Source of the DNA: Janthinobacterium sp. CG3
Lineage (GTDB): Bacteria; Pseudomonadota; Gammaproteobacteria; Burkholderiales; Burkholderiaceae_D
Length of the DNA: 64,000 nucleotides
Reading direction: 5' to 3'
NCBI RefSeq assembly: GCF_000344615.1
Contig: NZ_KB467824.1
Coordinates: forward strand, 909,658-973,657
The translations under genes were made by a program, and so were the position numbers. The notes below the pieces were generated by a model. It had not been told where the DNA came from. It saw only the letters and a list, made by a program, of their open reading frames with translations, and searched no databases. Within the stretch, counting starts at the first letter, position 1, and the number at the start of each line of letters is the position of its first letter. Below, one piece after another: positions 1 to 64,000 of the stretch.

Positions 1-25
1 TTGTCGCCCACCGTTGCAATGAGTA

Positions 26-47
26 TAATGAGAGTGATTCGCATTTA
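26..47 (+). promoter_or_regulatory. Fur-box-like operator upstream of siderophore receptor
   Basis: The core AATGAGAGTGATTCGCATT at 27-45 closely resembles the common AATGAGAATGATTCTCATT form of the Fur site, with AATG and CATT as inverted ends. It lies about 90 bp upstream of the receptor start, where a ferric-iron repressor would be expected. The match is by eye; binding is inferred. Confidence 0.6.
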
Positions 48-134
48 CCTATTGGGTGGTGCACATTTCCCGTAAAACAAGCCAGGTGCGGTTCCCAGCC
101 AGTGACGGATTTTTCACGCTTCAGGAGCCGCAAC

Positions 135-2276
135 ATGTCCCGCCGTATCCCTTTGTCCGTCCCGCCCTACCGTCGCAGCGCATTGCGCCGGCATCCCCTC
201 GCGCTGGCGCTGGCGCTGAGCCAGTCCGGCATGGCGCTGGCCGCCGCGCCGGAAGAGGGCGGCGGCGCGCCGCTGACGATGCCGGTGGTGACCGTTACCG
301 GGGCGTCGGAACCGGGCTACGCGGCGCGCCGCAGCGCGTCCGCCGCCAAGTTGGAACTGACGCTGCGCGAAACGCCGCAGTCGGTATCGGTCGTCACGCG
401 CGCGAAGATGGACGATTTCAAGCTCAGCAACGTCAGCGAGGTGTTGCTCAACACCACAGGCGTCACGGTGGAGCAGTTTGAAACGGACCGCGCCTATTTC
501 ACCTCGCGCGGCTTTGACATCACCAATTTCCAGTACGACGGCGTCGGCCTGCCCGCCGTGTTCGGCAACCTGAATGGCGACGTCGACACGCTGCTGTACC
601 AGCGCGTCGACGTGGTGCGCGGCGCCAACGGGCTGATGTCGGCCACCGGCAACCCGTCGGCCACCGTCAACTTCATCCGCAAGCGCCCCAGCGCGCAATT
701 GATGGCGTCGGCCAGCCTAACGCTGGGTTCCTGGAACAAGCGCCGCGTCGAGGCCGACGTGTCGGCGCCGTTGAACGCCAGCGGCAGCGTCAGCGCGCGG
801 GCGGTGCTGGCCAGGCAAAGCAACGACTCCTACCTCGACCGGTATTCGATGGACAAGGCCGTCGCCTACGGCATCGTCGAGGCCCGTCTGGCGCCGCGCA
901 CCCTGCTCAGCGTCGGCCACAGCCACCAGACAAACAAACCGGTCGGCAACTTGTGGGGCGCGCTGCCGATGTACTACAGCGACGGCAGCCCGACCCGGTA
1001 TCCGGTCTCGGCCAGCACCTCGGCCGAGTGGTCGAACTGGCGGACCGAAACCGGCGCCACCTTCGCCGAGCTCAGCCACCAGTTCGACAAGGGCTGGAGC
1101 GCCAGGGGCAGCCTGGCCCACAACACCGCGACGTCGAACTCCCAGCTGTTTTACGTCTACGGCACGCCGGACAGGGCCAGCGGCACCGGCCTGTTCGCCT
1201 ATCCGTCGCGCTACGCCGCGCATGTCCGCCAGAGCCTGCTCGACGTGTCGGCGACCGGGCAGTTTGCGCTGGCCGGGCGGCGCCACGACCTGAGCGTCGG
1301 CGCCAGCCTGTCGCGCTCGACGCTGGACGACGTCTCGCACTACGGCGTCATCGGCGCGCCGTTGAGCGAGCGGCAGGCGCTCGGCGGCGGCTATCCCGAA
1401 CCGCTGTTCAACGCCTCCAGCGACGGCAGCGAAGTCGAGGACAAGCGCCGCGGCGCCTATGTCGCGGCGCGCTTCAACCTGGGCGACGACGTGAAACTGC
1501 TCACCGGCGTCAACGCGACCAAGGCCGAATCGCGCGGCACGGCGTACGCGGCGAACCATGCCAAGTCGGCCAGCAAGACCACGCCGTATCTGGGCGCCGT
1601 GCTGGACATCGGCAACAACGCCTCCGCCTACGCCAGTTACACCGAAATCTTCAACCCGCAAAGCGAAGTCGACATCGCCGGCAAGACGCTGGCCCCGGTC
1701 ATGGGGAGCACCGCCGAATTGGGCCTGAAGGGCGAGCTGTTCGAGCGCAAGCTGAACCTGTCCGGCGCCGTCTTCCAGACCAGGCAGAGCAACGCCGCCG
1801 AGCAGGCCGGCGTCATCGGCGCCAGGGCTTACTACCGCGGCATCAAGGCCGAGTCGCGCGGCGTCGACCTGGAGATGTCGGGCGAGCTGGCAAAAGGTTG
1901 GCAGAGCAGCGCCGGCTACACCCGCTTGTCGATCGAGGACAATGACGGCGCCGCCGCCAAGACCTATCTGCCGCGCAAAATGCTGCGCCTGTCGAGCACC
2001 TACCGCGTCCCGTTTTTCACGCCGCTGAAGGTCGGCGCCACGCTGAACTGGCAGAGCGCGATCGAGCGCAAGCAGGAGCAGCCCGGCGTCGTCACGCGCC
2101 AGGGCGCCTACGCCGTGCTGGGGCTGATGGCGCGCTACGAGATCGACCGCAAGCTGAGCCTGGCGCTGAACGCCAACAACGTCACCGACAAGCGCTACAT
2201 CAACAGCCTGTACTGGGCGGCCTCGTACTACGCGGCGCCGCGCAACGCCAGCGCCACCTTGAGCTGGCAGTACTGA
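135..2276 (+). CDS. TonB-dependent siderophore receptor
   Basis: Outer-membrane receptor that imports a ferric siderophore using TonB energy. From the ATG at 135 the protein has 713 residues; this start has an AGGAG 7 bases upstream and is preferred over the in-frame GTG at 102. The N-terminus is basic and then hydrophobic (LALALALSQSGMALA), consistent with a signal peptide. A TonB-box-like stretch (MPVVTVTG) precedes the plug domain, which shows the family pattern LRETPQSVSVVT and VDVVRGANGLMSATGNPSATVNFIRKRP. The remainder is a beta-barrel ending in an aromatic residue (SWQY). No N-terminal secretin-like signalling domain is visible, so it is a plain transporter rather than a FecA/FpvA-type signalling receptor. 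The Fur-like site and the PepSY gene downstream support iron uptake. The exact siderophore cannot be read from sequence; FhuE/FoxA-like is the closest general type. Confidence 0.9.
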   Translation: MSRRIPLSVPPYRRSALRRHPLALALALSQSGMALAAAPEEGGGAPLTMPVVTVTGASEPGYAARRSASAAKLELTLRETPQSVSVVTRAKMDDFKLSNVSEVLLNTTGVTVEQFETDRAYFTSRGFDITNFQYDGVGLPAVFGNLNGDVDTLLYQRVDVVRGANGLMSATGNPSATVNFIRKRPSAQLMASASLTLGSWNKRRVEADVSAPLNASGSVSARAVLARQSNDSYLDRYSMDKAVAYGIVEARLAPRTLLSVGHSHQTNKPVGNLWGALPMYYSDGSPTRYPVSASTSAEWSNWRTETGATFAELSHQFDKGWSARGSLAHNTATSNSQLFYVYGTPDRASGTGLFAYPSRYAAHVRQSLLDVSATGQFALAGRRHDLSVGASLSRSTLDDVSHYGVIGAPLSERQALGGGYPEPLFNASSDGSEVEDKRRGAYVAARFNLGDDVKLLTGVNATKAESRGTAYAANHAKSASKTTPYLGAVLDIGNNASAYASYTEIFNPQSEVDIAGKTLAPVMGSTAELGLKGELFERKLNLSGAVFQTRQSNAAEQAGVIGARAYYRGIKAESRGVDLEMSGELAKGWQSSAGYTRLSIEDNDGAAAKTYLPRKMLRLSSTYRVPFFTPLKVGATLNWQSAIERKQEQPGVVTRQGAYAVLGLMARYEIDRKLSLALNANNVTDKRYINSLYWAASYYAAPRNASATLSWQY

Positions 2277-2277
2277 C

Positions 2278-3534
2278 ATGGCGGCGCTGACTCCATTGCG
2301 GCCCGTGCTGGTCCTGCTGCACCGCTGGTTCGGGCTGGCGGCGGCGATTTTCCTGTTCATCGCCGGCGCCACCGGCGCGGTGATCTCCTGGGACCACGAG
2401 CTTGACGCCTGGCTCAACCCGCAACTGTTCGACGCCCGCAGCGCCGGCGACGCCGGGGCGCAAATGTTCGGCGTCGACCTGGCGCGCCAGGTCGAGCGGG
2501 CCGACCCGCGCGTGCGCGTCGGCTACGTGCTGACCGCGGTCGAGCCGGGCCACACCTCGCTGCTGCAGGTCGAGGGCCGCATCGACCCGGCCACCGGCAA
2601 ACCGTTCGAGCTGGGCTTCAACCAGATCGCGCTCGACCCGGTCACCGGCCGGGAGCAGGGCCGGCGCCTGTGGGGCGAGATCGGCCTGAACCGCGAAAAC
2701 CTGCTGCCCTTCCTGTACAAGTTGCACTACACGATGCATATTCCCGAGGGCTGGGGTATCGAATTGGGCGTCTGGCTGATGGGTATCATCGCCGTGGTCT
2801 GGGTGGCCGATTGCCTGATCGCGCTGTGGCTGTCGTTTCCGAACTGGCGCAGCTGGCGCAAGTCGTTCGCCTTCCGCTGGCGCCAGGGCGGCCACAAGCT
2901 CAATTTCGACCTGCACCGCTCCGGCGCCGTCTGGGTCTGGCTGTTGCTGCTGCTGTTGGCGGTGACGTCGGTGTCGATGAACCTGAACCGCCAGGTGATG
3001 CGCCCGCTGGTCGAGGCGTTGTCGACGTTGACGCCAAGCGCCTTCGACAGCCGCCAGCAGCAGCCGCCGGAGCGGCCGATCGAGGCGCAAGTGAGCCGCG
3101 AGCAGGTGATGGCGCTGGCGCGGGCCGAGGCGCGGCGGCGCGGCTGGACGCTGCCGGCCGGCGGCGTGTTCTACTCGTCGGCGTTCGGCCTGTACGGCGT
3201 CGGCTTCTTCGAGGCCGGCAACGACCATGGCGACGGCGGCCTGGGCAACAACTGGCTGTATTTCGACGGCAAGGACGGCAGCGCCGCCGGCGCCAGCGTC
3301 CCCGGCACCGGCAGCGCCGGCGACATTTTCCTGCAGGCCCAGTTTCCACTGCATTCGGGGCGCATCATCGGTATGCCCGGGCGCATCATGATCTCGGTGA
3401 TGGGCGCGCTGGTGGCAATGCTTAGCGTGACCGGACTGCTGATCTGGCTGCGCAAGCGGCGCGCCCGCACGGTCGCGGCGCGGACACCGCGCGCCAGCGG
3501 CAACGCTGGCATGTCGTCCCGATCGCTTGGCTGA
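2278..3534 (+). CDS. PepSY-associated transmembrane protein (PiuB-like)
   Basis: Inner-membrane protein of 418 residues beginning one base after the receptor stop, so the two genes form an operon. Four hydrophobic segments are visible: near residues 12-35 (ending VISWDHE), about 158-185 (LMGIIAVVWVADCLIALWLSF), about 215-232 (WVWLLLLLLAVTSVSMN) and about 365-390 (IISVMGALVAMLSVTGLLIWL). This is the usual PepSY_TM layout, with periplasmic loops between helices 1-2 and 3-4. The family is regularly encoded beside siderophore receptors and several members are proposed ferric-siderophore reductases; that role is inferred from family and context. Co-regulation by the Fur-like site upstream is likely. 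Confidence 0.85.
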   Translation: MAALTPLRPVLVLLHRWFGLAAAIFLFIAGATGAVISWDHELDAWLNPQLFDARSAGDAGAQMFGVDLARQVERADPRVRVGYVLTAVEPGHTSLLQVEGRIDPATGKPFELGFNQIALDPVTGREQGRRLWGEIGLNRENLLPFLYKLHYTMHIPEGWGIELGVWLMGIIAVVWVADCLIALWLSFPNWRSWRKSFAFRWRQGGHKLNFDLHRSGAVWVWLLLLLLAVTSVSMNLNRQVMRPLVEALSTLTPSAFDSRQQQPPERPIEAQVSREQVMALARAEARRRGWTLPAGGVFYSSAFGLYGVGFFEAGNDHGDGGLGNNWLYFDGKDGSAAGASVPGTGSAGDIFLQAQFPLHSGRIIGMPGRIMISVMGALVAMLSVTGLLIWLRKRRARTVAARTPRASGNAGMSSRSLG

Positions 3535-3844
3535 TCCCTTTATACAGGCGAAGGGCACGCCGCGCCGGCGCGCCGCCCGCGCCAGTGAAAGCTGACTGAA
3601 AGGTAGTTGACAGCGGCTTGCAAGAAACGGCGTCCGGCGCGGCCGCCGCCGCTCGCTATTCCAAAAAATCCGTTCTAGACTGCGCTCAAGTCGGGTGCCA
3701 AGCTGCCACACGCCGCCGACCCGTCCGCCGCATCGGCGCGGCCGGGCCGGCGGCACCGACGGGATGTCGGCCGGGCGCTCAACAGCGCATCGGTTTCACT
3801 ACAACAACACGGGCGACCTGATCGCCCGAATGGAGAGATGGAAA
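3535..3844. other. Intergenic region upstream of porin
   Basis: 310 bp with no gene. A TTGACA occurs at 3607-3612 but has no good -10 hexamer at standard spacing, and a TAGACT at 3676-3681 could be a -10 without a clear -35. The porin promoter is probably here but cannot be placed with confidence. Confidence 0.4.
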
Positions 3845-4945
3845 ATGAACAAGAAGAATCTGGCGGCGGCAGCGTCCGTCCTGGCCGTATCCGCGCTCTG
3901 CGTACAGGGCGCGCAAGCGCAATCGAGCGTGCAGGTCTACGGCCGCCTGAACGTCGACGTCGAGCATATCAGCTTCAGCAAGCCGACCGGCGCCACCTCC
4001 GGCGACGTGACCCGCTTGTCGAGCAATTCCTCGCGGCTGGGCTTTCGCGGCGTCGAGGCGCTGGGCGACGGTTTGAAGGCCATCTACCAGATCGAGGCCT
4101 CGGTCGGCGTCGACTCTGGCAGCGGCACGCTGGCCGGACGCGACACCTTCGTCGGCCTGGAGGGCGGCTGGGGCAGGCTGCGGCTGGGCTTTTTTGACGA
4201 CGTCTTCAAAGGCATGGGCGAATACACCGACCGCTACAAGGGCACCGGCATCGGCAACGACGCCACCATCGCCACGCTCGGCGGCGGCGGCGGTGGCTTC
4301 ACCCGCACCCAGGTCAATTCGCTGCGCTACGACTCGCCCACCGTCAACGGCTTCAAGGGCGAACTGCAGTACGGCCTGGAGGACGAGCAGCACGGCGGCA
4401 AGACGGCCTTGACCGCGGCCGCCTCGTACAGCCGGGGCAAGCTCAAGCTTGGCGCCGGGCTCGGGCGCCACGACAACTTCCTGCCGGGCCGCCACGACAT
4501 GGCCTACCGCCTCGGCGCCAAGTACGACTTCGGCGTCGTCGACGTGGCGGGCGGCGTGACGCGCCTCAGCTACCAGCTGGCCAGCGGCGACGTCACGCGC
4601 GACTACTGGACCGTCTCGCTCGGCTACAAGGTCGGCGCCGGCGTGCTCTCGGCCAAATACGGCGCCGCCGGCGACGGCCGCGGATCGGCGCCGGACGGCG
4701 CCACCACCCAGGTCGGCAGCGACGGTGCGCGACTCGTCAAGGGGCCGCGGTCGGGGGCGACGACGTATGTGCTCGGTTACGAGCATAATCTGTCGAAACG
4801 CACGCAACTGTATGCCTACGCCACCCGCATCGCCAACGAAGCCAGGGCGAACTACCGCTTCGGCACCAACGGCTTGAATTCGGCGGCCGCCGGCCCGGGC
4901 GCCAGCCCAACCGGCTGGGTGATGGGCATGAGCCACGATTTCTAG
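3845..4945 (+). CDS. Gram-negative porin (beta-proteobacterial trimeric type)
   Basis: General diffusion porin of 366 residues. The ATG at 3845 follows a GGAGAG at 3832-3837 and gives a clean signal peptide (MNKKNLAAAASVLAVSALCVQGAQA, cut before QSSVQVYGRL). The mature start SSVQVYGRLNVDVEH and the block SSRLGFRGVEALGDGLKAIYQIE are hallmarks of the Porin_4 family typical of Burkholderiales (Omp32/OpcP relatives). FVGLEGGWGRLRLGFFDD covers the next conserved strands. The chain ends in SHDF with the terminal Phe needed for BAM recognition. It stands alone with its own upstream gap. Substrate selectivity cannot be deduced. Confidence 0.93.
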   Translation: MNKKNLAAAASVLAVSALCVQGAQAQSSVQVYGRLNVDVEHISFSKPTGATSGDVTRLSSNSSRLGFRGVEALGDGLKAIYQIEASVGVDSGSGTLAGRDTFVGLEGGWGRLRLGFFDDVFKGMGEYTDRYKGTGIGNDATIATLGGGGGGFTRTQVNSLRYDSPTVNGFKGELQYGLEDEQHGGKTALTAAASYSRGKLKLGAGLGRHDNFLPGRHDMAYRLGAKYDFGVVDVAGGVTRLSYQLASGDVTRDYWTVSLGYKVGAGVLSAKYGAAGDGRGSAPDGATTQVGSDGARLVKGPRSGATTYVLGYEHNLSKRTQLYAYATRIANEARANYRFGTNGLNSAAAGPGASPTGWVMGMSHDF

Positions 4946-5092
4946 GGTTTCGACACCGCGTGCAGCTGGCGCCGCGGCCGCGGGCGTGGCGGGGGCGGGC
5001 GGCGAAAACGAGTTCGCGCCGGCAACGGCGGTGCGCAAGTCGACCTACCTCGGCGGCTTTTACGGGTACACCGCGATCGGCGGCCCGGCAGC

Positions 5093-5506
5093 CTAGGCGG
5101 CGACGACGTCCAGTTGCCGCCCCAGCGCCTTCATGGCCTCTTCGATGCGGTCGATTTTGGTCGCGTGCGCCGGATTGATCAGGCGGTTCACTTCCTGGCG
5201 GTTGGTGTCGAGGCGCCGCGCCAGCTCCGACGTCGTCACCGCCTGCGTCAGCATTTCGTTGAGCAGCAGTACCTTGGCGGCGACGCTGATCGGCAGGTCC
5301 ACCAGGCGCTCGCCCTTGCGCGGCGGCGAGGGCAGCGGCACCGGCCGCTTTTCGTCGAAATAGACGCGGATCGCCTCGCAGAGTATCTCGCGGGCCATGA
5401 ACATCGCTTCGGCGTGGTCGTCGCCCTGGGTCATGGCCTCGGGAATGTCGCGGAAGGTGACGACGTAGCCGCCGGCGTCGGCGGTGAGGGTGGCAGCGTA
5501 TTTCAT
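5093..5506 (-). CDS. hicB: HicB-family antitoxin, apparently without HicA
   Basis: 137 residues from the ATG at 5506, which has AAGGA about 9 bases upstream; the frame stays open further upstream but without typical sequence. The N-terminal HicB fold is seen in YAATLTADAGGYVVTFRDIPEAMTQGDD followed by the AEAMFMAREIL helix. The C-terminal part (TTSELARRLDTNRQEVNRLINPAHATKIDRIEEAMKAL) is a Cro/XRE-like helix-turn-helix, as in E. coli HicB, whose length it matches. HicB normally neutralises the HicA mRNA interferase and represses its own operon. I see no HicA-like double-stranded RNA-binding ORF on either side, so this copy is an orphan antitoxin or a stand-alone regulator. Confidence 0.82.
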   Translation of the reverse strand: MKYAATLTADAGGYVVTFRDIPEAMTQGDDHAEAMFMAREILCEAIRVYFDEKRPVPLPSPPRKGERLVDLPISVAAKVLLLNEMLTQAVTTSELARRLDTNRQEVNRLINPAHATKIDRIEEAMKALGRQLDVVAA

Positions 5507-5829
5507 AGACAGGGTTCCTTGTGGCAGGGAAGAACCGGGGCGGCAACGGCCACCGGTTCGCTCATCGGCGTCCAAGCCGCGGTGCAGCGTCGGCGACGCG
5601 CCCGCGGCCCGAACCAGGAAAAAGGCGCTTTGCTAGACTACGATTCATGCCATCAGTGTAGCCAGATTTTTGCCAATGTCCGAGTGTTCCTTTGATGAAG
5701 CTTGGCTGAAACTGCCACGTCCGCGGGTTTTCCGCGCGACCTTTGACGGCGCTCAATTGGCGCGACGGCGAATGCGTCGAACAGGCCGCCGGGCGGCGCG
5801 CGCCACAGCGGCCGGGCTTAGCAGCGGGT
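5507..5829. other. Intergenic region between hicB and composite kinase
   Basis: 323 bp. It contains the region upstream of hicB (minus strand) and the 3' side of the large kinase. I see no HicA-like gene, no clear terminator and no convincing promoter hexamer pair. Confidence 0.4.
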
Positions 5830-8800
5830 TCAGGCCAGCAGCGGCGTCGGGGCGCGCTGGCGTACCAATTGGGCGAACTGCGCGGCCGGTACCGCCGGAC
5901 TCAGGTAATAGCCCTGCAGTATGTCGCAGCGGTTCTCCTGAAGGAAGCGCAGCTGCGCCGCCGTCTCCACGCCCTCGGCCACGACCTCCAGGCGCAGGCT
6001 GTGCGCCAGCGCGATGATGGCGGCGACGATGGCGGCGTCGTCGGCGTCCTGCGGCAGGTCGCGCACGAAGGAGCGGTCGATCTTGATGATGTCGACCGGG
6101 AAGCGCTTCAGGTAGGACAGCGAGGAGTAGCCGGTGCCGAAGTCGTCGATCGACAGGCGCACGCCGAGCGCGCGCAGGCGGTGCAGCGCCATCAAGGTGT
6201 CCTGCGCGTATTCCATCAGCGTGCTTTCGGTGATTTCCAGCTCCAGCAGGTGCGGCGCCAGGCCGGTGTCGGCCAGCGCCGCCTCGACCGAGGCGGCGAA
6301 GTCCTTCTGCAGCAACTGGCGCACCGACAGGTTGACCGCCACGCGCATCGGCGGCAGGCCCTCGGTGATCCATTGCTGCAACTGGGCGCAGGCGGTGCGC
6401 AGCACCCAGTCGCCGAGCGGATTGATCAAGCCGGTTTCCTCGGCCAGCGCGATGAACTCGACCGGCGAGACCATGCCGCGGGTCGGGTGCGGCCAGCGCA
6501 CCAGCGCCTCCATGCCGATCACGCGCCCGTCGGCCAGCCTGGCCTGGGGCTGGTAGTAGACCTGCAACTGGCGGTTTTCGAGCGCGTGGCGCAGGTCGCT
6601 CTCCAGGCGCACGTGCTCGGAGATCAATTGCGCCATCGACGCTTCGTAAAACTGGAAGCCGGTGTTGGTCTTCTTGGCGCGGTACATGGCGCTGTCGGCG
6701 TGCTTGACCAGCGTGGCGACGTCGCCGCCGTCGCGCGGATACAGGGCGATGCCGATGCTGCTGGTGACGAAGATGTCGTGGCCGTCGATCTGGTACGGCG
6801 CCGCCAGCGCGCGCACGATGTGCTGCGCCGTCGCGGCCGCCGCGGCCGGGCCGTCGATCTCGCCCAGCACCACGGTGAACTCGTCGCCGCCCAGGCGCGC
6901 CACGGTGTCGCCGGCGCGCACGCAGCGGCGCACGCGCTGCGCCACCGCCACCAGCAGGCGGTCGCCGACGTCGTGGCCGAGGTTGTCGTTGACGTATTTG
7001 AAGCGGTCCAGGTCGAGGAACAGCACCGCCAGCTGGGCGTCGGCGGCGCCGGCCTGGGCGATGCCGCCGGCCAGCAGTTCGAAGAACAGCGTGCGGTTGG
7101 GCAGCCCGGTCAGCACGTCGTTGTAGGCCAGGTGGCGGATGCGCTTCTCGGCGCGGTTGGCCTCGATGATGCGGCGCACCCGCTGCGACAGCACGGCGTA
7201 GTGGATCGGTTTCGGGATGTAGTCGCTGGCGCCGGCGGCGAAGGCGCGCTCGACCGAGGCGTTGTCTTGCAGCGCCGTGATCATCAACACCGGCACCGCG
7301 CTGCCGCCCGGCAGCGCCTGCATGCGCGCGCAGGCGCTGAAGCCGTCCATCACCGGCATCACCGCGTCCATCAGGATGACGTCCGGCTGGAAGTGCGCCA
7401 GCAGCGCCAGCGCCTGGGCGCCGTCGGCGGCCTCTTCGACGCGGAAGCCGTTGCGCTGCAGCGTGTGGCGCAGCGTGCTGCGGGTGCTGCGGTCGTCGTC
7501 GACGATCAGCACCAGCGCCTGCTCCTCGGGCGCGGCGGCGGCGTCGTGCAACTGCGCCGCCATTTCCAGCGCCAGGAAGGTGGCCACCTCGTCGTAGGCG
7601 GCGCGCAGCGGCGCCAGCAGCGGGGCGATGTGGCCGCCGCGCCGGCCGATCGCCAGTTGCTCGGCCTGGCCGGCCAGTTGCGCCAGTGTCGCCGCGCCCA
7701 GGTTGCCGGAGGCGCCCTTGAGGGCGTGCGCGCTGGCGCGGGCGGACTCGCCGTCGCCGTCGCGCACCGCGCGCTCCAGTTCCAGCAGGTAGCCCGGCGC
7801 GTCTTCCAGGAACGGCTCGACCGCCTGCGGCAGGGCGGCGCCGAGGAGCTCGCGCAGCTTGTCGAAGACGGCGCGGTCGACCGGGCCGGCGCCGGCCGGG
7901 GCGTCGGCGCCGGCGGCGTCGTCTTCAGCGTGCGCCGGCGCGGCGGCGGCCGCCTGGCCGCGCGGCAGCCATTTGTCGAGTTTTTGGCGCAGTTCGGCCA
8001 GCGTGATCGGCTTGGCCAGGTAGTCGTCCATGCCGGCGGCCAGGCATTTCTCGGCGTCGCCGCGCTGGGTGTTGGCCGTCATCGCCAGCAGCGGCGTGCG
8101 CCGGCCCAGCGCTTGTTCGGCGGCGCGGATGCGGGCGGTGGCCTCGTAGCCGTCCATTTCCGGCATACTGCAATCCATCAGGATCAGGTCGAAGCGGCCG
8201 CGCTGGGCCGCCTCGACCGCCTCGCGCCCGTCGGCGGCGAATTCGCAGACGCAGCCGTTCATCGCCAGCATACCGCCGGCGACCATGCGGTTGGTGCGGT
8301 TGTCCTCGGCCACCAGCACGCGAAATTGCGCCGGCGCGGCGTCGGCCGGCGCCGCCGCGGCCAGCGGGTCGGCGGCGGGCGGGCCGGCCAGCAGCTCGGC
8401 CAGCGCGCCCAGCAGGCGGCGCTGGCGCAGCGGTTTGTTCAGCGTGGCGTGGCCGTCGGCGGCGGCGGCGCCGTAGCCGCCCAGCACCAGCAGTTGCGGC
8501 GCCGGCACGGCGGCGTCGATGCGCCGCGCCAGCGCGGCGCCGTCGCCGTCCGGGCCGGCCTCGACGACGAGCACGTGGTAGGGCTCGCCGGCGCGCGCCG
8601 CCGCCAGCAGTTCGGCCAGCGCCGCCTGGGGGCAGTTGCTGGCGAAGCAGGGCACGCCCTGCTGCGCCAGCGTCAGCTGGACGAAGTCGCGGACGATTTC
8701 GCTGCGCTCGACCAGCAGCACGCGCAGCCCGGCCAGCGCGGCCAACGGCGCCGGCGCCGGCGCCGCGTCGGCGGCCGGCTGGCAGCGCACCGTGAAGGTG

Positions 8801-10311
8801 AAGGTGGTGCCGGCGCCGGGCGCGCTGTGCAGGCCGATCTCGCCGCCCAGCAGGCCCACCAGTTGCTTGCAGATCGCCAGGCCCAGGCCGGTGCCGCCGT
8901 AGCGCCGGGTGGTCGACGGGTCGGGCTGGACGAACGATTCGAACAGGTGCTGCTGGGCTTGCGGGCTGATGCCGATGCCGCTGTCGCGCACCGCGAAGCG
9001 CAAGCCGCAACCGTGGGCGGCGTCGGCGTCAAGCCCGATCAGCACGGCCACTTCGCCGCGCTCGGTGAACTTGACGGCGTTGCCGAGCAGGTTGATGAGG
9101 ATTTGCCGCAGCCGCAGCGAGTCGCCGCGCACGCGCTCGGGCACGCCCGGTTCGAACAGGTAGCCCAGGCCGAGGTCTTTTTGCTGGGCCTGGCGGGCCA
9201 CCAGCTCGATGGCTTCCTCGACCAGCGTGCGCAGGTCGAAGTCGGCCTCCTCCAGCGTGACCTTGCCGGCCTCCATTTTGGAAAAATCGAGGATGTTGTT
9301 GATCAGCTCGATCAAGGTGCGCGACGAGGTCCAGGCGACGTCGACGCATTCCTGCTGGCGCCGGTTCAAACCCATTTCCTTGAGCAAGTCGAGCATGCCG
9401 ACGACGCCGTTGAGCGGGGTGCGCACCTCGTGGCTGACGGTGGCGGCGAACTGCGCCTTGACCTGGGCCATGCTGACGGCGGCGTCGCGCGAGTCCTTCA
9501 ACTCGGCCTCGCGCTGTTCCAGCACGCTCATCATCTGGTTGAAGGCGGACGCCATTTCGATCAGGTCGCGCGGCCCCTCCGGCGCGGCGCGCATGCCGGA
9601 CTGGCCGGACTGGGCGCGGCGCATCAGCGCCGAGAGCGCGTTGAGCGGGCCGATCAGGTGGCGCGTCAGCAGGCGCAGCAACACCAGCAGGATCACCGCG
9701 AAAGACAGCGTGATGGCCAGGTTGCCCAGCAACAGCGACCAGGTCAGGCGCTTCAGCGTGCCCTTGCCGACCTGCACGTGGACGTAACCGATCAATTGGG
9801 CGTCGCGCTCCTGCAACTCGAACGGCGAGGCCTCGGCTTGGCCGCCGTAGACCGGGGCGCCGAACAGCCAGGCGTCGGCGGTTTCGCCGACCAGGCGGGC
9901 GCGCCCGGGCGCGGCGCGCGCCGCGGCGGAAAACAGCGCGCCCGGCTTGGCCTGCGCCAGCACCACGCGCTGGCGCGTGTCGCTGATTTGCAAGCCCTCG
10001 ACGTCGGGGAAGGCGAGGGTGGCGGCGACCACCTCGCGGGCGTTCTCGGCCGAATGGAACAGCAGCGCCAGCGTGCTCTGGCGCGCCAGATTCTCGGCCA
10101 CGCGCTGGCCCTGCTCGACGAAATAGTCGCGCATGCGCGCGCTCGCCTCCCACGAGTTCATCAGCGAGGAAAACAGCGCCAGGCAAATGATGGCGGCCGA
10201 GACGATGACGGTCAGCTGGCGCCGGAAGCCGGTACGGCGTAAATATTGTTGCAACATAGGTGCCGGGCTCGGAAATCGATGCTTACATCGGAGGTTGAAC
10301 GGCAGCGGCAT
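5830..10311 (-). CDS. Composite hybrid kinase with receivers, HPt, GGDEF and EAL domains
   Basis: 1493-residue membrane signalling protein joining a phosphorelay to c-di-GMP turnover. Domains in order: TM helix ~31-50; periplasmic sensor ~51-190; TM ~194-216; HAMP ~217-270; HisKA with H294 (TVSHEVRTPLNG); HATPase with NLLGNAVKF, DSGIGIS (443-449) and GTGLGL (473-478); a degenerate receiver ~528-640; an intact receiver ~663-782 with D713 (LMDCSMPEMDG) and K767; HPt ~805-915 with H862 (HALKG); a second intact receiver ~932-1048 with D982; GGDEF ~1058-1220 with intact GGDEF at 1141-1145 and an RxxD I-site (R1132-D1135); EAL ~1235-1485 with EAL at 1268-1270, DDFGTG and AEGVET. Both cyclase and phosphodiesterase motifs look complete. 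The start lies 6 nt after the binding-protein stop, suggesting coupling; M19 at 10257 is an alternative. The upstream binding protein may feed its sensor domain. Confidence 0.93.
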   Translation of the reverse strand: MPLPFNLRCKHRFPSPAPMLQQYLRRTGFRRQLTVIVSAAIICLALFSSLMNSWEASARMRDYFVEQGQRVAENLARQSTLALLFHSAENAREVVAATLAFPDVEGLQISDTRQRVVLAQAKPGALFSAAARAAPGRARLVGETADAWLFGAPVYGGQAEASPFELQERDAQLIGYVHVQVGKGTLKRLTWSLLLGNLAITLSFAVILLVLLRLLTRHLIGPLNALSALMRRAQSGQSGMRAAPEGPRDLIEMASAFNQMMSVLEQREAELKDSRDAAVSMAQVKAQFAATVSHEVRTPLNGVVGMLDLLKEMGLNRRQQECVDVAWTSSRTLIELINNILDFSKMEAGKVTLEEADFDLRTLVEEAIELVARQAQQKDLGLGYLFEPGVPERVRGDSLRLRQILINLLGNAVKFTERGEVAVLIGLDADAAHGCGLRFAVRDSGIGISPQAQQHLFESFVQPDPSTTRRYGGTGLGLAICKQLVGLLGGEIGLHSAPGAGTTFTFTVRCQPAADAAPAPAPLAALAGLRVLLVERSEIVRDFVQLTLAQQGVPCFASNCPQAALAELLAAARAGEPYHVLVVEAGPDGDGAALARRIDAAVPAPQLLVLGGYGAAAADGHATLNKPLRQRRLLGALAELLAGPPAADPLAAAAPADAAPAQFRVLVAEDNRTNRMVAGGMLAMNGCVCEFAADGREAVEAAQRGRFDLILMDCSMPEMDGYEATARIRAAEQALGRRTPLLAMTANTQRGDAEKCLAAGMDDYLAKPITLAELRQKLDKWLPRGQAAAAAPAHAEDDAAGADAPAGAGPVDRAVFDKLRELLGAALPQAVEPFLEDAPGYLLELERAVRDGDGESARASAHALKGASGNLGAATLAQLAGQAEQLAIGRRGGHIAPLLAPLRAAYDEVATFLALEMAAQLHDAAAAPEEQALVLIVDDDRSTRSTLRHTLQRNGFRVEEAADGAQALALLAHFQPDVILMDAVMPVMDGFSACARMQALPGGSAVPVLMITALQDNASVERAFAAGASDYIPKPIHYAVLSQRVRRIIEANRAEKRIRHLAYNDVLTGLPNRTLFFELLAGGIAQAGAADAQLAVLFLDLDRFKYVNDNLGHDVGDRLLVAVAQRVRRCVRAGDTVARLGGDEFTVVLGEIDGPAAAAATAQHIVRALAAPYQIDGHDIFVTSSIGIALYPRDGGDVATLVKHADSAMYRAKKTNTGFQFYEASMAQLISEHVRLESDLRHALENRQLQVYYQPQARLADGRVIGMEALVRWPHPTRGMVSPVEFIALAEETGLINPLGDWVLRTACAQLQQWITEGLPPMRVAVNLSVRQLLQKDFAASVEAALADTGLAPHLLELEITESTLMEYAQDTLMALHRLRALGVRLSIDDFGTGYSSLSYLKRFPVDIIKIDRSFVRDLPQDADDAAIVAAIIALAHSLRLEVVAEGVETAAQLRFLQENRCDILQGYYLSPAVPAAQFAQLVRQRAPTPLLA

Positions 10312-10317
10312 CGGGCG

Positions 10318-11496
10318 TCAGGGTTGGGGGAAGACGACGTCGAAGTTGCGCTGTTGCTGCTGGCCCAGGTTCAGGCCGATATGGTTGGCGGTGCGCAGGT
10401 TGATCGCCGAGTGCAGCTCGCGCAGCGGCACCACGCTGCGGCGGCGGCCGTCGCCGGCGATCACCCCCAGCGCTGAGCTGGCCAGCGTGCGGCCCAGTTC
10501 CACGTTGTTGGGCATCATCGCGAACAGCGCGCCTTTTTTCACGTGCAGCACGTTGCTGGAAAAAATCGGCACGCCGCTGTTCCACGATTCGCGCAACACC
10601 AGCGGCAAAATCGTGGTTTCCTCGACGGTGGTGGTGTCGTGCGGCAGCCAGACGGCGTCGCGGCGGTTGTCGGCGGCGCCGATCAGGCCGGTGTACAGGC
10701 GCGCCGCCTCGGCCAGGTCGCCGGCGACGTGGGCCGACAGCTCCAGGCCCTGGGCGCGGGCGGCCTCGCGCCCCAGCTTGATCAGCCAGTCGCTCTTTTT
10801 CGGGTTGTAGACCACCACCACGCGGCGCAGCTCCGGCAGCAGCGCGCGCAGGCGCGCGAACAGCAGCGCCGGGTCGGGCGTGAGGCTGATGCCGGCGACG
10901 TTGTCGCTGTCCGACAGCAGCAGCACGCCGCCGACCAGCACCGTGATCTCGCGGTCCAGCGTGGCGGCCGCGTTCAAGCCCTGCCGCCCCAGCGCGATGA
11001 CGACGCGGGTGCCGTTGTGCTTGAGGGTGGCGTTCAGCTCGGCGGCGTCGACCTTCGGCTCCAGCGCGTAGCTGCGCACGCGCAGCTTGGTGCGTTCCTC
11101 GATGCCCTGGATCATGCCGACGAAGGCGCTGCGGAAGGGCTCGTCGACGTTCGGGTACAGCACCGCGATGCTGCCGCCCTTGCCGATCGAAGCCTGCAGC
11201 TCGGGCCGGCGCAACTGGTCCTCGAGCTGGGCCAGCGTGACCGGCTTGAAGGCGGCCGGGCCGAACGCCGGCGCCTGGGCCGGGTCGAACACGCCGGGCA
11301 GGGCGGGCAGCGGGGCGAACGCCGGCAGCCCGGCGCCCTGGCCGGCGCCGCCCGGAAGCTCGATTTGCAGGCTGCGCGCCGCGGCGCCGCCGGGCAGGCC
11401 GGTGGAACCGGCGCACCAGCCCGGCGCCAGCAGCAGCAGCGGTAAATACAGCAGGGCGCGCGCAACGGCGGCGGCGAAGGTCGGATTCTTGTTCAT
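10318..11496 (-). CDS. ABC-type periplasmic substrate-binding protein (ABC_sub_bind family)
   Basis: 392-residue secreted protein from the ATG at 11496; an in-frame TTG at 11526 only adds ten residues before the signal peptide (VARALLYLPLLLLAPGWCAGS). The core has the ABC_sub_bind pattern: IAVLYPNVDEPFRSAFVGMIQGIEE, VVIALGRQGLNAA, GISLTPDPALLFARLRALLPELRRVVVVYNP, and GVPIFSSNVLHVKKGALFAMMPNNVELGR. No ABC permease or ATPase is nearby. It sits 6 nt upstream of the composite kinase, so it probably works as a periplasmic ligand sensor for that kinase rather than in transport. It is paralogous to the protein encoded at 11657-12790, sharing several long blocks, which points to tandem duplication. 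The ligand is unknown. Confidence 0.8.
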   Translation of the reverse strand: MNKNPTFAAAVARALLYLPLLLLAPGWCAGSTGLPGGAAARSLQIELPGGAGQGAGLPAFAPLPALPGVFDPAQAPAFGPAAFKPVTLAQLEDQLRRPELQASIGKGGSIAVLYPNVDEPFRSAFVGMIQGIEERTKLRVRSYALEPKVDAAELNATLKHNGTRVVIALGRQGLNAAATLDREITVLVGGVLLLSDSDNVAGISLTPDPALLFARLRALLPELRRVVVVYNPKKSDWLIKLGREAARAQGLELSAHVAGDLAEAARLYTGLIGAADNRRDAVWLPHDTTTVEETTILPLVLRESWNSGVPIFSSNVLHVKKGALFAMMPNNVELGRTLASSALGVIAGDGRRRSVVPLRELHSAINLRTANHIGLNLGQQQQRNFDVVFPQP

Positions 11497-11566
11497 TAGC
11501 GGTCTGGTGGGGTCCCTGGGACGCAAGTGCGGAGAGCGGTGGACGGGGCCATCGAGTACCGGTAGT

Positions 11567-11595
11567 AGTATAAGCTTGCTCTTGGCAAATTGAAA
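11567..11595 (-). promoter_or_regulatory. Predicted sigma70 promoter for binding protein-kinase operon
   Basis: On the minus strand TTTCAA (11590-11595) and TATACT (11567-11572) are separated by 17 bp. The -10 is good and the -35 is weak. It lies about 70 bp upstream of the ATG at 11496. Confidence 0.35.
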
Positions 11596-11656
11596 AGAAC
11601 TTTGGCGTGCCGGAAAGCAATTATTGCCGCGCCCGCCAGGGGCTGTGGTTTCCGCC

Positions 11657-12790
11657 TCACGGTTCCTGGAAGACGAAGTCGAAGCCGCGCTGCTGGCCGG
11701 CGCCGATGCTCAGTCCCAAATGGCCGGCGGTGCGCAGGTTGATGGCGCCGCGCACCTCGCGCAGCGGCAGCACGCCGCGCCTGGGCGGCTCGGCGCCGAG
11801 CATGGCGATGGCCAGCCGGGCCAGTCCGCGGCCCAGTTCGGCGTGGTTCGGGTACAGCGCGAACAGCGCGCCCTTCTTGACGTGCAGGAAGCTGCTGGAG
11901 AAAATCGCCACGTTGCGGCTCCACGACTGCTTCAGCACGATCGGCAAGATGGTGGCCTCGTCGACGGTGGTCGGGTCCTGCGGCAGCCAGAGCGCGTCGC
12001 GGCGGCCGTCGGCGCCCGCCAGCGCGCTGTCGTACAGGCGCGCCGCGCCGGCCAGGTCGCGCGCCTCCAGCGCGGCCAGCTCCAAGCCTTGGGCGCGGGC
12101 GGCCTCGCGCGCCAGCTTGAGCAGCGCCTCGTTGTGCTGCGGGTTGTAGACCACGATGACGCGGCGCACCTCGGGCAGCAGCGCGCGCAGCTGGGTGAAC
12201 AGCAGCGCCGGGTCGGGCGTCAGGCTGATACCGGTCAGGCGTTCCGGTTCGGGCACCGAGCTGACGCCGCCGACCACCACGCCGATGCCGGCGTCGAGCG
12301 CGCCGGCCGCCTTCACGCCCTGGCGCCCGAGCGCAATGACGACGCGGCTGCCGTGGCGCTTCAGCGCCGCCTGCAATTCGGCGGCGTCGGCGTTGGCGCC
12401 GACCGGATAGCTGCGCACGGCGACGCGGGCGTGCTCCTCGATGCCCTCGATGATTTCGGTGAAGACCTTGCGGTAGGGTTCGCCGATGTCCGGGAACAGC
12501 ACGGCGATTGGCTCGCTGGCGGCGGGCGCCGGCCGGGCCGGCTCGGCCAACTGCGCCAGCACGGTCGGCGCGGCGCGCCGCAGCGTGGCGGCGGTGGCGT
12601 CAGCGGGCGCGCCGGGCCACTCGGGCGCCGCCGCCGGGCTGGCGCGCGCCGCGCCGGCCCACAAGCAGCCGCACAGACAGACCCGCAGCAGCGCCCGCCA
12701 GGGCGCCGGCGGCGGCGCCCGTCGGGGCGGCGCGGCGCGCGGCGCGCGCGCCCCTGTCAGGCGCGCAATCAATGCCCGCCTGGTCCGCAC
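11657..12790 (-). CDS. ABC-type periplasmic substrate-binding protein, paralogue
   Basis: 377 residues from a GTG at 12790. An arginine-rich N-terminus leads to a hydrophobic core (ALLRVCLCGCLWAGAARA), consistent with a long signal peptide. The mature part repeats the blocks of the neighbouring ABC_sub_bind protein: IAVLFPDIGEPYRKVFTEIIEGIEE, VVIALGRQGVKAAGALD, GISLTPDPALLFTQLRALLPEVRRVIVVYNP and SSSFLHVKKGALFALYPNHAELGRGL. The two genes are 160 bp apart in the same orientation. No transporter partners are encoded nearby, again suggesting a sensory role. The start is uncertain because the upstream sequence is extremely GC-rich and lacks a clear ribosome binding site. Confidence 0.75.
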   Translation of the reverse strand: MRTRRALIARLTGARAPRAAPPRRAPPPAPWRALLRVCLCGCLWAGAARASPAAAPEWPGAPADATAATLRRAAPTVLAQLAEPARPAPAASEPIAVLFPDIGEPYRKVFTEIIEGIEEHARVAVRSYPVGANADAAELQAALKRHGSRVVIALGRQGVKAAGALDAGIGVVVGGVSSVPEPERLTGISLTPDPALLFTQLRALLPEVRRVIVVYNPQHNEALLKLAREAARAQGLELAALEARDLAGAARLYDSALAGADGRRDALWLPQDPTTVDEATILPIVLKQSWSRNVAIFSSSFLHVKKGALFALYPNHAELGRGLARLAIAMLGAEPPRRGVLPLREVRGAINLRTAGHLGLSIGAGQQRGFDFVFQEP

Positions 12791-12936
12791 GGCCGCTTGG
12801 CCGCCCGGATAGCGCGCCGTGCGCAGGTTCGAATATGACTCATGATAGTTTCACGCTGCAATCAATAAGGCGCCCGCCGCGCCGTGGCCGGGCCGTTGCC
12901 GATCAAACGACGTAGCTTGTTCGAGTTTCCTGGTAG

Positions 12937-12964
12937 TTGTATTTACAACAGGAACGAGTATAGC
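12937..12964 (+). promoter_or_regulatory. Predicted promoter with overlapping inverted repeat, ParB-like gene
   Basis: TTGTAT (12937-12942) and TATAGC (12959-12964) are 16 bp apart. They overlap a short palindrome, GTTGT-attt-ACAAC, flanked by TTCCT and AGGAA, which could be an operator. The whole divergent gap (12791-13122, 332 bp) contains no other gene. Confidence 0.3.
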
Positions 12965-13122
12965 CGCGGGCGCGGGAATTATGCACAAAAATGCGATTTT
13001 TTTAGCGCCGCCGGCAGCGGGCCGGCGGCCGCGATGGTGTAGCATTCGGGCGGCGCGACAACGGGCGGCGCCGCCGCGTGGCGCGCGCCGCCCGCCCGCC
13101 GCCCGCATTACTAAGGATAATT

Positions 13123-13941
13123 ATGGATATTACAATCAACGAAACGCTGCGCTCGTTCATCGACCCGCTCACCGACAGCGAGTACACGGCGCTGGAACGC
13201 AGCCTGCTGGCCGAGGGCTGCCGCGACGCGCTGGTACTGTGGAACGACGTGCTGATCGACGGCCACAACCGCTACGCGATTTGCCGCAAGCACAACATTA
13301 CCTACAAGACGGTGCAAAACATCGGCTTCGCGTCGCTCGACGACGTCATGCTGTGGATGATCGACAACCACCTGGCGCGCCGCAGCGTGTCCGACTTCCA
13401 GCGCGGCGTGCTGGCGCTGCGCAAGAAGGACATCGTGGCGGCGAAGACCGTGGCGCCGGCGCCGGCGGCCGACGACGGCGCCGGCCCGCCGTGGGACGAT
13501 ACGCCGCCTTTGAGCACGCGCGAAGACATCGCCAGGGCGGCGCGCCTGAGCAGCAACCAGATCGGCCAGATTGAAAAGATCCAGAAGGCGGCGACGCCGG
13601 AACTGGTCGAGGCGGTGCGTTCGGGCACCATCTCGATCAACGCGGCGGCCACGGTGGCGTCGTTGCCGCAGGCCGAGCAGGTCGCCGCGGTGGCCGGCGG
13701 CAGGAAGCAGTTGCAACAGGCGGCCAAGGAAATCCGCGAACAGCGGGCCGCGGCGCGCCCGCCGAAGGCGCCCAAGGAAGGCGTTGAGCCGGGGCAGGGC
13801 GACGCGGACGAGCGCGCCGCGCCGACCGAGTTGGAGCGGCTGCGCGCCGAAGTGGCGCAGCTTCAAGAGCGCGTGGCCGAGCTGAGGACGCAAAACGCCG
13901 CCCTCAACGAACGCATCGCGGTGCTGGTCGACGCCTCCTGA
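13123..13941 (+). CDS. Orphan ParB/Spo0J-like protein with C-terminal coiled coil
   Basis: 272 residues from the ATG at 13123, which has AAGGA 6 bases upstream. The N-terminal part is ParB-like: LTDSEYTALERSLLAEGCRDALVLWNDVLIDGHNRYAICRKHNI, where the DGHNRY motif is the family signature. A central stretch with KTVAPAPAADDG is a linker. It is followed by a helix-turn-helix-like region (TREDIARAARLSSNQIGQIEKI and ELVEAVRSGTISINAAATVASL), as in KorB/Spo0J partners. The last 45 residues (ELERLRAEVAQLQERVAELRTQNAALNERIAVL) form a regular leucine-heptad coiled coil, probably for dimerisation. There is no ParA beside it, so chromosome or plasmid partition is unlikely; a stand-alone DNA-binding regulator is more plausible. 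I cannot name its target. Confidence 0.72.
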   Translation: MDITINETLRSFIDPLTDSEYTALERSLLAEGCRDALVLWNDVLIDGHNRYAICRKHNITYKTVQNIGFASLDDVMLWMIDNHLARRSVSDFQRGVLALRKKDIVAAKTVAPAPAADDGAGPPWDDTPPLSTREDIARAARLSSNQIGQIEKIQKAATPELVEAVRSGTISINAAATVASLPQAEQVAAVAGGRKQLQQAAKEIREQRAAARPPKAPKEGVEPGQGDADERAAPTELERLRAEVAQLQERVAELRTQNAALNERIAVLVDAS

Positions 13942-14097
13942 GCCAAGGCGCGGGCGCCGCGCCGGGGGCGGCCCCCCATGCCGTTCAGTGGCGCGCGCGA
14001 CCCCGCCGAAGTGGCGACGATGGCCATCGGCTGTCGGCATGCCGCCGCCACGGGCGACAGGCGCACAGACACGTCGGCGTTGCATTGCGCGGCGGCG

Positions 14098-15720
14098 CTA
14101 CTGCGGCGTCACCGCCGGGAAGGTGAAAAACAATTGCACGCCCTGGCCGCTGTCGCTTTCCAGCCGCAGCCGGCCCTTGAAGATTGCCTGCACCAGGTTG
14201 TGCACGATCGACAGCCCCAGCCCGGAGCCGCCCTGGCCCAGCTTGGTGGTGTAGAACGGTTCGAACACCTTGTGCTGCAGCGCGCGGGCGATGCCTTGGC
14301 CGTCGTCGCGGTAGTGCAGCTCGATCACGCCGTCCTGCACGCTGGCGGCCAGTTCGATGCGCCCGCCGCTCTTGCCCTCGAAGCCGTGGGTGATCGAATT
14401 CATGATGATGTTGTTGACGATTTGCTCCAGGTGGCCGGGGAAGCTGTCCATCTCGATGCCGTCGGGGATGCGCAGCTCGACCGTCGCCTTGGCCCGGCGC
14501 GTCACCGCGCCCAGCGCGTTCAGGCTGTCCTGCACCGTGGTGCGCAGGTCGAAGCGGCGCCGGCGCTGGCTGGTCTGGTCCACCGAGACGCGCTTGAAGC
14601 TGTCGATCAGGTCGCTGGCGCGGTTGCCGTTGCGCACGATGATGTCGCTGGCGTCGCGGCACTCGGCCAGCAGTTGCGCCATGCCGGAGCGGGTCAGCTT
14701 GCCGGCGTCGACCGCGTAGCCGATATCGCGCAACTGGTCGCCCAGCGCCGAGGCGGCCAGTACCATGTTGCCGATCGGCGTGTTCAATTCGTGCGACACG
14801 CCCGCCACCAGCGCGCCCAGCGAGGCCAGCTTCTCCGATTCGATGATTTGCGCCATCGCCTGGCGCAGTTCGCGGGTGCGCTCGTCGACCCGGCTCTCGA
14901 GCTGTTCGTTGAGTTCGCGCAGCGCGTCCTCGGCGCGCTTGCGATCCGACAGGTCGACGTGGGTGCAGATCATGCGCAGCGGCGCGCCGTTGGGGTCGCG
15001 GCTGACGATCATGCCGTTGTCGAGCACCCATTTCCAGCTGCCGTCCTTGCACAGCGCGCGGTGCTCGTTCTTGTAGCGCCGCGTGGTGCCGTTCAAATGC
15101 TCGCGCAGCGCCTCCCGCACCCGCGCCAGGTCGTCCGGGTGGATCAGCCGTTCGCGCCCGGCCATGCTGGCCTCGATTTCGCCGGCGGCGAAGCCGTGCA
15201 TGGCCATCCAGCACTCCGAAAACAGCACCTGGCCGCTGTCGACGTCCCAGTCCCAGACGCCGTAGCCGGCGCCCTCGAGCGCGAAACTCCACCGCTCCTC
15301 GCTCTGGCGCAGCGCGTCGGCGGCGCGGCGGTGCTCGCGCCGCTGCGCCGCCTCGTTGATTTCGCGCTTGACCGCCGGCGCCAGGCGGGCCAGGTCGGCC
15401 TTCATCACGTAGTCGTGCGCGCCGGATTTCATCAGCGCCACCGCGGTTTCCTCGCCGATGTTGCCCGAGACGACGATGAACGGCAGGTCCAGGCCCAGCC
15501 CGCGCATGCGCGCCAGCGCCGCGCTGGCGCTAAAGCCGGGCAGGTTGAAGTCCGACAGCACCACGTCCCAGCTGCGCCGGCGCAGCGCCGCCAGCAGTTG
15601 CGGCTCGCTTTCGACGCGCTCGCACTCCGGCTCGAAATCGGCGCGGCGCAGGCAGCGCAGGATCAATTCGGCGTCGCTGACGCAGTCTTCGACCAGCAGC
15701 ACGGCAAGGGGTGTCGTCAT
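14098..15720 (-). CDS. Receiver-PAS-histidine kinase hybrid
   Basis: 540 residues, no transmembrane segment, so cytoplasmic. A receiver occupies ~1-120, with the acidic pair E11-D12, phosphoacceptor D57 (LSDFNLPGF) and K107 (YVMKAD). A PAS fold runs ~142-262 (RWSFALEGAGYGVWDWDV and KDGSWKWVLDNGMIVSRD). A coiled linker leads to HisKA with H310 (GVSHELNTPIGN) and a HATPase with NNIIMNSITHGF, DDGQGI and GGSGLGLSIV. Receiver-first kinases are typically driven by an upstream kinase. Here the membrane kinase at 15968-17872 is the obvious candidate, with a start 4 nt after the broken response-regulator gene. The PAS domain is clearly related to that of the membrane kinase (both share WKFALEG/WSFALEG, GVWDW and CKDGSWKWV). 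Its output partner is not visible. Confidence 0.88.
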   Translation of the reverse strand: MTTPLAVLLVEDCVSDAELILRCLRRADFEPECERVESEPQLLAALRRRSWDVVLSDFNLPGFSASAALARMRGLGLDLPFIVVSGNIGEETAVALMKSGAHDYVMKADLARLAPAVKREINEAAQRREHRRAADALRQSEERWSFALEGAGYGVWDWDVDSGQVLFSECWMAMHGFAAGEIEASMAGRERLIHPDDLARVREALREHLNGTTRRYKNEHRALCKDGSWKWVLDNGMIVSRDPNGAPLRMICTHVDLSDRKRAEDALRELNEQLESRVDERTRELRQAMAQIIESEKLASLGALVAGVSHELNTPIGNMVLAASALGDQLRDIGYAVDAGKLTRSGMAQLLAECRDASDIIVRNGNRASDLIDSFKRVSVDQTSQRRRRFDLRTTVQDSLNALGAVTRRAKATVELRIPDGIEMDSFPGHLEQIVNNIIMNSITHGFEGKSGGRIELAASVQDGVIELHYRDDGQGIARALQHKVFEPFYTTKLGQGGSGLGLSIVHNLVQAIFKGRLRLESDSGQGVQLFFTFPAVTPQ

Positions 15721-15724
15721 CGTT

Positions 15725-15971
15725 TCAAGCTCCGTTCGGGCTTTCGTTGATTGCCAGCCAGTATAGGCCGAGCTGGCCCATCACGTCGGCGAACTGGTGG
15801 AAGTCGACCGCGGCGCCCGCCGTGCACGCCCTCGCAGAACAGGTAGTCCAGCCCCTCCTGGCCGTCGCCGGCCACCGGCGGGTTGGTGACGTCGCTGTTC
15901 TTGAGGGCGCGCTCGGCCGGGCCGACGTCGCCGGCGTTGTCCTCGATCAGCAGGATCGCTTTGGCGCTCAT
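15725..15971 (-). pseudogene. Broken Rcp1/CheY-like response regulator with internal deletion and frameshift
   Basis: Reading from the ATG at 15971, the first ~48 residues are a good receiver start (AILLIEDNAGDVGPAERAL and GDGQEGLDYLFCEG). The frame then runs into arginine-rich nonsense. In the next frame the sequence resumes as VDFHQFADVMGQLGLYWLAI and ends at a TGA at 15725. That is the C-terminal helix typical of Rcp1-type regulators (VDF..F...V.QLGLYWL). The stretch in between, about 65-75 residues carrying the phosphorylated Asp, the Thr/Ser and the Lys, is missing, and the total length (247 nt) is not a multiple of three. The ATG overlaps the stop of the upstream kinase (ATGA), so it was once co-translated with it. 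A sequencing error alone could explain the frameshift but not the missing centre. Confidence 0.8.
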
Positions 15972-17872
15972 GGCGACTCTTTCAGGGTGAAGTAAAAAGT
16001 GGCGCCGCCGCCGACGGCGGCCACGCCCCAGACCGTGCCGCCGTGGCGCTGGACGATGCGCTGCACCGTCGCCAGGCCGATGCCGGTGCCGGGGAACTCG
16101 CTGGCCTGGTGCAGGCGCTGGAACACGCCGAAGAGTTTTTGCGCGTATAGCATGTCGAAGCCGGCGCCGTTGTCGCGCACGAAAAACGCCGGCGCCGCGC
16201 CCGCCGCGCCCGGCGCCACCACGCTGGCGCGGCCGACGCTGATGTGCGCCAGCTGGCGCCCGGCGCTGAACTTGACGGCGTTCTCCAGCAGGTTGCCCAG
16301 TACCACCTCGAGCAGGCGCCAGTCGCCGCAGGCGCCCAGCGCGTCCTCGATGTCGAAGGTGAAGGCGCGCCCGGGCTCGCGCTCGGCGATGCGCTCGACC
16401 AGCTGCCGCGCCATCGCCGTCAGGTCGACCTGGTGCAGCGTCATCGCGGCGCGGCCCAAGCGCGAGAATTGCAGCATGTCGTCGATCAGCTGGCCCATGC
16501 GCTGCGACTCGCCGCGCACCCGCTCCAGGTACTGGCGGCCGGTGGCGTCGAGGTGTTCGCCGTAGTCCTCCAGCAGCGCCAGGCTCCAGCCGTCGATGCC
16601 GCGCAGCGGGCTGCGCAGGTCGTGCGAGACCGAGTACGAGAACGCCTCGAGCTCCTTGTTGGCCAGCTCCAGCTGGGCGGTGCGCTCGCGCACCTGCGCC
16701 TCCATGGCGGCGTTGGCCGCGCGCAGCGCCGCGCGCGCGTGCTCGGTTTGCACCAGCAGCGCCTGCACCGCGTCCTCGGCGCAGCGGCGCGCGCTGACGT
16801 CGGTGTGGGTGCCGATCATGCGGGTGGCGTGGCCGGCGCCGTCCTTTTCCACCACCATGCCGCGCGCCATCACCCACTTCCAGCTGCCGTCCTTGCACAG
16901 CATGCGCTGCTCGATGCTGTAGGTGTCGGCCAGGCCGGTGAAATTGGCGTCGAGCAGCACGCGCGCCCGCTTCAGGTCGTCCGGGTGCGCCAGCCTGGTG
17001 TAGGTGTCGATATGGTTGGCCAAGTCGCCGTCCTGGTAGCCCAGCATGTCCTTCCAGCGCAGCGAATACATCACGTCGCCGGTGCTCAGGCGCCAGTCCC
17101 AGACGCCGTCGCCGGCGCCCTCGAGCGCGAACTTCCAGCGGAATTCGCTCTCCTGCAGCCCCTGCACGGTCAGGTCGAGGCGTTCGCGCATGGCGTTCAA
17201 CGCCGCCACCATCTGGTCCAGTTCGTCGTCGGCGCCGCCGCGCCGGGCCAGCGCCAGCGGCGCCGGCACCAGAGCCGTCGGCACCGCGAACAGACGGTCG
17301 GAATAGGCGGCGATGCGCTTCAGGTGGCGCCCGACCAGGTATTGGAACAGCAGCAGGATGAACAGCGACACCAGGAAGGTCTTGACCGTTTGCGCCACCA
17401 GGATGAGCACGACCTTGTCCTGCAGGCGCCGGTAGACGCCGTCCAGGTTGGCCACCGCGCGCACCGTGCCGATGCGCACCTGGCGCCCGCCGTGGCTGAA
17501 CCGCAGCGTGAATTCATGGCTGATGACGCCGTCCCGCCTGGGCCGGCCGGCCGTCGCCACCAGCTGCTCTCGCTCCGCGTAGACCTCGAGGTATTGCATG
17601 TCGGGCAGGCGCATCGCGCCCTGCAACTGCGATCGCACGTCCTTGCTGTTGGTGTTCTCCAGGCTCGACGCCAGGCTGTCGGCATAGTTGGACTCGATCT
17701 GCTCGAGTCGGCGGCGGATGTCGCCGACGTCGTGGCGGTAGTCGATGCCCAGTTGCAGGGCGGTGGACAGCAGCGTCACCACCGAGCTGAACAGCAGGAT
17801 CAGGACGGCGAAGCGGCGCCCCATGGCGCTGTTGCCCAGTTCGCAAAACCACGGTGGCAGGGGCGAGCGCAC
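15968..17872 (-). CDS. Membrane PAS-histidine kinase (phytochrome-type kinase core)
   Basis: 634 residues from a GTG at 17872; M17 at 17824 is an alternative start immediately before the first helix. TM1 ~20-42, periplasmic sensor ~43-153 and TM2 ~154-180 are followed by a HAMP-like linker and a PAS domain ~243-362 (WKFALEGAGDGVWDWRLS, HPDDLKRAR, CKDGSWKWVMARG). The kinase core has H417 (SYSVSHDLRSPLRGIDGWS), the N-box around N531, DNGAGF (567-572) and GTGIGL (595-600). The H-box and the FQRLH...EFPGTGIGLA stretch are those of the Cph1/bacteriophytochrome kinase subgroup, which normally signals to small Rcp1-like receivers. Exactly such a receiver, now broken, follows in the operon. The signal would then have to pass to the receiver-kinase at 14098-15720. 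Confidence 0.88.
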   Translation of the reverse strand: MRSPLPPWFCELGNSAMGRRFAVLILLFSSVVTLLSTALQLGIDYRHDVGDIRRRLEQIESNYADSLASSLENTNSKDVRSQLQGAMRLPDMQYLEVYAEREQLVATAGRPRRDGVISHEFTLRFSHGGRQVRIGTVRAVANLDGVYRRLQDKVVLILVAQTVKTFLVSLFILLLFQYLVGRHLKRIAAYSDRLFAVPTALVPAPLALARRGGADDELDQMVAALNAMRERLDLTVQGLQESEFRWKFALEGAGDGVWDWRLSTGDVMYSLRWKDMLGYQDGDLANHIDTYTRLAHPDDLKRARVLLDANFTGLADTYSIEQRMLCKDGSWKWVMARGMVVEKDGAGHATRMIGTHTDVSARRCAEDAVQALLVQTEHARAALRAANAAMEAQVRERTAQLELANKELEAFSYSVSHDLRSPLRGIDGWSLALLEDYGEHLDATGRQYLERVRGESQRMGQLIDDMLQFSRLGRAAMTLHQVDLTAMARQLVERIAEREPGRAFTFDIEDALGACGDWRLLEVVLGNLLENAVKFSAGRQLAHISVGRASVVAPGAAGAAPAFFVRDNGAGFDMLYAQKLFGVFQRLHQASEFPGTGIGLATVQRIVQRHGGTVWGVAAVGGGATFYFTLKESP

Positions 17873-17879
17873 GCCGGCC

Positions 17880-18119
17880 CTATCGCGCGTCGCGCTGCAT
17901 GATGGCCTCGACGATGGCCCGGTGCGTACCGTCGCGCTTCACCTTGCGCAGCGCCGCGTGGCGCTTGTGCAGGTAGACCAAGCAGTCGCCCTCGGCCGGC
18001 GCCCGGTCTCCAGCGTGAGCAGCGGGCGGCCGCCGACGACGCCGCTGTTGGTTGAGCAGGCGGTCGCGGGCGGGCAGCGCCAGCAACGCGCCGGCCGACA
18101 GAAATAGTATCGTTTTCAT
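17880..18119 (-). pseudogene. Probable remnant of a family-3 periplasmic solute-binding protein
   Basis: A short open frame (79 codons from the ATG at 18119, with GGGGCGG upstream) that does not look like one intact protein. It begins with a secretion signal (MKTILFLSAGALLALP) and ends with CLVYLHKRHAALRKVKRDGTHRAIVEAIMQ. That end resembles the last helices of family-3 extracellular solute-binding proteins, where a final helix of the type K..DGT...I is usual. The middle is a short arginine/proline-rich stretch; in another frame it reads NSGVVGGRPLLTLETG. This suggests a large deletion plus frameshift. It lies 7 nt upstream of the membrane kinase, as expected for a sensor-associated binding protein. 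The family assignment is tentative; an intact small secreted protein cannot be excluded. Confidence 0.45.
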
Positions 18120-18458
18120 TATCCGCCCCCTGACCCGCAATGAAACTTGCGTTGCATCACTTTCCACCGAATTGGTGAAAGTGTCAACAACGGCAAGCGG
18201 GCCTGTGCGGAAGATGATTTTCCGACTAGATTGACGTTTTAAGACGCGCGCGCCGGCAGCGCTGGAAAAACCTTCGCATCGCTTTCACGATGTCGAAGGG
18301 GAAATCGAGCTTTGATCCGTTGCTTGTGACAGTAAAGCCTTGACTCGGACCATAGAATCTAATCCGACCTACGGAAAGTTAACGCGGCGGCATGAGGGCC
18401 ACACCCCGGGGGGGCGACCGCGGGTCCTCCTGGTGTGACTATCTCAACGCCAAGCGCC
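18120..18458. other. Intergenic region downstream of transsulfuration genes
   Basis: 339 bp without a gene. It must contain the promoter for the minus-strand sensor operon and the 3' end of the cystathionine-lyase gene. TTGACT and TAGAAT occur near 18341-18356 on the plus strand, but at wrong spacing and with no gene downstream. No clear terminator hairpin with a T-run was found. Confidence 0.35.
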
Positions 18459-19649
18459 TCAAATCGCCTCGAGCGCGGTTTGCAGGTCGTAGCGCAAATC
18501 CTCCAGCGCCTCGATGCCGACCGACAAACGCACCAGCGCGTCGCCGATGCCCAGCGCGGCGCGCTGCGGCGCCGGGATGCTGGCGTGCGTCATCAGGGCC
18601 GGATGCTCGATCAGGCTTTCCACGCCGCCCAAGCTTTCGGCCAGCGCGAACACCTGGCAGCGTTCGAGGAAGCGGCGGGCGCCGGCCAGGTCGGTCGCCA
18701 GCTCGACCGAGATAATGCCGCCGAAGCCGTCCATCTGCCGCTTGGCCAGTGCGTGCTGCGGGTGCGAGGCCAGGCCCGGGTAGTGCACCCGCTTGACCTG
18801 CGGTTGCGCCTCCAGCCATTGCGCCAGTGCGAGCGCGCTGGCGCAATGGCGCTCCATGCGGATCGCCAGCGTTTTCACGCCGCGCAGCGCCAGGAAGCTG
18901 TCGAACGGGCCGGCGATCGCCCCCACCGAATTTTGCAGGAAGCCCAGCTGCTCGCGCCATTCGGCCTGGCGCTGCTCGGCGCCGACGATGGCGATGCCGC
19001 CGATGATGTCGGAATGGCCGTTCAGGTATTTCGTCGTCGAGTGGACCACGATGTCGAAGCCCGACTCCAGCGGCCGCTGCACGATCGGGCTGGCGAAGGT
19101 GTTGTCGGCCACGGCGATGATGCCGCGCTCGCGGCAGATGGCGGCGATGGCGCGCAGGTCGGCCAGCTTGAGCATCGGGTTGGTCGGCGTTTCGACCCAG
19201 ACCATGCGGGTGTTCGGGCGGATCGCAGCCAGCAGCAGCTCCGGCTTGGTCAAGTCGACGTAGCTGAAGTCGAGGCCGGCGCTGCGCCGGCGCACCCGCT
19301 CGAACAGGCGGTAGGTGCCGCCGTACATGTCGTCGCCGGCGATGATGTGGGCACCGGCGTCGGCCAGCTCCAGCACCGTCGCAATGGCCGCCAGCCCGGA
19401 GGCGAAGGCGAACGCCTGGGCGCCGCCTTCGAGGTCGGCGACGCAGCGTTCCAGCGCCCAACGGGTCGGGTTGTGCGAGCGGCCATAGTCGAGGCCCTTG
19501 TGCACGCCCGGGCTTTCTTGCACGTAGGTCGAGGTGGCGTAAATCGGCGGCATGATGGCGCCGGTGCTCGGGTCGGGCGACTGGCCGGCGTGGATGACGC
19601 GGGTCGCCAGCCGGGACTGGCGCGCGCTTGGGGTGGGTGTATGGCTCAA
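18459..19649 (-). CDS. Cystathionine gamma-lyase / gamma-synthase family PLP enzyme
   Basis: 396 residues from a TTG at 19649 that overlaps the stop of the upstream CBS gene (TTGA) and has AGGA 8 bases upstream. It is a Cys/Met-metabolism PLP enzyme: TRVIHAGQSPDPSTGAIMPPIYATSTY at the start, ASGLAAI, VWVETPTNPMLKLADL, VADNTFASPIVQRPLESG, and the PLP lysine in HSTTKYLNGHSD. The C-terminal block (SLGGVESLIEHPALMTHA ... VRLSVGIE) is also typical. Because it is translationally coupled to cystathionine beta-synthase, the likely reaction is cystathionine to cysteine, 2-oxobutyrate and ammonia (reverse transsulfuration). Gamma-synthase activity cannot be excluded from sequence alone. Confidence 0.88.
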   Translation of the reverse strand: MSHTPTPSARQSRLATRVIHAGQSPDPSTGAIMPPIYATSTYVQESPGVHKGLDYGRSHNPTRWALERCVADLEGGAQAFAFASGLAAIATVLELADAGAHIIAGDDMYGGTYRLFERVRRRSAGLDFSYVDLTKPELLLAAIRPNTRMVWVETPTNPMLKLADLRAIAAICRERGIIAVADNTFASPIVQRPLESGFDIVVHSTTKYLNGHSDIIGGIAIVGAEQRQAEWREQLGFLQNSVGAIAGPFDSFLALRGVKTLAIRMERHCASALALAQWLEAQPQVKRVHYPGLASHPQHALAKRQMDGFGGIISVELATDLAGARRFLERCQVFALAESLGGVESLIEHPALMTHASIPAPQRAALGIGDALVRLSVGIEALEDLRYDLQTALEAI

Positions 19650-21028
19650 GATAGTGTCCTGCGTAAGTGGTTGAGAAGGTCGAAACGGGTGATCAGGCCG
19701 TAGAAGCGCTGCTCGTCGGCGACCACGGCGGTCAAACCGCGGTCCAGCGTGGCGCGCAGGGCGTCGATGCCGGCGTCCGGGCGCAGCGTTTCCAGCTGGG
19801 TGGTCATGCTGGCGCCCACCAGGGCGGCGAAATGGCCGGGCCGCCGCGCCACCTGTAGCAGCAGGTCGGACTCGTCGATGATGCCGGCCAGGCGGCCGGC
19901 GTCGAGCACCGGCAACTGCGCCAGGTCGGCGCTGCGCATGCGGTTGAAGGCCGTCAGCAGGGTGTCGGACGGCGCCACGGCGACCACCTCGCCCTCGTCG
20001 TAGCGGCGGCCGATCAGGTCGCGCAGGTCGCCCAGCGGGGCGCGCCGCAACAAGCCCTGGTCGCGCATCCAGCCGTCGTTGTAGAGCTTCGACAGGTAGC
20101 GCGTGCCGGTGTCGCAAACGAAGGTGACGACGCGCTTCGGCGTGGTTTGCTCGCGGCAGTACTTCAGCGCCGCCGCCAGCAGCGTGCCGGTCGACGAGCC
20201 GCCCAGGATGCCCTCGGCGCGCAGCAGCGCGCGGGCCTGGTCGAAGCTTTCCTGGTCGCTGATGGTGTAGGCCTTGCGCACCCGGCTCAGGTCGGCGATG
20301 GCGGGGATGAAGTCCTCGCCGATGCCTTCCACCGCCCAGGCGCCGCTGGTGTCGGCGACGCGGCCGGTGTCGACGTATTCGGCGAGGATAGAGCCGGCCG
20401 GGTCGGCCAGCACGAATTCCAGGTCCGGCTGCACCGTCTTGAAGTAATTGCTCAAGCCGGTCAGCGTGCCGGACGAGCCGACCCCGACGACGATGGCGTC
20501 GAGTTCATGCTGGGTCTGCTGCCAGATTTCCGGCGCGGTCGTGGTTTCGTGGGCGCGCGGATTGGCCGGATTGTTGAACTGGTCGGCGAAGAAGGCGCCG
20601 GGCAGCTCGGCCGCCAGGCGCGCCGCGTAGTCCTGGTAATACTCGGGATGGCCCTTGGCGACGTCGGAGCGGGTGCTGCGCACCTCGGCGCCGAGCGCCT
20701 TCAAGTGCAGCACCTTCTCGGTCGACATCTTGTCGGGCACCACCAGCAGCACGCGGTAGCCCTTCAGCAGGCCGACCAGCGCCAGGCCGAGGCCGGTGTT
20801 GCCGGCGGTCGCCTCGACGATCACGCCGCCGGGGCGCAGACTGCCGTCGGCCTCGGCCGCCTCGATGATGGACAGGCCGACGCGGTCCTTGATGGAGCCG
20901 CCCGGGTTGTGCGACTCCAGCTTCAGGAACAATTGGCACAGGCCGGTGTCGAGCCTGGTGACTTCGACCAGCGGCGTGTTGCCGATCAGACCGAATAGCG
21001 CGGGGGCGGGGGTAGGGTGGGCATGCAT
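19646..21028 (-). CDS. cbs: Cystathionine beta-synthase with C-terminal CBS domain pair
   Basis: 460 residues from the ATG at 21028, with AGGAG 5 bases upstream; the frame is open further upstream but without related sequence. The PLP catalytic domain shows GLIGNTPLVEVTRL, HNPGGSIKDRVG with K47 as the Schiff-base lysine, VEATAGNTGLGLALV, the phosphate-binding GVGSSGTLTG and GGSSTGTLLAAA. Residues ~335-455 contain two CBS motifs (DTLLTAFNRMRSADLAQLPVLD and LTAVVADEQRFYGLITRFDLL), the regulatory module found in true CBS but not in O-acetylserine sulfhydrylase. It condenses serine (or activated serine) with homocysteine to cystathionine in the cytoplasm. It is the first gene of a two-gene operon with the lyase, whose start overlaps its stop. 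Confidence 0.9.
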   Translation of the reverse strand: MHAHPTPAPALFGLIGNTPLVEVTRLDTGLCQLFLKLESHNPGGSIKDRVGLSIIEAAEADGSLRPGGVIVEATAGNTGLGLALVGLLKGYRVLLVVPDKMSTEKVLHLKALGAEVRSTRSDVAKGHPEYYQDYAARLAAELPGAFFADQFNNPANPRAHETTTAPEIWQQTQHELDAIVVGVGSSGTLTGLSNYFKTVQPDLEFVLADPAGSILAEYVDTGRVADTSGAWAVEGIGEDFIPAIADLSRVRKAYTISDQESFDQARALLRAEGILGGSSTGTLLAAALKYCREQTTPKRVVTFVCDTGTRYLSKLYNDGWMRDQGLLRRAPLGDLRDLIGRRYDEGEVVAVAPSDTLLTAFNRMRSADLAQLPVLDAGRLAGIIDESDLLLQVARRPGHFAALVGASMTTQLETLRPDAGIDALRATLDRGLTAVVADEQRFYGLITRFDLLNHLRRTLS

Positions 21029-21194
21029 ACGAACTCCTGGGCTGTGGAACGGCGCGGCCGGCTCGTGCCCGGCGGCGGCTTCCTTTGAAAAGGCGGATCT
21101 TAGGCCCGGCGGCGCGCGGCGGGAACGAATGTTTACGCTTATACATATGCGCTTTTCGCCGAGGGGGGGCAGGCCGTCGGCGCCAAGGCGAGAA

Positions 21195-21224
21195 GGTCTG
21201 ACCCCAGAACTGGCATTTGGTTTT
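21195..21224. repeat. Half copy of the GGGGTCAGACC repeat family
   Basis: Contains GGTCTGACCCC (21195-21205) followed by a TTTGGTTTT-like tail, as in the fuller palindromic copies at 29085 and 32789. Only one arm is present here, in the gap between cbs and tdk. Possible REP-like intergenic repeat. Confidence 0.5.
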
Positions 21225-21293
21225 AAAGCGCCGCGGCGGCGCCGCCGCGATTTATAATCGCCCTCTCGGAAAGACAAGCAAGAGGTCGGCAAC

Positions 21294-21845
21294 ATGGCGA
21301 AACTTTATTTCAGATATTCGGCGATGAACGCCGGCAAATCGACGGCGCTGCTGCAAGTGGCGCACAATTACGAAGAGCAGGGCCAGGCGGTGCGCCTGTA
21401 CACGGCGGCGATCGACAGCCGCTACGGCGTCGGCCGGGTCACCTCGCGCCTGGGTCCGCAGCGCGAGGTCGACGTGTTCGACGCCGACACCGACTTCCTG
21501 GCCGACCTCCCGAAGGTCGCCTGCGTGCTGGTCGACGAGGCGCAATTCCTCGCTACGCGCCAAGCGCAGCAACTGCACCAGCTGGCGCAGGTCAAGGGCG
21601 TGCCGGTGATCTGCTACGGCTTGCGCAGCGACTTCATGGGCGAGCCGTTTCCCGGCTCGGCCTATCTGCTGGCGTTGGCCGACGACATCGAGGAGCTGAA
21701 GAACATCTGCACCTGCGGCAAGAAGGCGACGATGAACATCCGCGTCGACGAACACGGCAAGCGCATCAAGGTTGGCGAACAGATCAGCATCGGCGGCAAC
21801 GAGCGCTACCGCCAGGCTTGCGGCCGCTGCTTCTACGCCGGCTGA
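21294..21845 (+). CDS. tdk: Thymidine kinase (type II)
   Basis: 183 residues with the P-loop in YSAMNAGKSTALLQ (residues ~8-20) and the Walker B-like VLVDEAQFL. The lid and thymidine-binding part is GLRSDFMGEPFPGSAYLLALAD. A Cys4 zinc site is formed by CTCGKK near residue 140 and CGRCF near the C-terminus. It phosphorylates thymidine to dTMP in the salvage pathway. The ATG at 21294 is preceded by AGAGG. A TATAAT at 21253-21258 may be the -10 of its own promoter, although no good -35 is seen. It stands between divergent cbs and the prc gene. Confidence 0.95.
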   Translation: MAKLYFRYSAMNAGKSTALLQVAHNYEEQGQAVRLYTAAIDSRYGVGRVTSRLGPQREVDVFDADTDFLADLPKVACVLVDEAQFLATRQAQQLHQLAQVKGVPVICYGLRSDFMGEPFPGSAYLLALADDIEELKNICTCGKKATMNIRVDEHGKRIKVGEQISIGGNERYRQACGRCFYAG

Positions 21846-22048
21846 ACGCGGCGCCACGCCGGCCGGTTAAAACGCGCGCCTTAACGAGGGCTTAAGCTTG
21901 TTCGCGCAAACTTGGTCCGCAAGGCAGACTTTTGCCCTGCCGTATACTGTAGAATTGTGCTCGGATCGCGGGCGCAGCCCCAGTTTCAACGGCGGCCGCG
22001 GCAACGCCGCGGCGCCGGTAAATCGTATATCACTTTTCGGAGAAGCCG

Positions 22049-24298
22049 ATGAAGAAGCAAATGATGCTGGTCGTCCTGGCGGTGGCAATGTCAGCGCAGG
22101 CCGGCGCGGCCCAGTCGGAAAAGATCGCGGCGCCCACCATGAAGCCGCAGGCGCAGCAAACCCAGGCCGCCCTGTGGGCCTCGCGGGTGATGTCGCGCTA
22201 CCATTACAAGGCCACCCCGCTCGACGACGCCATGTCGGAGAAGATCTTCGACCGTTACTTCAAGTCGCTCGACGCCGAAAAACTGTTTTTCGTGCAGGCC
22301 GACCTCGACCAGTTCGCCGGCGTGCGCTCCAAGCTCGACGACGCCATCACCGGTGAAAACCTGGCGGTGCCGTTCGCCATCTACAATCTGTACCAGCAGC
22401 GCTTCGACGAGCGCATCGGCTTCGCCCGCGAGCTGCTGAAAAGCAAATTCGATTTCACCGTCGACGAAAGCTACCAGTACGACCGCGAAAAAGCCGCCTG
22501 GCCGAAGGGCGACGACGAGGCCCGCGAACTGTGGCGCAAGCGCGTCAAGAACGACTGGCTGCGCCTGAAGCTGGCCGGCAAGGACGACAAGGCGATCCGC
22601 GAGACGCTCGACAAGCGCTACGAGAGCTACACCAGCCGCTCGCGCAAGCTCAACAATGAAGACGTGTTCCAGATCTTCATGAACGCCTACGCGATGTCGA
22701 TCGAGCCGCACACCAACTACCTCGGCCCGAGGGCGTCGGACAATTTCGACATCGCCATGCGCCTGTCGCTCGAGGGTATCGGCGCGGTGCTGCAAACGCG
22801 CGACGAATACACGGTGGTGCGCGAAATCGTGCCCGGCAGTCCGGCCGGCCTGTCGGGCAAGCTGAAGGTTGGCGATCGCATCGTCGGCGTCGGCCAGGGG
22901 GAAAGCGGGCCGTTCACCGAGGTGCTGGGCTGGCGCATCGACGACGTCGTCACGCAGATCCGCGGCGCCAAGGACTCGGTGGTGCGCCTCGACGTGCTGC
23001 CGGCCGACGCCGGTCCCGACGCCAAGCACGCCACCGTCGCGCTGGTGCGCAAGAAAATCAGCATGGAGGAGCAGGCCGCCAAGAAGACCGTGATCGAGGT
23101 CAAGGACAACGGCGTCAAGCGCCGCGTCGGCGTGATCTCCCTGCCGACCTTCTACCAGGACTTCGAGGCGCGCCGCAAGGGCGACAAGGATTACAAGAGC
23201 GCCACCCGCGACGTTGCGCGCCTGCTCGGCGAGTTGAAGAAGGACAAGGTCGACAACGTGCTGATCGACTTGCGCAACAACGGCGGCGGTTCGCTCAACG
23301 AGGCGGTCGAGCTGACCGGCCTGTTCATCGACAAGGGGCCGGTGGTGCAGCAGCGTAACGCCGAGGGCAAGGTCGACATTGAGAGCGACACCAACGCCGG
23401 CCTGGCCTGGGACGGCCCGGTGGGCGTGCTGATCAACCGCGGCTCGGCGTCGGCGTCGGAAATCTTCGCCGCCGCGCTGCAGGATTACGGCCGCGGCGTG
23501 ATCATCGGCGAGGCCAGCTTCGGCAAAGGCACGGTGCAAACGCTGATCAACCTGGACCGCTTCGGCGGCAACGAGAAGGCCCGCTTCGGCGAGCTGAAGA
23601 TGACGATCGCGCAGTTCTTCCGCATCAACGGCGGCACCACGCAGTTGCGCGGCGTCACGCCCGACATCAAGCTGCCGGCCATGTCCGACAGCGAGAACTT
23701 CGGCGAGTCGAGCTACGACAACGCGTTGCCGTGGACCTCGATCAAGCCGGCGCTGTTCGTGCCGGCCGGCGACTTGAAGGATATCGTGCCCTTGCTCGAA
23801 CGTAAGCACGAGGCGCGCGTGTCGAAGGACAAGGACTTCCAGTATTTGCAGGAAGACCTCGCCCTGGTCGCCAAATTGCGCAAGGAAAACCTGATCTCGC
23901 TCAACGAAACGGTGCGCCGCAAGGAGCGCGACAGCCAGGAGGCGCGTTCGAAAACCCGTGAACGGCGCCTGTTGGCCGCCGCCGCGAGCGACGACCTGAC
24001 GGTGCTGCCGGACCCGAAAGACGCGCTCAACAAGGCCTTGAACATCAAGACCTCGGCCAAAACCGCGCGCCAGATCGCCGCCATGAAGGGCGCGATGCAT
24101 ACCGACGACGGCCTGCAGGGCGACGAACGGGCGCTGACGGCCGAGCTGGACGCCGAAAAGGCGGCCAAAAGCGCCAAGGACGTGCTGCTCAACGAAGCGG
24201 TGCGCATCCTCGCCGACGAAGTGGGCTTGATCAAGACGGATACCCGGCTGGCCTCGCGGGTGCTGCCTTACGTGCCGGAACCGGCCGCCTCCAAGTAA
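22049..24298 (+). CDS. prc: Carboxy-terminal processing (tail-specific) protease Prc
   Basis: 749-residue periplasmic S41 protease. The start at 22049 has GGAGA 6 bases upstream and gives a signal peptide (MMLVVLAVAMSAQAGAAQ). An N-terminal helical domain (LDDAMSEKIFDRYFKSLDAEKLFF) is followed by a PDZ domain (~240-320, EGIGAVLQTRDEYTVVREIVPGSPAGLSGKLKVGDRIVGVG). The catalytic part shows VLIDLRNNGGGSL and NRGSASASEIFAAALQDYGRG...FGKGTVQ. By alignment with E. coli Prc the Ser is S468, the Asp D479 and the Lys K493. A DUF3340-like C-terminal domain completes the Prc layout. It degrades or trims periplasmic proteins, including murein-enzyme regulators. It has its own gap upstream and a strong terminator downstream. 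Confidence 0.95.
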   Translation: MKKQMMLVVLAVAMSAQAGAAQSEKIAAPTMKPQAQQTQAALWASRVMSRYHYKATPLDDAMSEKIFDRYFKSLDAEKLFFVQADLDQFAGVRSKLDDAITGENLAVPFAIYNLYQQRFDERIGFARELLKSKFDFTVDESYQYDREKAAWPKGDDEARELWRKRVKNDWLRLKLAGKDDKAIRETLDKRYESYTSRSRKLNNEDVFQIFMNAYAMSIEPHTNYLGPRASDNFDIAMRLSLEGIGAVLQTRDEYTVVREIVPGSPAGLSGKLKVGDRIVGVGQGESGPFTEVLGWRIDDVVTQIRGAKDSVVRLDVLPADAGPDAKHATVALVRKKISMEEQAAKKTVIEVKDNGVKRRVGVISLPTFYQDFEARRKGDKDYKSATRDVARLLGELKKDKVDNVLIDLRNNGGGSLNEAVELTGLFIDKGPVVQQRNAEGKVDIESDTNAGLAWDGPVGVLINRGSASASEIFAAALQDYGRGVIIGEASFGKGTVQTLINLDRFGGNEKARFGELKMTIAQFFRINGGTTQLRGVTPDIKLPAMSDSENFGESSYDNALPWTSIKPALFVPAGDLKDIVPLLERKHEARVSKDKDFQYLQEDLALVAKLRKENLISLNETVRRKERDSQEARSKTRERRLLAAAASDDLTVLPDPKDALNKALNIKTSAKTARQIAAMKGAMHTDDGLQGDERALTAELDAEKAAKSAKDVLLNEAVRILADEVGLIKTDTRLASRVLPYVPEPAASK

Positions 24299-24323
24299 CG
24301 CCAGCGACTTGCCATCGGCCAAG

Positions 24324-24352
24324 GGCCCCGTGCATCGTACGGGGCTTTTTTT
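24324..24352 (+). terminator. Intrinsic terminator after prc
   Basis: Stem GCCCCGT / ACGGGGC with a 7-nt loop followed by a run of T residues, 26 bp after the prc stop. A classical rho-independent terminator on the plus strand. Confidence 0.85.
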
Positions 24353-24540
24353 CGCCGTCGGCGCCGCCGCCGGTTGCGGTTAACACTGTTTTCCAGCGAC
24401 GTATTCTTCCTTGCGCCGAACGCCCCGCGACGCGCTCAATCGGGGATTGTTTTTTTCGCCAGCTTCCATTACGATAAGTCAGGCGCACTCATTGCGCCAC
24501 GTCGCTCGGACGGTTCCGGGCGCTTACGTAGAGCTTTTTC

Positions 24541-25752
24541 ATGACACAATCCCCAACTCCGCGCAGCTTTTCGCGCATCAATCGCCTTCCCCCTTACGTT
24601 TTCAATATCACCGCCGAGCTGAAGATGGCGGCGCGCCGCCGTGGCGAGGATATTATCGATATGTCGATGGGCAATCCCGACGGCGCCACGCCGTCCCACA
24701 TCGTCGACAAACTGGTTGAAACGGCCAAGCGCCCCGACACCCACGGTTATTCGGCGTCGAAGGGCATTCCGCGGCTGCGCCGGGCCATCTCGCATTGGTA
24801 CAAGAAGCGCTACGACGTCGACATCGACCCCGACGCCGAGGCGATCGTCACCATCGGCTCGAAAGAGGGCCTGGCGCATTTGATGTTGGCCACGCTGGAC
24901 CGCGGCGACACGGTGCTGGTGCCGAACCCGAGCTACCCTATCCATATCTGGGGCGCGGTCATCGCCGGCGCCGACATCCGTTCGGTGCGCATGAGTCCGG
25001 GCGTGGATTTCTTCGCCGAGTTGGAACGGGCGATCCGCGAAAGCTATCCGAAGCCGAAGATGATGGTGCTGGGTTTCCCGTCGAATCCGACCGCGCAGTG
25101 CGTCGAGCTGGAGTTTTTCGAGCGCGTCGTCGCGCTGGCCAAGCAGCACGACATCCTGGTGGTGCACGACCTGGCCTACGCCGACATCACCTTCGACGGC
25201 TGGAAGGCGCCGTCGATCATGCAGGTGCCGGGCGCGCGCGACGTCGCCGTCGAGTTTTTCACGCTGTCGAAAAGCTATAACATGGCCGGCTGGCGCATCG
25301 GCTTCATGGTCGGCAACAGCGAACTGGTGGCGGCGTTGGCGCGCATCAAGAGTTACCACGACTACGGCAGCTTTACGCCTGTGCAGGTGGCCGCGATCGC
25401 CGCGCTGGAGGGCGACCAAAGCGGCGTCAGCGACATCTGCGCGCAGTACCAGAGCCGCCGCGACGTGCTGGTGAAGGGCTTGATCGAGGCCGGCTGGCCG
25501 GTTGAGAAGCCGAAGGCGTCGATGTATATCTGGGCGCTGATCCCCGAGGCTTACCGCCACCTTGGCTCGCTGGAGTTCGCCAAGCGCCTGCTGGCCGAGG
25601 CCAAGGTCTGCGTCTCGCCCGGTATCGGCTTCGGCGAATACGGCGACGACTACGTGCGTTTCGCGCTGATCGAGAACGAGGCGCGCATCCGCCAGGGCTT
25701 GCGCGGCATCAAGGCGATGCTGCGCGACGGCATGGCGGCGGCGCCGCGCTGA
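24541..25752 (+). CDS. alaC: Alanine-type aminotransferase (AlaC-like), class I PLP enzyme
   Basis: 403 residues. Fold-type I aminotransferase features: [66 protein letters not shown], the aspartate for the pyridine nitrogen in [14 protein letters not shown], and the PLP lysine in [17 protein letters not shown]. The C-terminal arginine that holds the carboxylate is in the [12 protein letters not shown] region. Length and motifs match E. coli AlaC, which makes alanine from pyruvate and glutamate. In many beta-proteobacteria this gene precedes homoserine dehydrogenase; here it does not, and a DUF1272 gene follows. Substrate range is inferred. Confidence 0.85.
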
Positions 25753-25881
25753 TCCGTCGGGCGGTTTGGCAGGAATAATCTTATTACTGTCATTTGCGCC
25801 AACTCGCGGTCGCCCTAGAATACCTGGGTGCCTCGATACAGCCGATCGGGGCTTTCCCACCATTTTCAAGGAGCCATCACC

Positions 25882-26190
25882 ATGCTGGAACTCAGACCAA
25901 GCTGCGAGCACTGCGACATCGATCTACCTCCAGCCTCGGCGGAGGCGCGCATTTGCACTTATGAGTGCACGTTTTGCGTCTCCTGCGTCGACACCGTCTT
26001 GCACAACGTCTGCCCGAACTGCGGCGGTGGTTTCATTGCGCGCCCGGTCCGGCCGGCGCACAACTGGAAGGGCAACAACTATCTCGGCGCGGACCCGGCC
26101 GCCACCGTGCGCAAGCACCGGCCGGTTGACGCCGCCGTGCATGGCGAACTGCTGGCCAAGCTGCGCGAAGTGCCGCCCGCCCAACGTTGA
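25882..26190 (+). CDS. DUF1272 small zinc-ribbon-like protein
   Basis: 102 residues from the ATG at 25882, with AAGGAG 8 bases upstream. The sequence MLELRPSCEHCDIDLPP...ARICTYECTFCVSCVDTVLHNVCPNCGGGF is the DUF1272 signature, rich in CxxC pairs that should bind zinc. FIARPVRP is also conserved. The biochemical role is unknown. A -10-like TAGAAT at 25816-25821 with TTGCGC 16 bp upstream may drive it. Immediately downstream lies the first of the two repeated RNA/terminator elements. Confidence 0.85.
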   Translation: MLELRPSCEHCDIDLPPASAEARICTYECTFCVSCVDTVLHNVCPNCGGGFIARPVRPAHNWKGNNYLGADPAATVRKHRPVDAAVHGELLAKLREVPPAQR

Positions 26191-26205
26191 CGCGCGGCCG
26201 CGCCA

Positions 26206-26343
26206 AGATATTCATCAGGCTTATCGGTGACATCATGCATATAAATTGGATTTATATGTCACGGCGCAGCATACTGCATCTGTCTCCTCTATTCTCCTCC
26301 AAGAAAATAGATTCAGCCCGCTCTCCGTAGCGGGCTTTTTTTA
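26206..26343 (+). ncRNA. Candidate small RNA element, copy 1
   Basis: The segment 26231-26342 is about 89% identical, without gaps, to 27021-27132, exactly 790 bp downstream. Weaker, spaced matches (AGATAT, TTATC) extend to 26206 like promoter boxes. It ends in an 8-bp GC-rich stem and T7. Just upstream is an invariant CU-rich stretch (TCTCCTCTATT, then TCCTCCAAG) that is complementary to Shine-Dalgarno sequences. All stem bases are conserved; changes fall in the terminator loop and elsewhere. A 31-codon reading frame (26235-26330, containing YMSRRSILHLSPLFSS) is also conserved in part, so a tiny peptide is an alternative. It may instead act only as an extended 3' end of the DUF1272 transcript. 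Confidence 0.5.
26315..26343 (+). terminator. Intrinsic terminator of copy 1 element
   Basis: Perfect 8-bp stem AGCCCGCT / AGCGGGCT with a 6-nt loop (CTCCGT), followed by seven T residues. It also terminates anything read from the DUF1272 gene. Confidence 0.9.
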
Positions 26344-26564
26344 TGCGCGCGGCATGGGCGCACTCTTGCGGGTGAAAATCTCGCCGCGAGCCGGCCATGC
26401 CGTAGCCGGTAGTGGGCGGCGCGCGGCTTGCGCTGTGTCAAGTTGTGGCGGTTCCAGCTCTCCGGGGGCACTGGGCGCTAGTCGGCCGAAGCGGACTGTC
26501 GTGTCTAAATGCCTCATTTATATTATCATTTGGCTTGGTAATCCCACGGATACAAGGAGATATG

Positions 26565-26957
26565 ATGTTCAGTCATGTAATGATTGGTTCGAACGACATC
26601 GAACAGGCAAAGCATTTTTATGACGCCGTCCTCGCAACGTTCGGGGCGGGCGAGCCATTCCGTAATCAAGCAGATTCCGGTCACAAGCGCCTCTTCTACC
26701 GGCACGACGGCAGTACTTTTTGCATCAGCGAGCCGATCGACGGGGAAGCGGCGACGTGTGCGAACGGCGGCACGATAGGCTTCAAATGCAGCTCGCCCGA
26801 ACAAGTGCAGCAATTTCACGACACTGCGGTCGCGCATGGCGGCCAGTCGATTGAAGACCCGCCGGGCCTGCGTGACGGCGCCATGGGGGCCATGCACCTG
26901 GCCTATGTTCGTGACCCGGACGGCAATAAGCTCTGCGCAATCTACCGTCCGAAATAA
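26565..26957 (+). CDS. VOC family protein (glyoxalase/bleomycin-resistance type)
   Basis: 130 residues from the second of two adjacent ATGs (26565), which stands 5 bases after AAGGAG; the ATG at 26562 is too close. The protein shows one full VOC module: MFSHVMIGSNDIEQAKHFYDAVLATFG at the start and HLAYVRDPDGNKLCAIYRP at the end, the usual glyoxalase-fold beginning and metal-ligand end. Metal-dependent lyase, isomerase or binding functions all occur in this family and none can be chosen. The upstream 200 bp (26344-26564) hold no other gene; TATTAT at 26521-26526 is a possible -10. The gene is AT-richer than its surroundings and is bracketed by the two repeated elements, as if it arrived or was duplicated as a cassette. 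Confidence 0.85.
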   Translation: MFSHVMIGSNDIEQAKHFYDAVLATFGAGEPFRNQADSGHKRLFYRHDGSTFCISEPIDGEAATCANGGTIGFKCSSPEQVQQFHDTAVAHGGQSIEDPPGLRDGAMGAMHLAYVRDPDGNKLCAIYRPK

Positions 26958-26995
26958 GCCATTCGTCTACCCGGGCGCGGAGTCTTTACCTGCGG

Positions 26996-27133
26996 AGATA
27001 TCACCAAATTTTATCTCTATCATCATGGAAATAAAGTGGTTTTATATGTCGCGCCGCAGCATAATGCATCTGTCTCCTCTATTTTCCTCCAAGATTATAG
27101 ATTCAGCCCGCTCTTCGCAGCGGGCTTTTTTTC
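26996..27133 (+). ncRNA. Candidate small RNA element, copy 2
   Basis: Second copy of the element at 26206. The core 27021-27132 aligns without gaps, and the CU-rich anti-Shine-Dalgarno-like stretch and terminator stem are unchanged. It starts about 40 bp after the VOC gene. The embedded reading frame (ATG 27025; containing FYMSRRSIMHLSPLFSS) loses the copy 1 stop codon and runs through the terminator. This argues that RNA structure rather than a peptide is conserved. Transcription start is not determinable. Confidence 0.5.
27105..27133 (+). terminator. Intrinsic terminator of copy 2 element
   Basis: The same 8-bp stem AGCCCGCT / AGCGGGCT with loop CTTCGC and T7. It would also end the VOC gene transcript. 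Confidence 0.9.
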
Positions 27134-27177
27134 GTTGAAATAGGGTGCCTGCGGCGGCGCCCGGCGGCGGAAAAAAC

Positions 27178-27206
27178 TTGACTCTCGGCAATACGTAGAC
27201 AATACT
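27178..27206 (+). promoter_or_regulatory. Predicted sigma70 promoter of the metalloprotease gene
   Basis: TTGACT (27178-27183), 17-bp spacer, AATACT (27201-27206). Transcription would start about 100 bp before the protease ATG. The leader contains AAGGAGGT near 27234, not at the gene start, following a possible 17-codon frame; its meaning is unclear. The 27134-27311 gap has no other gene. Confidence 0.45.
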
Positions 27207-27311
27207 TGTGGCGATGGAACTTGCTGGAAGGCAAGGAGGTAGCAGGAACCTGATACCGCTCAATTAAGTATGTTCGTAGGTCGGGTTCGCCCTCCCAGTG
27301 GAGACAGCATC

Positions 27312-29009
27312 ATGAAACAGCATCAGCCGCACAAGCCAACGCAGCAACGCCGCCTGCGCAACGGCGCCTACGCCATCGCCGCCGTGGCGATACTGGCCGG
27401 GGTAGGCATTGCCGCGCTGGCGCTGCCGCGGGACCCGGCCCGCGCCGCCGCGCCGGTGGCGGCCAGCGCGCAGCCGGGCGCAGCTACCCCAGGCGCAGTG
27501 GCGCCGGCGCTGGCCGCGCCGTCGGTGTTTCCGCTGTCGCCGTTCGGCAGGCTGAACGCGGCCGGGCCGAAACGCCTCGCCGCCGCCGAGCCGGTAGCCG
27601 GGCCGCAGGCGCAGCGCAAGGCCGAACCGGCGGCCTACGAAACAATGGAAATGCCGGCCGACTTCGTGCCGGTCAGCGCCGACGGCGCGACCGAGAATGC
27701 GCCGTTCGCCCGCATCCGCCTGGCCGAATTCTCGTCGGGCCAGCGCGCCATCGACCTGCTGGGCGCCGACCTGGCGCCGGTGGCCAACTGGTACGGCATG
27801 ACGGCCGCCTCGCTGAGCCAACTGCTGCTGAGCGACGCCAGCGTGCACCTGGACCGCAAGGGCCGCATCGTCCACATCGACGAGGGCGTCGGCGCCACCG
27901 CCGGCGGCGCCACCGCCGAGGCGACCACCGCCGCCACCGGCACCGCGACGGCCGCCAGCACCCCGTTCCCGCTCGACCAGACCTTCAAGCTGCATACCAA
28001 GCCCGACTCGACGCGCGTGCTGTTTATCGACTTCAACGGGCAGGACGCGAATCCGGGGTTCGACCTCGACAAAGTGGCCGCCACCTACAGCACCGCCGAA
28101 CGCCTGCTGATTCAAAAAGTGTGGCAGCGCGTGGCGGAAGACTTCGCCGCCTTCGATGTCGACGTCACCACCGAGGCGCCGGCCGTCGTCGCCGGCAAGA
28201 TCGGCGCGACCGTCCTGGTGACGCCGCAAACGAGTAGCGCCGGCGGCTACGCCTACCTGAATTCGTTCGCCGCTTTCGCCGCCAACGCCGCGCCGGCGTT
28301 CTGCTTCCCGAACAACCTGGCGAACAGCGAAAAGCCGATCGCCGAATGCGTCTCGCACGAGGCCGGCCACACGCTGGGCCTGCGCCACCAGGGTACGGCC
28401 GCCACCGCCTACTACACCGGCCACGGCGACGGCCAGACCGGCTGGGCGCCCATCATGGGCGTCGGCTACTATAAGAACCTGACCCAGTGGTCGAAGGGCC
28501 AGTACCTGGGCGCCGACAACAAGGAAGACGCCTATGCGGTGATGGCGCGCCAGGGTCTGAAAGCGCGCGTCGACGACCACGGCGGCGCGCCGGCGCTGGC
28601 CACCACGCTAACCGGCGTCAACGCCAACGGCCTGTCGAACCTGAACTTTGGCGGTCTCGTCGGCGTGCCGGGCGACGTCGACATGTTCCGCTTCGTCGCC
28701 GGTGCCGGCATGCTGACCCTGAAGGCGGCCGGCGCCGCGCTCGGCAGCAACGTCGACATCCTGCTGCAGGTGTACGACGGCGCCGGCCGGCTGCTGGCCA
28801 GCGCCAACCCGGTCGACGGCCTCGACGCCAGCCTGAGCGTCAACCTCGCCCTGCCGGGCACCTACTACGTCAGCGTCACCGGCGCCGGCGTCGGCGATCC
28901 GCTGAAAACCGGGTATACCAACTACGGCAGCATCGGCCGCTACAGCGTCAGCGCTAGCGCGGCGCTGGCGCTTCCATCCCTCAAGCTGGCCGCCGCGCCG
29001 ACACGCTAA
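27312..29009 (+). CDS. Secreted metzincin-like zinc metalloprotease with PPC domain
   Basis: 565 residues from the ATG at 27312 (GGAGA upstream). The basic start and hydrophobic stretch (AIAAVAILAGVGIAALALP) form a signal peptide or anchor. A long alanine/proline-rich propeptide-like region runs to ~residue 230. The catalytic domain (~235-420) holds the extended zinc motif HEAGHTLGLRH, H349ExxH353xxGxxH359, followed by an IMGVGYY stretch whose methionine could be the Met-turn. The last ~120 residues (DVDMFRFVAGAGMLTLKAAG..., DILLQVYDGAGRLLAS, GTYYVSVTGAG) form a bacterial pre-peptidase C-terminal (PPC) domain, usually removed after secretion. The exact peptidase family is not certain. Probably exported and active outside the cell. 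Confidence 0.85.
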   Translation: MKQHQPHKPTQQRRLRNGAYAIAAVAILAGVGIAALALPRDPARAAAPVAASAQPGAATPGAVAPALAAPSVFPLSPFGRLNAAGPKRLAAAEPVAGPQAQRKAEPAAYETMEMPADFVPVSADGATENAPFARIRLAEFSSGQRAIDLLGADLAPVANWYGMTAASLSQLLLSDASVHLDRKGRIVHIDEGVGATAGGATAEATTAATGTATAASTPFPLDQTFKLHTKPDSTRVLFIDFNGQDANPGFDLDKVAATYSTAERLLIQKVWQRVAEDFAAFDVDVTTEAPAVVAGKIGATVLVTPQTSSAGGYAYLNSFAAFAANAAPAFCFPNNLANSEKPIAECVSHEAGHTLGLRHQGTAATAYYTGHGDGQTGWAPIMGVGYYKNLTQWSKGQYLGADNKEDAYAVMARQGLKARVDDHGGAPALATTLTGVNANGLSNLNFGGLVGVPGDVDMFRFVAGAGMLTLKAAGAALGSNVDILLQVYDGAGRLLASANPVDGLDASLSVNLALPGTYYVSVTGAGVGDPLKTGYTNYGSIGRYSVSASAALALPSLKLAAAPTR

Positions 29010-29084
29010 GCCCGCCAGCGCCCGAAGGCGGGGTTGAATCCGCCGGTAGCCTAGCGGGCCGCTACGCTGAAAATCATCCCAATG

Positions 29085-29126
29085 CATAACCCCGGGCTCG
29101 GACCTTCAGGTCTGGCCCCGGGCTTA
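29085..29126. repeat. Imperfect palindrome of the GGGGTCAGACC family
   Basis: Arms of about 19 bp around a TTCA loop (…CGGACC-TTCA-GGTCTG…), imperfectly paired and followed by CCTTGGTTTTG. The loop and right arm match the perfect copy at 32789. It lies downstream of the protease gene but has no T-run, so it is not a clear terminator. Confidence 0.6.
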
Positions 29127-29183
29127 TGCCCTTGGTTTTGATGAATTTAACGCCGGGGTGTAAAACAGCTTGAATTTATGCGG

Positions 29184-29189
29184 TACAAT
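29184..29189 (+). promoter_or_regulatory. Possible -10 element of the acyl-CoA operon
   Basis: TACAAT about 100 bp before the first acyl-CoA dehydrogenase gene. No good -35 at 16-18 bp. A half-palindrome GAACGGTCGTGC follows at 29196-29207 and might be an operator for a TetR-type regulator; this is speculative. Confidence 0.3.
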
Positions 29190-29286
29190 CATTGTGAACG
29201 GTCGTGCTTTTTTAAGTGCCGATAACAAAGATGGCCTCGACATTGCGCCACCATCGGGTTTTTCGAGGTTCCGACAAGGAGACAGC

Positions 29287-30477
29287 ATGGATTTGAACTA
29301 TACCGCCGAGGATACGGCGTTCCGCGCCAGCGCGCGCGCTTTCCTCGACGCCCATTTGCCGGCCGAGCTGCAGCAAAAGGTGCGCCACCATCTGCGCCTG
29401 TCGAAGGACGACATCGTGCGCTGGCATAAGATTGTCGCCAAACAGGGTTGGGCCGCGCCCGGCTGGCCGGTTGAGCACGGCGGCACCGGCTGGAACGCGG
29501 TGCAGCGGCATATCTGGGAAGACGAGTGCGCCCGCGCCGGCACGCCGCCCATCCTGCCGTTCGGCGTCAACATGGTGGCGCCCGTGATCATGGCCTTCGG
29601 CAACGAGGCGCAGAAAGCCCATTACCTGCCGCGCATCCTCCATTGCGACGACTGGTGGTGCCAGGGTTATTCGGAGCCGGGCGCCGGCTCCGACCTGGCG
29701 TCGCTAAACACCACCGCCGAGCGCCAGGGCGACGACTACATCGTCAACGGCCAGAAGACCTGGACCACGCTGGGCCAGCACGCCGACATGATTTTCTGCC
29801 TGGTGCGCACCGACAGCGGCGTGCGCAAGCAGGAGGGCATATCCTTCCTGCTCATCGACATGAAGACGCCCGGCATCACGGTGCGCCCGATCATCATGCT
29901 CGACGAGGACCACGAGGTCAACGAGGTGTTCTTCGATGACGTCCGGGTGCCGGTGCAGAACCTGGTCGGCCAGGAAAACCGCGGCTGGACCTACGCCAAA
30001 TACCTGCTCGGCCACGAGCGCACCGGCATCGCCGCCGTAGGCCGTTCGCGCCGCGAGCTGCTGTTCCTCAAGCGCCTGGCGACGCAGCACCACAAGCGCG
30101 GCGAACCCTTGCTCGACGACGCGCTGTTCGCGGCCAAGGTCGCCACGCTGGAGATCGAGCTGATGGCGCTGGAGATGACGGTGCTGCGCGTGATCGCCCA
30201 GGAGAACCAGGCGCCGGGTCCGCAGGCGTCGATGCTCAAGGTGCGCGGCTCGGAAATCCAGCAGCAATTGACCGAGTTGATGGTCGAGGCGCTCGGTCCC
30301 GACGCCTTGCCCTTCGATCCGGCGTATCTGGAGGGCCGCGCCGGGCACAGCGCCGCCGGCGACGACGCCGCCGCGCCGCTGGCCGGCTACTACTTCAATT
30401 ATCGCAAGACCTCGATCTACGGCGGCTCGAACGAGATTCAAAAAAACATCATCACCCAGATGATTCTGGGCCTGTGA
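29287..30477 (+). CDS. Acyl-CoA dehydrogenase (large-subunit type)
   Basis: 396 residues from the ATG at 29287 with AAGGAGACAGC directly upstream. FAD acyl-CoA dehydrogenase features: GYSEPGAGSDLASLNTTAERQGDDYIVNGQKTWTTLGQHAD (flavin/substrate loop), FDDVRVPVQNLVGQENRGW, and the C-terminal IYGGSNEIQKNIITQMILGL. It resembles proteins annotated as the large subunit of pimeloyl-CoA-type dehydrogenases. It is followed 9 nt later by a second, smaller acyl-CoA dehydrogenase, as in heteromeric enzymes. It should oxidise an acyl-CoA to the enoyl-CoA with electrons passed to ETF. The substrate is not readable; the downstream hydratases indicate a dedicated beta-oxidation route. Confidence 0.88.
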   Translation: MDLNYTAEDTAFRASARAFLDAHLPAELQQKVRHHLRLSKDDIVRWHKIVAKQGWAAPGWPVEHGGTGWNAVQRHIWEDECARAGTPPILPFGVNMVAPVIMAFGNEAQKAHYLPRILHCDDWWCQGYSEPGAGSDLASLNTTAERQGDDYIVNGQKTWTTLGQHADMIFCLVRTDSGVRKQEGISFLLIDMKTPGITVRPIIMLDEDHEVNEVFFDDVRVPVQNLVGQENRGWTYAKYLLGHERTGIAAVGRSRRELLFLKRLATQHHKRGEPLLDDALFAAKVATLEIELMALEMTVLRVIAQENQAPGPQASMLKVRGSEIQQQLTELMVEALGPDALPFDPAYLEGRAGHSAAGDDAAAPLAGYYFNYRKTSIYGGSNEIQKNIITQMILGL

Positions 30478-30486
30478 GGAGACGAC

Positions 30487-31626
30487 ATGGATTTCACCTT
30501 CAAAGAAGAGCAGCGGCAGTTCGCCGACGCCCTGCGTCGCTGGGTCGACAAAGACTACAGTTTCGAGGCGCGTAACAAGATCATCCATTCCGAGGCCGGC
30601 GTGTCCGACGCCGCCTGGGCCACGCTGGCCGAGCTGGGCATGACGGCGCTGCCGGTGCCGGAGGCGCAGGGCGGCTTCAACGGCAGCGCCGTCGACATGC
30701 TGGTGGTGATGCAGGAACTGGGCCGCGGCCTGGTGGTCGAGCCCTACCTGGCGACCGTGCTGGGCGCCGAGTTCCTGCGCCTGGGCGGCGGCCACGACGC
30801 GCTGCTGCAGCAAGTTGCCGCCGGCGAACTGAAGCTGGCCTGCGCGCTGGGCGAGAAGCAGGCGCGCCACGACTTGTTCGACATTCGCACCCGCGCCACG
30901 CCGTCCGGCGAAGGTTACCTGCTCGACGGCGCCAAGAGCGTGGTGCTGCACGGCGCGCAGGCGGGCGCGCTGATCGTTTCGGCGCGCAGCGGCGGCGAAC
31001 AGCGCGACAGCGCCGGCATCTCCCTGTTCGTGGTGCCGGCCGACAGCGCCGGCGTCGGCGTGCGCGACTACCGCACCATCGACGGCCAGCGCGCCGCCAG
31101 CATCACCTTCACGCAGGTGTGGCTGCCGGCGGCCAGCCTGCTGGGCGCGGCTGGCGCCGGCTGGGACATCCTCGACGCGGCGGCCGACTACGGCGCCACA
31201 CTGCTGTGCGCCGAGGCGGTCGGAGCGATGGACGCGATCTTCGCGGCGACGCTGGAATACCTGAAGACGCGCACCCAGTTCGGCGCGCCGATCGGCAAGT
31301 TCCAGGCGCTGCAGCACCGCATGGCCGACATGTTCATCCACCTGGAACAGGCCCGTTCGATGGCGATGCTGGCGGCCGGCAAAGTCGGCTCCAGCGACGC
31401 CGAGGAGCGCCGCCGCACGGTGTCGGCGGCCAAGGTCCGGGTCGGCCAGGCGGCCAAGTTCGTCGGCCAGCAGGCGGTGCAGCTGCACGGCGGCATCGGC
31501 GTGACCAACGAGCTGCCGGCCGCGCACCACTTCAAGCGTCTGACGATGATAGAGTTGACCCTGGGCGACAGCGACCACCACCTGGAGCGCTTCATCGCCC
31601 AGCCGGGTTTTAAACAGACCGCGTAA
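30487..31626 (+). CDS. Acyl-CoA dehydrogenase (small-subunit type)
   Basis: 379 residues, GAGGAGACGAC before the ATG. The family core is recognisable (FADALRRWVDKDYSFEARNKI, VMQELGRGLVVEPYLATVL, LEYLKTRTQFGAPIGKFQALQHRMADM, QLHGGIGVTNELPAAHHFKRL). The middle region is less canonical than in the preceding gene and the usual W(I)(T/S) flavin motif is not obvious. This fits a partner subunit in an alpha2beta2 acyl-CoA dehydrogenase (compare ChsE1/ChsE2 or PimC/PimD). It is encoded in one operon with the large subunit and two MaoC proteins. Whether it is active alone cannot be said. Confidence 0.85.
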   Translation: MDFTFKEEQRQFADALRRWVDKDYSFEARNKIIHSEAGVSDAAWATLAELGMTALPVPEAQGGFNGSAVDMLVVMQELGRGLVVEPYLATVLGAEFLRLGGGHDALLQQVAAGELKLACALGEKQARHDLFDIRTRATPSGEGYLLDGAKSVVLHGAQAGALIVSARSGGEQRDSAGISLFVVPADSAGVGVRDYRTIDGQRAASITFTQVWLPAASLLGAAGAGWDILDAAADYGATLLCAEAVGAMDAIFAATLEYLKTRTQFGAPIGKFQALQHRMADMFIHLEQARSMAMLAAGKVGSSDAEERRRTVSAAKVRVGQAAKFVGQQAVQLHGGIGVTNELPAAHHFKRLTMIELTLGDSDHHLERFIAQPGFKQTA

Positions 31627-31644
31627 GCGCACAAGGGACAGCAT

Positions 31645-32127
31645 ATGGCAGGCACGAACTACATGTATTTCGAGGATTTTTTCGTCGGCCAGCAGCTCGA
31701 CATGGGCAGCCGCTTGGTGACGGAGGAGGAAATCATCGTCTTCGCCGCCCAGTTCGATCCGCAACCCTTCCACATCGACCACGAGGCGGCGGCGCAGTCG
31801 ATCTTCGGCGGCGTCATCGCCAGCGGCTGGCACACCTGCAGCATGATGATGCGGATGGTCGTCGACGGCGTGCTGGGCGGCTCGTCGAGCATGGGTTCGC
31901 CCGGCTTGGATTGCGTGCGCTGGATCAAGCCGGTGCGCGGCGGCGACACGCTGAGCGTTGCCTACATCACCAAGGAAGTGCGGCCGTCGGCGTCGAAGCC
32001 GGACCGCGGCGTGGTGGTGTCGCTGTGGCAGGCGACTAACCAGCACGGCGAGGTGGTGGCGACCATCGAGGGCATGGGCATGTTCCGGCGCCGTCCGGGC
32101 GCGGCCGCGGAGGTTGGCGATGCGTGA
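31645..32127 (+). CDS. MaoC-like enoyl-CoA hydratase
   Basis: 160 residues with an AAGGGACAGC ribosome binding site. Hot-dog fold hydratase pattern: YFEDFFVGQQLDMGSRLVTEEEIIVFAAQFDPQPFHIDHEAA, with the Asp-His pair of the hydratase 2 motif (FDPQPFHID) and FGGVIASGWHTCSMMMRM. It would hydrate an enoyl-CoA made by the preceding dehydrogenases. Its end overlaps the next MaoC gene by 8 nt, so the two are coupled and may form a heteromer. Confidence 0.85.
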   Translation: MAGTNYMYFEDFFVGQQLDMGSRLVTEEEIIVFAAQFDPQPFHIDHEAAAQSIFGGVIASGWHTCSMMMRMVVDGVLGGSSSMGSPGLDCVRWIKPVRGGDTLSVAYITKEVRPSASKPDRGVVVSLWQATNQHGEVVATIEGMGMFRRRPGAAAEVGDA

Positions 32128-32575
32128 GATCGCCAACCTGGCCGACACCAAGGCGCTGGTCGGGCAGGAGGTGGCGCTGTCGGAGTGGGTCGAGATCACC
32201 CAGGAGCGCATCAACGGCTTCGCCGACGCCACCAACGACCACCAGTGGATCCACGTCGACGTCGAGCGCTGCCAACGCGAGTCGCCCTACGGCACCACCG
32301 TCGCGCACGGCTTTTTGACGCTGGCGATGGTGCCGGCGATGCTGCAAAACGCGCTGCGGCTGGTGGACGTCGGCATGGCCATCAACTACGGCTTGAACAA
32401 GGTGCGCTTCCCGGCGCCGGTGCCGGTCGGCAGCCGCCTGCGGGCGCGCCTGTCGATCCTGGCGGTGCACGACCTGGCCGACGGCGCGCAGATCGACTGG
32501 GGCGTGGCGATCGAGCGCGAGGGCGGCGACAAGCCGGTCTGCGTGGCCGAGTTCCTGATGCGCCGCTATCCGTAA
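32120..32575 (+). CDS. MaoC family dehydratase, second copy
   Basis: 151 residues from an ATG overlapping the previous gene, with GGAGG upstream. Shows ITQERINGFADATNDHQWIHVDVERCQRESPYGTTVAHGFLTLAMVPAML, the R-hydratase-type active site (D..HQWIH...A) typical of MaoC/NodN proteins. KVRFPAPVPVGSRLRARL is the usual second half. It is last in the operon. The following 269 bp to the convergent gene contain only repeats and an inverted repeat. Confidence 0.87.
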   Translation: MREIANLADTKALVGQEVALSEWVEITQERINGFADATNDHQWIHVDVERCQRESPYGTTVAHGFLTLAMVPAMLQNALRLVDVGMAINYGLNKVRFPAPVPVGSRLRARLSILAVHDLADGAQIDWGVAIEREGGDKPVCVAEFLMRRYP

Positions 32576-32618
32576 CTACCCACTGCACGCGCTGGGGTTG
32601 GGCCATATCGTTATACAC

Positions 32619-32666
32619 ATCGTTTTTCAGTGCTGACACCAAGAGCGTCCCGGACTGAAAAACGAT
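32619..32666. repeat. Perfect 13-bp inverted repeat between convergent genes
   Basis: ATCGTTTTTCAGT (32619-32631) and its exact complement (32654-32666) separated by 22 bp. Located where the plus-strand MaoC operon and the minus-strand dehydrogenase converge. It may be a bidirectional terminator or a trace of a mobile element; there is no long T-run after either arm. Confidence 0.55.
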
Positions 32667-32788
32667 GTTCTTCCACACTCCGCCCAAGAGATATGCAAAC
32701 TCGGCACCTTATCGGTATGAAGCATATTCCACCCGCCTAGAAGTGAAATAAGGGGGGGAGAAACGCGCTTCAAACCGGCGCCAAATCG

Positions 32789-32816
32789 CGGGGTCAGACC
32801 TTCAGGTCTGACCCCG
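32789..32816. repeat. Perfect palindrome CGGGGTCAGACC-TTCA-GGTCTGACCCCG
   Basis: 12-bp perfect arms with a TTCA loop. The same motif recurs, degraded, at 29085-29126 and as a half site at 21195. The right side is again followed by a GGTTT-containing stretch. Likely an intergenic REP-type repeat. Confidence 0.75.
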
Positions 32817-32844
32817 GCCTTGCGCCGTCGGTTTGCTTGTGGAA

Positions 32845-34104
32845 CTAGCTGCGCGTAATCGGCAGGCCCAGGTCTTCCGCCAGCGTGCCGTGCCTGGCCA
32901 GTTCCAGCTTGGCGATGGCGTTGCGGTGCACCTCGTCCGGGCCGTCGGCCAGGCGCAGCGTGCGGTTGCCGGCCCATTGCGCGGCCAGCGGGAAGTCGTC
33001 CGATACGCCGGCCGCGCCGTGCGCCTGGATCGACCAGTCCAGCACCTGCTGCGCGACGTTCGGCGCCAGCACCTTGATCATCGCGATCTCCGCCTGCGCG
33101 TGCTTGTTGCCGACGGTGTCCATCAGCGACGCCGTCTTCAGCGTCAGCAGGCGCGCCGTGTCGATCTGGATGCGCGACTCGGCGATGCGCTCGCGCCACA
33201 CGCCTTGCTCCGACAGCTTCTTGCCGAAGGCGACGCGGCGGTTCAGGCGCAGGCACATCAGTTCCAGCGCGCGCTCGGCCACGCCGATGGCGCGCATGCA
33301 GTGGTGGATGCGCCCCGGCCCCAGCCGGCCCTGGGCGATTTCAAAGCCGCGCCCTTCGCCCAGCAACAAGTTGGAGGCCGGCACGCGCACGTTCTCGAAC
33401 AGGATTTCGCAGTGGCCGTGGGGCGCGTCGTCGTAGCCGAACACCGGCAGCGGGCGCAGGATCGTGATGCCGGGCGTGTCGGCCGGTACCAGTATCATCG
33501 ACTGCTGCTGGTGGCGCGCCGCGCCGAAGTCGGTCTTGCCCATGGTGATGAAGATTTTGCAGCGCGGGTCGCCGGCGCCGGAAATCCACCATTTGCGCCC
33601 GTTGATCACGTAGTCGTCGCCGTCGCGCTCGATGCGGGTTTCAATATTGGTCGCGTCGGACGAGGCCACGCCCGGCTCGGTCATGGCGAAGGCCGAACGG
33701 AACTCACCGCGCAGCAGCGGTTCCAGCCAGGTGTGCTTATGCTCCTCGGAGCCGTAGCGTTCGATGGTTTCCATGTTGCCGGTGTCGGGCGCGGCGCAGT
33801 TGAACACCTCCGGCGCCCACCCGACCCGGCCCATGATCTCGCACAGCGGCGCGTAGTCGAGGTTGGACAGCCCTTCCGGCGCGCGCGCCGACTGCGGCAG
33901 GAACAGGTTCCACAGCCCCTGTTCGCGCGCCAGCGGTTTCAGGCGCTCGATCAGCTCGGTCGGAATCCAGCGGTTGCCTTTTTCCACGCCGTTGCGGTCG
34001 ACTTCCTGTTTGAAGGCGGCTTCGTTCGGGTAGATGTGCTGCTCCATAAATTGCAGCAACTTGTGCCGCAAGCTCTGGCAACGCTCGGAATAGTCGAAAT
34101 TCAT
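32845..34104 (-). CDS. Acyl-CoA dehydrogenase, ACAD10/11-type
   Basis: 419 residues. Features: [44 protein letters not shown] (flavin loop with KWWISGA), [44 protein letters not shown], and the C-terminal [13 protein letters not shown]...[20 protein letters not shown]. This is the long-chain/ACAD11-like subgroup. The gene starts 13 nt after the stop of an aminoglycoside-phosphotransferase-like kinase. In animals the same two domains are fused in ACAD10 and ACAD11; in Pseudomonas LvaA/LvaC they convert 4-hydroxyacyl-CoA through a phosphorylated intermediate. By analogy the pair probably handles 4-hydroxyacyl-CoA; this is inference. Confidence 0.88.
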
Positions 34105-34117
34105 CTGTTTCCCCTGG

Positions 34118-35185
34118 TTAGATTGGTTTGCCGCCGGCGTAGGCCCAGCCCAGTTCGGCCATGGGTCGCGCCATCTTGCCCGACTCCAGCGCCTGTGCGC
34201 TGGCGGCCGTGCCGTCGACGTAACGTTTCATGATGCCCTGCATGATGCTGGCCAGGCGGAACATATTAAAGGCCAGATAAAAGTTGAAATCCTCCAGGCG
34301 GATGGTCTTGCCGGTGCGCTCGGCGTACCGGCGGATGTATTCCTGCTGCGACGGGATGCCCAGCGCCGCCAAGTCGAGTCCGGCGATGCCGCGGAACTGG
34401 CCCGGTTCGATGTGCCAGCTCATGCAGTGGTAGGAGAAGTCGGCGAACGGGTGCCCCAGCGTCGACAGTTCCCAGTCCAGCACGGCCAGCACGCGCGGCT
34501 CGGTCGGATGGAAGATGATGTTGTCGAGGCGGAAGTCGCCATGCACGATGCTGGTGTCCTCGCCCGGCGGAATGTGCGCCGGCAGCCAGGCCATCAGCTG
34601 GTTCATCGGCGCGATGTCCTCGGTCGCGGAGGCCTGGTACTGGCGCGTCCAGCGCTCGATCTGGCGCTGGAAGTAATTGCCCGGCTTGCCGAAGTCGGCC
34701 AGGCCGATGGCCGCGTAGTCGACCGTGTGCAGCTGCGCGATCACGCGGTTGAGTTCGTCATAGATGGCGCCGCGCTCGGCTGGCGTCATGCCGGGCAGGG
34801 CCTGGTCCCACAGCACCCGGCCCTCGACGAATTCCATGATGTAAAAGGCGCGCCCGATGACGCCTTCGTCGAGACACAGCGCGTACTGGCGCGCGGCCGG
34901 GAAGCCGGCCTTGTTGAGCGCGTCCATGACGCGGAACTCGCGGTCGATCGCGTGCGCCGACGCCAGCAGCTTGGCGGCAGGGCCGGGCTTGGTGCGCAGC
35001 ACGTAGTGCTGGCCGGCGACGCTGAGCTTGAAGGTCGGGTTCGACTGGCCGCCCTTGAACTGTTCCACCGTCGGCTCGCCGCCGGGGTAGCCGGCCACGT
35101 GCCGCCGCAAATACACGGTCAGCGCCGCGATATCGAATTTCTGCCGCTCCGACACGGGCTTGGTGCCCATGAATTCCTCAAACAT
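34118..35185 (-). CDS. Phosphotransferase (APH/choline-kinase fold), ACAD10/11 kinase type
   Basis: 355 residues, GGGAGACGAG before the ATG. Protein-kinase-like fold: [44 protein letters not shown] (nucleotide-binding lobe), catalytic Brenner motif [42 protein letters not shown] with HGDxxxxN and the metal-binding Asp of LDWE. It matches the N-terminal kinase part of ACAD10/11 and LvaA-type proteins. It is the first gene of a two-gene operon with the acyl-CoA dehydrogenase and would phosphorylate a hydroxyacyl substrate before elimination. An antibiotic-resistance role is unlikely given this context. Confidence 0.86.
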
Positions 35186-35321
35186 CTCGTCTCCCTCGGG
35201 CTTGGGCCCTGTCGTGGTGGGTCTATTCTAAACCATGGAAACGCACGCCCGTACTATTTATTTTCAAGCGAAGCGACGTGGCGCGACGGCGCTGTGAAGG
35301 GCTGCGGGAAGGTTTGGTAGC

Positions 35322-35349
35322 TCGGGTAAGCCCAGCGGGCGTAACCCGA
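35322..35349. repeat. Hairpin repeat TCGGGTaaGCCC…GGGCgtAACCCGA
   Basis: Nested inverted repeat (TCGGGT/ACCCGA outside, GCCC/GGGC inside) in the gap between the kinase gene and the pilin gene. Sequences of the form CGGGTTA…TAACCCGA are frequent small intergenic repeats in proteobacteria. Nothing else is seen in 35186-35379. Confidence 0.45.
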
Positions 35350-35379
35350 CAATACGACACGCCCTTGGGCGACGCCGCG

Positions 35380-35958
35380 CTAGAAAAATACGGCGGTGCG
35401 GGTGATGATGGCGCCGGTGTTGCCGTAGGGCGCCTTGGCGCGTACCGAGCCGGTGGTGGCGACGCCGTCGTCGAGCTTGCTGTCGATCTGCTCGGCGAAC
35501 GATTCCGGCAGGTTGTCGAAGCGGATGCCGTTGCCCGAGCGCCCGCCCACTTCGTCGTTGTACAGGTACACCGCGCCGCCCTGGGAGCTGGTCATGAACT
35601 GGGTCGAGCCGTTGTAGGAGCCGGTGATGAAGCCGCCCAGCGCCAGGTGTTGCGGCGCCAGCGCGAATTCGCGCGGCTGGCCGTCGCCGATCTGGCCGTC
35701 GCCGTTGCCGTTGCCGGCCGCGTTCGGCACATGGCTGGTGGCCTGGATGTCGTCGCCGGGCAGGGCGCGGAATTTGTCCTGGTAGGCGTTCACCGCCGCC
35801 GACAGCGCGTTCGACTGCTGGATGATGTTCTTTACCTTGGCGCTGTCGATCAGGCCCTGGCCTTTTAACACGCCGCCCAGCAGCAGGCCGATGATGACCA
35901 ACACGATGGCGATTTCAACCAGGGTGAAGCCTTGCTGTCGGTGGCGGAGGGCGGGCAT
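35380..35958 (-). CDS. Type IV prepilin-like protein, last gene of minus-strand pilus cluster
   Basis: 192 residues from the ATG at 35958 with AAAGGA upstream. The class III signal is clear: a short basic leader then QQGFTLVEIAIVLVIIGLLLGGVL, with cleavage after Gly and Glu at +5. The globular part carries a GNGNGDGQIGDGQ stretch that looks like a calcium-binding or flexible loop, and no obvious disulfide cysteines. It is 78 bp downstream of the TPR gene, so it may be expressed with the operon or from its own promoter; TATTAT lies just before the ribosome binding site. Could be the major pilin or pseudopilin of this cluster, since the other prepilins in it are atypical. Confidence 0.82.
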   Translation of the reverse strand: MPALRHRQQGFTLVEIAIVLVIIGLLLGGVLKGQGLIDSAKVKNIIQQSNALSAAVNAYQDKFRALPGDDIQATSHVPNAAGNGNGDGQIGDGQPREFALAPQHLALGGFITGSYNGSTQFMTSSQGGAVYLYNDEVGGRSGNGIRFDNLPESFAEQIDSKLDDGVATTGSVRAKAPYGNTGAIITRTAVFF

Positions 35959-36036
35959 AATGGTTCCTTTATAATACGACAATACATATTGCAGTAACTG
36001 CACAATTAACTTGCAATTTTAAAGCAAATCGGCGCG

Positions 36037-36759
36037 TTATGGGCGCGCGCGCGTTTCTTTTTGACGGGCGGCAATATCCTGCAGGCGCCGCTCCAGGAAT
36101 GCCAGCTCGCGCGGGTCGCTGACGTGGCCGCTTTGCAGTAGGCCGCCGATGAGCGCCTTCGCGCTGTCGAACTCGTTCATGTCCTCGGCGATGAACACTT
36201 CCAACTGGCGCGCCCAGGCCGGCACGCCGGCGCCGGTGGCGCGCAGGCGCAGCGCGGCGGCGTAGCGGCGCGCCAGCGGCAGGTCGTGCAAGCGGTGGCG
36301 CGCCACCAGCGCCGCGTGCGCCAGCCACGGCCAGCGCCGGTCGGGGTCGTCGCCGAAGCGGCGCTCGACGAAGGCCAGCATGCGCCGCACCCGCGCCGGG
36401 TCGGGCGCCGCCGCGTACACCTGGCTGGCCAGCAGCAGCGGGTACTGGCCGCGCGGGTCGAGCGCCAGCGCAGCCTCCAGCCAGCCTTCCAGGCGCGCGT
36501 AGTCGAGCTGGTTCAGGCTCAGGCTGCGCCCGTCCTGGTCGTCGTAGGCTTGCAGGTACAGCAGTAGCGCCTTCGACAGCGCCTCCGGCTCGCCCAGGCT
36601 GGCCAGGCGCAGCGCGGCCGGCGCCGGCGCCGGCGGCAGCGCCGGCGGCGCCGGCGCTGCCGGCTGCTGCGCGGCGTGCCACAGCAGTTGCAGCGCCAGC
36701 GCCAGCGCCAGCGCCCAGCGCACCGCCGGCGGCACCGCGGCGACCGGTTTCACGGCCAT
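36037..36759 (-). CDS. Membrane-anchored helical-repeat (TPR-like) protein in pilus cluster
   Basis: 240 residues; ATG at 36759 overlaps the stop of the ABC permease gene (TGATG), so translation is coupled. An N-terminal TM (AVRWALALALALQLLWHAA) is followed by a proline/alanine linker. Repeated helical pairs follow (LYLQAYDDQDGRSLSLNQLDYARLEGWLEAALALDPRGQYPLLLASQVYA and RRMLAFVERRFGDDPDRRWPWLAHAALVARHRLHDLPLARRYAAALR), which look like TPRs. No family name can be given. Position after the permease suggests an accessory of the ABC exporter, as PilG is in Myxococcus, but this is only positional inference. Confidence 0.72.
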   Translation of the reverse strand: MAVKPVAAVPPAVRWALALALALQLLWHAAQQPAAPAPPALPPAPAPAALRLASLGEPEALSKALLLYLQAYDDQDGRSLSLNQLDYARLEGWLEAALALDPRGQYPLLLASQVYAAAPDPARVRRMLAFVERRFGDDPDRRWPWLAHAALVARHRLHDLPLARRYAAALRLRATGAGVPAWARQLEVFIAEDMNEFDSAKALIGGLLQSGHVSDPRELAFLERRLQDIAARQKETRARP

Positions 36760-37529
36760 CAGAGGCTCTTGCGGTACAAGTCGAACAGCGCGGCCGCCGC
36801 CAGCAGGGCCAGGTAGATCGCGCTGTGCGCGGCGATGGCGAGCAGGGTGGCGGCGTCGCCGCTGCCGTACAGCAGCCATTCGGTGCGGGTGTAGCGATCC
36901 AGCGCCGGCAGCACGGCGGCCACCAGGTCGAGACCGGCGCCGATGGCGCGCTGGCCGTGCGAGCGCGCGCCGCCCTGGCCGTGGCCCAGCAGTTGCAGCG
37001 CGCCGATCACGCGCGCCAGCAGGTAGAAGCCGGCGACGCCGGCCAGCGCCGGCAGCGCCTGGCTGAAGCTGAGCGCGCACAACAGGCTGAAGGCGGCGAC
37101 GATCCACAGCTCGCACAGCAGCGACAGGCCCCACAGCGCGCTTTGCGCCGGCGCCGCGAACAGCAGGCTGAGGGCGCCGAACAGCAGCGCCGGCAGCAGC
37201 GCCAGCGCGGCGAAGCCGGCCAGCTTGCCGAACAGGTAGGCGGCGCGCGGCATGGGCAGCGCCAGCAGCATGTCGAGGCCCTTGTCGTCGGCCTCGCGCA
37301 CCACGCTGGTGACGACGAAGGTGGCGACCAGGAACACCGCCGCCAGCCGCAGCGCGGCCGCCAGTAGCGCCGCCTGTACCTCGCGGCCCTCGGTCAGCGC
37401 CAGCTCGTGCAGGAAGCCGGCCAGGCCGACGCCGGCCAGCGCCGCCAGCAACAGCAGCCATAGCAGGCGGTTGCGCAGCGCCTCCAGCAGCGTGTAGGCG
37501 GCAATGGTCAGGGTCGGTCGCAGCATCAT
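36759..37529 (-). CDS. ABC-2 type exporter permease in pilus cluster
   Basis: 256 residues with six hydrophobic segments: ~10-40 (LEALRNRLLWLLLLAALAGVGLAGFL), ~60-85, ~105-130, ~137-155, ~160-182 and the last ~225-248. The motif VVREADDKGLDMLLALPMPRAAYLFGKLAGF between TM2 and TM3 is typical of ABC-2 permeases (E..x(T)LxLLLSxPxxR). The ATG at 37529 overlaps the stop of the prepilin gene. Its ATPase partner is almost certainly the one at 49505-50221, the first gene of the same operon, 12 kb upstream. It would move lipid-linked or protein substrates across the inner membrane. Confidence 0.85.
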   Translation of the reverse strand: MMLRPTLTIAAYTLLEALRNRLLWLLLLAALAGVGLAGFLHELALTEGREVQAALLAAALRLAAVFLVATFVVTSVVREADDKGLDMLLALPMPRAAYLFGKLAGFAALALLPALLFGALSLLFAAPAQSALWGLSLLCELWIVAAFSLLCALSFSQALPALAGVAGFYLLARVIGALQLLGHGQGGARSHGQRAIGAGLDLVAAVLPALDRYTRTEWLLYGSGDAATLLAIAAHSAIYLALLAAAALFDLYRKSL

Positions 37530-38236
37530 TGCGGCAGGCGCTGCGCCGCCACCATCCGGTTGAACAGGATGTTCGGCGAGAGCCACAGCACGATGTCGTC
37601 GAACTCGCCGCCCGGCGCGTTGCCGTCCTCGCTCAGCGGGCGGCTGACGAAGGCGGTGCCGGCGCCGGCGTTGATGCGCTCGTCGCCGTTGCTGGCCGGC
37701 GCGACGGCCACGCGCACGCCCTGTTCGCCGCTGGCGCCGAAGCCGTTTTTACCGTGCGACATGACGACCGCCGGGATGTCGTTGGGCGCGGTGGCCGGCA
37801 TCGGCCGGCCGGTGCCGTCGCGCGTCATGACGCTGATGTCGCGCCGCGTGTTCAGCGTGAAGCGCACGGCGCTGTCGCTGAAGGCCGGCGTGACGCTGTA
37901 GCGCAACAAATTGGCCCAGCTGTCGCTCTTGCCCACGCCCAGCGTGACCCAGGGTAGGAAGCCGTCGCGCTTGCCGCAGCGCGTGCCGCGGCGGTCCTCC
38001 AGGCCGTTGCTGGCCGAGACGGCCGGGCAGGGCAGATTGCCGTAACGCAGAGCGTAGCCGACCAGCGCCTCGTTGGCCGCCTCGAGCGTGGCGCGGGTCT
38101 CGTTGCCCTTGCGCTGTTCCAGTTGCATCGCCAGCGGCGTGATCAAGCCGCCTATCATCAGGCCGACGATGACCAGGACGATCGACAGTTCGACCAGGCT
38201 GAAGCCGCGTTGTAATGGCGTAGACATAGTGTTCAT
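37526..38236 (-). CDS. Prepilin-like protein
   Basis: 236 residues. Leader QRGFSLVELSIVLVIVGLMIGGLITPL with Gly at -1 and Glu at +5 marks a prepilin-peptidase substrate. The body (EALVGYALRYGNLPCPAVSASNG ... RDGFLPWVTLGVGKSDSWANLLRYSVTPAF) is large for a pilin. It shares this pattern with the next-upstream protein (FAATYGRLPRPARS ... GFLPWVTLAVDGADSWGKLLRYSVAPGL), so the two are diverged duplicates. Probably minor pilins or pseudopilins. The ATG overlaps the upstream stop (ATGA). Confidence 0.8.
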   Translation of the reverse strand: MNTMSTPLQRGFSLVELSIVLVIVGLMIGGLITPLAMQLEQRKGNETRATLEAANEALVGYALRYGNLPCPAVSASNGLEDRRGTRCGKRDGFLPWVTLGVGKSDSWANLLRYSVTPAFSDSAVRFTLNTRRDISVMTRDGTGRPMPATAPNDIPAVVMSHGKNGFGASGEQGVRVAVAPASNGDERINAGAGTAFVSRPLSEDGNAPGGEFDDIVLWLSPNILFNRMVAAQRLPQ

Positions 38237-38973
38237 GGCAGGTTGCGGGCCGCGCGCATGCGCTGGTACAGCCGTTGCAGCGGCACCCAGGTGACGATGT
38301 CGTCGAATTCGCCGCCCGGCTGGGCCGGATCGGCGCTGCTGACGCGGGCGATGAAATGGGCGCTGGCCGCCTGGTTGGCGAGTTCGTCGACGTTGCCGCG
38401 CGCGGCGTTGGCCTGGGCCACGCCGGTGACGCCGGTGCCGAGATTGTTGCGGCCGCTGGACAACAGCACGAAGGGCAGGCAGGGCGTGCGCGGGGCGCAG
38501 ACGCTCTGACCGCCAAGGTAATAGAACTTGCCGTCGGGGGTGCGCGCGCGCACGGTTTTGCCAACCATCACCACGCCGCTTTGCACCGGCGCCCGGGTGA
38601 GCCCCGGCGCGACGCTGTAGCGCAGCAGCTTGCCCCAGCTGTCGGCGCCGTCGACGGCCAGCGTGACCCAGGGCAGGAAGCCGGCGCAGTCCTGCTCGCC
38701 TTCGCAGTCGAGCAGGTTTTCGCGCCCGTCCAGCGCCGAGCGGGCCGGCCGCGGCAGCCTGCCATAGGTGGCGGCGAAGCCGACCAGGGCGTCGTTGGCG
38801 CGCGCCAGCGTGGCCAGCGTGCGCCGTTCGCGCGCCGCCTGCTGGGTGTTGTTGCCCAGCGCGTTGATCAACAGCGTCGCCAGGCCCAGGCCGAGCACGC
38901 TGAGCAGCAGCAACAGCGCGGCGCCGCGCTGGCGCGCCGGACGTGCGCGCTGGCGCAAGGCCTTACTGCGCAT
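38233..38973 (-). CDS. Minor-pilin-like protein (PilX/GspK-like N-terminus)
   Basis: 246 residues. The N-terminus RQRGAALLLLLSVLGLGLATLLINAL is a hydrophobic helix after Arg-Gly without the +5 Glu, as in PilX/GspK-type tip subunits. The body resembles the following prepilin protein (GFLPWVTL.VD.ADSW.KLLRYSVAP). A C-terminal motif PGGEFDDIVTW is shared with it (PGGEFDDIVLW). Lack of Glu5 is typical for the tip of a pseudopilus. The start overlaps the end of the MshK-like gene by 11 nt. Confidence 0.75.
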   Translation of the reverse strand: MRSKALRQRARPARQRGAALLLLLSVLGLGLATLLINALGNNTQQAARERRTLATLARANDALVGFAATYGRLPRPARSALDGRENLLDCEGEQDCAGFLPWVTLAVDGADSWGKLLRYSVAPGLTRAPVQSGVVMVGKTVRARTPDGKFYYLGGQSVCAPRTPCLPFVLLSSGRNNLGTGVTGVAQANAARGNVDELANQAASAHFIARVSSADPAQPGGEFDDIVTWVPLQRLYQRMRAARNLP

Positions 38974-39406
38974 GGCTTTCCCGCACCGTGCCCTCGGTCG
39001 GGTTGTAGCTTTGGCCCGGCTTGAGGATCACGGTTTGGCCGGACGGCAGTTGCAGCGACAGCGCGGCGGCCGCCGGGTCCGCTCCAAGGCGGTCGTCCGC
39101 TTCCCTTTGCGGCATCTGGTTGAGCCAGACGGTGGACTTGCCGCCGCTGCGCCGCACCACGCCGTCGAGCGTGGTGGGCGCCGGCGCCGGCGCCGGCGCG
39201 CTTTCGACGGCGGCGGCGGGCGGCGCCGGCGCGGCGGCCGGCGCGCCGGCGCCGGCATGGCCGTCGCGGCGGGCGTCGAGCTGGGCGCGCTCGGCCGGGG
39301 TGGCGAACAGGCGTCCGAGCGGCGCGCTGGCCGCCTGCGCGGCGCCGCACGCCAGCGCCAGCGACAGCGACAGCGACAGGCGCGCCCGCAGGCGCGGCGC
39401 CGTCAT
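38963..39406 (-). CDS. mshK: MshK-like periplasmic protein
   Basis: 147 residues from the ATG at 39406. Signal peptide RLRARLSLSLSLALACGAAQA is followed by a proline/alanine linker and a C-terminal small domain (TLDGVVRRSGGKSTVWLNQMPQREADDR... SLQLPSGQTVILKPGQSYNPTEGTV). This layout matches PilP/MshK-like proteins that connect the inner-membrane PilN/PilO complex to the secretin. Its place after the MshJ-like gene is as in the Vibrio msh order (I-J-K). The homology is by position and architecture. Confidence 0.65.
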   Translation of the reverse strand: MTAPRLRARLSLSLSLALACGAAQAASAPLGRLFATPAERAQLDARRDGHAGAGAPAAAPAPPAAAVESAPAPAPAPTTLDGVVRRSGGKSTVWLNQMPQREADDRLGADPAAAALSLQLPSGQTVILKPGQSYNPTEGTVRESHAQ

Positions 39407-40095
39407 GGCCGGCTCCGCGCGGCCGGCGCGGGCGCGGCCGTGGCCAGGGTCAGCCAGTACAGCGTGCAGTCGGCCGACAGCGTCGACGCCAGCGCGCCGT
39501 TGGCCGCCGTGGCGCTGCGCTTGATCGAGCAATCCTGCATCGTGTAATAGTTGCGCTGCTTGAGTTCGTGCAGGAAGTCGAACAGGTCCATTTCGTGCAG
39601 CAGGTCCATGTGCAGGTCCATGCGGCTGCCCCGCAGGCTGTAATCGCCCATGGCGGCCTGGGCTTCGAGGCGGAACGGTTGCTGCACGTCGATCTCGTAG
39701 CTGATCGGCAGCAGCTTGCGCCGCTCCTGGATCTGGCGGATCGCGTCGATCCATTCGAGGCGCTTTTCCTCGCCGATCAGGCCGCGCTCGCGCAGCGCCA
39801 GGAACTGCGGCTGGTAGTCGCGGATTTCCAGCTTCTCGTTCTCGACGTGGGCGAACTTGTCGTAGGCGACGTTGCGCAACTGCTGGGTGCGCGCCAGCGC
39901 CGCGCCGCGCTGGTTCAGGTACCAGCTGCTGACGAGCACCAGCAGGCTGCCGACGCTGAGCGCGGTGGCAAAGCACAGCAGGGCCAGGCGGATCAGCGCC
40001 AGCTCGTTCATCCACAGCGGCAGCGCGACCGTGCGGATGGTTTTCTTGCCGGCCGCGGGCGCGGCCGGCGGCATGCCGGACGGAAGGGCGCTCAT
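39403..40095 (-). CDS. mshJ: MshJ/PilO-like inner-membrane assembly protein
   Basis: 230 residues from the ATG at 40095 (ATGA overlap with the upstream gene). A short cytoplasmic N-terminus, one TM helix (ALIRLALLCFATALSVGSLLVLVSSWYL, ~34-62) and a coiled-coil segment (RGAALARTQQLRNVAYDKFAHVENEKLEIRDY) precede a ferredoxin-like periplasmic domain, the PilO layout. It probably pairs with the PilN-like part of the preceding fused MshI protein. Confidence 0.7.
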   Translation of the reverse strand: MSALPSGMPPAAPAAGKKTIRTVALPLWMNELALIRLALLCFATALSVGSLLVLVSSWYLNQRGAALARTQQLRNVAYDKFAHVENEKLEIRDYQPQFLALRERGLIGEEKRLEWIDAIRQIQERRKLLPISYEIDVQQPFRLEAQAAMGDYSLRGSRMDLHMDLLHEMDLFDFLHELKQRNYYTMQDCSIKRSATAANGALASTLSADCTLYWLTLATAAPAPAARSRP

Positions 40096-41642
40096 GGTAT
40101 CCAACTCAGGTTGAGGGTGAACTTGACCTTGCTGTCGGCCGCCGTGGTGGCGGCCTTGCCGGCCAGCTTGACGCTCGGGCGCACGTCCAGCGGGGTCTGC
40201 TCGAGCTCGACGGTCAGGCGCGGCTGGCGCGCCAGCTCGGCGGTCAGGCGGTTGATGCTGTCAAGCGCGGCGCGGTAGTTGTTTTGCGCCAGCAGCACCT
40301 CGGCCTCGACGTGCAGGCTTTGCGGCGGCATCGCCGGCAGCCCGATCAGCAGCGACGACACCGGCGCCGCGGCGGCGTTGTCGGCGCGCGGCTGCGCCGA
40401 GCCGGCGCGGTTCTCCGGCAGGCGCACCTTCCAGTCGAGTTGCACCAGGCTGACGTCGGGCACGCCCTCCAGCGCCGCGCTGAGCATGGCCAACATCGTT
40501 TGCGGACCCGGCGCGCGGCTCGTCACCATGCGCTCGATCAGCACCGCCGCCTTCATGTTCTGGGTCTTGTCGACCTGCGGCGGCAGCGACGCCATGATGG
40601 CGTCGTAGCGCTGCTCGTACGATTGCGCCTCGGCCGCCAGCGCCGCCTGGGAGCGGGCGGCGTCGACGATGCCCCAGATGTTCGCCGCCAGCCAGACCAG
40701 GCAAAACACGGCGATCGCCGCGCTGCCGGCGAACAGGCCGAGGCGCGCCAGCAGCAACTGGTAGAAGCGGGCGCGCTGGCCCAGCGCGTAATGGCTGGGG
40801 GGGCGGCGCCGTCCCAGCACCGACAACAGCAGCGGGTCGGCCAGCGCCGGCACCTCGGCCAGGTGCAATTTGGCGCAGGCCCGTTCCATCGTCACGAAAC
40901 GGAACTCGGTCTCGGGGGCGTTGCGGCACAGCGGCTGCAGCCGCGCCACCTGCGGCGCCGGCGCCACGACGACGCTGTGCAGCACCTCGCCGCGTTCGAG
41001 CATGCGCGTGCTGACCAGGAACTGGCGGGTCTTCTCGGTTTCGCCGGCAACGTCGACGGCGACGCCGTCGCGGTCGATGGCCGGGGTCAGGCGGCTAAAG
41101 CGCAGCTGGCCGTTCTGGAAATAGCTCTGGCGCAGGCCGCCCGACTGGAACGTCACCAGCAGGATGTGCGGCTGGGTCAGCGCCAGCGCGCCCACCAGCG
41201 CCGCGCTGAGCAGGCTGCTCGAGTAAATCCCCGCCAGCGGCACCTTGCGCTGTTCCAGCGCGTCGACCCAGGGTTGCAGCAGGGACGGGTTGGTCAGCGC
41301 GCAAAACAGCACCCGGTCGTCGCGCCGGCCGGCGCTTTCGCGGCCCTGCACGGTGGCGGCGCGGTAGGGCGTGTCGCGGTAGAGCTGGGTCAGGCGGCGC
41401 TGCAGCAGGCCGCGGCCGGCGCGCCCGCCCACGTGCGGCAGCAACTGGCGCTGGAAATCCTCTTCGATCAGGTCGGTGAGCAGGTAGGCCGGCAGCGCCG
41501 CCCGCTCCGCCAGGTAGCGCGCGAAGGCGGCCACGCCGGCGGCGTCGGCGCCGAAGCACTGGCCGCCCGACAAGTGGCCGCGCTGCCAGTCGTAGGCGCA
41601 CAGCTGGTCGTTGGTGACGTAGAATAATTGGGTGCGCAACAA
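40092..41642 (-). CDS. mshI: MshI-like protein: PilM-like domain fused to PilN-like domain
   Basis: 516 residues from a TTG at 41642 that has GAGG 7 bases upstream. Residues ~1-290 are a cytoplasmic domain (LFYVTNDQLCAYDWQ, LTDLIEEDFQRQLLPHV, IYSSSLLSAALVGAL, ILLVTFQSGGLRQSYFQNGQLRFSRL) resembling the divergent actin-like PilM/MshI part. A single TM helix lies at ~303-322, then a coiled coil and a periplasmic domain like PilN (ALEGVPDVSLVQLDWKVRLPE, NNYRAALDSINRLTAELARQPRLTVELEQTPLDV). The plus-strand cluster encodes these halves as two genes (60458-61402 and 61399-62085), so this is a natural fusion. Confidence 0.72.
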   Translation of the reverse strand: MLRTQLFYVTNDQLCAYDWQRGHLSGGQCFGADAAGVAAFARYLAERAALPAYLLTDLIEEDFQRQLLPHVGGRAGRGLLQRRLTQLYRDTPYRAATVQGRESAGRRDDRVLFCALTNPSLLQPWVDALEQRKVPLAGIYSSSLLSAALVGALALTQPHILLVTFQSGGLRQSYFQNGQLRFSRLTPAIDRDGVAVDVAGETEKTRQFLVSTRMLERGEVLHSVVVAPAPQVARLQPLCRNAPETEFRFVTMERACAKLHLAEVPALADPLLLSVLGRRRPPSHYALGQRARFYQLLLARLGLFAGSAAIAVFCLVWLAANIWGIVDAARSQAALAAEAQSYEQRYDAIMASLPPQVDKTQNMKAAVLIERMVTSRAPGPQTMLAMLSAALEGVPDVSLVQLDWKVRLPENRAGSAQPRADNAAAAPVSSLLIGLPAMPPQSLHVEAEVLLAQNNYRAALDSINRLTAELARQPRLTVELEQTPLDVRPSVKLAGKAATTAADSKVKFTLNLSWIP

Positions 41643-41651
41643 GGCCGGTCC

Positions 41652-42857
41652 TCAGGTTTTGATCTTGCTGATCGTATCGTAGATCGGTCCCAGCACCGAC
41701 AGCATGATCCAGCCCAGCAGCAGCCCCAGGACCACCGTCATGGCCGGCTCTATCATCGCCTGCACCTTCTCGATCATGTCCTTGACCTCGCGGTTGTAGA
41801 AATAGCTGACGTTGCGCAGCGCCGTGTCGAGCGAGCCGGTGGCCTCGCCGACCTTGAGCATGCGGATCACCAGCGGCGGGAAGATGCCGGTGTTCTGGAA
41901 CGCCGCCGTCACCCCCTGCCCCTCCGAGATCAGTTGCGCGGCGCGGCGCAGGCCGGCGGCCACGACGCGGTTGCCGACGATGCCCTCGGACAGGCGGATG
42001 CAGTCGAGGATGGTGATGCCGGAGGCGTACATCAGCGCGAAAAAGGTGGCGAAGCGCGCCAGGATGATCTTGTGCAGCACCGGCCCGACCAGCCAGACGC
42101 GCAGCTTCATGCCGTCGAAGGCGAAGGCCGCCGCCTCGCTGCGGGCGATCCAGGCGCGGGCGCCGAACCAGGCCGCCACCGGCAGCGCCAGCAGCAGATA
42201 CCAGTAGTCGATGAAGACGTTCGAGACGACGATCAGCGCGCGCGTGTGGAAGGGCAGCGCGCCGCCCATGTTCTTGATGAAGGCGGTCAGCTGCGGCACC
42301 AGGTAGATCATCAGGAAGAAGGTGACGGCGACCACGACCAGGCCGACCACGGCCGGGTACATGACGATCTTCTTGCTTTGCGCGGCCAGCTCGTCCTGCC
42401 ACTTCAGGCTCTCCGACAGGTTCTTGAAGACCTCGGCGATCTTGCCGCTGTGCTCGCCGGCGGTGATCAGGCTGGTGAAGGTGTTGTCGAAAATGTCCGG
42501 ATGCACCGCCAGCGCCGCCGACAGGCTCAGGCCGCCCTCGATGCCCTCGACCAGTTCGGTGATGACTTCGCGCAGGCGCGGGTGGTCGGTGCTGTCGCGC
42601 AAATCGTTCAAGCCCTCCAGGATGGGCACGCCGGCGCCGGTCAACTGCTCCATGTGGAAGCAAAAGTTGATCAGGTCGGCGCGGCGCACCACGCGCGCGC
42701 CCAGCAGCACCAGTTGCTGGCTGCTGAGCTTGAAGTCGATCAAGTCCAACTGCATGCGGTGCAGGCGCAGTTCCAGGTCGGGCACGTTGCTCGCGTCCAT
42801 CACCCCCGGCACCATCTGGCCGGCCGGGTCCATTGCGCGGTAGGCGTATTGCGCCAT
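41652..42857 (-). CDS. mshG: MshG/PilC/GspF platform protein
   Basis: 401-residue polytopic inner-membrane protein. It has two T2SSF repeats: the first with FCFHMEQLTGAGVPILEGLNDLRDSTDHPRLREVITEL, and the second with FATFFALMYASGITILDCIRLSEGIVGNRVV and RMLKVGEATGSLDTALRNVSYFYNREV. TM segments are near ~170-195, ~220-245 and ~375-395. Its start (42857) overlaps the MshE stop by one base. It forms the platform that the ATPase rotates to add pilin subunits. Confidence 0.92.
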   Translation of the reverse strand: MAQYAYRAMDPAGQMVPGVMDASNVPDLELRLHRMQLDLIDFKLSSQQLVLLGARVVRRADLINFCFHMEQLTGAGVPILEGLNDLRDSTDHPRLREVITELVEGIEGGLSLSAALAVHPDIFDNTFTSLITAGEHSGKIAEVFKNLSESLKWQDELAAQSKKIVMYPAVVGLVVVAVTFFLMIYLVPQLTAFIKNMGGALPFHTRALIVVSNVFIDYWYLLLALPVAAWFGARAWIARSEAAAFAFDGMKLRVWLVGPVLHKIILARFATFFALMYASGITILDCIRLSEGIVGNRVVAAGLRRAAQLISEGQGVTAAFQNTGIFPPLVIRMLKVGEATGSLDTALRNVSYFYNREVKDMIEKVQAMIEPAMTVVLGLLLGWIMLSVLGPIYDTISKIKT

Positions 42858-44599
42858 CAGGCCAGCCGGTCGGTCAGGTCGACCACGCGCGCCACCTCGT
42901 CGAGCGTGGTGGCGCCCTCGCGCACGCGGCGCACGCCGTCGTCGACCAGCGCGTGGAAGCCGGCGGCGCGGGCGGCGTTCTTCAGCTCGCGCGACGAGGC
43001 GCGCCGCGCCACCATTTCGTCGAGTTCGGGCGTCATCTTCAGCAGCTCGATGAGCGCCATGCGGCCCTTGTAGCCCTGGTGGGCGCAGCGCTCGCAGCCC
43101 TGGGCGCGGTAGATCGTCACGGCGCCGGCGTCGGCGTCGGCGTCGCCGGATGTGGCATGCTCGTCGCGCTGCGGCGCCAGCCCGAGCAGGCGCCGCTCGA
43201 CGGCGTCGGCGGTGTGCGCCGTGCGGCAGTGCGGGCACAGGCGGCGCACCAGGCGCTGCGCGACGATGCCGATGATGTTGCCGGCCATGACGTCGGGCAG
43301 GATGCCGATGTCGAGCAGGCGCGAGATCGAGCCGATCGCCGAGTTGGTGTGCAAGGTGGTGTAGACCTGGTGCCCGGTCATGGCGGCGGCGAAGGCCATC
43401 TCCGCCGTTTCCTTGTCGCGCACCTCGCCGACCAGGATCACGTCCGGGTCTTGCCGCATCATCGAGCGGATGCCGTCGGCGAAGCCCATCTTGGCCGACT
43501 CGTTGATCGAGGTCTGGCGTATCATCGTCATCGGGTACTCGACCGGGTCTTCCAGCGTCATGATGTTGACGCTCTCGGTGTTGATGTGGTTGAGGATCGA
43601 GTACAGCGTGGTGGTCTTGCCGCTGCCGGTCGGCCCCGTCACCAGGATCACGCCGTCGGGGCGGGCGATCATCAGCTTCAGGCGGGCCAGTTCGGCGTCG
43701 GCCAGGCCCAGCGCGTCCAGCGGCACCAGGCCCTTCTGGCGGTCGAGCACGCGCAGCACGAAGTTTTCGCCGTGCGTGGTGGGCTGGGCCGAGGCGCGGA
43801 AATCGATCTGCCGGCCGGAGAACTTGATCGAGATGCGCCCGTCCTGCGGCGCGCGCGACTCGGCGATGTTCATATTGCTGACCACTTTCAGGCGCACCAC
43901 CATGGCCGGCCAGTACGATTTGTGCAGGCTGCGGATTTGCCGCAGGATGCCGTCGATGCGGTAGCGGATGCGCAGGAACGACTGCTCCGGCTCGAAATGG
44001 ATGTCGGAGGCGCCGTTTTGCACCGCGTCGGCCAGCAGCGCGTCGATCAGGCGCACCATCGGCTGGCTGTACTCGTCCGACACCGCGCCCATGCTCTGGT
44101 AGTTGACCTCGCCGGTCTCGATCTCCAGCAGGATGCCGTCGATCGACAGCTCGAAGCCGTAGTACTGGTCGATGGCGCGCGAGATGTCGGAGTCGTTGAC
44201 CAGCAGCGGCGTGATGCTGATGCCCTTGACCAGCATCGCGCTGATCTGGTCGAGGGCGACGATGTTGCTGGTGTCGGCCATGGCCAGGATCAGGTTGTCC
44301 TTGTCGCGCTCGTAGACGATGGGGAACACGCGGTAGCGCTTGGCCACTTCCTTGGGGATCAACTTGAGGGCGATGGCGTCGACCACCAGGCTGCTCAGGT
44401 CGGCGCTTTGCTGGTGCAGGTTTTCGCTGAGCGCCTCGCGCACGGTGGCTTCGGTAACGAAACCGAGCGTGATGAGCAGGCGCCCGAGCGGCTCGGGGGT
44501 GCGTTTTTGCTCGATCAGCGCGATGCGCAGCTGGTCCTCGCTGATGACGCCTTTTTGGATCAGCTGCTTGCCGAGCGGGAGTTTTGCTTGTTCTGCCAT
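42857..44599 (-). CDS. mshE: MshE-type pilus assembly ATPase (minus cluster)
   Basis: 580 residues. N-terminal MshEN module (~6-60; LGKQLIQKGVISEDQLRIALIEQ and LGRLLITLGFVTEATVREAL), then the GspE/PilB catalytic part with Walker A GPTGSGKTT (322-330), the Asp box (TLEDPVEYP), Walker B-like VILVGEVRD (388-396) and His box (TTLHTNSA). Four cysteines (CPHC 455-458, CERC 502-505) form the zinc site of extension ATPases. It powers pilus assembly. In the first MshEN half the normally conserved Arg of RLG is Pro (residue 8), unlike the plus-strand homologue, so c-di-GMP control may differ. Confidence 0.93.
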   Translation of the reverse strand: MAEQAKLPLGKQLIQKGVISEDQLRIALIEQKRTPEPLGRLLITLGFVTEATVREALSENLHQQSADLSSLVVDAIALKLIPKEVAKRYRVFPIVYERDKDNLILAMADTSNIVALDQISAMLVKGISITPLLVNDSDISRAIDQYYGFELSIDGILLEIETGEVNYQSMGAVSDEYSQPMVRLIDALLADAVQNGASDIHFEPEQSFLRIRYRIDGILRQIRSLHKSYWPAMVVRLKVVSNMNIAESRAPQDGRISIKFSGRQIDFRASAQPTTHGENFVLRVLDRQKGLVPLDALGLADAELARLKLMIARPDGVILVTGPTGSGKTTTLYSILNHINTESVNIMTLEDPVEYPMTMIRQTSINESAKMGFADGIRSMMRQDPDVILVGEVRDKETAEMAFAAAMTGHQVYTTLHTNSAIGSISRLLDIGILPDVMAGNIIGIVAQRLVRRLCPHCRTAHTADAVERRLLGLAPQRDEHATSGDADADAGAVTIYRAQGCERCAHQGYKGRMALIELLKMTPELDEMVARRASSRELKNAARAAGFHALVDDGVRRVREGATTLDEVARVVDLTDRLA

Positions 44600-44606
44600 G
44601 ACGCTC

Positions 44607-46124
44607 TTATTCGGTGGTGGCGCGGGCGCCGGCGCCGGCCAGTTCGCGCATGCGCCGGCGCACCGCGGCGCGGTCGAAGCTGCCGGGGGCGTTCTGCGCC
44701 AGCGCCAGCGCGCGTTGGTAATAGGTCAGCGCCAACTTGGCCTGGTTCAAGCGGTCCAGGCCGACGGCCAGGTTGAAGGCGTAGTCGGCGTTGTCGGGCG
44801 TGCTGTTGTAGGCGCGGAAAAACAATTGCTGGGCGTCGCTCCAGCGGCTTTGCTTGGCGTACAGGTTGCCTAGCGCGAACAGCACCGGGCCGGCGTCGGG
44901 GGCGCGCTGCAAAATCGCCTTCAGGCGCGACTCGCCCTGCACCGGGTCGCCCTGGCGCAGCGCGATCAGGCCGGCCAGCGCCTCGCCGTCGTTGGGGTCC
45001 AGTTCCAGCAGGCGCAGGTACAGCGCGCCGGCCTGCGGCCCCTGGCCTTCGCGCACCGCGACGGCGGCCATGCCGAGCAGGGCGTCGCGGTTGTTCGGCT
45101 CCTGCCGCAGCACCGCGTCGTAGCGCTGGCGGGCGTTGCCGGTGTCGCCGCTGTTGAACGCCTGGTAGGCGCCCTCCAGCGCCGGATTGATTTGCGGCGC
45201 CACGTCGGTGCGCAGCACGCGGATGTCGGCGCCGTCGGACGGCGCCAGCGCCGCCGCGGCCTGCGGCGGCGCTGGCCGTTGCGCTGGTGGCCGCTGCGGC
45301 GCCTGCTGCTGCTGTTGCTGCTGCTGTTGCTGCTGCTGTTGCTGCTGTTCCATGGCCAAGGCCTGCTGTTCGATGCGTTCGCGCGCGCCCGGCTCGTAGC
45401 CGGGCGGCGGCTGCGGGCTGGACGGGGTGGCCGGGTTGGGCGGGGCGCCCTGGTAGGCCGGGTAGACCGGCACGGCGCCGGGGGCGCCGTCGCCGGCGGG
45501 CGCGCCGTCCGGCGTAATCGGGTACGCGGCGGCGCCCTGGGGCGCCGCCGGCGCGCCGACAGGCGCGGCCGGCGCTTCCGTCAGCGGCATCGGCACCATC
45601 GGCAGGTTGGCGCCGGCGCCGCCGTTGGTGGCGTGCCAGTACCAGTAGCCGAAGCCGCCGAGCACCAGCGCCAGCACGGTGCACAGCCCCGCCAGGCGCA
45701 GCGTCGCCGGATCGACCGACATCGGCGCGGGCGCGGCGGCGGCCGGCTTGGCGCGCGGCGTCGCGCGCGGGCGCGGCGGCGGCTCGGGCTTGGCGCGGGC
45801 GCTCTCCTGGCGCGGCGCCTCGAAGGCGGCGGCCGGGCGCGGCGCGTCCGGCGCAGGCGCGGCGAACCGCGCCTGCGCCGCGGGGCCGGCGAAGGACGGC
45901 GCTTCGGCCGCCGCCGCGGCCGTGCCCAGCGGCGCCAGGCTCAAGCCGTCGACCGGCTCCAGCGCCAGCGCCGTCGGCGCGGCGGCCGGCGCGTCCTGCC
46001 GCTCGCGCGGCGACAGCGAGAGGATCTGGTCGTACGCCTCGGACGGCTTTTCCAGCTCGTCCTCGTGCGCGCTATTCTGTTTGGCGCGCTCGGCCTTCTT
46101 CAACGCCTGCATCAGTAGGCTCAT
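44607..46124 (-). CDS. mshN: MshN-like TPR protein with polyglutamine tract
   Basis: 505 residues; the ATG overlaps the mshL stop (ATGA). A short cytoplasmic segment (SLLMQALKKAERAKQNS, the motif that opens MshN and related GspB-like proteins) is followed by a long linker, one TM helix (~165-185, GLCTVLALVLGGFGYWYW), an extended proline/alanine region and a run of 15 glutamines encoded by a 12-bp periodic repeat. The C-terminal ~200 residues are TPRs (AYQAFNSGDTGNARQRYDAVLRQEPNNRDALLGMAAV ... LYLRLLELDPNDGEALAGLIAL). It likely scaffolds the periplasmic part of the machine. Confidence 0.85.
   Translation of the reverse strand: MSLLMQALKKAERAKQNSAHEDELEKPSEAYDQILSLSPRERQDAPAAAPTALALEPVDGLSLAPLGTAAAAAEAPSFAGPAAQARFAAPAPDAPRPAAAFEAPRQESARAKPEPPPRPRATPRAKPAAAAPAPMSVDPATLRLAGLCTVLALVLGGFGYWYWHATNGGAGANLPMVPMPLTEAPAAPVGAPAAPQGAAAYPITPDGAPAGDGAPGAVPVYPAYQGAPPNPATPSSPQPPPGYEPGARERIEQQALAMEQQQQQQQQQQQQQQQAPQRPPAQRPAPPQAAAALAPSDGADIRVLRTDVAPQINPALEGAYQAFNSGDTGNARQRYDAVLRQEPNNRDALLGMAAVAVREGQGPQAGALYLRLLELDPNDGEALAGLIALRQGDPVQGESRLKAILQRAPDAGPVLFALGNLYAKQSRWSDAQQLFFRAYNSTPDNADYAFNLAVGLDRLNQAKLALTYYQRALALAQNAPGSFDRAAVRRRMRELAGAGARATTE
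45303..45350 (-). repeat. 12-bp periodic repeat encoding polyglutamine in mshN
   Basis: About four units of (CTGCTGCTGTTG) as read on the plus strand, giving CAG/CAA codons on the minus strand and a run of 15 Gln. Such tracts can vary in length by slippage in steps of 12 bp (four residues) without changing frame. Confidence 0.8.
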
Positions 46125-48076
46125 GTTCCGTCTGCCCTCACGGCGGGATAGGCCTGCGCGGCCGGGGCTGTCCGGGGCGCGGGCTGGGCCGGCGCCGCGC
46201 TCGGCAGCAGATAGCGGTAGTCCTTGTAGTCGCCGTTGATGCTGGCGTCCTTGACGACGACCGGGCGGATGAAAATCACCAGCTCGGTCTTGCTGCTGCT
46301 TTCGTTACGGTACGAAAACAGGTCGCCCAAAATGGGAATCCTGCCGACGCCCGGCACGCTGTCCTTGTTGTTGTCGACCGAATCCTGCATCAGGCCGCCC
46401 ATCACCGCCACCTGGCCGCTGCTGACCTTCATGATCGACTCCAGCTCGCGCGCCTGGATCACCGGCACCTTGCTGACCACCGGCGTGCTACCGCGGGCCA
46501 GTTCCGGGTTCGGGTCTTGCACGTAGCCGACGATGCGCGTGATGGTCGGGCGCACGTTCAGCGTTACCTCGTCGCTGTCGGCGATCTGCGGGGTCACGCT
46601 CATGACGAAGCCGACCGGCACCGTCTCCAGGCGCGACTCGTAGGTGGCCGGGGTGGTGATGACGTTGTTCAGGCCGTACACCGCCGGCGTCACCTTGATG
46701 GTGAAAAAGACCTGGTTGTCGACCACCTTGAGCAGCGCCGTCTGGTTGTTGAGCACGCTGATTTTCGGACTCGACAGGACCTTTACCTTGCCGAACGATT
46801 CGAGCAGTTGGATGGTGGCGGCGATGTTGCCCAGGCGGCTGGTCGGATTCAGGTAGTCGAGCACCAGCAAGCCCGGCGTGGCGCCGGGCGTGACGGCCGA
46901 CAGCAGCGCGGTGTTGCCGACCTGCTTTTGCGTCACGCTCAGGCCGCTGTCCGGGCCGCGCAGGCGCGACCAGTTGATGCCCTGCTGGTACTGGTCGCTC
47001 AGGCGCACCTCGATGATGGTCGCTTCGATCAAGACCTGGCGCTTGGCGCTGCTGAGCACGATGTCCATGAATTCCTGGATCTTCTCGTGCTGGCGGCCGG
47101 TGGCGCGCACGGCGATCAGGCCGCCCTCGACGTTGACCACCACCGACGACGGGCTGCCCTTGTTGGCCATCTTCAGCGCGGCGGAGGCGTCGCCCGGCTG
47201 TTGGCCCTGGCCGCCCTGGACGGCGTTCGGGCCGCCGGCCGGCGGGTTCTGCGCGTATTGGCCCTGGTTCTGCTGTCCGCCCTGGAGCGGGTTCTGGCCC
47301 TGGTTCTGGTTGTTCGGGTTGTTTTGGCTGCTCTGGTACTGGCTCTGGTATTGGCCCTGGCCGGCGCCGCTCTGGGCCATTTGCGCCAGCGGGTCCGTCA
47401 GCGGGTCGCCCAGCGTGGTTTCGCGCAGCAGGTCGCGGATATTGCGCTCCAGGCTGTACCAAAAATTGTTTTCCGACTTGTTGAGCACCGAGGTCGTCGA
47501 ATTGTTGTTGCCGCCGGCCGAGCCGGCGCCGCCGCTGTTGGCCGCCGCGCCGGCGCCGCCGCCGGCGCTGGAGCCGCCGCCGGCGGTGGAAATCTGGGTG
47601 GCGATGTTGACGCTGCTGTTGGTGCTGCGCGCGATGTTGACGTAATCGACCTTGTAATGGCGCCAGACGGCGGTGTCGGGCAGCACCGTCAGGTTCTTGC
47701 CGTCGATTTCATAGCGCATGTCGACTTGCCGGGAGATGCGCGTCAGCAATTGCGGCAGGGTCTGGTTGAGCGCGTTCAGCGTGACGCTGCCGTCGATGCC
47801 GGGGTGGATGTCGACGTTCATGCCGGCGTCGCGCGCCAGCGCGAACAGCAGCGACTGCACCGGCACCTTGTGCACCGTCACGCTGTAGGTTTCCAGCTTG
47901 GCGGCGGGGGCGGGCGGGCGCAGGGCGGTGCTTTGCTGGACCGTCTCGGGGATGGCGCCGGCCGCTTGCGGCGCTTCGCTGATGTGGCTGGGGGAGGTCG
48001 GCAGCGATGGGCCGGCGCACGCGCCGAGCAGCGCGCAGCACAGGGCCGGCATCAGGGGGGCAGCAGGTATTTTCAT
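46121..48076 (-). CDS. mshL: MshL-type outer-membrane secretin (minus cluster)
   Basis: 651 residues. Lipoprotein signal with lipobox LLGAC (Cys20). An N-terminal secretin/TonB-like domain (YSVTVHKVPVQSLLFALARDAGMNVDIHPGIDGSVTLNALNQTLPQLL) is followed by a Gly/Ser/Asn- and Gln-rich insertion (~165-300), an N3-like module (VVNVEGGLIAVRATGRQHEKIQEFMDIVLSSAKRQVLIEATIIEV) and the secretin core (KVLSSPKISVLNNQTALLKV, FVMSVTPQIADSDEVTLNVRPTITR, VMGGLMQDSVDNNKDSVPGVGRIPILGDLFSYRNESSSKTELVIFIRPVVV). It forms the pilus exit pore. A 139-bp gap upstream (48077-48215) could contain an internal promoter (TTGCTT, 17 bp, TTAAAA). Confidence 0.94.
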   Translation of the reverse strand: MKIPAAPLMPALCCALLGACAGPSLPTSPSHISEAPQAAGAIPETVQQSTALRPPAPAAKLETYSVTVHKVPVQSLLFALARDAGMNVDIHPGIDGSVTLNALNQTLPQLLTRISRQVDMRYEIDGKNLTVLPDTAVWRHYKVDYVNIARSTNSSVNIATQISTAGGGSSAGGGAGAAANSGGAGSAGGNNNSTTSVLNKSENNFWYSLERNIRDLLRETTLGDPLTDPLAQMAQSGAGQGQYQSQYQSSQNNPNNQNQGQNPLQGGQQNQGQYAQNPPAGGPNAVQGGQGQQPGDASAALKMANKGSPSSVVVNVEGGLIAVRATGRQHEKIQEFMDIVLSSAKRQVLIEATIIEVRLSDQYQQGINWSRLRGPDSGLSVTQKQVGNTALLSAVTPGATPGLLVLDYLNPTSRLGNIAATIQLLESFGKVKVLSSPKISVLNNQTALLKVVDNQVFFTIKVTPAVYGLNNVITTPATYESRLETVPVGFVMSVTPQIADSDEVTLNVRPTITRIVGYVQDPNPELARGSTPVVSKVPVIQARELESIMKVSSGQVAVMGGLMQDSVDNNKDSVPGVGRIPILGDLFSYRNESSSKTELVIFIRPVVVKDASINGDYKDYRYLLPSAAPAQPAPRTAPAAQAYPAVRADGT

Positions 48077-48215
48077 TGATGTTCCGCCCTAGAGGCCGCT
48101 AATTGTTGTACTTTTGAAATTTTAACCACCTTGGCCGTATAAAAGCAATTGTACCGCGCATGGTCGCCGGACAAAGCGTGAAATAAGCCGGTGGAAACGG
48201 CTTTATTGGCAAGTA

Positions 48216-49490
48216 TCACCACAGTGGACCGGCGCCGGACGCCGCCACTTCGGCGCGGATGGCGGCGACGTCGACGATCCGCGGCCGGTACGGGCCCTGC
48301 TCGGACAGCAGCGCCTGCACCGCCTCGGCCTGGGCGCGGGTGCGGAAACTGCCGTAGACGATGGCGGTGTGGGCGGCGCCGTCCAGCCGCAGCGGATAGG
48401 CGTGCACCTGCTGCAGGCCGATGGCGTCGCCGGTGTCGCGCAGGAAGTTGTTCAGGCCGGCCCGGTCGCTGGACGGCAAGACCATGATTTGCAGCGCCAG
48501 GTGCTGCGCCGGCGCGCCCGCCAGCCAGGCCCGGCTGGCGTCCAGGCAGGCTTGCAGCGGCTGCACCCGGGCGCGCGCCGCCGCCGGCGCCGGCGCCGCC
48601 GGCAGCCAGGCCCAGGCCGCCGCGCCGGCCAGCAGCAACGCGCCCAGCGCGGCGGCGGCGACGCGCCGCGCCGGGCGCGCGGGCCGGCCGAAGGCGCTGT
48701 CGCCGATGGCCGCGCGGACGTGCTTGGCGCCGACGACGGCGGCGTCGTCGGCGAAGGCGGCCAGCATGGCCTTGTCGGCCAGGATGTTGATGCGCCGCAC
48801 GATGCCGCGCGACACGGCCGCCAGCTGGCGCACCGCCTCGGCGTCGAACAGGGCCGCACCGCGGTGGCCGGCGGCGCCCAGGCGGCAGGCCAGGAACTCC
48901 GGCACCAGCTCGGGCGCCATCAAGGGCACCGCGAAGCTGTGCGTGATGCGCTCCTTGAGTTGGCGCATCTCGGGCAGGTTCAGGCTGGCGTCCAGTTCGG
49001 GCTGGCCGAACAGCACGATCTGCAGCAGCTTGTGGTGCGCCGTTTCAAGGTTGGTCAGCAGGCGGATCTGTTCGAGCGTGGCCAGCGGCATCGCCTGGGC
49101 CTCCTCGACCAGCAGCACCACCTGGCGGCCGGCCGCGTGCTTGTCGATCAGGTCGCCGTGCAGCAGGCGCAGCACCTCGTCGGCGCGCTTGCCGCCGCTT
49201 GCCAGGTTCAGTTCGCCGGCGATGGCGAACAGCACCTCGTCCGGCGCCAGGCTGGGGTTGACCAGGTAGATCACCTCTATGTGCGGCGGCAACTGGCTTT
49301 CGAGCATGCGGCACAGCATGGTCTTGCCGCTGCCGACCTCGCCGGTGACCTTGATGATGCCCTCGCCGTGGATGACGCTGTAGAGCAGGGCGTCGAGGAT
49401 GGCGCCGCGCGTGTTGCCGCTGTAGAAAAACGCCGGGTTCGGCGTGATGCTGAAGGGCGCCTCGTCGAGGCCGAAGTGGGCGTGGTACAT
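48216..49490 (-). CDS. mshM: MshM/ExeA-like AAA ATPase with SPOR domain
   Basis: 424 residues from the ATG at 49490. The AAA_22 domain begins MYHAHFGLDEAPFSITPNPAFFYSG, with Walker A GEVGSGKT (~47-54) and a Walker B-like VVLLVEEAQAM. After residue ~290 there is a TM helix (VAAAALGALLLAGAAAWAWL), then a periplasmic part ending in a SPOR-like peptidoglycan-binding fold (ALQIMVLPSSDRAGLNNFL ... AIVYGSFRTRAQAEAVQALL). Such proteins help place the secretin through the cell wall. Second gene of the operon. Confidence 0.87.
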   Translation of the reverse strand: MYHAHFGLDEAPFSITPNPAFFYSGNTRGAILDALLYSVIHGEGIIKVTGEVGSGKTMLCRMLESQLPPHIEVIYLVNPSLAPDEVLFAIAGELNLASGGKRADEVLRLLHGDLIDKHAAGRQVVLLVEEAQAMPLATLEQIRLLTNLETAHHKLLQIVLFGQPELDASLNLPEMRQLKERITHSFAVPLMAPELVPEFLACRLGAAGHRGAALFDAEAVRQLAAVSRGIVRRINILADKAMLAAFADDAAVVGAKHVRAAIGDSAFGRPARPARRVAAAALGALLLAGAAAWAWLPAAPAPAAARARVQPLQACLDASRAWLAGAPAQHLALQIMVLPSSDRAGLNNFLRDTGDAIGLQQVHAYPLRLDGAAHTAIVYGSFRTRAQAEAVQALLSEQGPYRPRIVDVAAIRAEVAASGAGPLW

Positions 49491-49504
49491 GCTGTGGCTC
49501 CGGT

Positions 49505-50221
<717 letters not shown>

Positions 50222-50280
50222 GGATGGCCGGACGCTGTGGGGTTGGCGCGGGCGGGGCTGCCCGGAGCAGACTGTAGCGC

Positions 50281-50310
50281 ATTATCGTCACTTCTGGCCA
50301 CGCGCGGCAA
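50281..50310 (-). promoter_or_regulatory. Predicted promoter of the minus-strand pilus operon
   Basis: On the minus strand TTGCCG (50305-50310), 18-bp spacer, GATAAT (50281-50286), about 60 bp before the ABC ATPase start. Reasonable match to sigma70. Confidence 0.42.
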
Positions 50311-50318
50311 GCGCAAAC

Positions 50319-50375
50319 CGGGGACAGACCACGATTTCCGGGAAATACTTTCCCGGAAATCGTGGTCTGTCCCCG
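50319..50375. repeat. 27-bp perfect inverted repeat between the two pilus operons
   Basis: Arms 50319-50345 and 50349-50375 are exact complements around a TAC loop. The outer part (GGGGACAGACC) is a variant of the GGGGTCAGACC repeat family seen elsewhere in the window. A 15-bp direct repeat (GTCCCCGTCGCGTTG twice) follows. It lies between the two predicted divergent promoters. There is no T-run, so it is unlikely to be a simple terminator; it could form a cruciform, insulate the operons, or be a REP element. The whole 301-bp gap (50222-50522) holds no gene. Confidence 0.85.
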
Positions 50376-50440
50376 TCGCGTTGGTCCCCGTCGCGTTGGC
50401 GTTTGTTGTTGCCGTGGATGACTATTCGCGGCCGATTGTT

Positions 50441-50468
50441 TTGGCGCGGCCGCTTTCTGGCATAAAAT
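50441..50468 (+). promoter_or_regulatory. Predicted promoter of the plus-strand pilus operon
   Basis: TTGGCG (50441-50446), 16-bp spacer, TAAAAT (50463-50468), 55 bp before the MshE start. Fair match to sigma70. Confidence 0.42.
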
Positions 50469-50522
50469 GGGCCGCTGCCTGCTGTGGCAGCTTAATTGAC
50501 GTGCGCGAACCGAGGAGTGGGT

Positions 50523-52226
50523 ATGGCAAGGCCAGAAAAAGTCCGGCTGGGGGAGATTTTGGTGCAGCAAAAGCTGCTGTCCGAAGAACAGTTGGGCCTG
50601 GCGCTGACCGAGCAGAAGCGCACCGGCCGCAAGCTCGGCCGGGTCTTCGTCGAGCACGGCTTCGTCACCGAGGAGCAAATCTCCGGCGCGCTCGCCAAGC
50701 AGTTCGACATCCCGTATATCAACCTGAAGTTCTACAACATCAACGCCGAGGTGGTGCGCCTGCTGCCGGAAACCCAGGCGCGGCGCTTCCGCGCGCTGGT
50801 GCTCGAGCAGCGCATCGACACGCTGCTGGTCGGCATGTCCGACCCCACCGACCTGTTCGCCTACGACGAGATCGCGCGCCTGGTCAAGCGCAACATCGAG
50901 CTGGCCGTGGTCAACGAGAGCGAGGTGCTGGCGGCGATCGACCGGATCTACCGGCGCACCGAGGACATCACCGAGCTGACCCGCGAGCTCGAACAGGACC
51001 TGGGCGACAGCGCCGTCGACTTCGGCGCGCTGGCCGCCAACCCGGGGCTGGAAGAGGCCCCCATCGTCAAGCTGCTGCAGTCGGTGTTCGACGACGCCAC
51101 CCAGGTGCGCGCCTCCGACATCCACATCGAGCCGCAGGAGGCGCGCCTGCAGATCCGCTTCCGCATCGACGGCGTGCTGCACCTGCAGACCGAGGCCGAC
51201 ATCAAGGTGGCCAGTTCGCTGGCGCTGCGCCTGAAACTGATGTCGGACCTCGACATCTCGGAAAAGCGCCTGCCGCAGGACGGCCGCTTCGCCATCCGCG
51301 TCAAGAACCAGCGCGTCGACGTGCGTATCTCGACCATGCCGACGCAGTACGGCGAGTCGGTGGTGATGCGGCTGCTGAACCAGGGCGGCACCACGCTGCG
51401 CCTGGACGCCATCGGCATGCCGGCGGCGCTGGTGACGCGCTTTCGCGCCATCGTCCAGCGCCCCAACGGCCTGGTGCTGGTGACCGGCCCGACCGGCAGC
51501 GGCAAGACCACCACGCTGTATTGCGCGCTGGCCGAGTTGAACTCGGTGGAGAAAAAACTCATCACCGTCGAGGACCCGGTCGAGTACCGCCTGGCCGGCA
51601 TCAACCAGGTGCAGGTCAACGACAAGATCGAGCTCGACTTCGCGCGCGTGCTGCGCTCGGCGCTGCGGCAGGACCCCGACATCGTGCTGGTGGGCGAGAT
51701 GCGCGACCAGGAAACCGCGCAGATCGGCCTGCGCGCGGCCATGACGGGCCATTTGGTGCTGTCGACGCTGCACACCAACGACGCCCGCAGCACGCCGCTG
51801 CGGCTGATGGACATGGGCGTGCCGCGCTACATGGTCGGCAGCGCGCTGCAGGCGGTGCTGGCGCAGCGCCTGGTGCGGGTGATCTGCGAAAGCTGCAGCG
51901 AGCCGCACCCGCTGGCGCCGACCGAGCGCGAATGGCTGCGCCAGGAGCTGGGCGCGCTGGTCGACCAGCACCACTACTTCCACGGCAAGGGCTGCTCGCA
52001 CTGCAACGGCATGGGCTACCGCGGCCGCACCGGCGTCTACGAGCTGCTGGAGATGACGCAGGCGGTGGCCGACGCCGCCAACGACCCCGACCCGGCGCAC
52101 TTCCTGAAGGTGGCGTCGGCGCAGATGGCCGGCGAGACGCTGCGCCGGCACGCCGTGCACCTGGTGGTGCAGGGCCGCACGACGGTGGCCGAGGCGATGC
52201 GCATCAGTAACCAGATCGAGGAGTGA
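50523..52226 (+). CDS. mshE: MshE-type pilus assembly ATPase (plus cluster)
   Basis: 567 residues from the ATG at 50523 with GAGGAG upstream. The N-terminal MshEN module is well conserved (VRLGEILVQQKLLSEEQLGLALTEQ and KLGRVFVEHGFVTEEQISGALAKQ), including Arg8 and Gln31, so c-di-GMP binding is likely. Walker A GPTGSGKTT is at 322-330, the Asp box at TVEDPVEYR, Walker B-like IVLVGEMRD at 388-396, the His box at STLHTNDA, and paired cysteines CESC and CSHC form the zinc site. It is a full second motor for the pilus, paralogous to the minus-strand MshE. The GspF-like gene follows 1 nt after its stop. Confidence 0.94.
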   Translation: MARPEKVRLGEILVQQKLLSEEQLGLALTEQKRTGRKLGRVFVEHGFVTEEQISGALAKQFDIPYINLKFYNINAEVVRLLPETQARRFRALVLEQRIDTLLVGMSDPTDLFAYDEIARLVKRNIELAVVNESEVLAAIDRIYRRTEDITELTRELEQDLGDSAVDFGALAANPGLEEAPIVKLLQSVFDDATQVRASDIHIEPQEARLQIRFRIDGVLHLQTEADIKVASSLALRLKLMSDLDISEKRLPQDGRFAIRVKNQRVDVRISTMPTQYGESVVMRLLNQGGTTLRLDAIGMPAALVTRFRAIVQRPNGLVLVTGPTGSGKTTTLYCALAELNSVEKKLITVEDPVEYRLAGINQVQVNDKIELDFARVLRSALRQDPDIVLVGEMRDQETAQIGLRAAMTGHLVLSTLHTNDARSTPLRLMDMGVPRYMVGSALQAVLAQRLVRVICESCSEPHPLAPTEREWLRQELGALVDQHHYFHGKGCSHCNGMGYRGRTGVYELLEMTQAVADAANDPDPAHFLKVASAQMAGETLRRHAVHLVVQGRTTVAEAMRISNQIEE

Positions 52227-52227
52227 C

Positions 52228-53463
52228 GTGCCTTTTTTCGCCTACACAGCCCGCAACGGCGCCGGCGAGTTGATCCGCGGGGTGCTGGAGGGCGCCGACA
52301 GCGGCGTCGTGGCCGACCAGTTGTTCGCCACCGGCGCCACGCCGGTCGAGATCGCGCAGACCAGCAAGGCCGTCAGCGCGGCCGGCGCCGACCAGGGCCT
52401 GTGGCAGCGCCTGACCGAGAAAAAGGTCAACTCGATGGACGTGCAACTGTTCAGCCGCCAGCTCTACACGCTGCTCAAGTCGGGCGTGCCGATCATGCGC
52501 GGCCTGGCCGGCTTGCAGGAGTCGGCCATCAGCAAGGCCTTCGGGCGCGTCATCAAGGACTTGCGCGAGTCGCTCGACGCCGGGCGCGAGCTGTCGGCGG
52601 CGATGCGCCGCCACCCCGAGGTGTTTTCCAATTTCTACCTGTCGATGGTGCGCGTGGGCGAGATGACCGGCCGCCTTGAAGAGGTCTTCCTGCGCCTGTT
52701 CGACCACCTCGAATTCGACCGCGACATGCGCGCCCGCGTCAAGAGCGCGACCCGCTACCCGGTCTTCGTGGTGGCCGCGATGCTGATCGCGATGGTGGTG
52801 GTGAACGTCTTCGTGATCCCGCAGTTCGTCAAGGTGTTCGCCAGCTTCAACGCCGAGCTGCCCTTGATGACGCGGGTGCTGATCGGCAGCTCGAACTTCA
52901 TGGTCAATTACTGGCTGCTGCTGCTGCTGCTGACGGGCGCCGCCGTGCTGGGCGTGCGCGCCTGGCTGGGCACGACGGCCGGCCGCTACGCCTGGGACCG
53001 GCACAAGCTGCGCGTGCCGATCGCCGGCAAGATCATCCTGAAGGGCACGATGGCGCGCTTCGCCCGCAGCTTCTCGCTGTCGAGCCGCAGCGGCGTGCCG
53101 ATCGTGCAGGCGCTGACGGTGGTGTCGCAGACCGTCGACAACGCCTATCTGTGCGCCCGCGTCGAGCAGATGCGCGACGGCGTCGAGCGCGGCGAAAGCA
53201 TCCTGCGCACCTCGGTGGCGGCCGGCGTGTTCACGCCGGTGGTGCTGCAGATGATCGCCGTCGGCGAGGAGTCCGGCTCGCTCGACGAGCTGATGGATGA
53301 AATCGCCCAGATGTACGAGCGCGAGGTCGACTATGAATTGAAGACCCTGTCGGCGCAGATCGAGCCGATCCTGATCACCTTCCTGGGCCTGATGGTGCTG
53401 GTGCTGGCGTTGGGGATTTTCCTGCCGGTCTGGGACCTGGGCAAAGTGGCGCTGCGCAAATGA
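52228..53463 (+). CDS. mshG: MshG/GspF platform protein (plus cluster)
   Basis: 411 residues from a GTG one base after the ATPase stop. Two T2SSF repeats are visible: FSRQLYTLLKSGVPIMRGLAGLQES...GEMTGRLEEVFLRLFDHLEF, and FARSFSLSSRSGVPIVQALTVVSQTVDN...GEESGSLDELMDEIAQMYEREV. Three TM segments (~175-200, ~222-248, ~378-400) follow the PilC/GspF pattern. It differs substantially from the minus-strand MshG, so the two clusters are old duplicates rather than a recent copy. Confidence 0.93.
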   Translation: MPFFAYTARNGAGELIRGVLEGADSGVVADQLFATGATPVEIAQTSKAVSAAGADQGLWQRLTEKKVNSMDVQLFSRQLYTLLKSGVPIMRGLAGLQESAISKAFGRVIKDLRESLDAGRELSAAMRRHPEVFSNFYLSMVRVGEMTGRLEEVFLRLFDHLEFDRDMRARVKSATRYPVFVVAAMLIAMVVVNVFVIPQFVKVFASFNAELPLMTRVLIGSSNFMVNYWLLLLLLTGAAVLGVRAWLGTTAGRYAWDRHKLRVPIAGKIILKGTMARFARSFSLSSRSGVPIVQALTVVSQTVDNAYLCARVEQMRDGVERGESILRTSVAAGVFTPVVLQMIAVGEESGSLDELMDEIAQMYEREVDYELKTLSAQIEPILITFLGLMVLVLALGIFLPVWDLGKVALRK

Positions 53464-53984
53464 GCCGCCGGCCATTGTTGTGCTGGAACAACAGCCGGCG
53501 CGGCGCGCAACGCGGCATCGGTTTGTTCGAAAGCGCGGTGGCGGCGATCGTCGTCGGCGTGCTCGGCGCGGTGCTGCTGACGCGGCTGGCGTACTACCAG
53601 GAGCAGGCCGAGCTGGCCGCCGTGGCGCGCACGGCGAACCTGCTGCGGGCCGCGCTGGCGCTGAAGCTGGCGCACCTTTACGCCGGCAACCGGCAGGCCG
53701 AAATGCCGGCGCTGGCGCGGCAAAACCCGATGGAATGGCTGGCCGCGAGGCCGGCCAACTACGCCGGCGAATACGCCGCGCCGGCCAGCGGCGAGGTGGC
53801 CGCCGGCCAGTGGTACTTCGACCGCGGCGCCGGCAAGCTGGTGTATTTGTTGGCCGAGGGAAAAATTTTTAGCGGATCCCAGCCAAAGGCCTTGCAATTC
53901 AAGGTAAGCTTATCCGGCCCGGCCCAGAACCTGCCTGTGCAATCCAAGGGGATGAGTATTGTTTTGAATCAAGTTTATGAATAA
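53460..53984 (+). CDS. Atypical prepilin-like protein (MshB/MshF position)
   Basis: 174 residues; ATG overlaps the MshG stop (ATGA). The N-terminus QRGIGLFESAVAAIVVGVLGAVLLTRLAYY is a pilin-like helix with Glu at +5 but without the usual FTL, so processing by the prepilin peptidase is likely. A globular part with EYAAPASGEVAAGQWYFDRGAGKLVYLL follows. Sits between mshG and the MshA-like pilin, where mshF/mshB occur in Vibrio. I cannot decide between these names. Confidence 0.72.
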   Translation: MSRRPLLCWNNSRRGAQRGIGLFESAVAAIVVGVLGAVLLTRLAYYQEQAELAAVARTANLLRAALALKLAHLYAGNRQAEMPALARQNPMEWLAARPANYAGEYAAPASGEVAAGQWYFDRGAGKLVYLLAEGKIFSGSQPKALQFKVSLSGPAQNLPVQSKGMSIVLNQVYE

Positions 53985-54054
53985 CTTGTCGTTATATATG
54001 GCATGGTAGATTTTCCGCCGTGCGGATGGATTGTTAAATGATTTGGAGACGAGT

Positions 54055-54528
54055 ATGAACAGGCAGTCAATGAAAGGTTTTTCCGGCAAGGCGCAAGCGG
54101 GCTTCACGCTGATCGAATTGATCGTCGTGATCGTCATCCTGGGGATTTTGGCGGCGACCGCCCTGCCGCGTTTCGCCGATCTGAGCGGCGACGCCCGCCT
54201 GGCCAAGGTCCAGGCCGCGCGCGCGGCGATCCAAAGCGGCGCGGCGCTGGCCCATTCGACCTGGCTGGCGCGGGGCGGCGCGGCCAACACCCCCGTGACG
54301 ATGGAAGGGCAGAGCATAGGCATGACGACCCTGGGCTGGCCGACCGCGGCGGGCATCGTCGTCGCCGCCGGCGGCCTTGCCGATTACTCCATCGCCGGCG
54401 CGGTGGTGTCCGCCGACGCCGAGCATCTGGCCTGCTCGGTCACCTACGTCGAGGCGTCGGGCACGACCACGCTGCAAGGGACGGCGACCAACTGTTCGGC
54501 CGCCAACCCCGCCGCTCCCGCCCCGTAA
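54055..54528 (+). CDS. mshA: MshA-like major pilin
   Basis: 157 residues from the ATG at 54055, with GGAG 6 bases upstream. Leader KAQAGFTLIELIVVIVILGILAATALPRFADLSGDARLAKVQAARAAI is a model type IVa prepilin: Gly -1, Phe +1, Glu +5, then the ATALPRF kink typical of MshA. Two cysteines (LACSV and TNCSA) near the C-terminus can form the D-loop disulfide. The ~70-bp gap before it may contain a separate promoter, which is common for the major subunit. Confidence 0.87.
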   Translation: MNRQSMKGFSGKAQAGFTLIELIVVIVILGILAATALPRFADLSGDARLAKVQAARAAIQSGAALAHSTWLARGGAANTPVTMEGQSIGMTTLGWPTAAGIVVAAGGLADYSIAGAVVSADAEHLACSVTYVEASGTTTLQGTATNCSAANPAAPAP

Positions 54529-54650
54529 GCGGCGGCGATTGTCGGGTATCGACGCGCGGCCGCGCCGGCGCGCCGCCTGCGACGGCGTTGCCGCTGGCGT
54601 CGGCCGCCGACGCGTTGCGCCCTTGCTTCGCTATGCAGAGTTCTATCGCC

Positions 54651-55217
54651 ATGAAGATGCGCAACCATGCGCGCGCGGCCGGCCTCGGCCAGCGCGGCTT
54701 TACCCTCGTCGAACTGGTCGCGGTGATCCTTGTCACCGGCATCCTGGCGACGCTGGCCATGCCGCGCTTTTTCGAGCGCCAGGCCTTCGACGCGCGCAAC
54801 TTCGCCGAACAAAGCCAGTCCATGCTGCGCTACGCGCAGAAAGTGGCGATCGCGCAGAACCGGCGCGTGTTCGTGCGCCTTAACGGCAGCGGCGTGGCGC
54901 TGTGTTTCGACGCCGCCTGCACCGCCGCCGCCCGCGTGGTGCCGCCGTCGGGCGGCAACAGCGGCGCCGCCGCCACCGTCGCTCAATGCGCCGGCGACGC
55001 GCGCTGGCACTGCGAGGGCGCGCCCTCCGGCGTCAGCTATACGAAGGCGCCGGCCATCTCCTCCTTCTACTTCAGCGCCCTCGGCAAGCCCTTCGCGGCG
55101 CTCGACGCCGACGGCGCCCGGGTCTCGACTTTCGCCACGCTGGTCATGACGGTGCGCGGCGGCGCCGCCGACGTCCATCCGATTACCGTCGAGGCGGAGA
55201 CCGGCTATGTCCATTAA
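54651..55217 (+). CDS. mshC: MshC-like minor pilin
   Basis: 188 residues from the ATG at 54651; the ribosome binding site is weak and ATG 54633 or 54657 could also be used. Prepilin leader GLGQRGFTLVELVAVILVTGILATLAMPRFFERQAFDARNFAEQSQSMLRYAQKVAIAQNR, the typical start of MshC/GspH-type minor pilins. Cysteines in LCFDAACTAA and QCAGDARWHCEG suggest disulfides. It overlaps the MshD start by 11 nt. Confidence 0.83.
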   Translation: MKMRNHARAAGLGQRGFTLVELVAVILVTGILATLAMPRFFERQAFDARNFAEQSQSMLRYAQKVAIAQNRRVFVRLNGSGVALCFDAACTAAARVVPPSGGNSGAAATVAQCAGDARWHCEGAPSGVSYTKAPAISSFYFSALGKPFAALDADGARVSTFATLVMTVRGGAADVHPITVEAETGYVH

Positions 55218-55806
55218 GCGCCGCCAGGGCGGCCTGAGCCTGGTTGAACTCATCATGTTCATGGTCATCGTCGGCATCGCCGTGCTCGGCTTGGTGCAGG
55301 TGATGAACCTGACGGTGCGCGCCAGCGCCGACCCGCTGGCGCGCAAGCAGGCGCTGCTGATCGCCGAGTCGCTGCTGGAGGAGGTGCAACTGGCCCATTT
55401 CACCTTTTGCGACCCGAACGACGCCAACGCCGAGACCGCCACCGCCGCCGTGGTCGGCGCCGCCGGCTGCGCCGCGACCGTCGAAACGGTCGGCCGGCTG
55501 GCCGGCGAAAGCCGGCCGTTCGACAACGTCAACGATTACGTCGGCCAGTTCGGCGCGGCCGAGGCGGCCTTCAACAACGCCGCCGGCGCCCTGGCCGACG
55601 TCAACCTGGCGGCGCTGCCCGTGACCGGCTATACCGCGACGCTGCGCATCGCGCCCGAGAACCTCGGGCCGGCCGCGGCGCCCATCGTTTCGAGCGCGGC
55701 GCCGGCGACGATGGACGTGCTGCGCATCACCGTCACGGTCAACGTCGGCAACGAAAGCGTCGTACTCGACGGCTACCGCACGCGCTACGCGCCGAGGTCG
55801 ATATGA
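55207..55806 (+). CDS. mshD: MshD-like minor pilin
   Basis: 199 residues. Leader RQGGLSLVELIMFMVIVGIAVLGLVQVMNLTVRASADPLARKQALLIAESLLEEVQLAHFTFCDPNDAN matches MshD/PilV-type minor pilins (GLSLVEL...I.GIA..G, then ADP..RKQAL.IAESLLEEV). Two cysteines lie at FCDP and GCAA. It overlaps both neighbours, consistent with a tight operon. Confidence 0.86.
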   Translation: MSIKRRQGGLSLVELIMFMVIVGIAVLGLVQVMNLTVRASADPLARKQALLIAESLLEEVQLAHFTFCDPNDANAETATAAVVGAAGCAATVETVGRLAGESRPFDNVNDYVGQFGAAEAAFNNAAGALADVNLAALPVTGYTATLRIAPENLGPAAAPIVSSAAPATMDVLRITVTVNVGNESVVLDGYRTRYAPRSI

Positions 55807-56681
55807 ACGGCGCCAAGGAACGCGGCCAACGCGGCCGACGCGGCGGGCAGGCGGGCTTCACCCTGGTCGAGGCGGTGATGGTGATCGTCATCGTCGGCAT
55901 CATCGGCGGCATCGTCGCGGTGTTCATCCGCGTCCCGGTGCAGGCCTACACCGACTTGGCGGCGCGCGCCGAGCTGGGCGACATCGCCGACACGGCGGTG
56001 CGCCGCGTCGGGCGCGACGTGCGCCTGGCGCTGCCCAACAGCGTGGTGGCGTCGGGCGACGGCCGGACGATGAGCTTCCTGCTGACCAAGACCGGCGGGC
56101 GCTACCAGGCCGTCGAGGACGCGCTGGCGGGCGGTACGCCGCTCGACTTCGAGAACGCCGCGGTACTCGACTTCAACGTGCTGGGCGCCATGCCGGCCGG
56201 CCAGCAAGCCATCGTGCCCGGCGACTTCATCGTCGTCTACAACCTGGGCCCGGGCTACGAGCCGGCCAACGCCAATCCGGCCGGCGGCGCCCCCGCCAGC
56301 CTCAACGTCGCCGCCGTGGCCGCGGTGGCCGGCAACGTCATCACGATGGCGGCGAACCCCTTCGCCAGCGCGAACCCGGTCATGAGTTCGCCGACCAGTC
56401 GCTTCCAGGTCGTCACCGGCACCGTCACCTACGTGTGCGACACCGTCAACCGGACGCTGACGCGCTTTTGGGCCGACCGCCAGCTTGCCGCGGCCGGCAC
56501 GCTGCCGCCGCCCGGCGTGGGCGCGCTGCTGGCCGAGAACGTCAGCGCTTGCGCGTTCAACTACGTGTTGCCGGCCAACACCCGCAGCGGGCTGGTGGCG
56601 ATCAGCCTGACGCTGCAGCGGCCCGGCAACGCCGAGTTCATCAAGCTGTTCCACCAGGTTCACGTGGACAACACGCCATGA
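55803..56681 (+). CDS. mshO: MshO-like minor pilin
   Basis: 292 residues; ATGA overlap with mshD. Leader GGQAGFTLVEAVMVIVIVGIIGGIVAVFIRVPVQAYTDLAARAELGDIADTAVRRVGRDVRLALPNSV is the MshO/PilW-type signature (RRVGRDVRLALPNSV is characteristic). The globular part ends with CAFNYVLPANTRSGLVAISLTLQRPGNAEFIKLFHQVHVDNTP. Probably part of the pilus tip or initiation complex. Confidence 0.87.
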   Translation: MNGAKERGQRGRRGGQAGFTLVEAVMVIVIVGIIGGIVAVFIRVPVQAYTDLAARAELGDIADTAVRRVGRDVRLALPNSVVASGDGRTMSFLLTKTGGRYQAVEDALAGGTPLDFENAAVLDFNVLGAMPAGQQAIVPGDFIVVYNLGPGYEPANANPAGGAPASLNVAAVAAVAGNVITMAANPFASANPVMSSPTSRFQVVTGTVTYVCDTVNRTLTRFWADRQLAAAGTLPPPGVGALLAENVSACAFNYVLPANTRSGLVAISLTLQRPGNAEFIKLFHQVHVDNTP

Positions 56682-57163
56682 CGCGCCCGCTGGCGCAAGC
56701 CGCGCGCGCCCGCGGCGCCGCCTCGCCGCCGGGCCGGCGCAGCGCCGGCCTGGGCCTGGTGACGGCGATTTTCCTGCTGGTGGTGCTGTCCGGCATGGGC
56801 GTGGCGATGATGACCTTGAGCACCACCCAGAACGCCAGCGTGGCGCTGGACGCGCAGGGCGCGCGCGCCTACCAGGCCGCCCGCGCCGGTATTGAATTCG
56901 GCGTGTACCAGGCGCTGCGCGCGGGAAATTGTCCCGGCAACGCCGCCCCGCAAAGCTTCGCGCTGCCGACCGGCACCAGCCTGAGTGCCTTCAGCGTGAC
57001 GGTACGCTGCAACGCGCTCACCACCGGCGCCGGCGCCGGCGCCGGCGCCGTGACGGTGCGCCAGGTCACGGCGACCGCCTGCAACCGCCCGGCGGCCGGC
57101 CAGTGTCCCAACCCCAGCAACGACCCCGACTATGTCCAGCGCGTCCTCAATGTCCAGTTTTAG
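56678..57163 (+). CDS. mshP: MshP-like pilus biogenesis protein
   Basis: 161 residues; ATGA overlap with mshO. GLGLVTAIFLLVVLSGMGVAMMTLSTTQNASVALDAQGARAYQAARAGIEFGVYQAL is the MshP/PilX pattern: a hydrophobic N-terminal helix without Glu5, then QGARAYQAARAGIE. A (GGCGCC)n hexanucleotide run at ~57024-57050 encodes Gly-Ala repeats. Cysteines near the end (TACNR, QCPNP) may pair. Its stop lies 31 bases inside the next gene if that starts at 57132. Confidence 0.84.
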   Translation: MTRPLAQAARARGAASPPGRRSAGLGLVTAIFLLVVLSGMGVAMMTLSTTQNASVALDAQGARAYQAARAGIEFGVYQALRAGNCPGNAAPQSFALPTGTSLSAFSVTVRCNALTTGAGAGAGAVTVRQVTATACNRPAAGQCPNPSNDPDYVQRVLNVQF

Positions 57164-60100
57164 ACCACCGCGCCGGCGCGCCGCGGCCGCGTTGCTGCTG
57201 GCGGCGGCCCTGGCCTGCGCCGCCGCGCGCGCCGCCGACACCCCGATCACGCTGTTTAAAAGCTTCGCCGGCAACGTCAACTTCACCGGCGCGCAAAAAA
57301 CCCTGCGCACCAAATCGAACGCCAGCGGCCCTTGCGACGTAACGACGTCGGCGACGCTGACGCTGAACGGCATTCCGACCGGCGCGGTGGTGCTGAACGC
57401 CCAGTTGTACTGGGCCGGTTCGGGCAGCACGCCGGACTACTCGGTGCTGCTCGACGGCGTCGCCGTGGCGGCGCCGGGCAACCGCCAGTTTTCCTCGGCG
57501 ACGGTGGGTTACGACTATTTCAGCGGCGCCGCCGACGTCACCAGCCAGGTCAATGCGAAAAAAAACAACACCTATCTGCTGTCCGGGCTGAGCTTTAACA
57601 ACGGCGCGCCGCATTGCGCGGTCGAGGGCGTGCTGGGCGGCTTCCAGCTGCTGGTGATCTATTCGAAGGCCGGCGAAACCTTCCGCGTGCTCAACCTGTA
57701 CGAGGGCTTCCAGTACATCCGCAACTCGTCGCTGTCGCTGAACCTGAGCAATTTCCAGATTCCCAATCCGCTCGGCAGCGCCACCGGGCGGGTCGGCCAC
57801 ATCACCTGGGAGGGCGACACCACGCTGTCGGGAGGCGGCGAGGATTTGCGCTACAACGGCGTCGGCCAGGTCGACGCGAGCAACGTTTCCGGCAACCAGT
57901 TCAACTCGGCCAGCAACATCAACGCCGACGCCGCCTCCTACGGCATCGACTTCGACGCCTACACCGTGCAGTCGCCGGTGATCCTGTCCGGCCAGACCAG
58001 CGCCAGCACCGCCTACAGCTCGGGCGCCGACCTGGTGCTGCTGAACGCCGAGATCATCGCCGCGCCGAACGTGCCGGCCACCGACCGCTCGATCGCGATG
58101 GTGCTCGACGGCCCGCTGGCGCAATCGAAAACCAGCAAGTACACCATTACGCTGGGCAATAACGGGCCGCTCAGCGAAAGCGGCCCGATCACCGTCACCG
58201 ACACGCTGCCGGCCGCCTTCATCGTCGGCGGCGCCGGCGGCAGCGGCTGGAGCTGCACGGTGGCCGGGCAACTGGTTTCCTGCAGCAACCCCGGCCCGCT
58301 GGCGGTCGGCGCCACGCTGGCGCCGCTGGTGGTGACGGTGACGGCGGCGGCCAACGCCAGCGGCTCGATCACCAACAGCGCCAGCGTCGGCGGCGCGCTG
58401 TTCGATTATTACGACGGCAACAACACCGCCAGCGTCAGCGCCATCGTCGGCGCCGCCCAGTTCGTGCCGGCGTATATGCTGACCGACGCGCTGTGCGTGC
58501 ACAACGTGCCGTTCGGCAACGCGGGCCAGCCGTGCAAGCCGGTCACGCTGACCTCCTCGATCGCCAACGTCGACATCGCCGGCCTGTACATCACCTATGT
58601 CAGCGCGGGCGTGCCGACCGCGCTCGGCAGCGGCGCGACCAACGTGCCAATGCGCTTCGCGCTGTCCTGCCACGACCCGGTTGCCAACGCCGGCAAGCAG
58701 GCCAGTTTCACCAGCGTCGGCACGGCCAGCAACAAAATGCCCCTGTGCGTGGGCGCCGGCGCCATGCCCGGACCCACCAGCGGCGCCTGGTCGGCGGCCG
58801 TCAACGTCAGCTTCCCCGGCAATTCGCCGACGGTCGGCACGGCGACGACGTCGGGCGGCACGACCACCATCACCGGACTCAACAACAAGCTGCTGTATCC
58901 CGACGTCGGCCGCATCGAAATGTACATGAGCGACGCCGGCAACCGCCTCGGCAGCACCGGCGCCTTCGTCTCCAAGCCGCAGACCTTCCTGTTGACGGCC
59001 AGCACGCTGGGGCTGGGCGCCAACCAGGCCACCACCCCGGCGCTGGCCAGCAACCCGGCCTTCGTTGCCGCCGGCGCCGCCTTCAAACTGGGCTGGAGCG
59101 CGATGACGGGCGGCGTCACGCCGGTGCTGGCCAGCAGCTTCGGCCGCGAGCAAATCCCGGCCAGGATCAAGCTCAAGGTCGAGGCCGCGACCGACGCGGC
59201 CGGCGCGCCGCTGGCCGGCATGGTCAACCTGCCGAACCTGAGCGGGGTGTTTGGCGCGGTCAGCGGCGGCGCCGCCGAGGGCAGCGGCTTCTCCTTCGGC
59301 GACGTCGGCGTCATCAAGCTGACGGCGCAGTTGGAAAGCGCCGACTACCTCGGCGCCGGCAACGTCAGCGGCGCCCCGCTCAACGTCGGACGCTTCGTCG
59401 CCGACCACTTCGAAACCCAGGCCAGCGGGCCGCTGCCCTGCGCCAGCACCGGCATGGTGTGCCCGGCCGGCGCGCCGACGATGGTGTATTCGCGCCAGGA
59501 ATTCGAGCTGCAGGTGACGGCGGTCAACGCGGCCGGCGCCACGCTGTTGAATTACAGCGGCCCGTTCGCCCGCGCCGCCACGCTGACGGCGTGGAACGGC
59601 GCCGGCAGCGGCGCCACCACGCAAAATCCGCCGGCCACGCCGGCCGGCGCGCTGCTGGCGCCGGCCACGCTGGCGGCCGCCAGCTTCGGCGCCGACCCGC
59701 TGCTGGGGCCGGGCGTGGCCAAGCTGAAGGCGAGCTACGCGTTTGCGCGCGCCTTCGACGGCGCCGCGCCGCACGCGACCGGCCTGGCGGCGCCGACGCC
59801 GGTCTACCTGCGCGCCGCCGAAAGCGCCGGCGGCGACGGCGCGACCTCGTCGCGCGGCGCCGCCAGCAAGGAGGGCGGCGTGACGGTGGCCAGCGGCCGC
59901 CTGAATCTGGGCAACGCCTACGGTTCGGAATTGAGCCCGCTGCGCATTGCGCTGCGGGCCGAGTATTTCACCGGCTACGCGGCCAACCAGGGCTGGCGTC
60001 TGCATGACGGCGACGGCGGCGCCAAGGCCAGCGCGGTGACCGCGGCCGGGGCCGTGTTTGGCAACTGTTCCAAGTTTTTGTCCGTCGCCGGCGCCTGCAA

Positions 60101-60302
60101 GGTCGGCGCGCTGGCGGCCGCCGCGGCGCCGGCGACGCTGCCGATGGCGGCCGGGCTCGCCACACTGCAACTGCGCGCGCCCGGCGTGGGCGGCGGCGCC
60201 GAGTTGCGCATGGGCGATCCGCTCTGGCTGCCCAGCACGGTCGCGCGGCTGGTGTTCGGCCAATACCGCAGCCCGCTGATTTACCTGCGCGAACTGCATT
60301 GA
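57132..60302 (+). CDS. mshQ: MshQ-like large exported protein
   Basis: 1056 residues from the ATG at 57132 (M7 at 57150 is an alternative). Basic start and hydrophobic core (RRRAAAALLLAAALACAAARAA) form a Sec signal. The N-terminal half is a beta-rich adhesin-like region (AQLYWAGSGSTPDYSVLLDGVAV, GGFQLLVIYSKAGETFRVLNLYEGFQYI), then a DUF11-type repeat (LDGPLAQSKTSKYTITLGNNGPLSESGPITVTDTLPAAF, ~330-430). The C-terminal third carries the MshQ/DUF6701 pattern (VGRFVADHFETQ, RQEFELQVTAVNA, GSELSPLRIALRAEYF, GQYRSPLIYLRELH). It is the last gene of the MSHA pilin block and is thought to be a tip adhesin or surface protein; that role is inferred. Confidence 0.88.
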   Translation: MSSASSMSSFRPPRRRAAAALLLAAALACAAARAADTPITLFKSFAGNVNFTGAQKTLRTKSNASGPCDVTTSATLTLNGIPTGAVVLNAQLYWAGSGSTPDYSVLLDGVAVAAPGNRQFSSATVGYDYFSGAADVTSQVNAKKNNTYLLSGLSFNNGAPHCAVEGVLGGFQLLVIYSKAGETFRVLNLYEGFQYIRNSSLSLNLSNFQIPNPLGSATGRVGHITWEGDTTLSGGGEDLRYNGVGQVDASNVSGNQFNSASNINADAASYGIDFDAYTVQSPVILSGQTSASTAYSSGADLVLLNAEIIAAPNVPATDRSIAMVLDGPLAQSKTSKYTITLGNNGPLSESGPITVTDTLPAAFIVGGAGGSGWSCTVAGQLVSCSNPGPLAVGATLAPLVVTVTAAANASGSITNSASVGGALFDYYDGNNTASVSAIVGAAQFVPAYMLTDALCVHNVPFGNAGQPCKPVTLTSSIANVDIAGLYITYVSAGVPTALGSGATNVPMRFALSCHDPVANAGKQASFTSVGTASNKMPLCVGAGAMPGPTSGAWSAAVNVSFPGNSPTVGTATTSGGTTTITGLNNKLLYPDVGRIEMYMSDAGNRLGSTGAFVSKPQTFLLTASTLGLGANQATTPALASNPAFVAAGAAFKLGWSAMTGGVTPVLASSFGREQIPARIKLKVEAATDAAGAPLAGMVNLPNLSGVFGAVSGGAAEGSGFSFGDVGVIKLTAQLESADYLGAGNVSGAPLNVGRFVADHFETQASGPLPCASTGMVCPAGAPTMVYSRQEFELQVTAVNAAGATLLNYSGPFARAATLTAWNGAGSGATTQNPPATPAGALLAPATLAAASFGADPLLGPGVAKLKASYAFARAFDGAAPHATGLAAPTPVYLRAAESAGGDGATSSRGAASKEGGVTVASGRLNLGNAYGSELSPLRIALRAEYFTGYAANQGWRLHDGDGGAKASAVTAAGAVFGNCSKFLSVAGACKVGALAAAAAPATLPMAAGLATLQLRAPGVGGGAELRMGDPLWLPSTVARLVFGQYRSPLIYLRELH

Positions 60303-60400
60303 ACGGGCGACAAGGGAGTGAAAGTGTGACCTGGGCGCAAAAAATCGCCGGGTATTTTTGCTCCTGTGCAAATATGGCGGGTAAATCGTTGGAACTTGAA

Positions 60401-60406
60401 TATAAT
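60401..60406 (+). promoter_or_regulatory. Possible -10 element before second mshI block
   Basis: Perfect TATAAT, 52 bp before the ATG at 60458 in the 155-bp gap after mshQ. No clear -35 at normal spacing. Suggests a separate transcription unit for the mshI-L genes. Confidence 0.4.
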
Positions 60407-60457
60407 CAAGCATCTGCCGGGTTTTCTTCGCGCAGCGCTAATCATTGAGACGTCGGC

Positions 60458-61402
60458 ATGGGTCTATTCGCTAAAGCAAAAAAAAATAATGATGGCTGGC
60501 TGGCGATCGCCTTTGGCGCCGACGGCGTCGTCGGCGCCGCCGTCAAGCGCGTCGTCAACGCCAAGCCGGTGGTGGAATGGGCCGCCTTCTATCCGGACGA
60601 GAAGGGCGAGGGCGGCGCGCTCGAGCGCGTCAAGAAGGAAGCCCATCCGGCCCGTTACCAGTGCGCCAGCCTGCTCGCCGCCGCCGACTACCAGTTGCTG
60701 TCGGTGGACGCGCCCAACGTGCCGCCGGCCGAATTGAAAACCGCGCTCGGCTGGCGCCTCAAGGACATGCTCGACTTTCCGGTGGCCGAGGCGACCATCG
60801 ACCTGCTCGACATCCCGCCCGACGCCAACGCGCCGGTGCGCAACCGCACGCTGTTCGCGGTGGCCGCGCGCAACAGCGTGATCGCGCCGCGCCAGCTGCT
60901 GTTCAGCGAGCACAAGCTGAAGCTGGACGCGATCGACATCCCCGACATGGCGCAACGCAATATCTCGGCCCTGCTCGAGCCGGCCGGGCGCGGCCTGGCC
61001 ATGCTGTCCTTCGACGCCGACGGCGGCTTGCTCACCGTCACCTTCAACGCCGAGCTGTACCTGTCGCGGCGCATCGACGTGCGCCTGCCCCAGTTGCTCG
61101 ACGGCGACGAGGACAAGCAGCGCCAGGTGCACGACAAGATCACGCTGGAGCTGCAGCGCTCGCTCGACCATTTCGAGCGCCAGTTCCACTTCATCGCGGT
61201 GGCCAAGCTGGTGCTGGCGCCAACCGGCGCCCCCGGTCTGCATACCTACCTGGCCGGCAATCTGTACATGCCGGTCGAGGCGCTCGACCTCGACAGCGTG
61301 TTCGACCTGTCGAAGGCGCCGGCGCTGCGCGAGGCGGCGCAGCAGGCGCGCCACTTCATGGCGCTGGGCGCGGCGCTGCGCCTGGACGGGGGCGCGCCGT
61401 GA
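60458..61402 (+). CDS. mshI: MshI/PilM-like protein (plus cluster)
   Basis: 314 residues. Starts MGLFAKAKKNNDGWLAIAFGADGVVGAAVKRV, a PilM/MshI-like actin fold start, with SLLAAADYQLLSVDAPNVPPAELKTALGWRLKDMLDFPVAEATIDLLDIP, AQRNISALLEPAGRGLAMLSFDADGGLLTVTFNAELYLSRRIDV and LELQRSLDHFERQFHFIAVAKLVL. Cytoplasmic partner of the next gene (PilN-like), with which it overlaps by 4 nt (GTGA). In the minus cluster the equivalent two functions are fused in one protein. Confidence 0.83.
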   Translation: MGLFAKAKKNNDGWLAIAFGADGVVGAAVKRVVNAKPVVEWAAFYPDEKGEGGALERVKKEAHPARYQCASLLAAADYQLLSVDAPNVPPAELKTALGWRLKDMLDFPVAEATIDLLDIPPDANAPVRNRTLFAVAARNSVIAPRQLLFSEHKLKLDAIDIPDMAQRNISALLEPAGRGLAMLSFDADGGLLTVTFNAELYLSRRIDVRLPQLLDGDEDKQRQVHDKITLELQRSLDHFERQFHFIAVAKLVLAPTGAPGLHTYLAGNLYMPVEALDLDSVFDLSKAPALREAAQQARHFMALGAALRLDGGAP

Positions 61403-62085
61403 GCCAGCAAATCAATCTCTTCAACCCGCTGCTGCAAAAGCGCAAGAACTACCTGTCGGCGAAGACCATGGCGCAAGCCATGCTGGCGGTGCTGCTCGGC
61501 GCCGCGTTGCTGGCGCTGTACGGCAACCGCCAGGTCGCCGCGCTGGAGCGGCAAGTGGCCGCGGGCAAGCTCGAACTGGCCAAGCGCCAGGCCCGCCAGG
61601 CCGAGGTGATGGTGGCGTACGCGCCGCGGAAAAAGGACCAGGACATCGAACAGGACATCGTTCAAGCCGGCGCCGAACGCCAGTCGCTGCTGCAGTTGCA
61701 GTCGATCCTGGCGCGCGGCGAATTCGGCAACACGCGCGGCTACTCGGCCTACTTCCGCGCGTTCGCCCGCACCCGCGTCGACGGCCTGTGGCTGACCGAG
61801 GTCGACATCCTCGGCGCCGGCAACGCCATCGGCTTGCAGGGCAGGGTGCTGTCGCCGGCGCTGCTGCCGCGCTACATCGGTGGCCTGGCCGGCGAACCCG
61901 TGCTCAAGGGCAAGACGTTCGCGCGCTTGGAACTGGCGCCGCCCGCCAAGCCGGCCGGCGCCGACGCGCCGGCGCCGGCCGCGCCGGCCGCGGCTGCCGC
62001 CGGCGCCGCCACCTCGGCCACGCCCGCCGCGCCGGGCTTTCTTGAATTTAGTCTGCAGGCCACGCCTGCGGAGGTGGCCAAATGA
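61399..62085 (+). CDS. PilN/MshI2-like inner-membrane protein
   Basis: 228 residues from a GTG at 61399. It begins VSQQINLFNPLLQKRKNYLSAKTMAQAMLAVLLGAALLALYGN: the QINLFNP cytoplasmic motif of PilN, which binds PilM, then one TM helix. A coiled coil (QVAALERQVAAGKLELAKRQARQ) and a periplasmic domain (YSAYFRAFARTRVDGLWLTEVDILG...LQGRVLSPALLPRYIGGL) complete the PilN layout. The C-terminus is a proline/alanine-rich linker. Overlaps the next gene by 4 nt. Confidence 0.85.
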   Translation: MSQQINLFNPLLQKRKNYLSAKTMAQAMLAVLLGAALLALYGNRQVAALERQVAAGKLELAKRQARQAEVMVAYAPRKKDQDIEQDIVQAGAERQSLLQLQSILARGEFGNTRGYSAYFRAFARTRVDGLWLTEVDILGAGNAIGLQGRVLSPALLPRYIGGLAGEPVLKGKTFARLELAPPAKPAGADAPAPAAPAAAAAGAATSATPAAPGFLEFSLQATPAEVAK

Positions 62086-62837
62086 AACAGTCCTGGCTGA
62101 AACTCGCCGCCAAAATCGACGCGCTCAGTCTGCGCGAGCGCGTCATGGCCTTCGCCGCCGGCATGGTCGTGCTGCTGTTCCTGGCGTTTCTGCTGCTGCT
62201 AGACCCGATGTTCGCCAAGCAGAAAAAGCTCGTCGCGCAGTTCCGCCAACAGCAAAGCCAGATGGCCGGCATCGACGCCGAAGTGGCCAACGCGGTGCTG
62301 CTGCACGCGCACGACCCCGACAGCGCCAGCCGGGCCAGCCTGCAGGCGCTGCGCGGCGAGGTCGCGCAACTGGGCGGCGCGCTGCGCGCCATGCAGAAGG
62401 GGCTGGTCGCGCCGGAGCGCATCGTGCTGCTGCTGGAGCAGCTGTTGAGGAGCAATACCAAGCTGCGCCTGGTGTCGCTGAAGACGCTGCCGGCCACCGG
62501 CCTGGCCGACGGCCGCTTTTCCGATCCGGTCCCGGCCGACGCGCCCGAGCCGATGCATGCCGGCGGCAAGCTGCTGCTCAAGATCGCGCAGCCGCCAAGT
62601 CCGGCGGCGCCGCCGGCGGCGCCGGTCAAACAGGCGCCGCTGCTGTACCGGCACGGCGTGGAACTCGAATTGCAGGGCGGTTATCTCGACATGGTGAATT
62701 ATATGGAGGCGCTGGAAGCGATGCCGACGCAATTGTTCTGGGGTAAGGCCAATTTGCACGCCGGCGACTACCCGAACGCGCGCCTGACCCTGACGCTGTA
62801 CACCTTGAGCCTGGCGCCGAAATGGATCGCGCTGTGA
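62082..62837 (+). CDS. mshJ: PilO/MshJ-like protein (plus cluster)
   Basis: 251 residues. KIDALSLRERVMAFAAGMVVLLFLAFLLLLDPMFAKQKKL is the PilO/MshJ start (IDxLSxRER, one TM). A coiled-coil segment follows, then the C-terminal VELELQGGYLDMVNYMEALEAMPTQLFWGKANLHAGDYPNARLTLTLYTLSL, which is strongly MshJ-like (L(E/Y)W...YP...L.L.LYTLS). It should pair with the PilN-like protein next to it. Confidence 0.86.
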   Translation: MKQSWLKLAAKIDALSLRERVMAFAAGMVVLLFLAFLLLLDPMFAKQKKLVAQFRQQQSQMAGIDAEVANAVLLHAHDPDSASRASLQALRGEVAQLGGALRAMQKGLVAPERIVLLLEQLLRSNTKLRLVSLKTLPATGLADGRFSDPVPADAPEPMHAGGKLLLKIAQPPSPAAPPAAPVKQAPLLYRHGVELELQGGYLDMVNYMEALEAMPTQLFWGKANLHAGDYPNARLTLTLYTLSLAPKWIAL

Positions 62838-63208
62838 GCGCGCGCCGGCCTGCTTTACGCTTCGGCCTCGCTTGCGGCTTAAGCCTGGTCTTGGGCGGCG
62901 CGCCGGTGGCGGCCCAAAGCCTGTTCGATCCGACCCGGCCGCCGGCCGCGCTGACGGCGCCGTCCGACGGCGCGCTCGGGGTTCCCGGCGCGCCGATGTT
63001 GCAATCGGTGCTGGTGTCGCGCAATCCCGGCGGCAGGGCGGTGGCGGTGATCAGCGGCCAGACCGTGCGCCTGGGCGGCAAGGTCGGCGACGCCGTGCTG
63101 GTGCGCATCAGCCAGACCGAGGTCGTGCTCAGGCGCGGCAGGGCGCTGGAGACGCTGCGCCTGTATCCCAGCAAGGTGAACGACGGCGCCGGCCCGGCGA
63201 AGCCATAA
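62834..63208 (+). CDS. mshK: MshK-like periplasmic protein (plus cluster)
   Basis: 124 residues from a GTG at 62834 (GTGA overlap with the preceding gene, as at 61399); an in-frame ATG at 62822 would add four residues. Signal peptide LRFGLACGLSLVLGGAPVAAQ is followed by SLFDPTRPPAAL, the MshK opening motif (DPTRPP). The rest (LQSVLVSRNPGGRAVAVISGQTVRLGGKVGDAVLVRISQTEVVLRRGRALETLRLYPSKV) is a PilP/GspC-like beta domain. It links the PilN/PilO complex to the secretin. Confidence 0.86.
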   Translation: MSARRPALRFGLACGLSLVLGGAPVAAQSLFDPTRPPAALTAPSDGALGVPGAPMLQSVLVSRNPGGRAVAVISGQTVRLGGKVGDAVLVRISQTEVVLRRGRALETLRLYPSKVNDGAGPAKP

Positions 63209-63240
63209 AGCATATGCATAACAATACAGAGCGGACGAGA

Positions 63241-64000
63241 ATGCAAAAAAACCTGATCATCGCCTGCGCGCTGGGCGTCGGCGCCGGCTTAAGCGGCTGC
63301 AATAGCGCGCAGTCGCAGCGCGACACCTTCAACGCCATCAATGCGCAAATGAAGAGCGCCGCCGCGCAGGCGCCGGCGGCCAGCCAGCCCGCGGCGGTCG
63401 AGAACGCCCTGTTGCCGCCGCTCAGCGCGCTGGCCGGGCAACTGCCGCGCACCCGCGCCGCGCTCGACGAGCGCTTCAACGTGTCCTTCAACAACGTGCC
63501 GGCGCAGCAGTTTTTCAATTCCCTCGTCACCGGCACGCGCTACAACATGCTGGTCCACCCCGACATCGGCGGCACCGTCTCGGCCAACCTGAAGGACGTC
63601 ACCCTGTTCGAGGCGCTCGACGCGGTGCGCGAACTGTACGGCTACGACTACCGGGTCGACGGCAGCCGCATCTACATCAAGCCGGCGACGATCCAGACCC
63701 GCATGTTCCAAGTCAATTACCTGACCGGCAACCGCAAGGGCAGCTCCAACCTGCGCGTGTCGTCGACCTCGGTTGGCAACGCCAGTTCGCTCGCCTCCGG
63801 GCAGGGCGGCAACAACAATAACAATAGCGGCGGCGGCAACAACAGCAACAACGGCGCCAACGACAACGGCGGCGGCCCGCAGGCGGGCCAGGCGCGCGAC
63901 AGCAGCAACGTCAGCACCACCTCGAACAGCGATTTCTGGGTTGAGCTGAAGGCGTCGCTGGAAGCCATCGTCGGCGCCGGCAAGGACGGGCGCAACGTCG
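63241..64000 (+). CDS. mshL: MshL-type secretin (plus cluster), cut by window end
   Basis: At least 253 residues; no stop before the window edge. The ATG at 63241 gives a lipoprotein signal with lipobox GLSGC (Cys20). Then LPRTRAALDERFNVSFNNVPAQQFFNSLVTGTRYNMLVHPDIGGTVSANLKDVTLFEALDAVRELYGYDYRVDGSRIYIKPATIQTRMFQVNYL is the secretin N-terminal STN domain and the start of an N-domain. A Gly/Ser/Asn-rich insertion (~185-220) parallels the one in the minus-strand MshL. This frame is open to the end, so the full gene lies mostly outside the window. Confidence 0.9.
   Translation, partial: MQKNLIIACALGVGAGLSGCNSAQSQRDTFNAINAQMKSAAAQAPAASQPAAVENALLPPLSALAGQLPRTRAALDERFNVSFNNVPAQQFFNSLVTGTRYNMLVHPDIGGTVSANLKDVTLFEALDAVRELYGYDYRVDGSRIYIKPATIQTRMFQVNYLTGNRKGSSNLRVSSTSVGNASSLASGQGGNNNNNSGGGNNSNNGANDNGGGPQAGQARDSSNVSTTSNSDFWVELKASLEAIVGAGKDGRNV

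Follow-up and report, generated by a model that had tools for sequence, protein, structure and literature searches.

The two near-identical elements in the 64,000-nt window (the whole stretch of Janthinobacterium sp. CG3 DNA that was analyzed) are probably genes for "double-hairpin" sRNAs of the Rfam family RF02278, each behind its own predicted promoter with a common upstream box, that likely repress many mRNAs at their ribosome-binding sites (RBS) and are predicted to be under one conserved LeuO/BsrA-like regulator of the LysR type. Family membership, covariation in both helices, nine copies in the genome, a common upstream box and co-occurrence with the regulator were all computed here, and the same box was found before the regulator gene in other genera and in some other bacterial families. 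The RNA family itself is known, and the new part appears to lie upstream of it, in the LysR-type box and the candidate regulator. RF02278 is widespread, and a candidate regulator together with a precise predicted site makes the question of its control directly testable. The features of the region are collected in Table 1.

Table 1. Features in and around the twin sRNA genes, in window positions.
Feature	Position	Strand	Basis
Class I/II aminotransferase gene, conserved sRNA neighbor	24541..25752	+	Pfam PF00155
LysR-type box, copy 1 (T26211-N11-A26223, ends AATTGG)	26206..26249	+	PWM, de novo motif, alignment A2
-35-like TTGGAT, copy 1, 18-nt spacer	26246..26251	+	Read from sequence
-10-like CATACT, copy 1	26270..26275	+	Read from sequence
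sRNA copy 1, RF02278, ~63 nt	26281..26343	+	Rfam, 61.2 bits, E 7.4e-10, full length
Intrinsic terminator stem-loop, copy 1, then T-run	26315..26336	+	Terminator scan
Likely relic of group II intron 5' end, directly after copy 1 terminator	26344..26397	+	Sequence identity
VOC/glyoxalase-superfamily gene, insert between twins, outside the unit	26562..26957	+	Pfam PF00903
LysR-type box, copy 2 (T27001-N11-A27013)	26996..27039	+	PWM, de novo motif
-35-like GTGGTT, copy 2	27036..27041	+	Read from sequence
-10-like CATAAT, copy 2	27060..27065	+	Read from sequence
sRNA copy 2, RF02278, ~63 nt	27071..27133	+	Rfam, 60.1 bits, E 1.3e-9, full length
Intrinsic terminator stem-loop, copy 2, then T-run	27105..27126	+	Terminator scan

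An earlier, sequence-only reading had described two copies at an offset of 790 bp with about 12 differences in 112 positions, and the count proved exact: 26231-26342 and 27021-27132 align without a gap and differ at 12 of 112 positions. The ungapped repeat reaches further, over 122 nt (26221-26342 and 27011-27132, 87%), and is far beyond chance given that the runner-up direct-repeat family in the 2.6 kb searched was just 30 nt at 70%. The RNA starts were predicted near 26281 and 27071, which would make the upstream part of the repeat the promoter. Six of the 12 differences fall inside the 63-nt RNA, at positions 14, 25 and 26 (inner part of the first hairpin), 45 and 48 (terminator loop) and 63 (the end). 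As had been read from the sequence, both twins end in the same terminator hairpin, with an identical 8-bp stem and a T-run, and two differences, those at positions 45 and 48, lie in its loop. The claim that all stem positions are unchanged is correct for the stem of the terminator and for the five outer pairs of a first hairpin that is absent from that description, but not for the inner pairs of this hairpin. The proposal of duplicated sRNA genes is supported, each twin having a predicted promoter of its own, and the expected transcript of 75-110 nt gives way to a predicted length of ~63 nt.

Both twins scored above the curated cut-off of 50 bits for RF02278, which Rfam lists as "Betaproteobacteria toxic sRNA", and what had been taken as an unrecognized family is therefore one already known. 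No other Rfam family passed its own cut-off anywhere in the window, the best non-RF02278 match being anti-hemB at 22.4 bits against a cut-off of 49.5; AbcR and other Rfam sRNA families were rejected on that basis, and with them the earlier AbcR-like reading. In the predicted fold, each RNA has its UGUCUCC end unpaired and forms two hairpins, one with a CU-rich loop and the other the terminator, and in the fold of copy 1 the loop CUCCAA, which lies within UCUCCUCCAAGA, is unpaired, as is the UGUCUCC end. The twins thus have the architecture of the family, that is, two hairpins of which the second is an intrinsic terminator (as judged from covariation in both helices and the terminator scan), and a 5' end and loop that are CU-rich, unpaired and complementary to the RBS. 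The CU-rich stretch to which the sequence-only reading had drawn attention is indeed both conserved and complementary to ribosome-binding sites. In alignment A1, which holds the 49 distinct sequences among 66 listed matches (17 repeats were dropped, and two more loci had cut flanks), UCUC close to the 5' end is invariant and the unpaired UGUCUCC nearly so. Covariation in these 49 sequences supports both helices: 98.9% of the pair cells are standard, seven of the 13 pairs are changed on both sides, and none of 500 shuffles reached the observed pairing or covariation score. The number of further pair types is not unusual, as it was attained by 65 of the 500 shuffles.

Nine copies of RF02278 were identified in the genome to which the window belongs (6.27 Mb, 7 contigs), six above the cut-off and three at 43-45 bits, with the tenth-ranked match at just 20 bits. 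At E<=1e-4 the RNA was found in all 40 genomes of the genus, this one included, at 3 to 11 copies each, in 133 of 145 genomes of the bacterial family, at up to 20 copies, and in 84 of 150 genomes of the order. Three genomes (G132, G061 and G149) carry 17-20 copies each, a number far higher than the three to five known from Burkholderia.

A generic sigma-70 scan called no promoter at either twin. The short conserved patches AGATAT and TTATC, previously suggested to be promoter boxes, are real and were found to be parts of a conserved LysR-type site. In the gapless alignment A2, the pattern AT-N11-AT-N7-A is invariant in 50 of 50 upstream regions, at fixed spacing ahead of a -35-like AATTGG; its rows were picked for having this -35 anchor (13 of 127 upstream regions were left out for want of it) and exclude near-duplicates and one S17-type chance anchor (L067, removed by hand). 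T-N11-A is the hallmark of LysR-type sites (PMC8407307). When a PWM built from 33 promoters of the genus was applied to 30 sRNA loci from other genera of the bacterial family, these being the best-scoring matches, 19 of them showed a box at a score of at least 4.5, 31-32 nt ahead of the RNA; the remaining 11 had no box and were all of the S17 type (CCACCC stem). Outside the bacterial family none of 27 sRNA loci reached 4.5. Since sRNA promoters served as training data for the box model R2 and the first PWM, the copies of the genome itself score high by construction; among these, L007 and L009 have no box, and the promoter of L008, which was outside the training set, was matched only weakly (R2, E 0.175). 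The box has what we take to be a resemblance to CysB sites, and a literature search on CysB as its binder gave nothing usable.

Two other upstream elements were observed. In two genomes the promoter of the L007 paralog (L007 and L059) is preceded by an inverted repeat, CACCGTAGTTCTACGGT, which is possibly a separate operator. A different promoter element, TTGC(A/G)-NN-GCA, goes with the S17-type RNAs: it was seen in the 250 nt upstream of 11 of 11 loci in the bacterial family and of 15 of 27 outside it (S17-type loci among L062-L091, and L301-L329), counts that were set against dinucleotide shuffles only (shuffle means 0.45 and 0.73, respectively). PhaR was considered as the binder of this element in its TTGCA-NN-GCA form; the motif was absent from the one review consulted, and a literature search gave no match for TTGCAATGCACAA. 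The element is similar to the -35 of the Bordetella S17 promoter, reported as TTGCAT (PMC11722255).

The candidate regulator, encoded at G000:C1:4409750-4410727, is a protein with HTH_1 and LysR_substrate domains. Membership of BsrA and of LeuO was rejected because the NCBIfam scores fall short of both cut-offs (218 of 480 and 151 of 262, respectively), and we therefore label the protein LeuO/BsrA-like. The T-N11-A box of Pseudomonas BsrA fits the same class as the box in the window (PMC8407307). The regulator was found in 95 of 116 genomes and 34 of 44 genera of the bacterial family (E<=1e-70), and in 23 of 150 genomes of the order (E<=1e-50). Its presence coincides with that of multiple sRNA genes: at least two copies were found in 90 of the 95 genomes with the regulator versus 3 of the 21 without it (Fisher p 7e-14; G144 is assumed to be among the 21), and, by genus, in 32 of 34 versus 1 of 10 (p 7e-7), both tests ignoring relatedness. 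The regulator-less exceptions with at least two copies are G075, G084 and G110, the first two of which have congeners that bear the regulator. Such a candidate regulator, with a precise predicted site, suggests that the expansion of the RF02278 RNA in the bacterial family went with the regulator's box.

The box was then located on the regulator side as well. In the genome of the window R2 gave 12 matches at E<=10: seven before sRNAs (six of them training rows, L008 not), one of 22.1 bits (L209) between a LysR gene and an ORF of 101 aa that diverges from it, three before ORFs of 87-97 aa (one a DUF3563 gene), and a weak match near the last of these. Thirty regulator loci were scored with the sRNA-trained PWM (3.9 kb each, one shorter; six from the training genus, the present one included). 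In 26 of them the locus-best box was in the 350 nt upstream of the regulator, the box was not the best site in the other four, and 19 of the 30 reached a shuffle p<=0.01; R2 reported a box in 18. The best site was also upstream of the gene in one of two further loci of the bacterial family and in seven of nine regulator homologs from other families (50-62% identity), compared with four of 12 distant LysR homologs (35-41%) that served as a rough control, with scores of up to 6.6. Across eight genomes of other genera, R2 gave 26 matches at E<=0.1, of which 13 precede an RF02278-type RNA (one at 27 bits; L277, L279 and L284 are training rows) and five precede the regulator gene, in five of the eight genomes. 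The rest comprise two before DUF3563 genes, four before other small ORFs and two unassigned.

Scoring in the opposite direction led back to the twins. A PWM made from regulator sites, which had themselves been chosen with the sRNA-trained PWM, ranked the copy 1 box best and the copy 2 box second in the whole window. A de novo Gibbs motif was derived from 35 regulator upstream regions of other genomes, none of the same genus (one of them, L334, also runs into an sRNA gene), and scored the two promoters at 26.0 and 22.3, with the next site in the 64-kb window at 4.9; here the copy 2 box was the best site and copy 1 the other outstanding one. As is looked for in a regulon, a T-N11-A box was found at a fixed position before its predicted members and also in the regulator's own upstream region.

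Since the box at the twins matches the one before the conserved regulator gene, we predict that this regulator controls both of them. It would do so by binding the box at each twin, and it would act as an activator, a role that the weak -35 elements suit. By analogy with described relatives, the UCUCCUC end and the UCCUCC stretch likely pair with ribosome-binding sites, such that the translation of many mRNAs would be repressed, and a likely outcome is a damping of metabolism when the regulator senses its signal.

The sites before the regulator gene could also mean that the binder is another factor, one that controls the regulator too. In its full form, this alternative accepts the twins as RF02278 sRNAs and has another global factor occupy the box, with the LysR gene and the small-protein genes also under its control. 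Co-regulation by other proteins is possible at divergent LysR promoters, and the box is also found before DUF3563 genes (in three genera, the present one included) and several small ORFs. We nevertheless consider a separate global factor unlikely, because the LysR-type T-N11-A is present in 50 of 50 sRNA upstream regions and 25 of 25 regulator sites (similarity had played a part in choosing both sets), the box adjoins the regulator in most loci examined, nine of the ten regulator-less genera have no more than one sRNA copy in the sampled genomes, and the box is absent from all 11 S17-type RNAs sampled in the bacterial family. Far less probable is that the elements are mainly strong terminators or insulators between genes, with the conserved 5' part a by-product of copying. 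Their intergenic position and strong terminators fit such a role, as do the copies lying between successive genes in G038, but a terminator has no need of the near-invariant unpaired UGUCUCC, compensatory changes keep the first hairpin, and the conserved box stands at a fixed distance upstream. Moreover, expression is reported for the relatives in Burkholderia and Bordetella, together with observed or predicted action in trans (PMC5688073, PMC11722255).

The VOC gene sits exactly between the twins in this genome, and the sequence-only reading had described the RNAs as bracketing it. A single functional unit of twins and VOC gene, such as one in which the sRNAs guard the gene, is nonetheless hardly credible. 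No sRNA was identified beside any of 80 named VOC loci (the best 80 of 181, with up to 4 kb searched on each side and less on short contigs), the four top named relatives being from Massilia and Janthinobacterium. The gene occurs in two of the 40 genomes of the genus (E<=1e-30), and the other of these, G022, has no sRNA in the short stretch searched around it. Conversely, G002 and G003 carry twin RNAs beside the aminotransferase gene, 182 and 314 bp apart from start to start, and both are without the VOC gene. The VOC gene was rejected as a functional partner on these counts, and the bracketing is incidental. The conserved neighbor is instead the aminotransferase gene: it was found in 37 genomes, and an sRNA lay within 1.5 kb of it in all 30 loci fetched, the present one included. 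In G038, the RNAs are placed between successive genes of this region. A DUF1272 gene (25882-26190) lies between the aminotransferase gene and copy 1. Local duplication next to the aminotransferase gene is the likely origin of the twins, with the VOC gene likely entering between them later.

The stretch directly after the copy 1 terminator is a likely intron relic, as 26316-26397 aligns over 83 nt, at 84% identity, with the junction of an sRNA and an intron at another place in the genome; Rfam calls no intron in 26344-26397 itself. At two other loci of this genome, L005 and L009, group II introns with RVT_1 (reverse transcriptase) and GIIM (maturase) domains start directly after the T-run of the sRNA terminator, and the L009 intron matched Rfam RF02001 at 99.9 bits. 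Insertion after terminators is typical of class C introns.

Returning to the RF02278 sRNAs as members of the regulator's regulon, some regulator loci bear on how the RNA may have originated. In G275, from another bacterial family, the regulator and an RF02278 RNA above the cut-off (50.8 bits) are divergently oriented on either side of a box; 130 nt instead of 31 separate the end of this box from the RNA, and a second G275 copy that was tested has no box. In G041, G116 and G066, from three other genera, an RF02278-like hairpin pair lies 3' of a small ORF divergent from the regulator; these pairs begin UGUCUCCUC or CGUCUCCUC and match the model R1 weakly, at 28-32 bits. Most regulator loci are without such an RNA (1 of 30 was below E 0.01). 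The divergent RNA of G275 and the 3' hairpin pairs suggest that the RNA perhaps began as the 3' end of an operon divergent from the regulator. With respect to small proteins, those of ~80-101 aa encoded behind a LysR-type box at L209, L215, L216, L280 and L296 have an AELR motif near the C-terminus; none of the five matched a Pfam family and none of the four tested an NCBIfam family. DUF3563 small-protein genes lie behind the box at L217, L285 and L286, in three genera including the present one.

Several described RNAs are closely comparable to the twins. The Burkholderia cenocepacia RNAs ncS03, ncS05, ncS27 and ncS62 are likewise RF02278 members with two hairpins and CU-rich anti-RBS stretches, and are multi-copy, three to five copies being reported compared with the nine found here (PMC5688073). 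Overexpression of ncS27 slows growth and its silencing speeds growth, three of the copies rise in glucose medium and in starvation, and a common upstream motif is reported for three copies in a supplementary figure; the authors state that the regulator of sRNA accumulation is unknown (PMC5688073). The LysR-type box of the twins was seen in none of the 27 RNAs sampled outside the bacterial family. In Herbaspirillum seropedicae, four RF02278 sRNAs (Hsnc059, 063, 086 and 107) have been reported, multi-copy as in the present genome, in a paper in which no description of an upstream regulator was seen and whose main text does not mention LysR (PMC7011215). Among the literature matches listed, LysR is not mentioned in the main text of the papers that name RF02278.

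The S17 RNA of Bordetella pertussis has a 5' end nearly identical to that of the RF02278 RNA bdhR1, is Hfq-dependent and represses via RBS pairing, with 70 of 92 affected genes matching its site 1 or 2 at or near the RBS, and it is not similarly toxic in E. coli (PMC11722255). Its final form, S17S, is 67 nt long and is released by RNase E from a precursor of 190 nt (PMC11722255), whereas at the twins the promoter box puts the predicted start at the RNA itself. The S17 promoter was postulated to be repressed in one mode, by a repressor that the available text does not name (PMC11722255). The S17-type RNAs sampled in the bacterial family are without the LysR-type box that the twins carry.

A more distant likeness is to the CcsR/CIN1-type module, in which sRNAs lie downstream of a small-protein gene in one transcript; the twins were not assigned to this type, as they are free-standing. 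The loops of CcsR RNAs are CU-rich. In the CIN1 locus of Rhodobacter, several CcsR sRNAs are tied to the gene of the DUF1127 protein CcaF1 under one control, an arrangement that resembles the one proposed here, and are cut by RNase E from one transcript with that gene (PMC10253847). CcsR belongs to another bacterial class and has an RpoH-type promoter and a DUF1127 protein, whereas the RNAs of the window's family are mostly free-standing, have a LysR-type box, and are accompanied by small proteins that are DUF3563 or unclassified. Tentatively, and with slightly more doubt than belief, we propose that the LeuO/BsrA-like regulator commands a riboregulatory regulon, in which the anti-RBS RNA would be the former 3' end of a divergent small-protein operon that escaped as boxed free-standing genes, in up to 20 copies, alongside box-controlled DUF3563 and other small proteins. 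Such a regulon would be the betaproteobacterial counterpart of the alphaproteobacterial module of small protein and CcsR.
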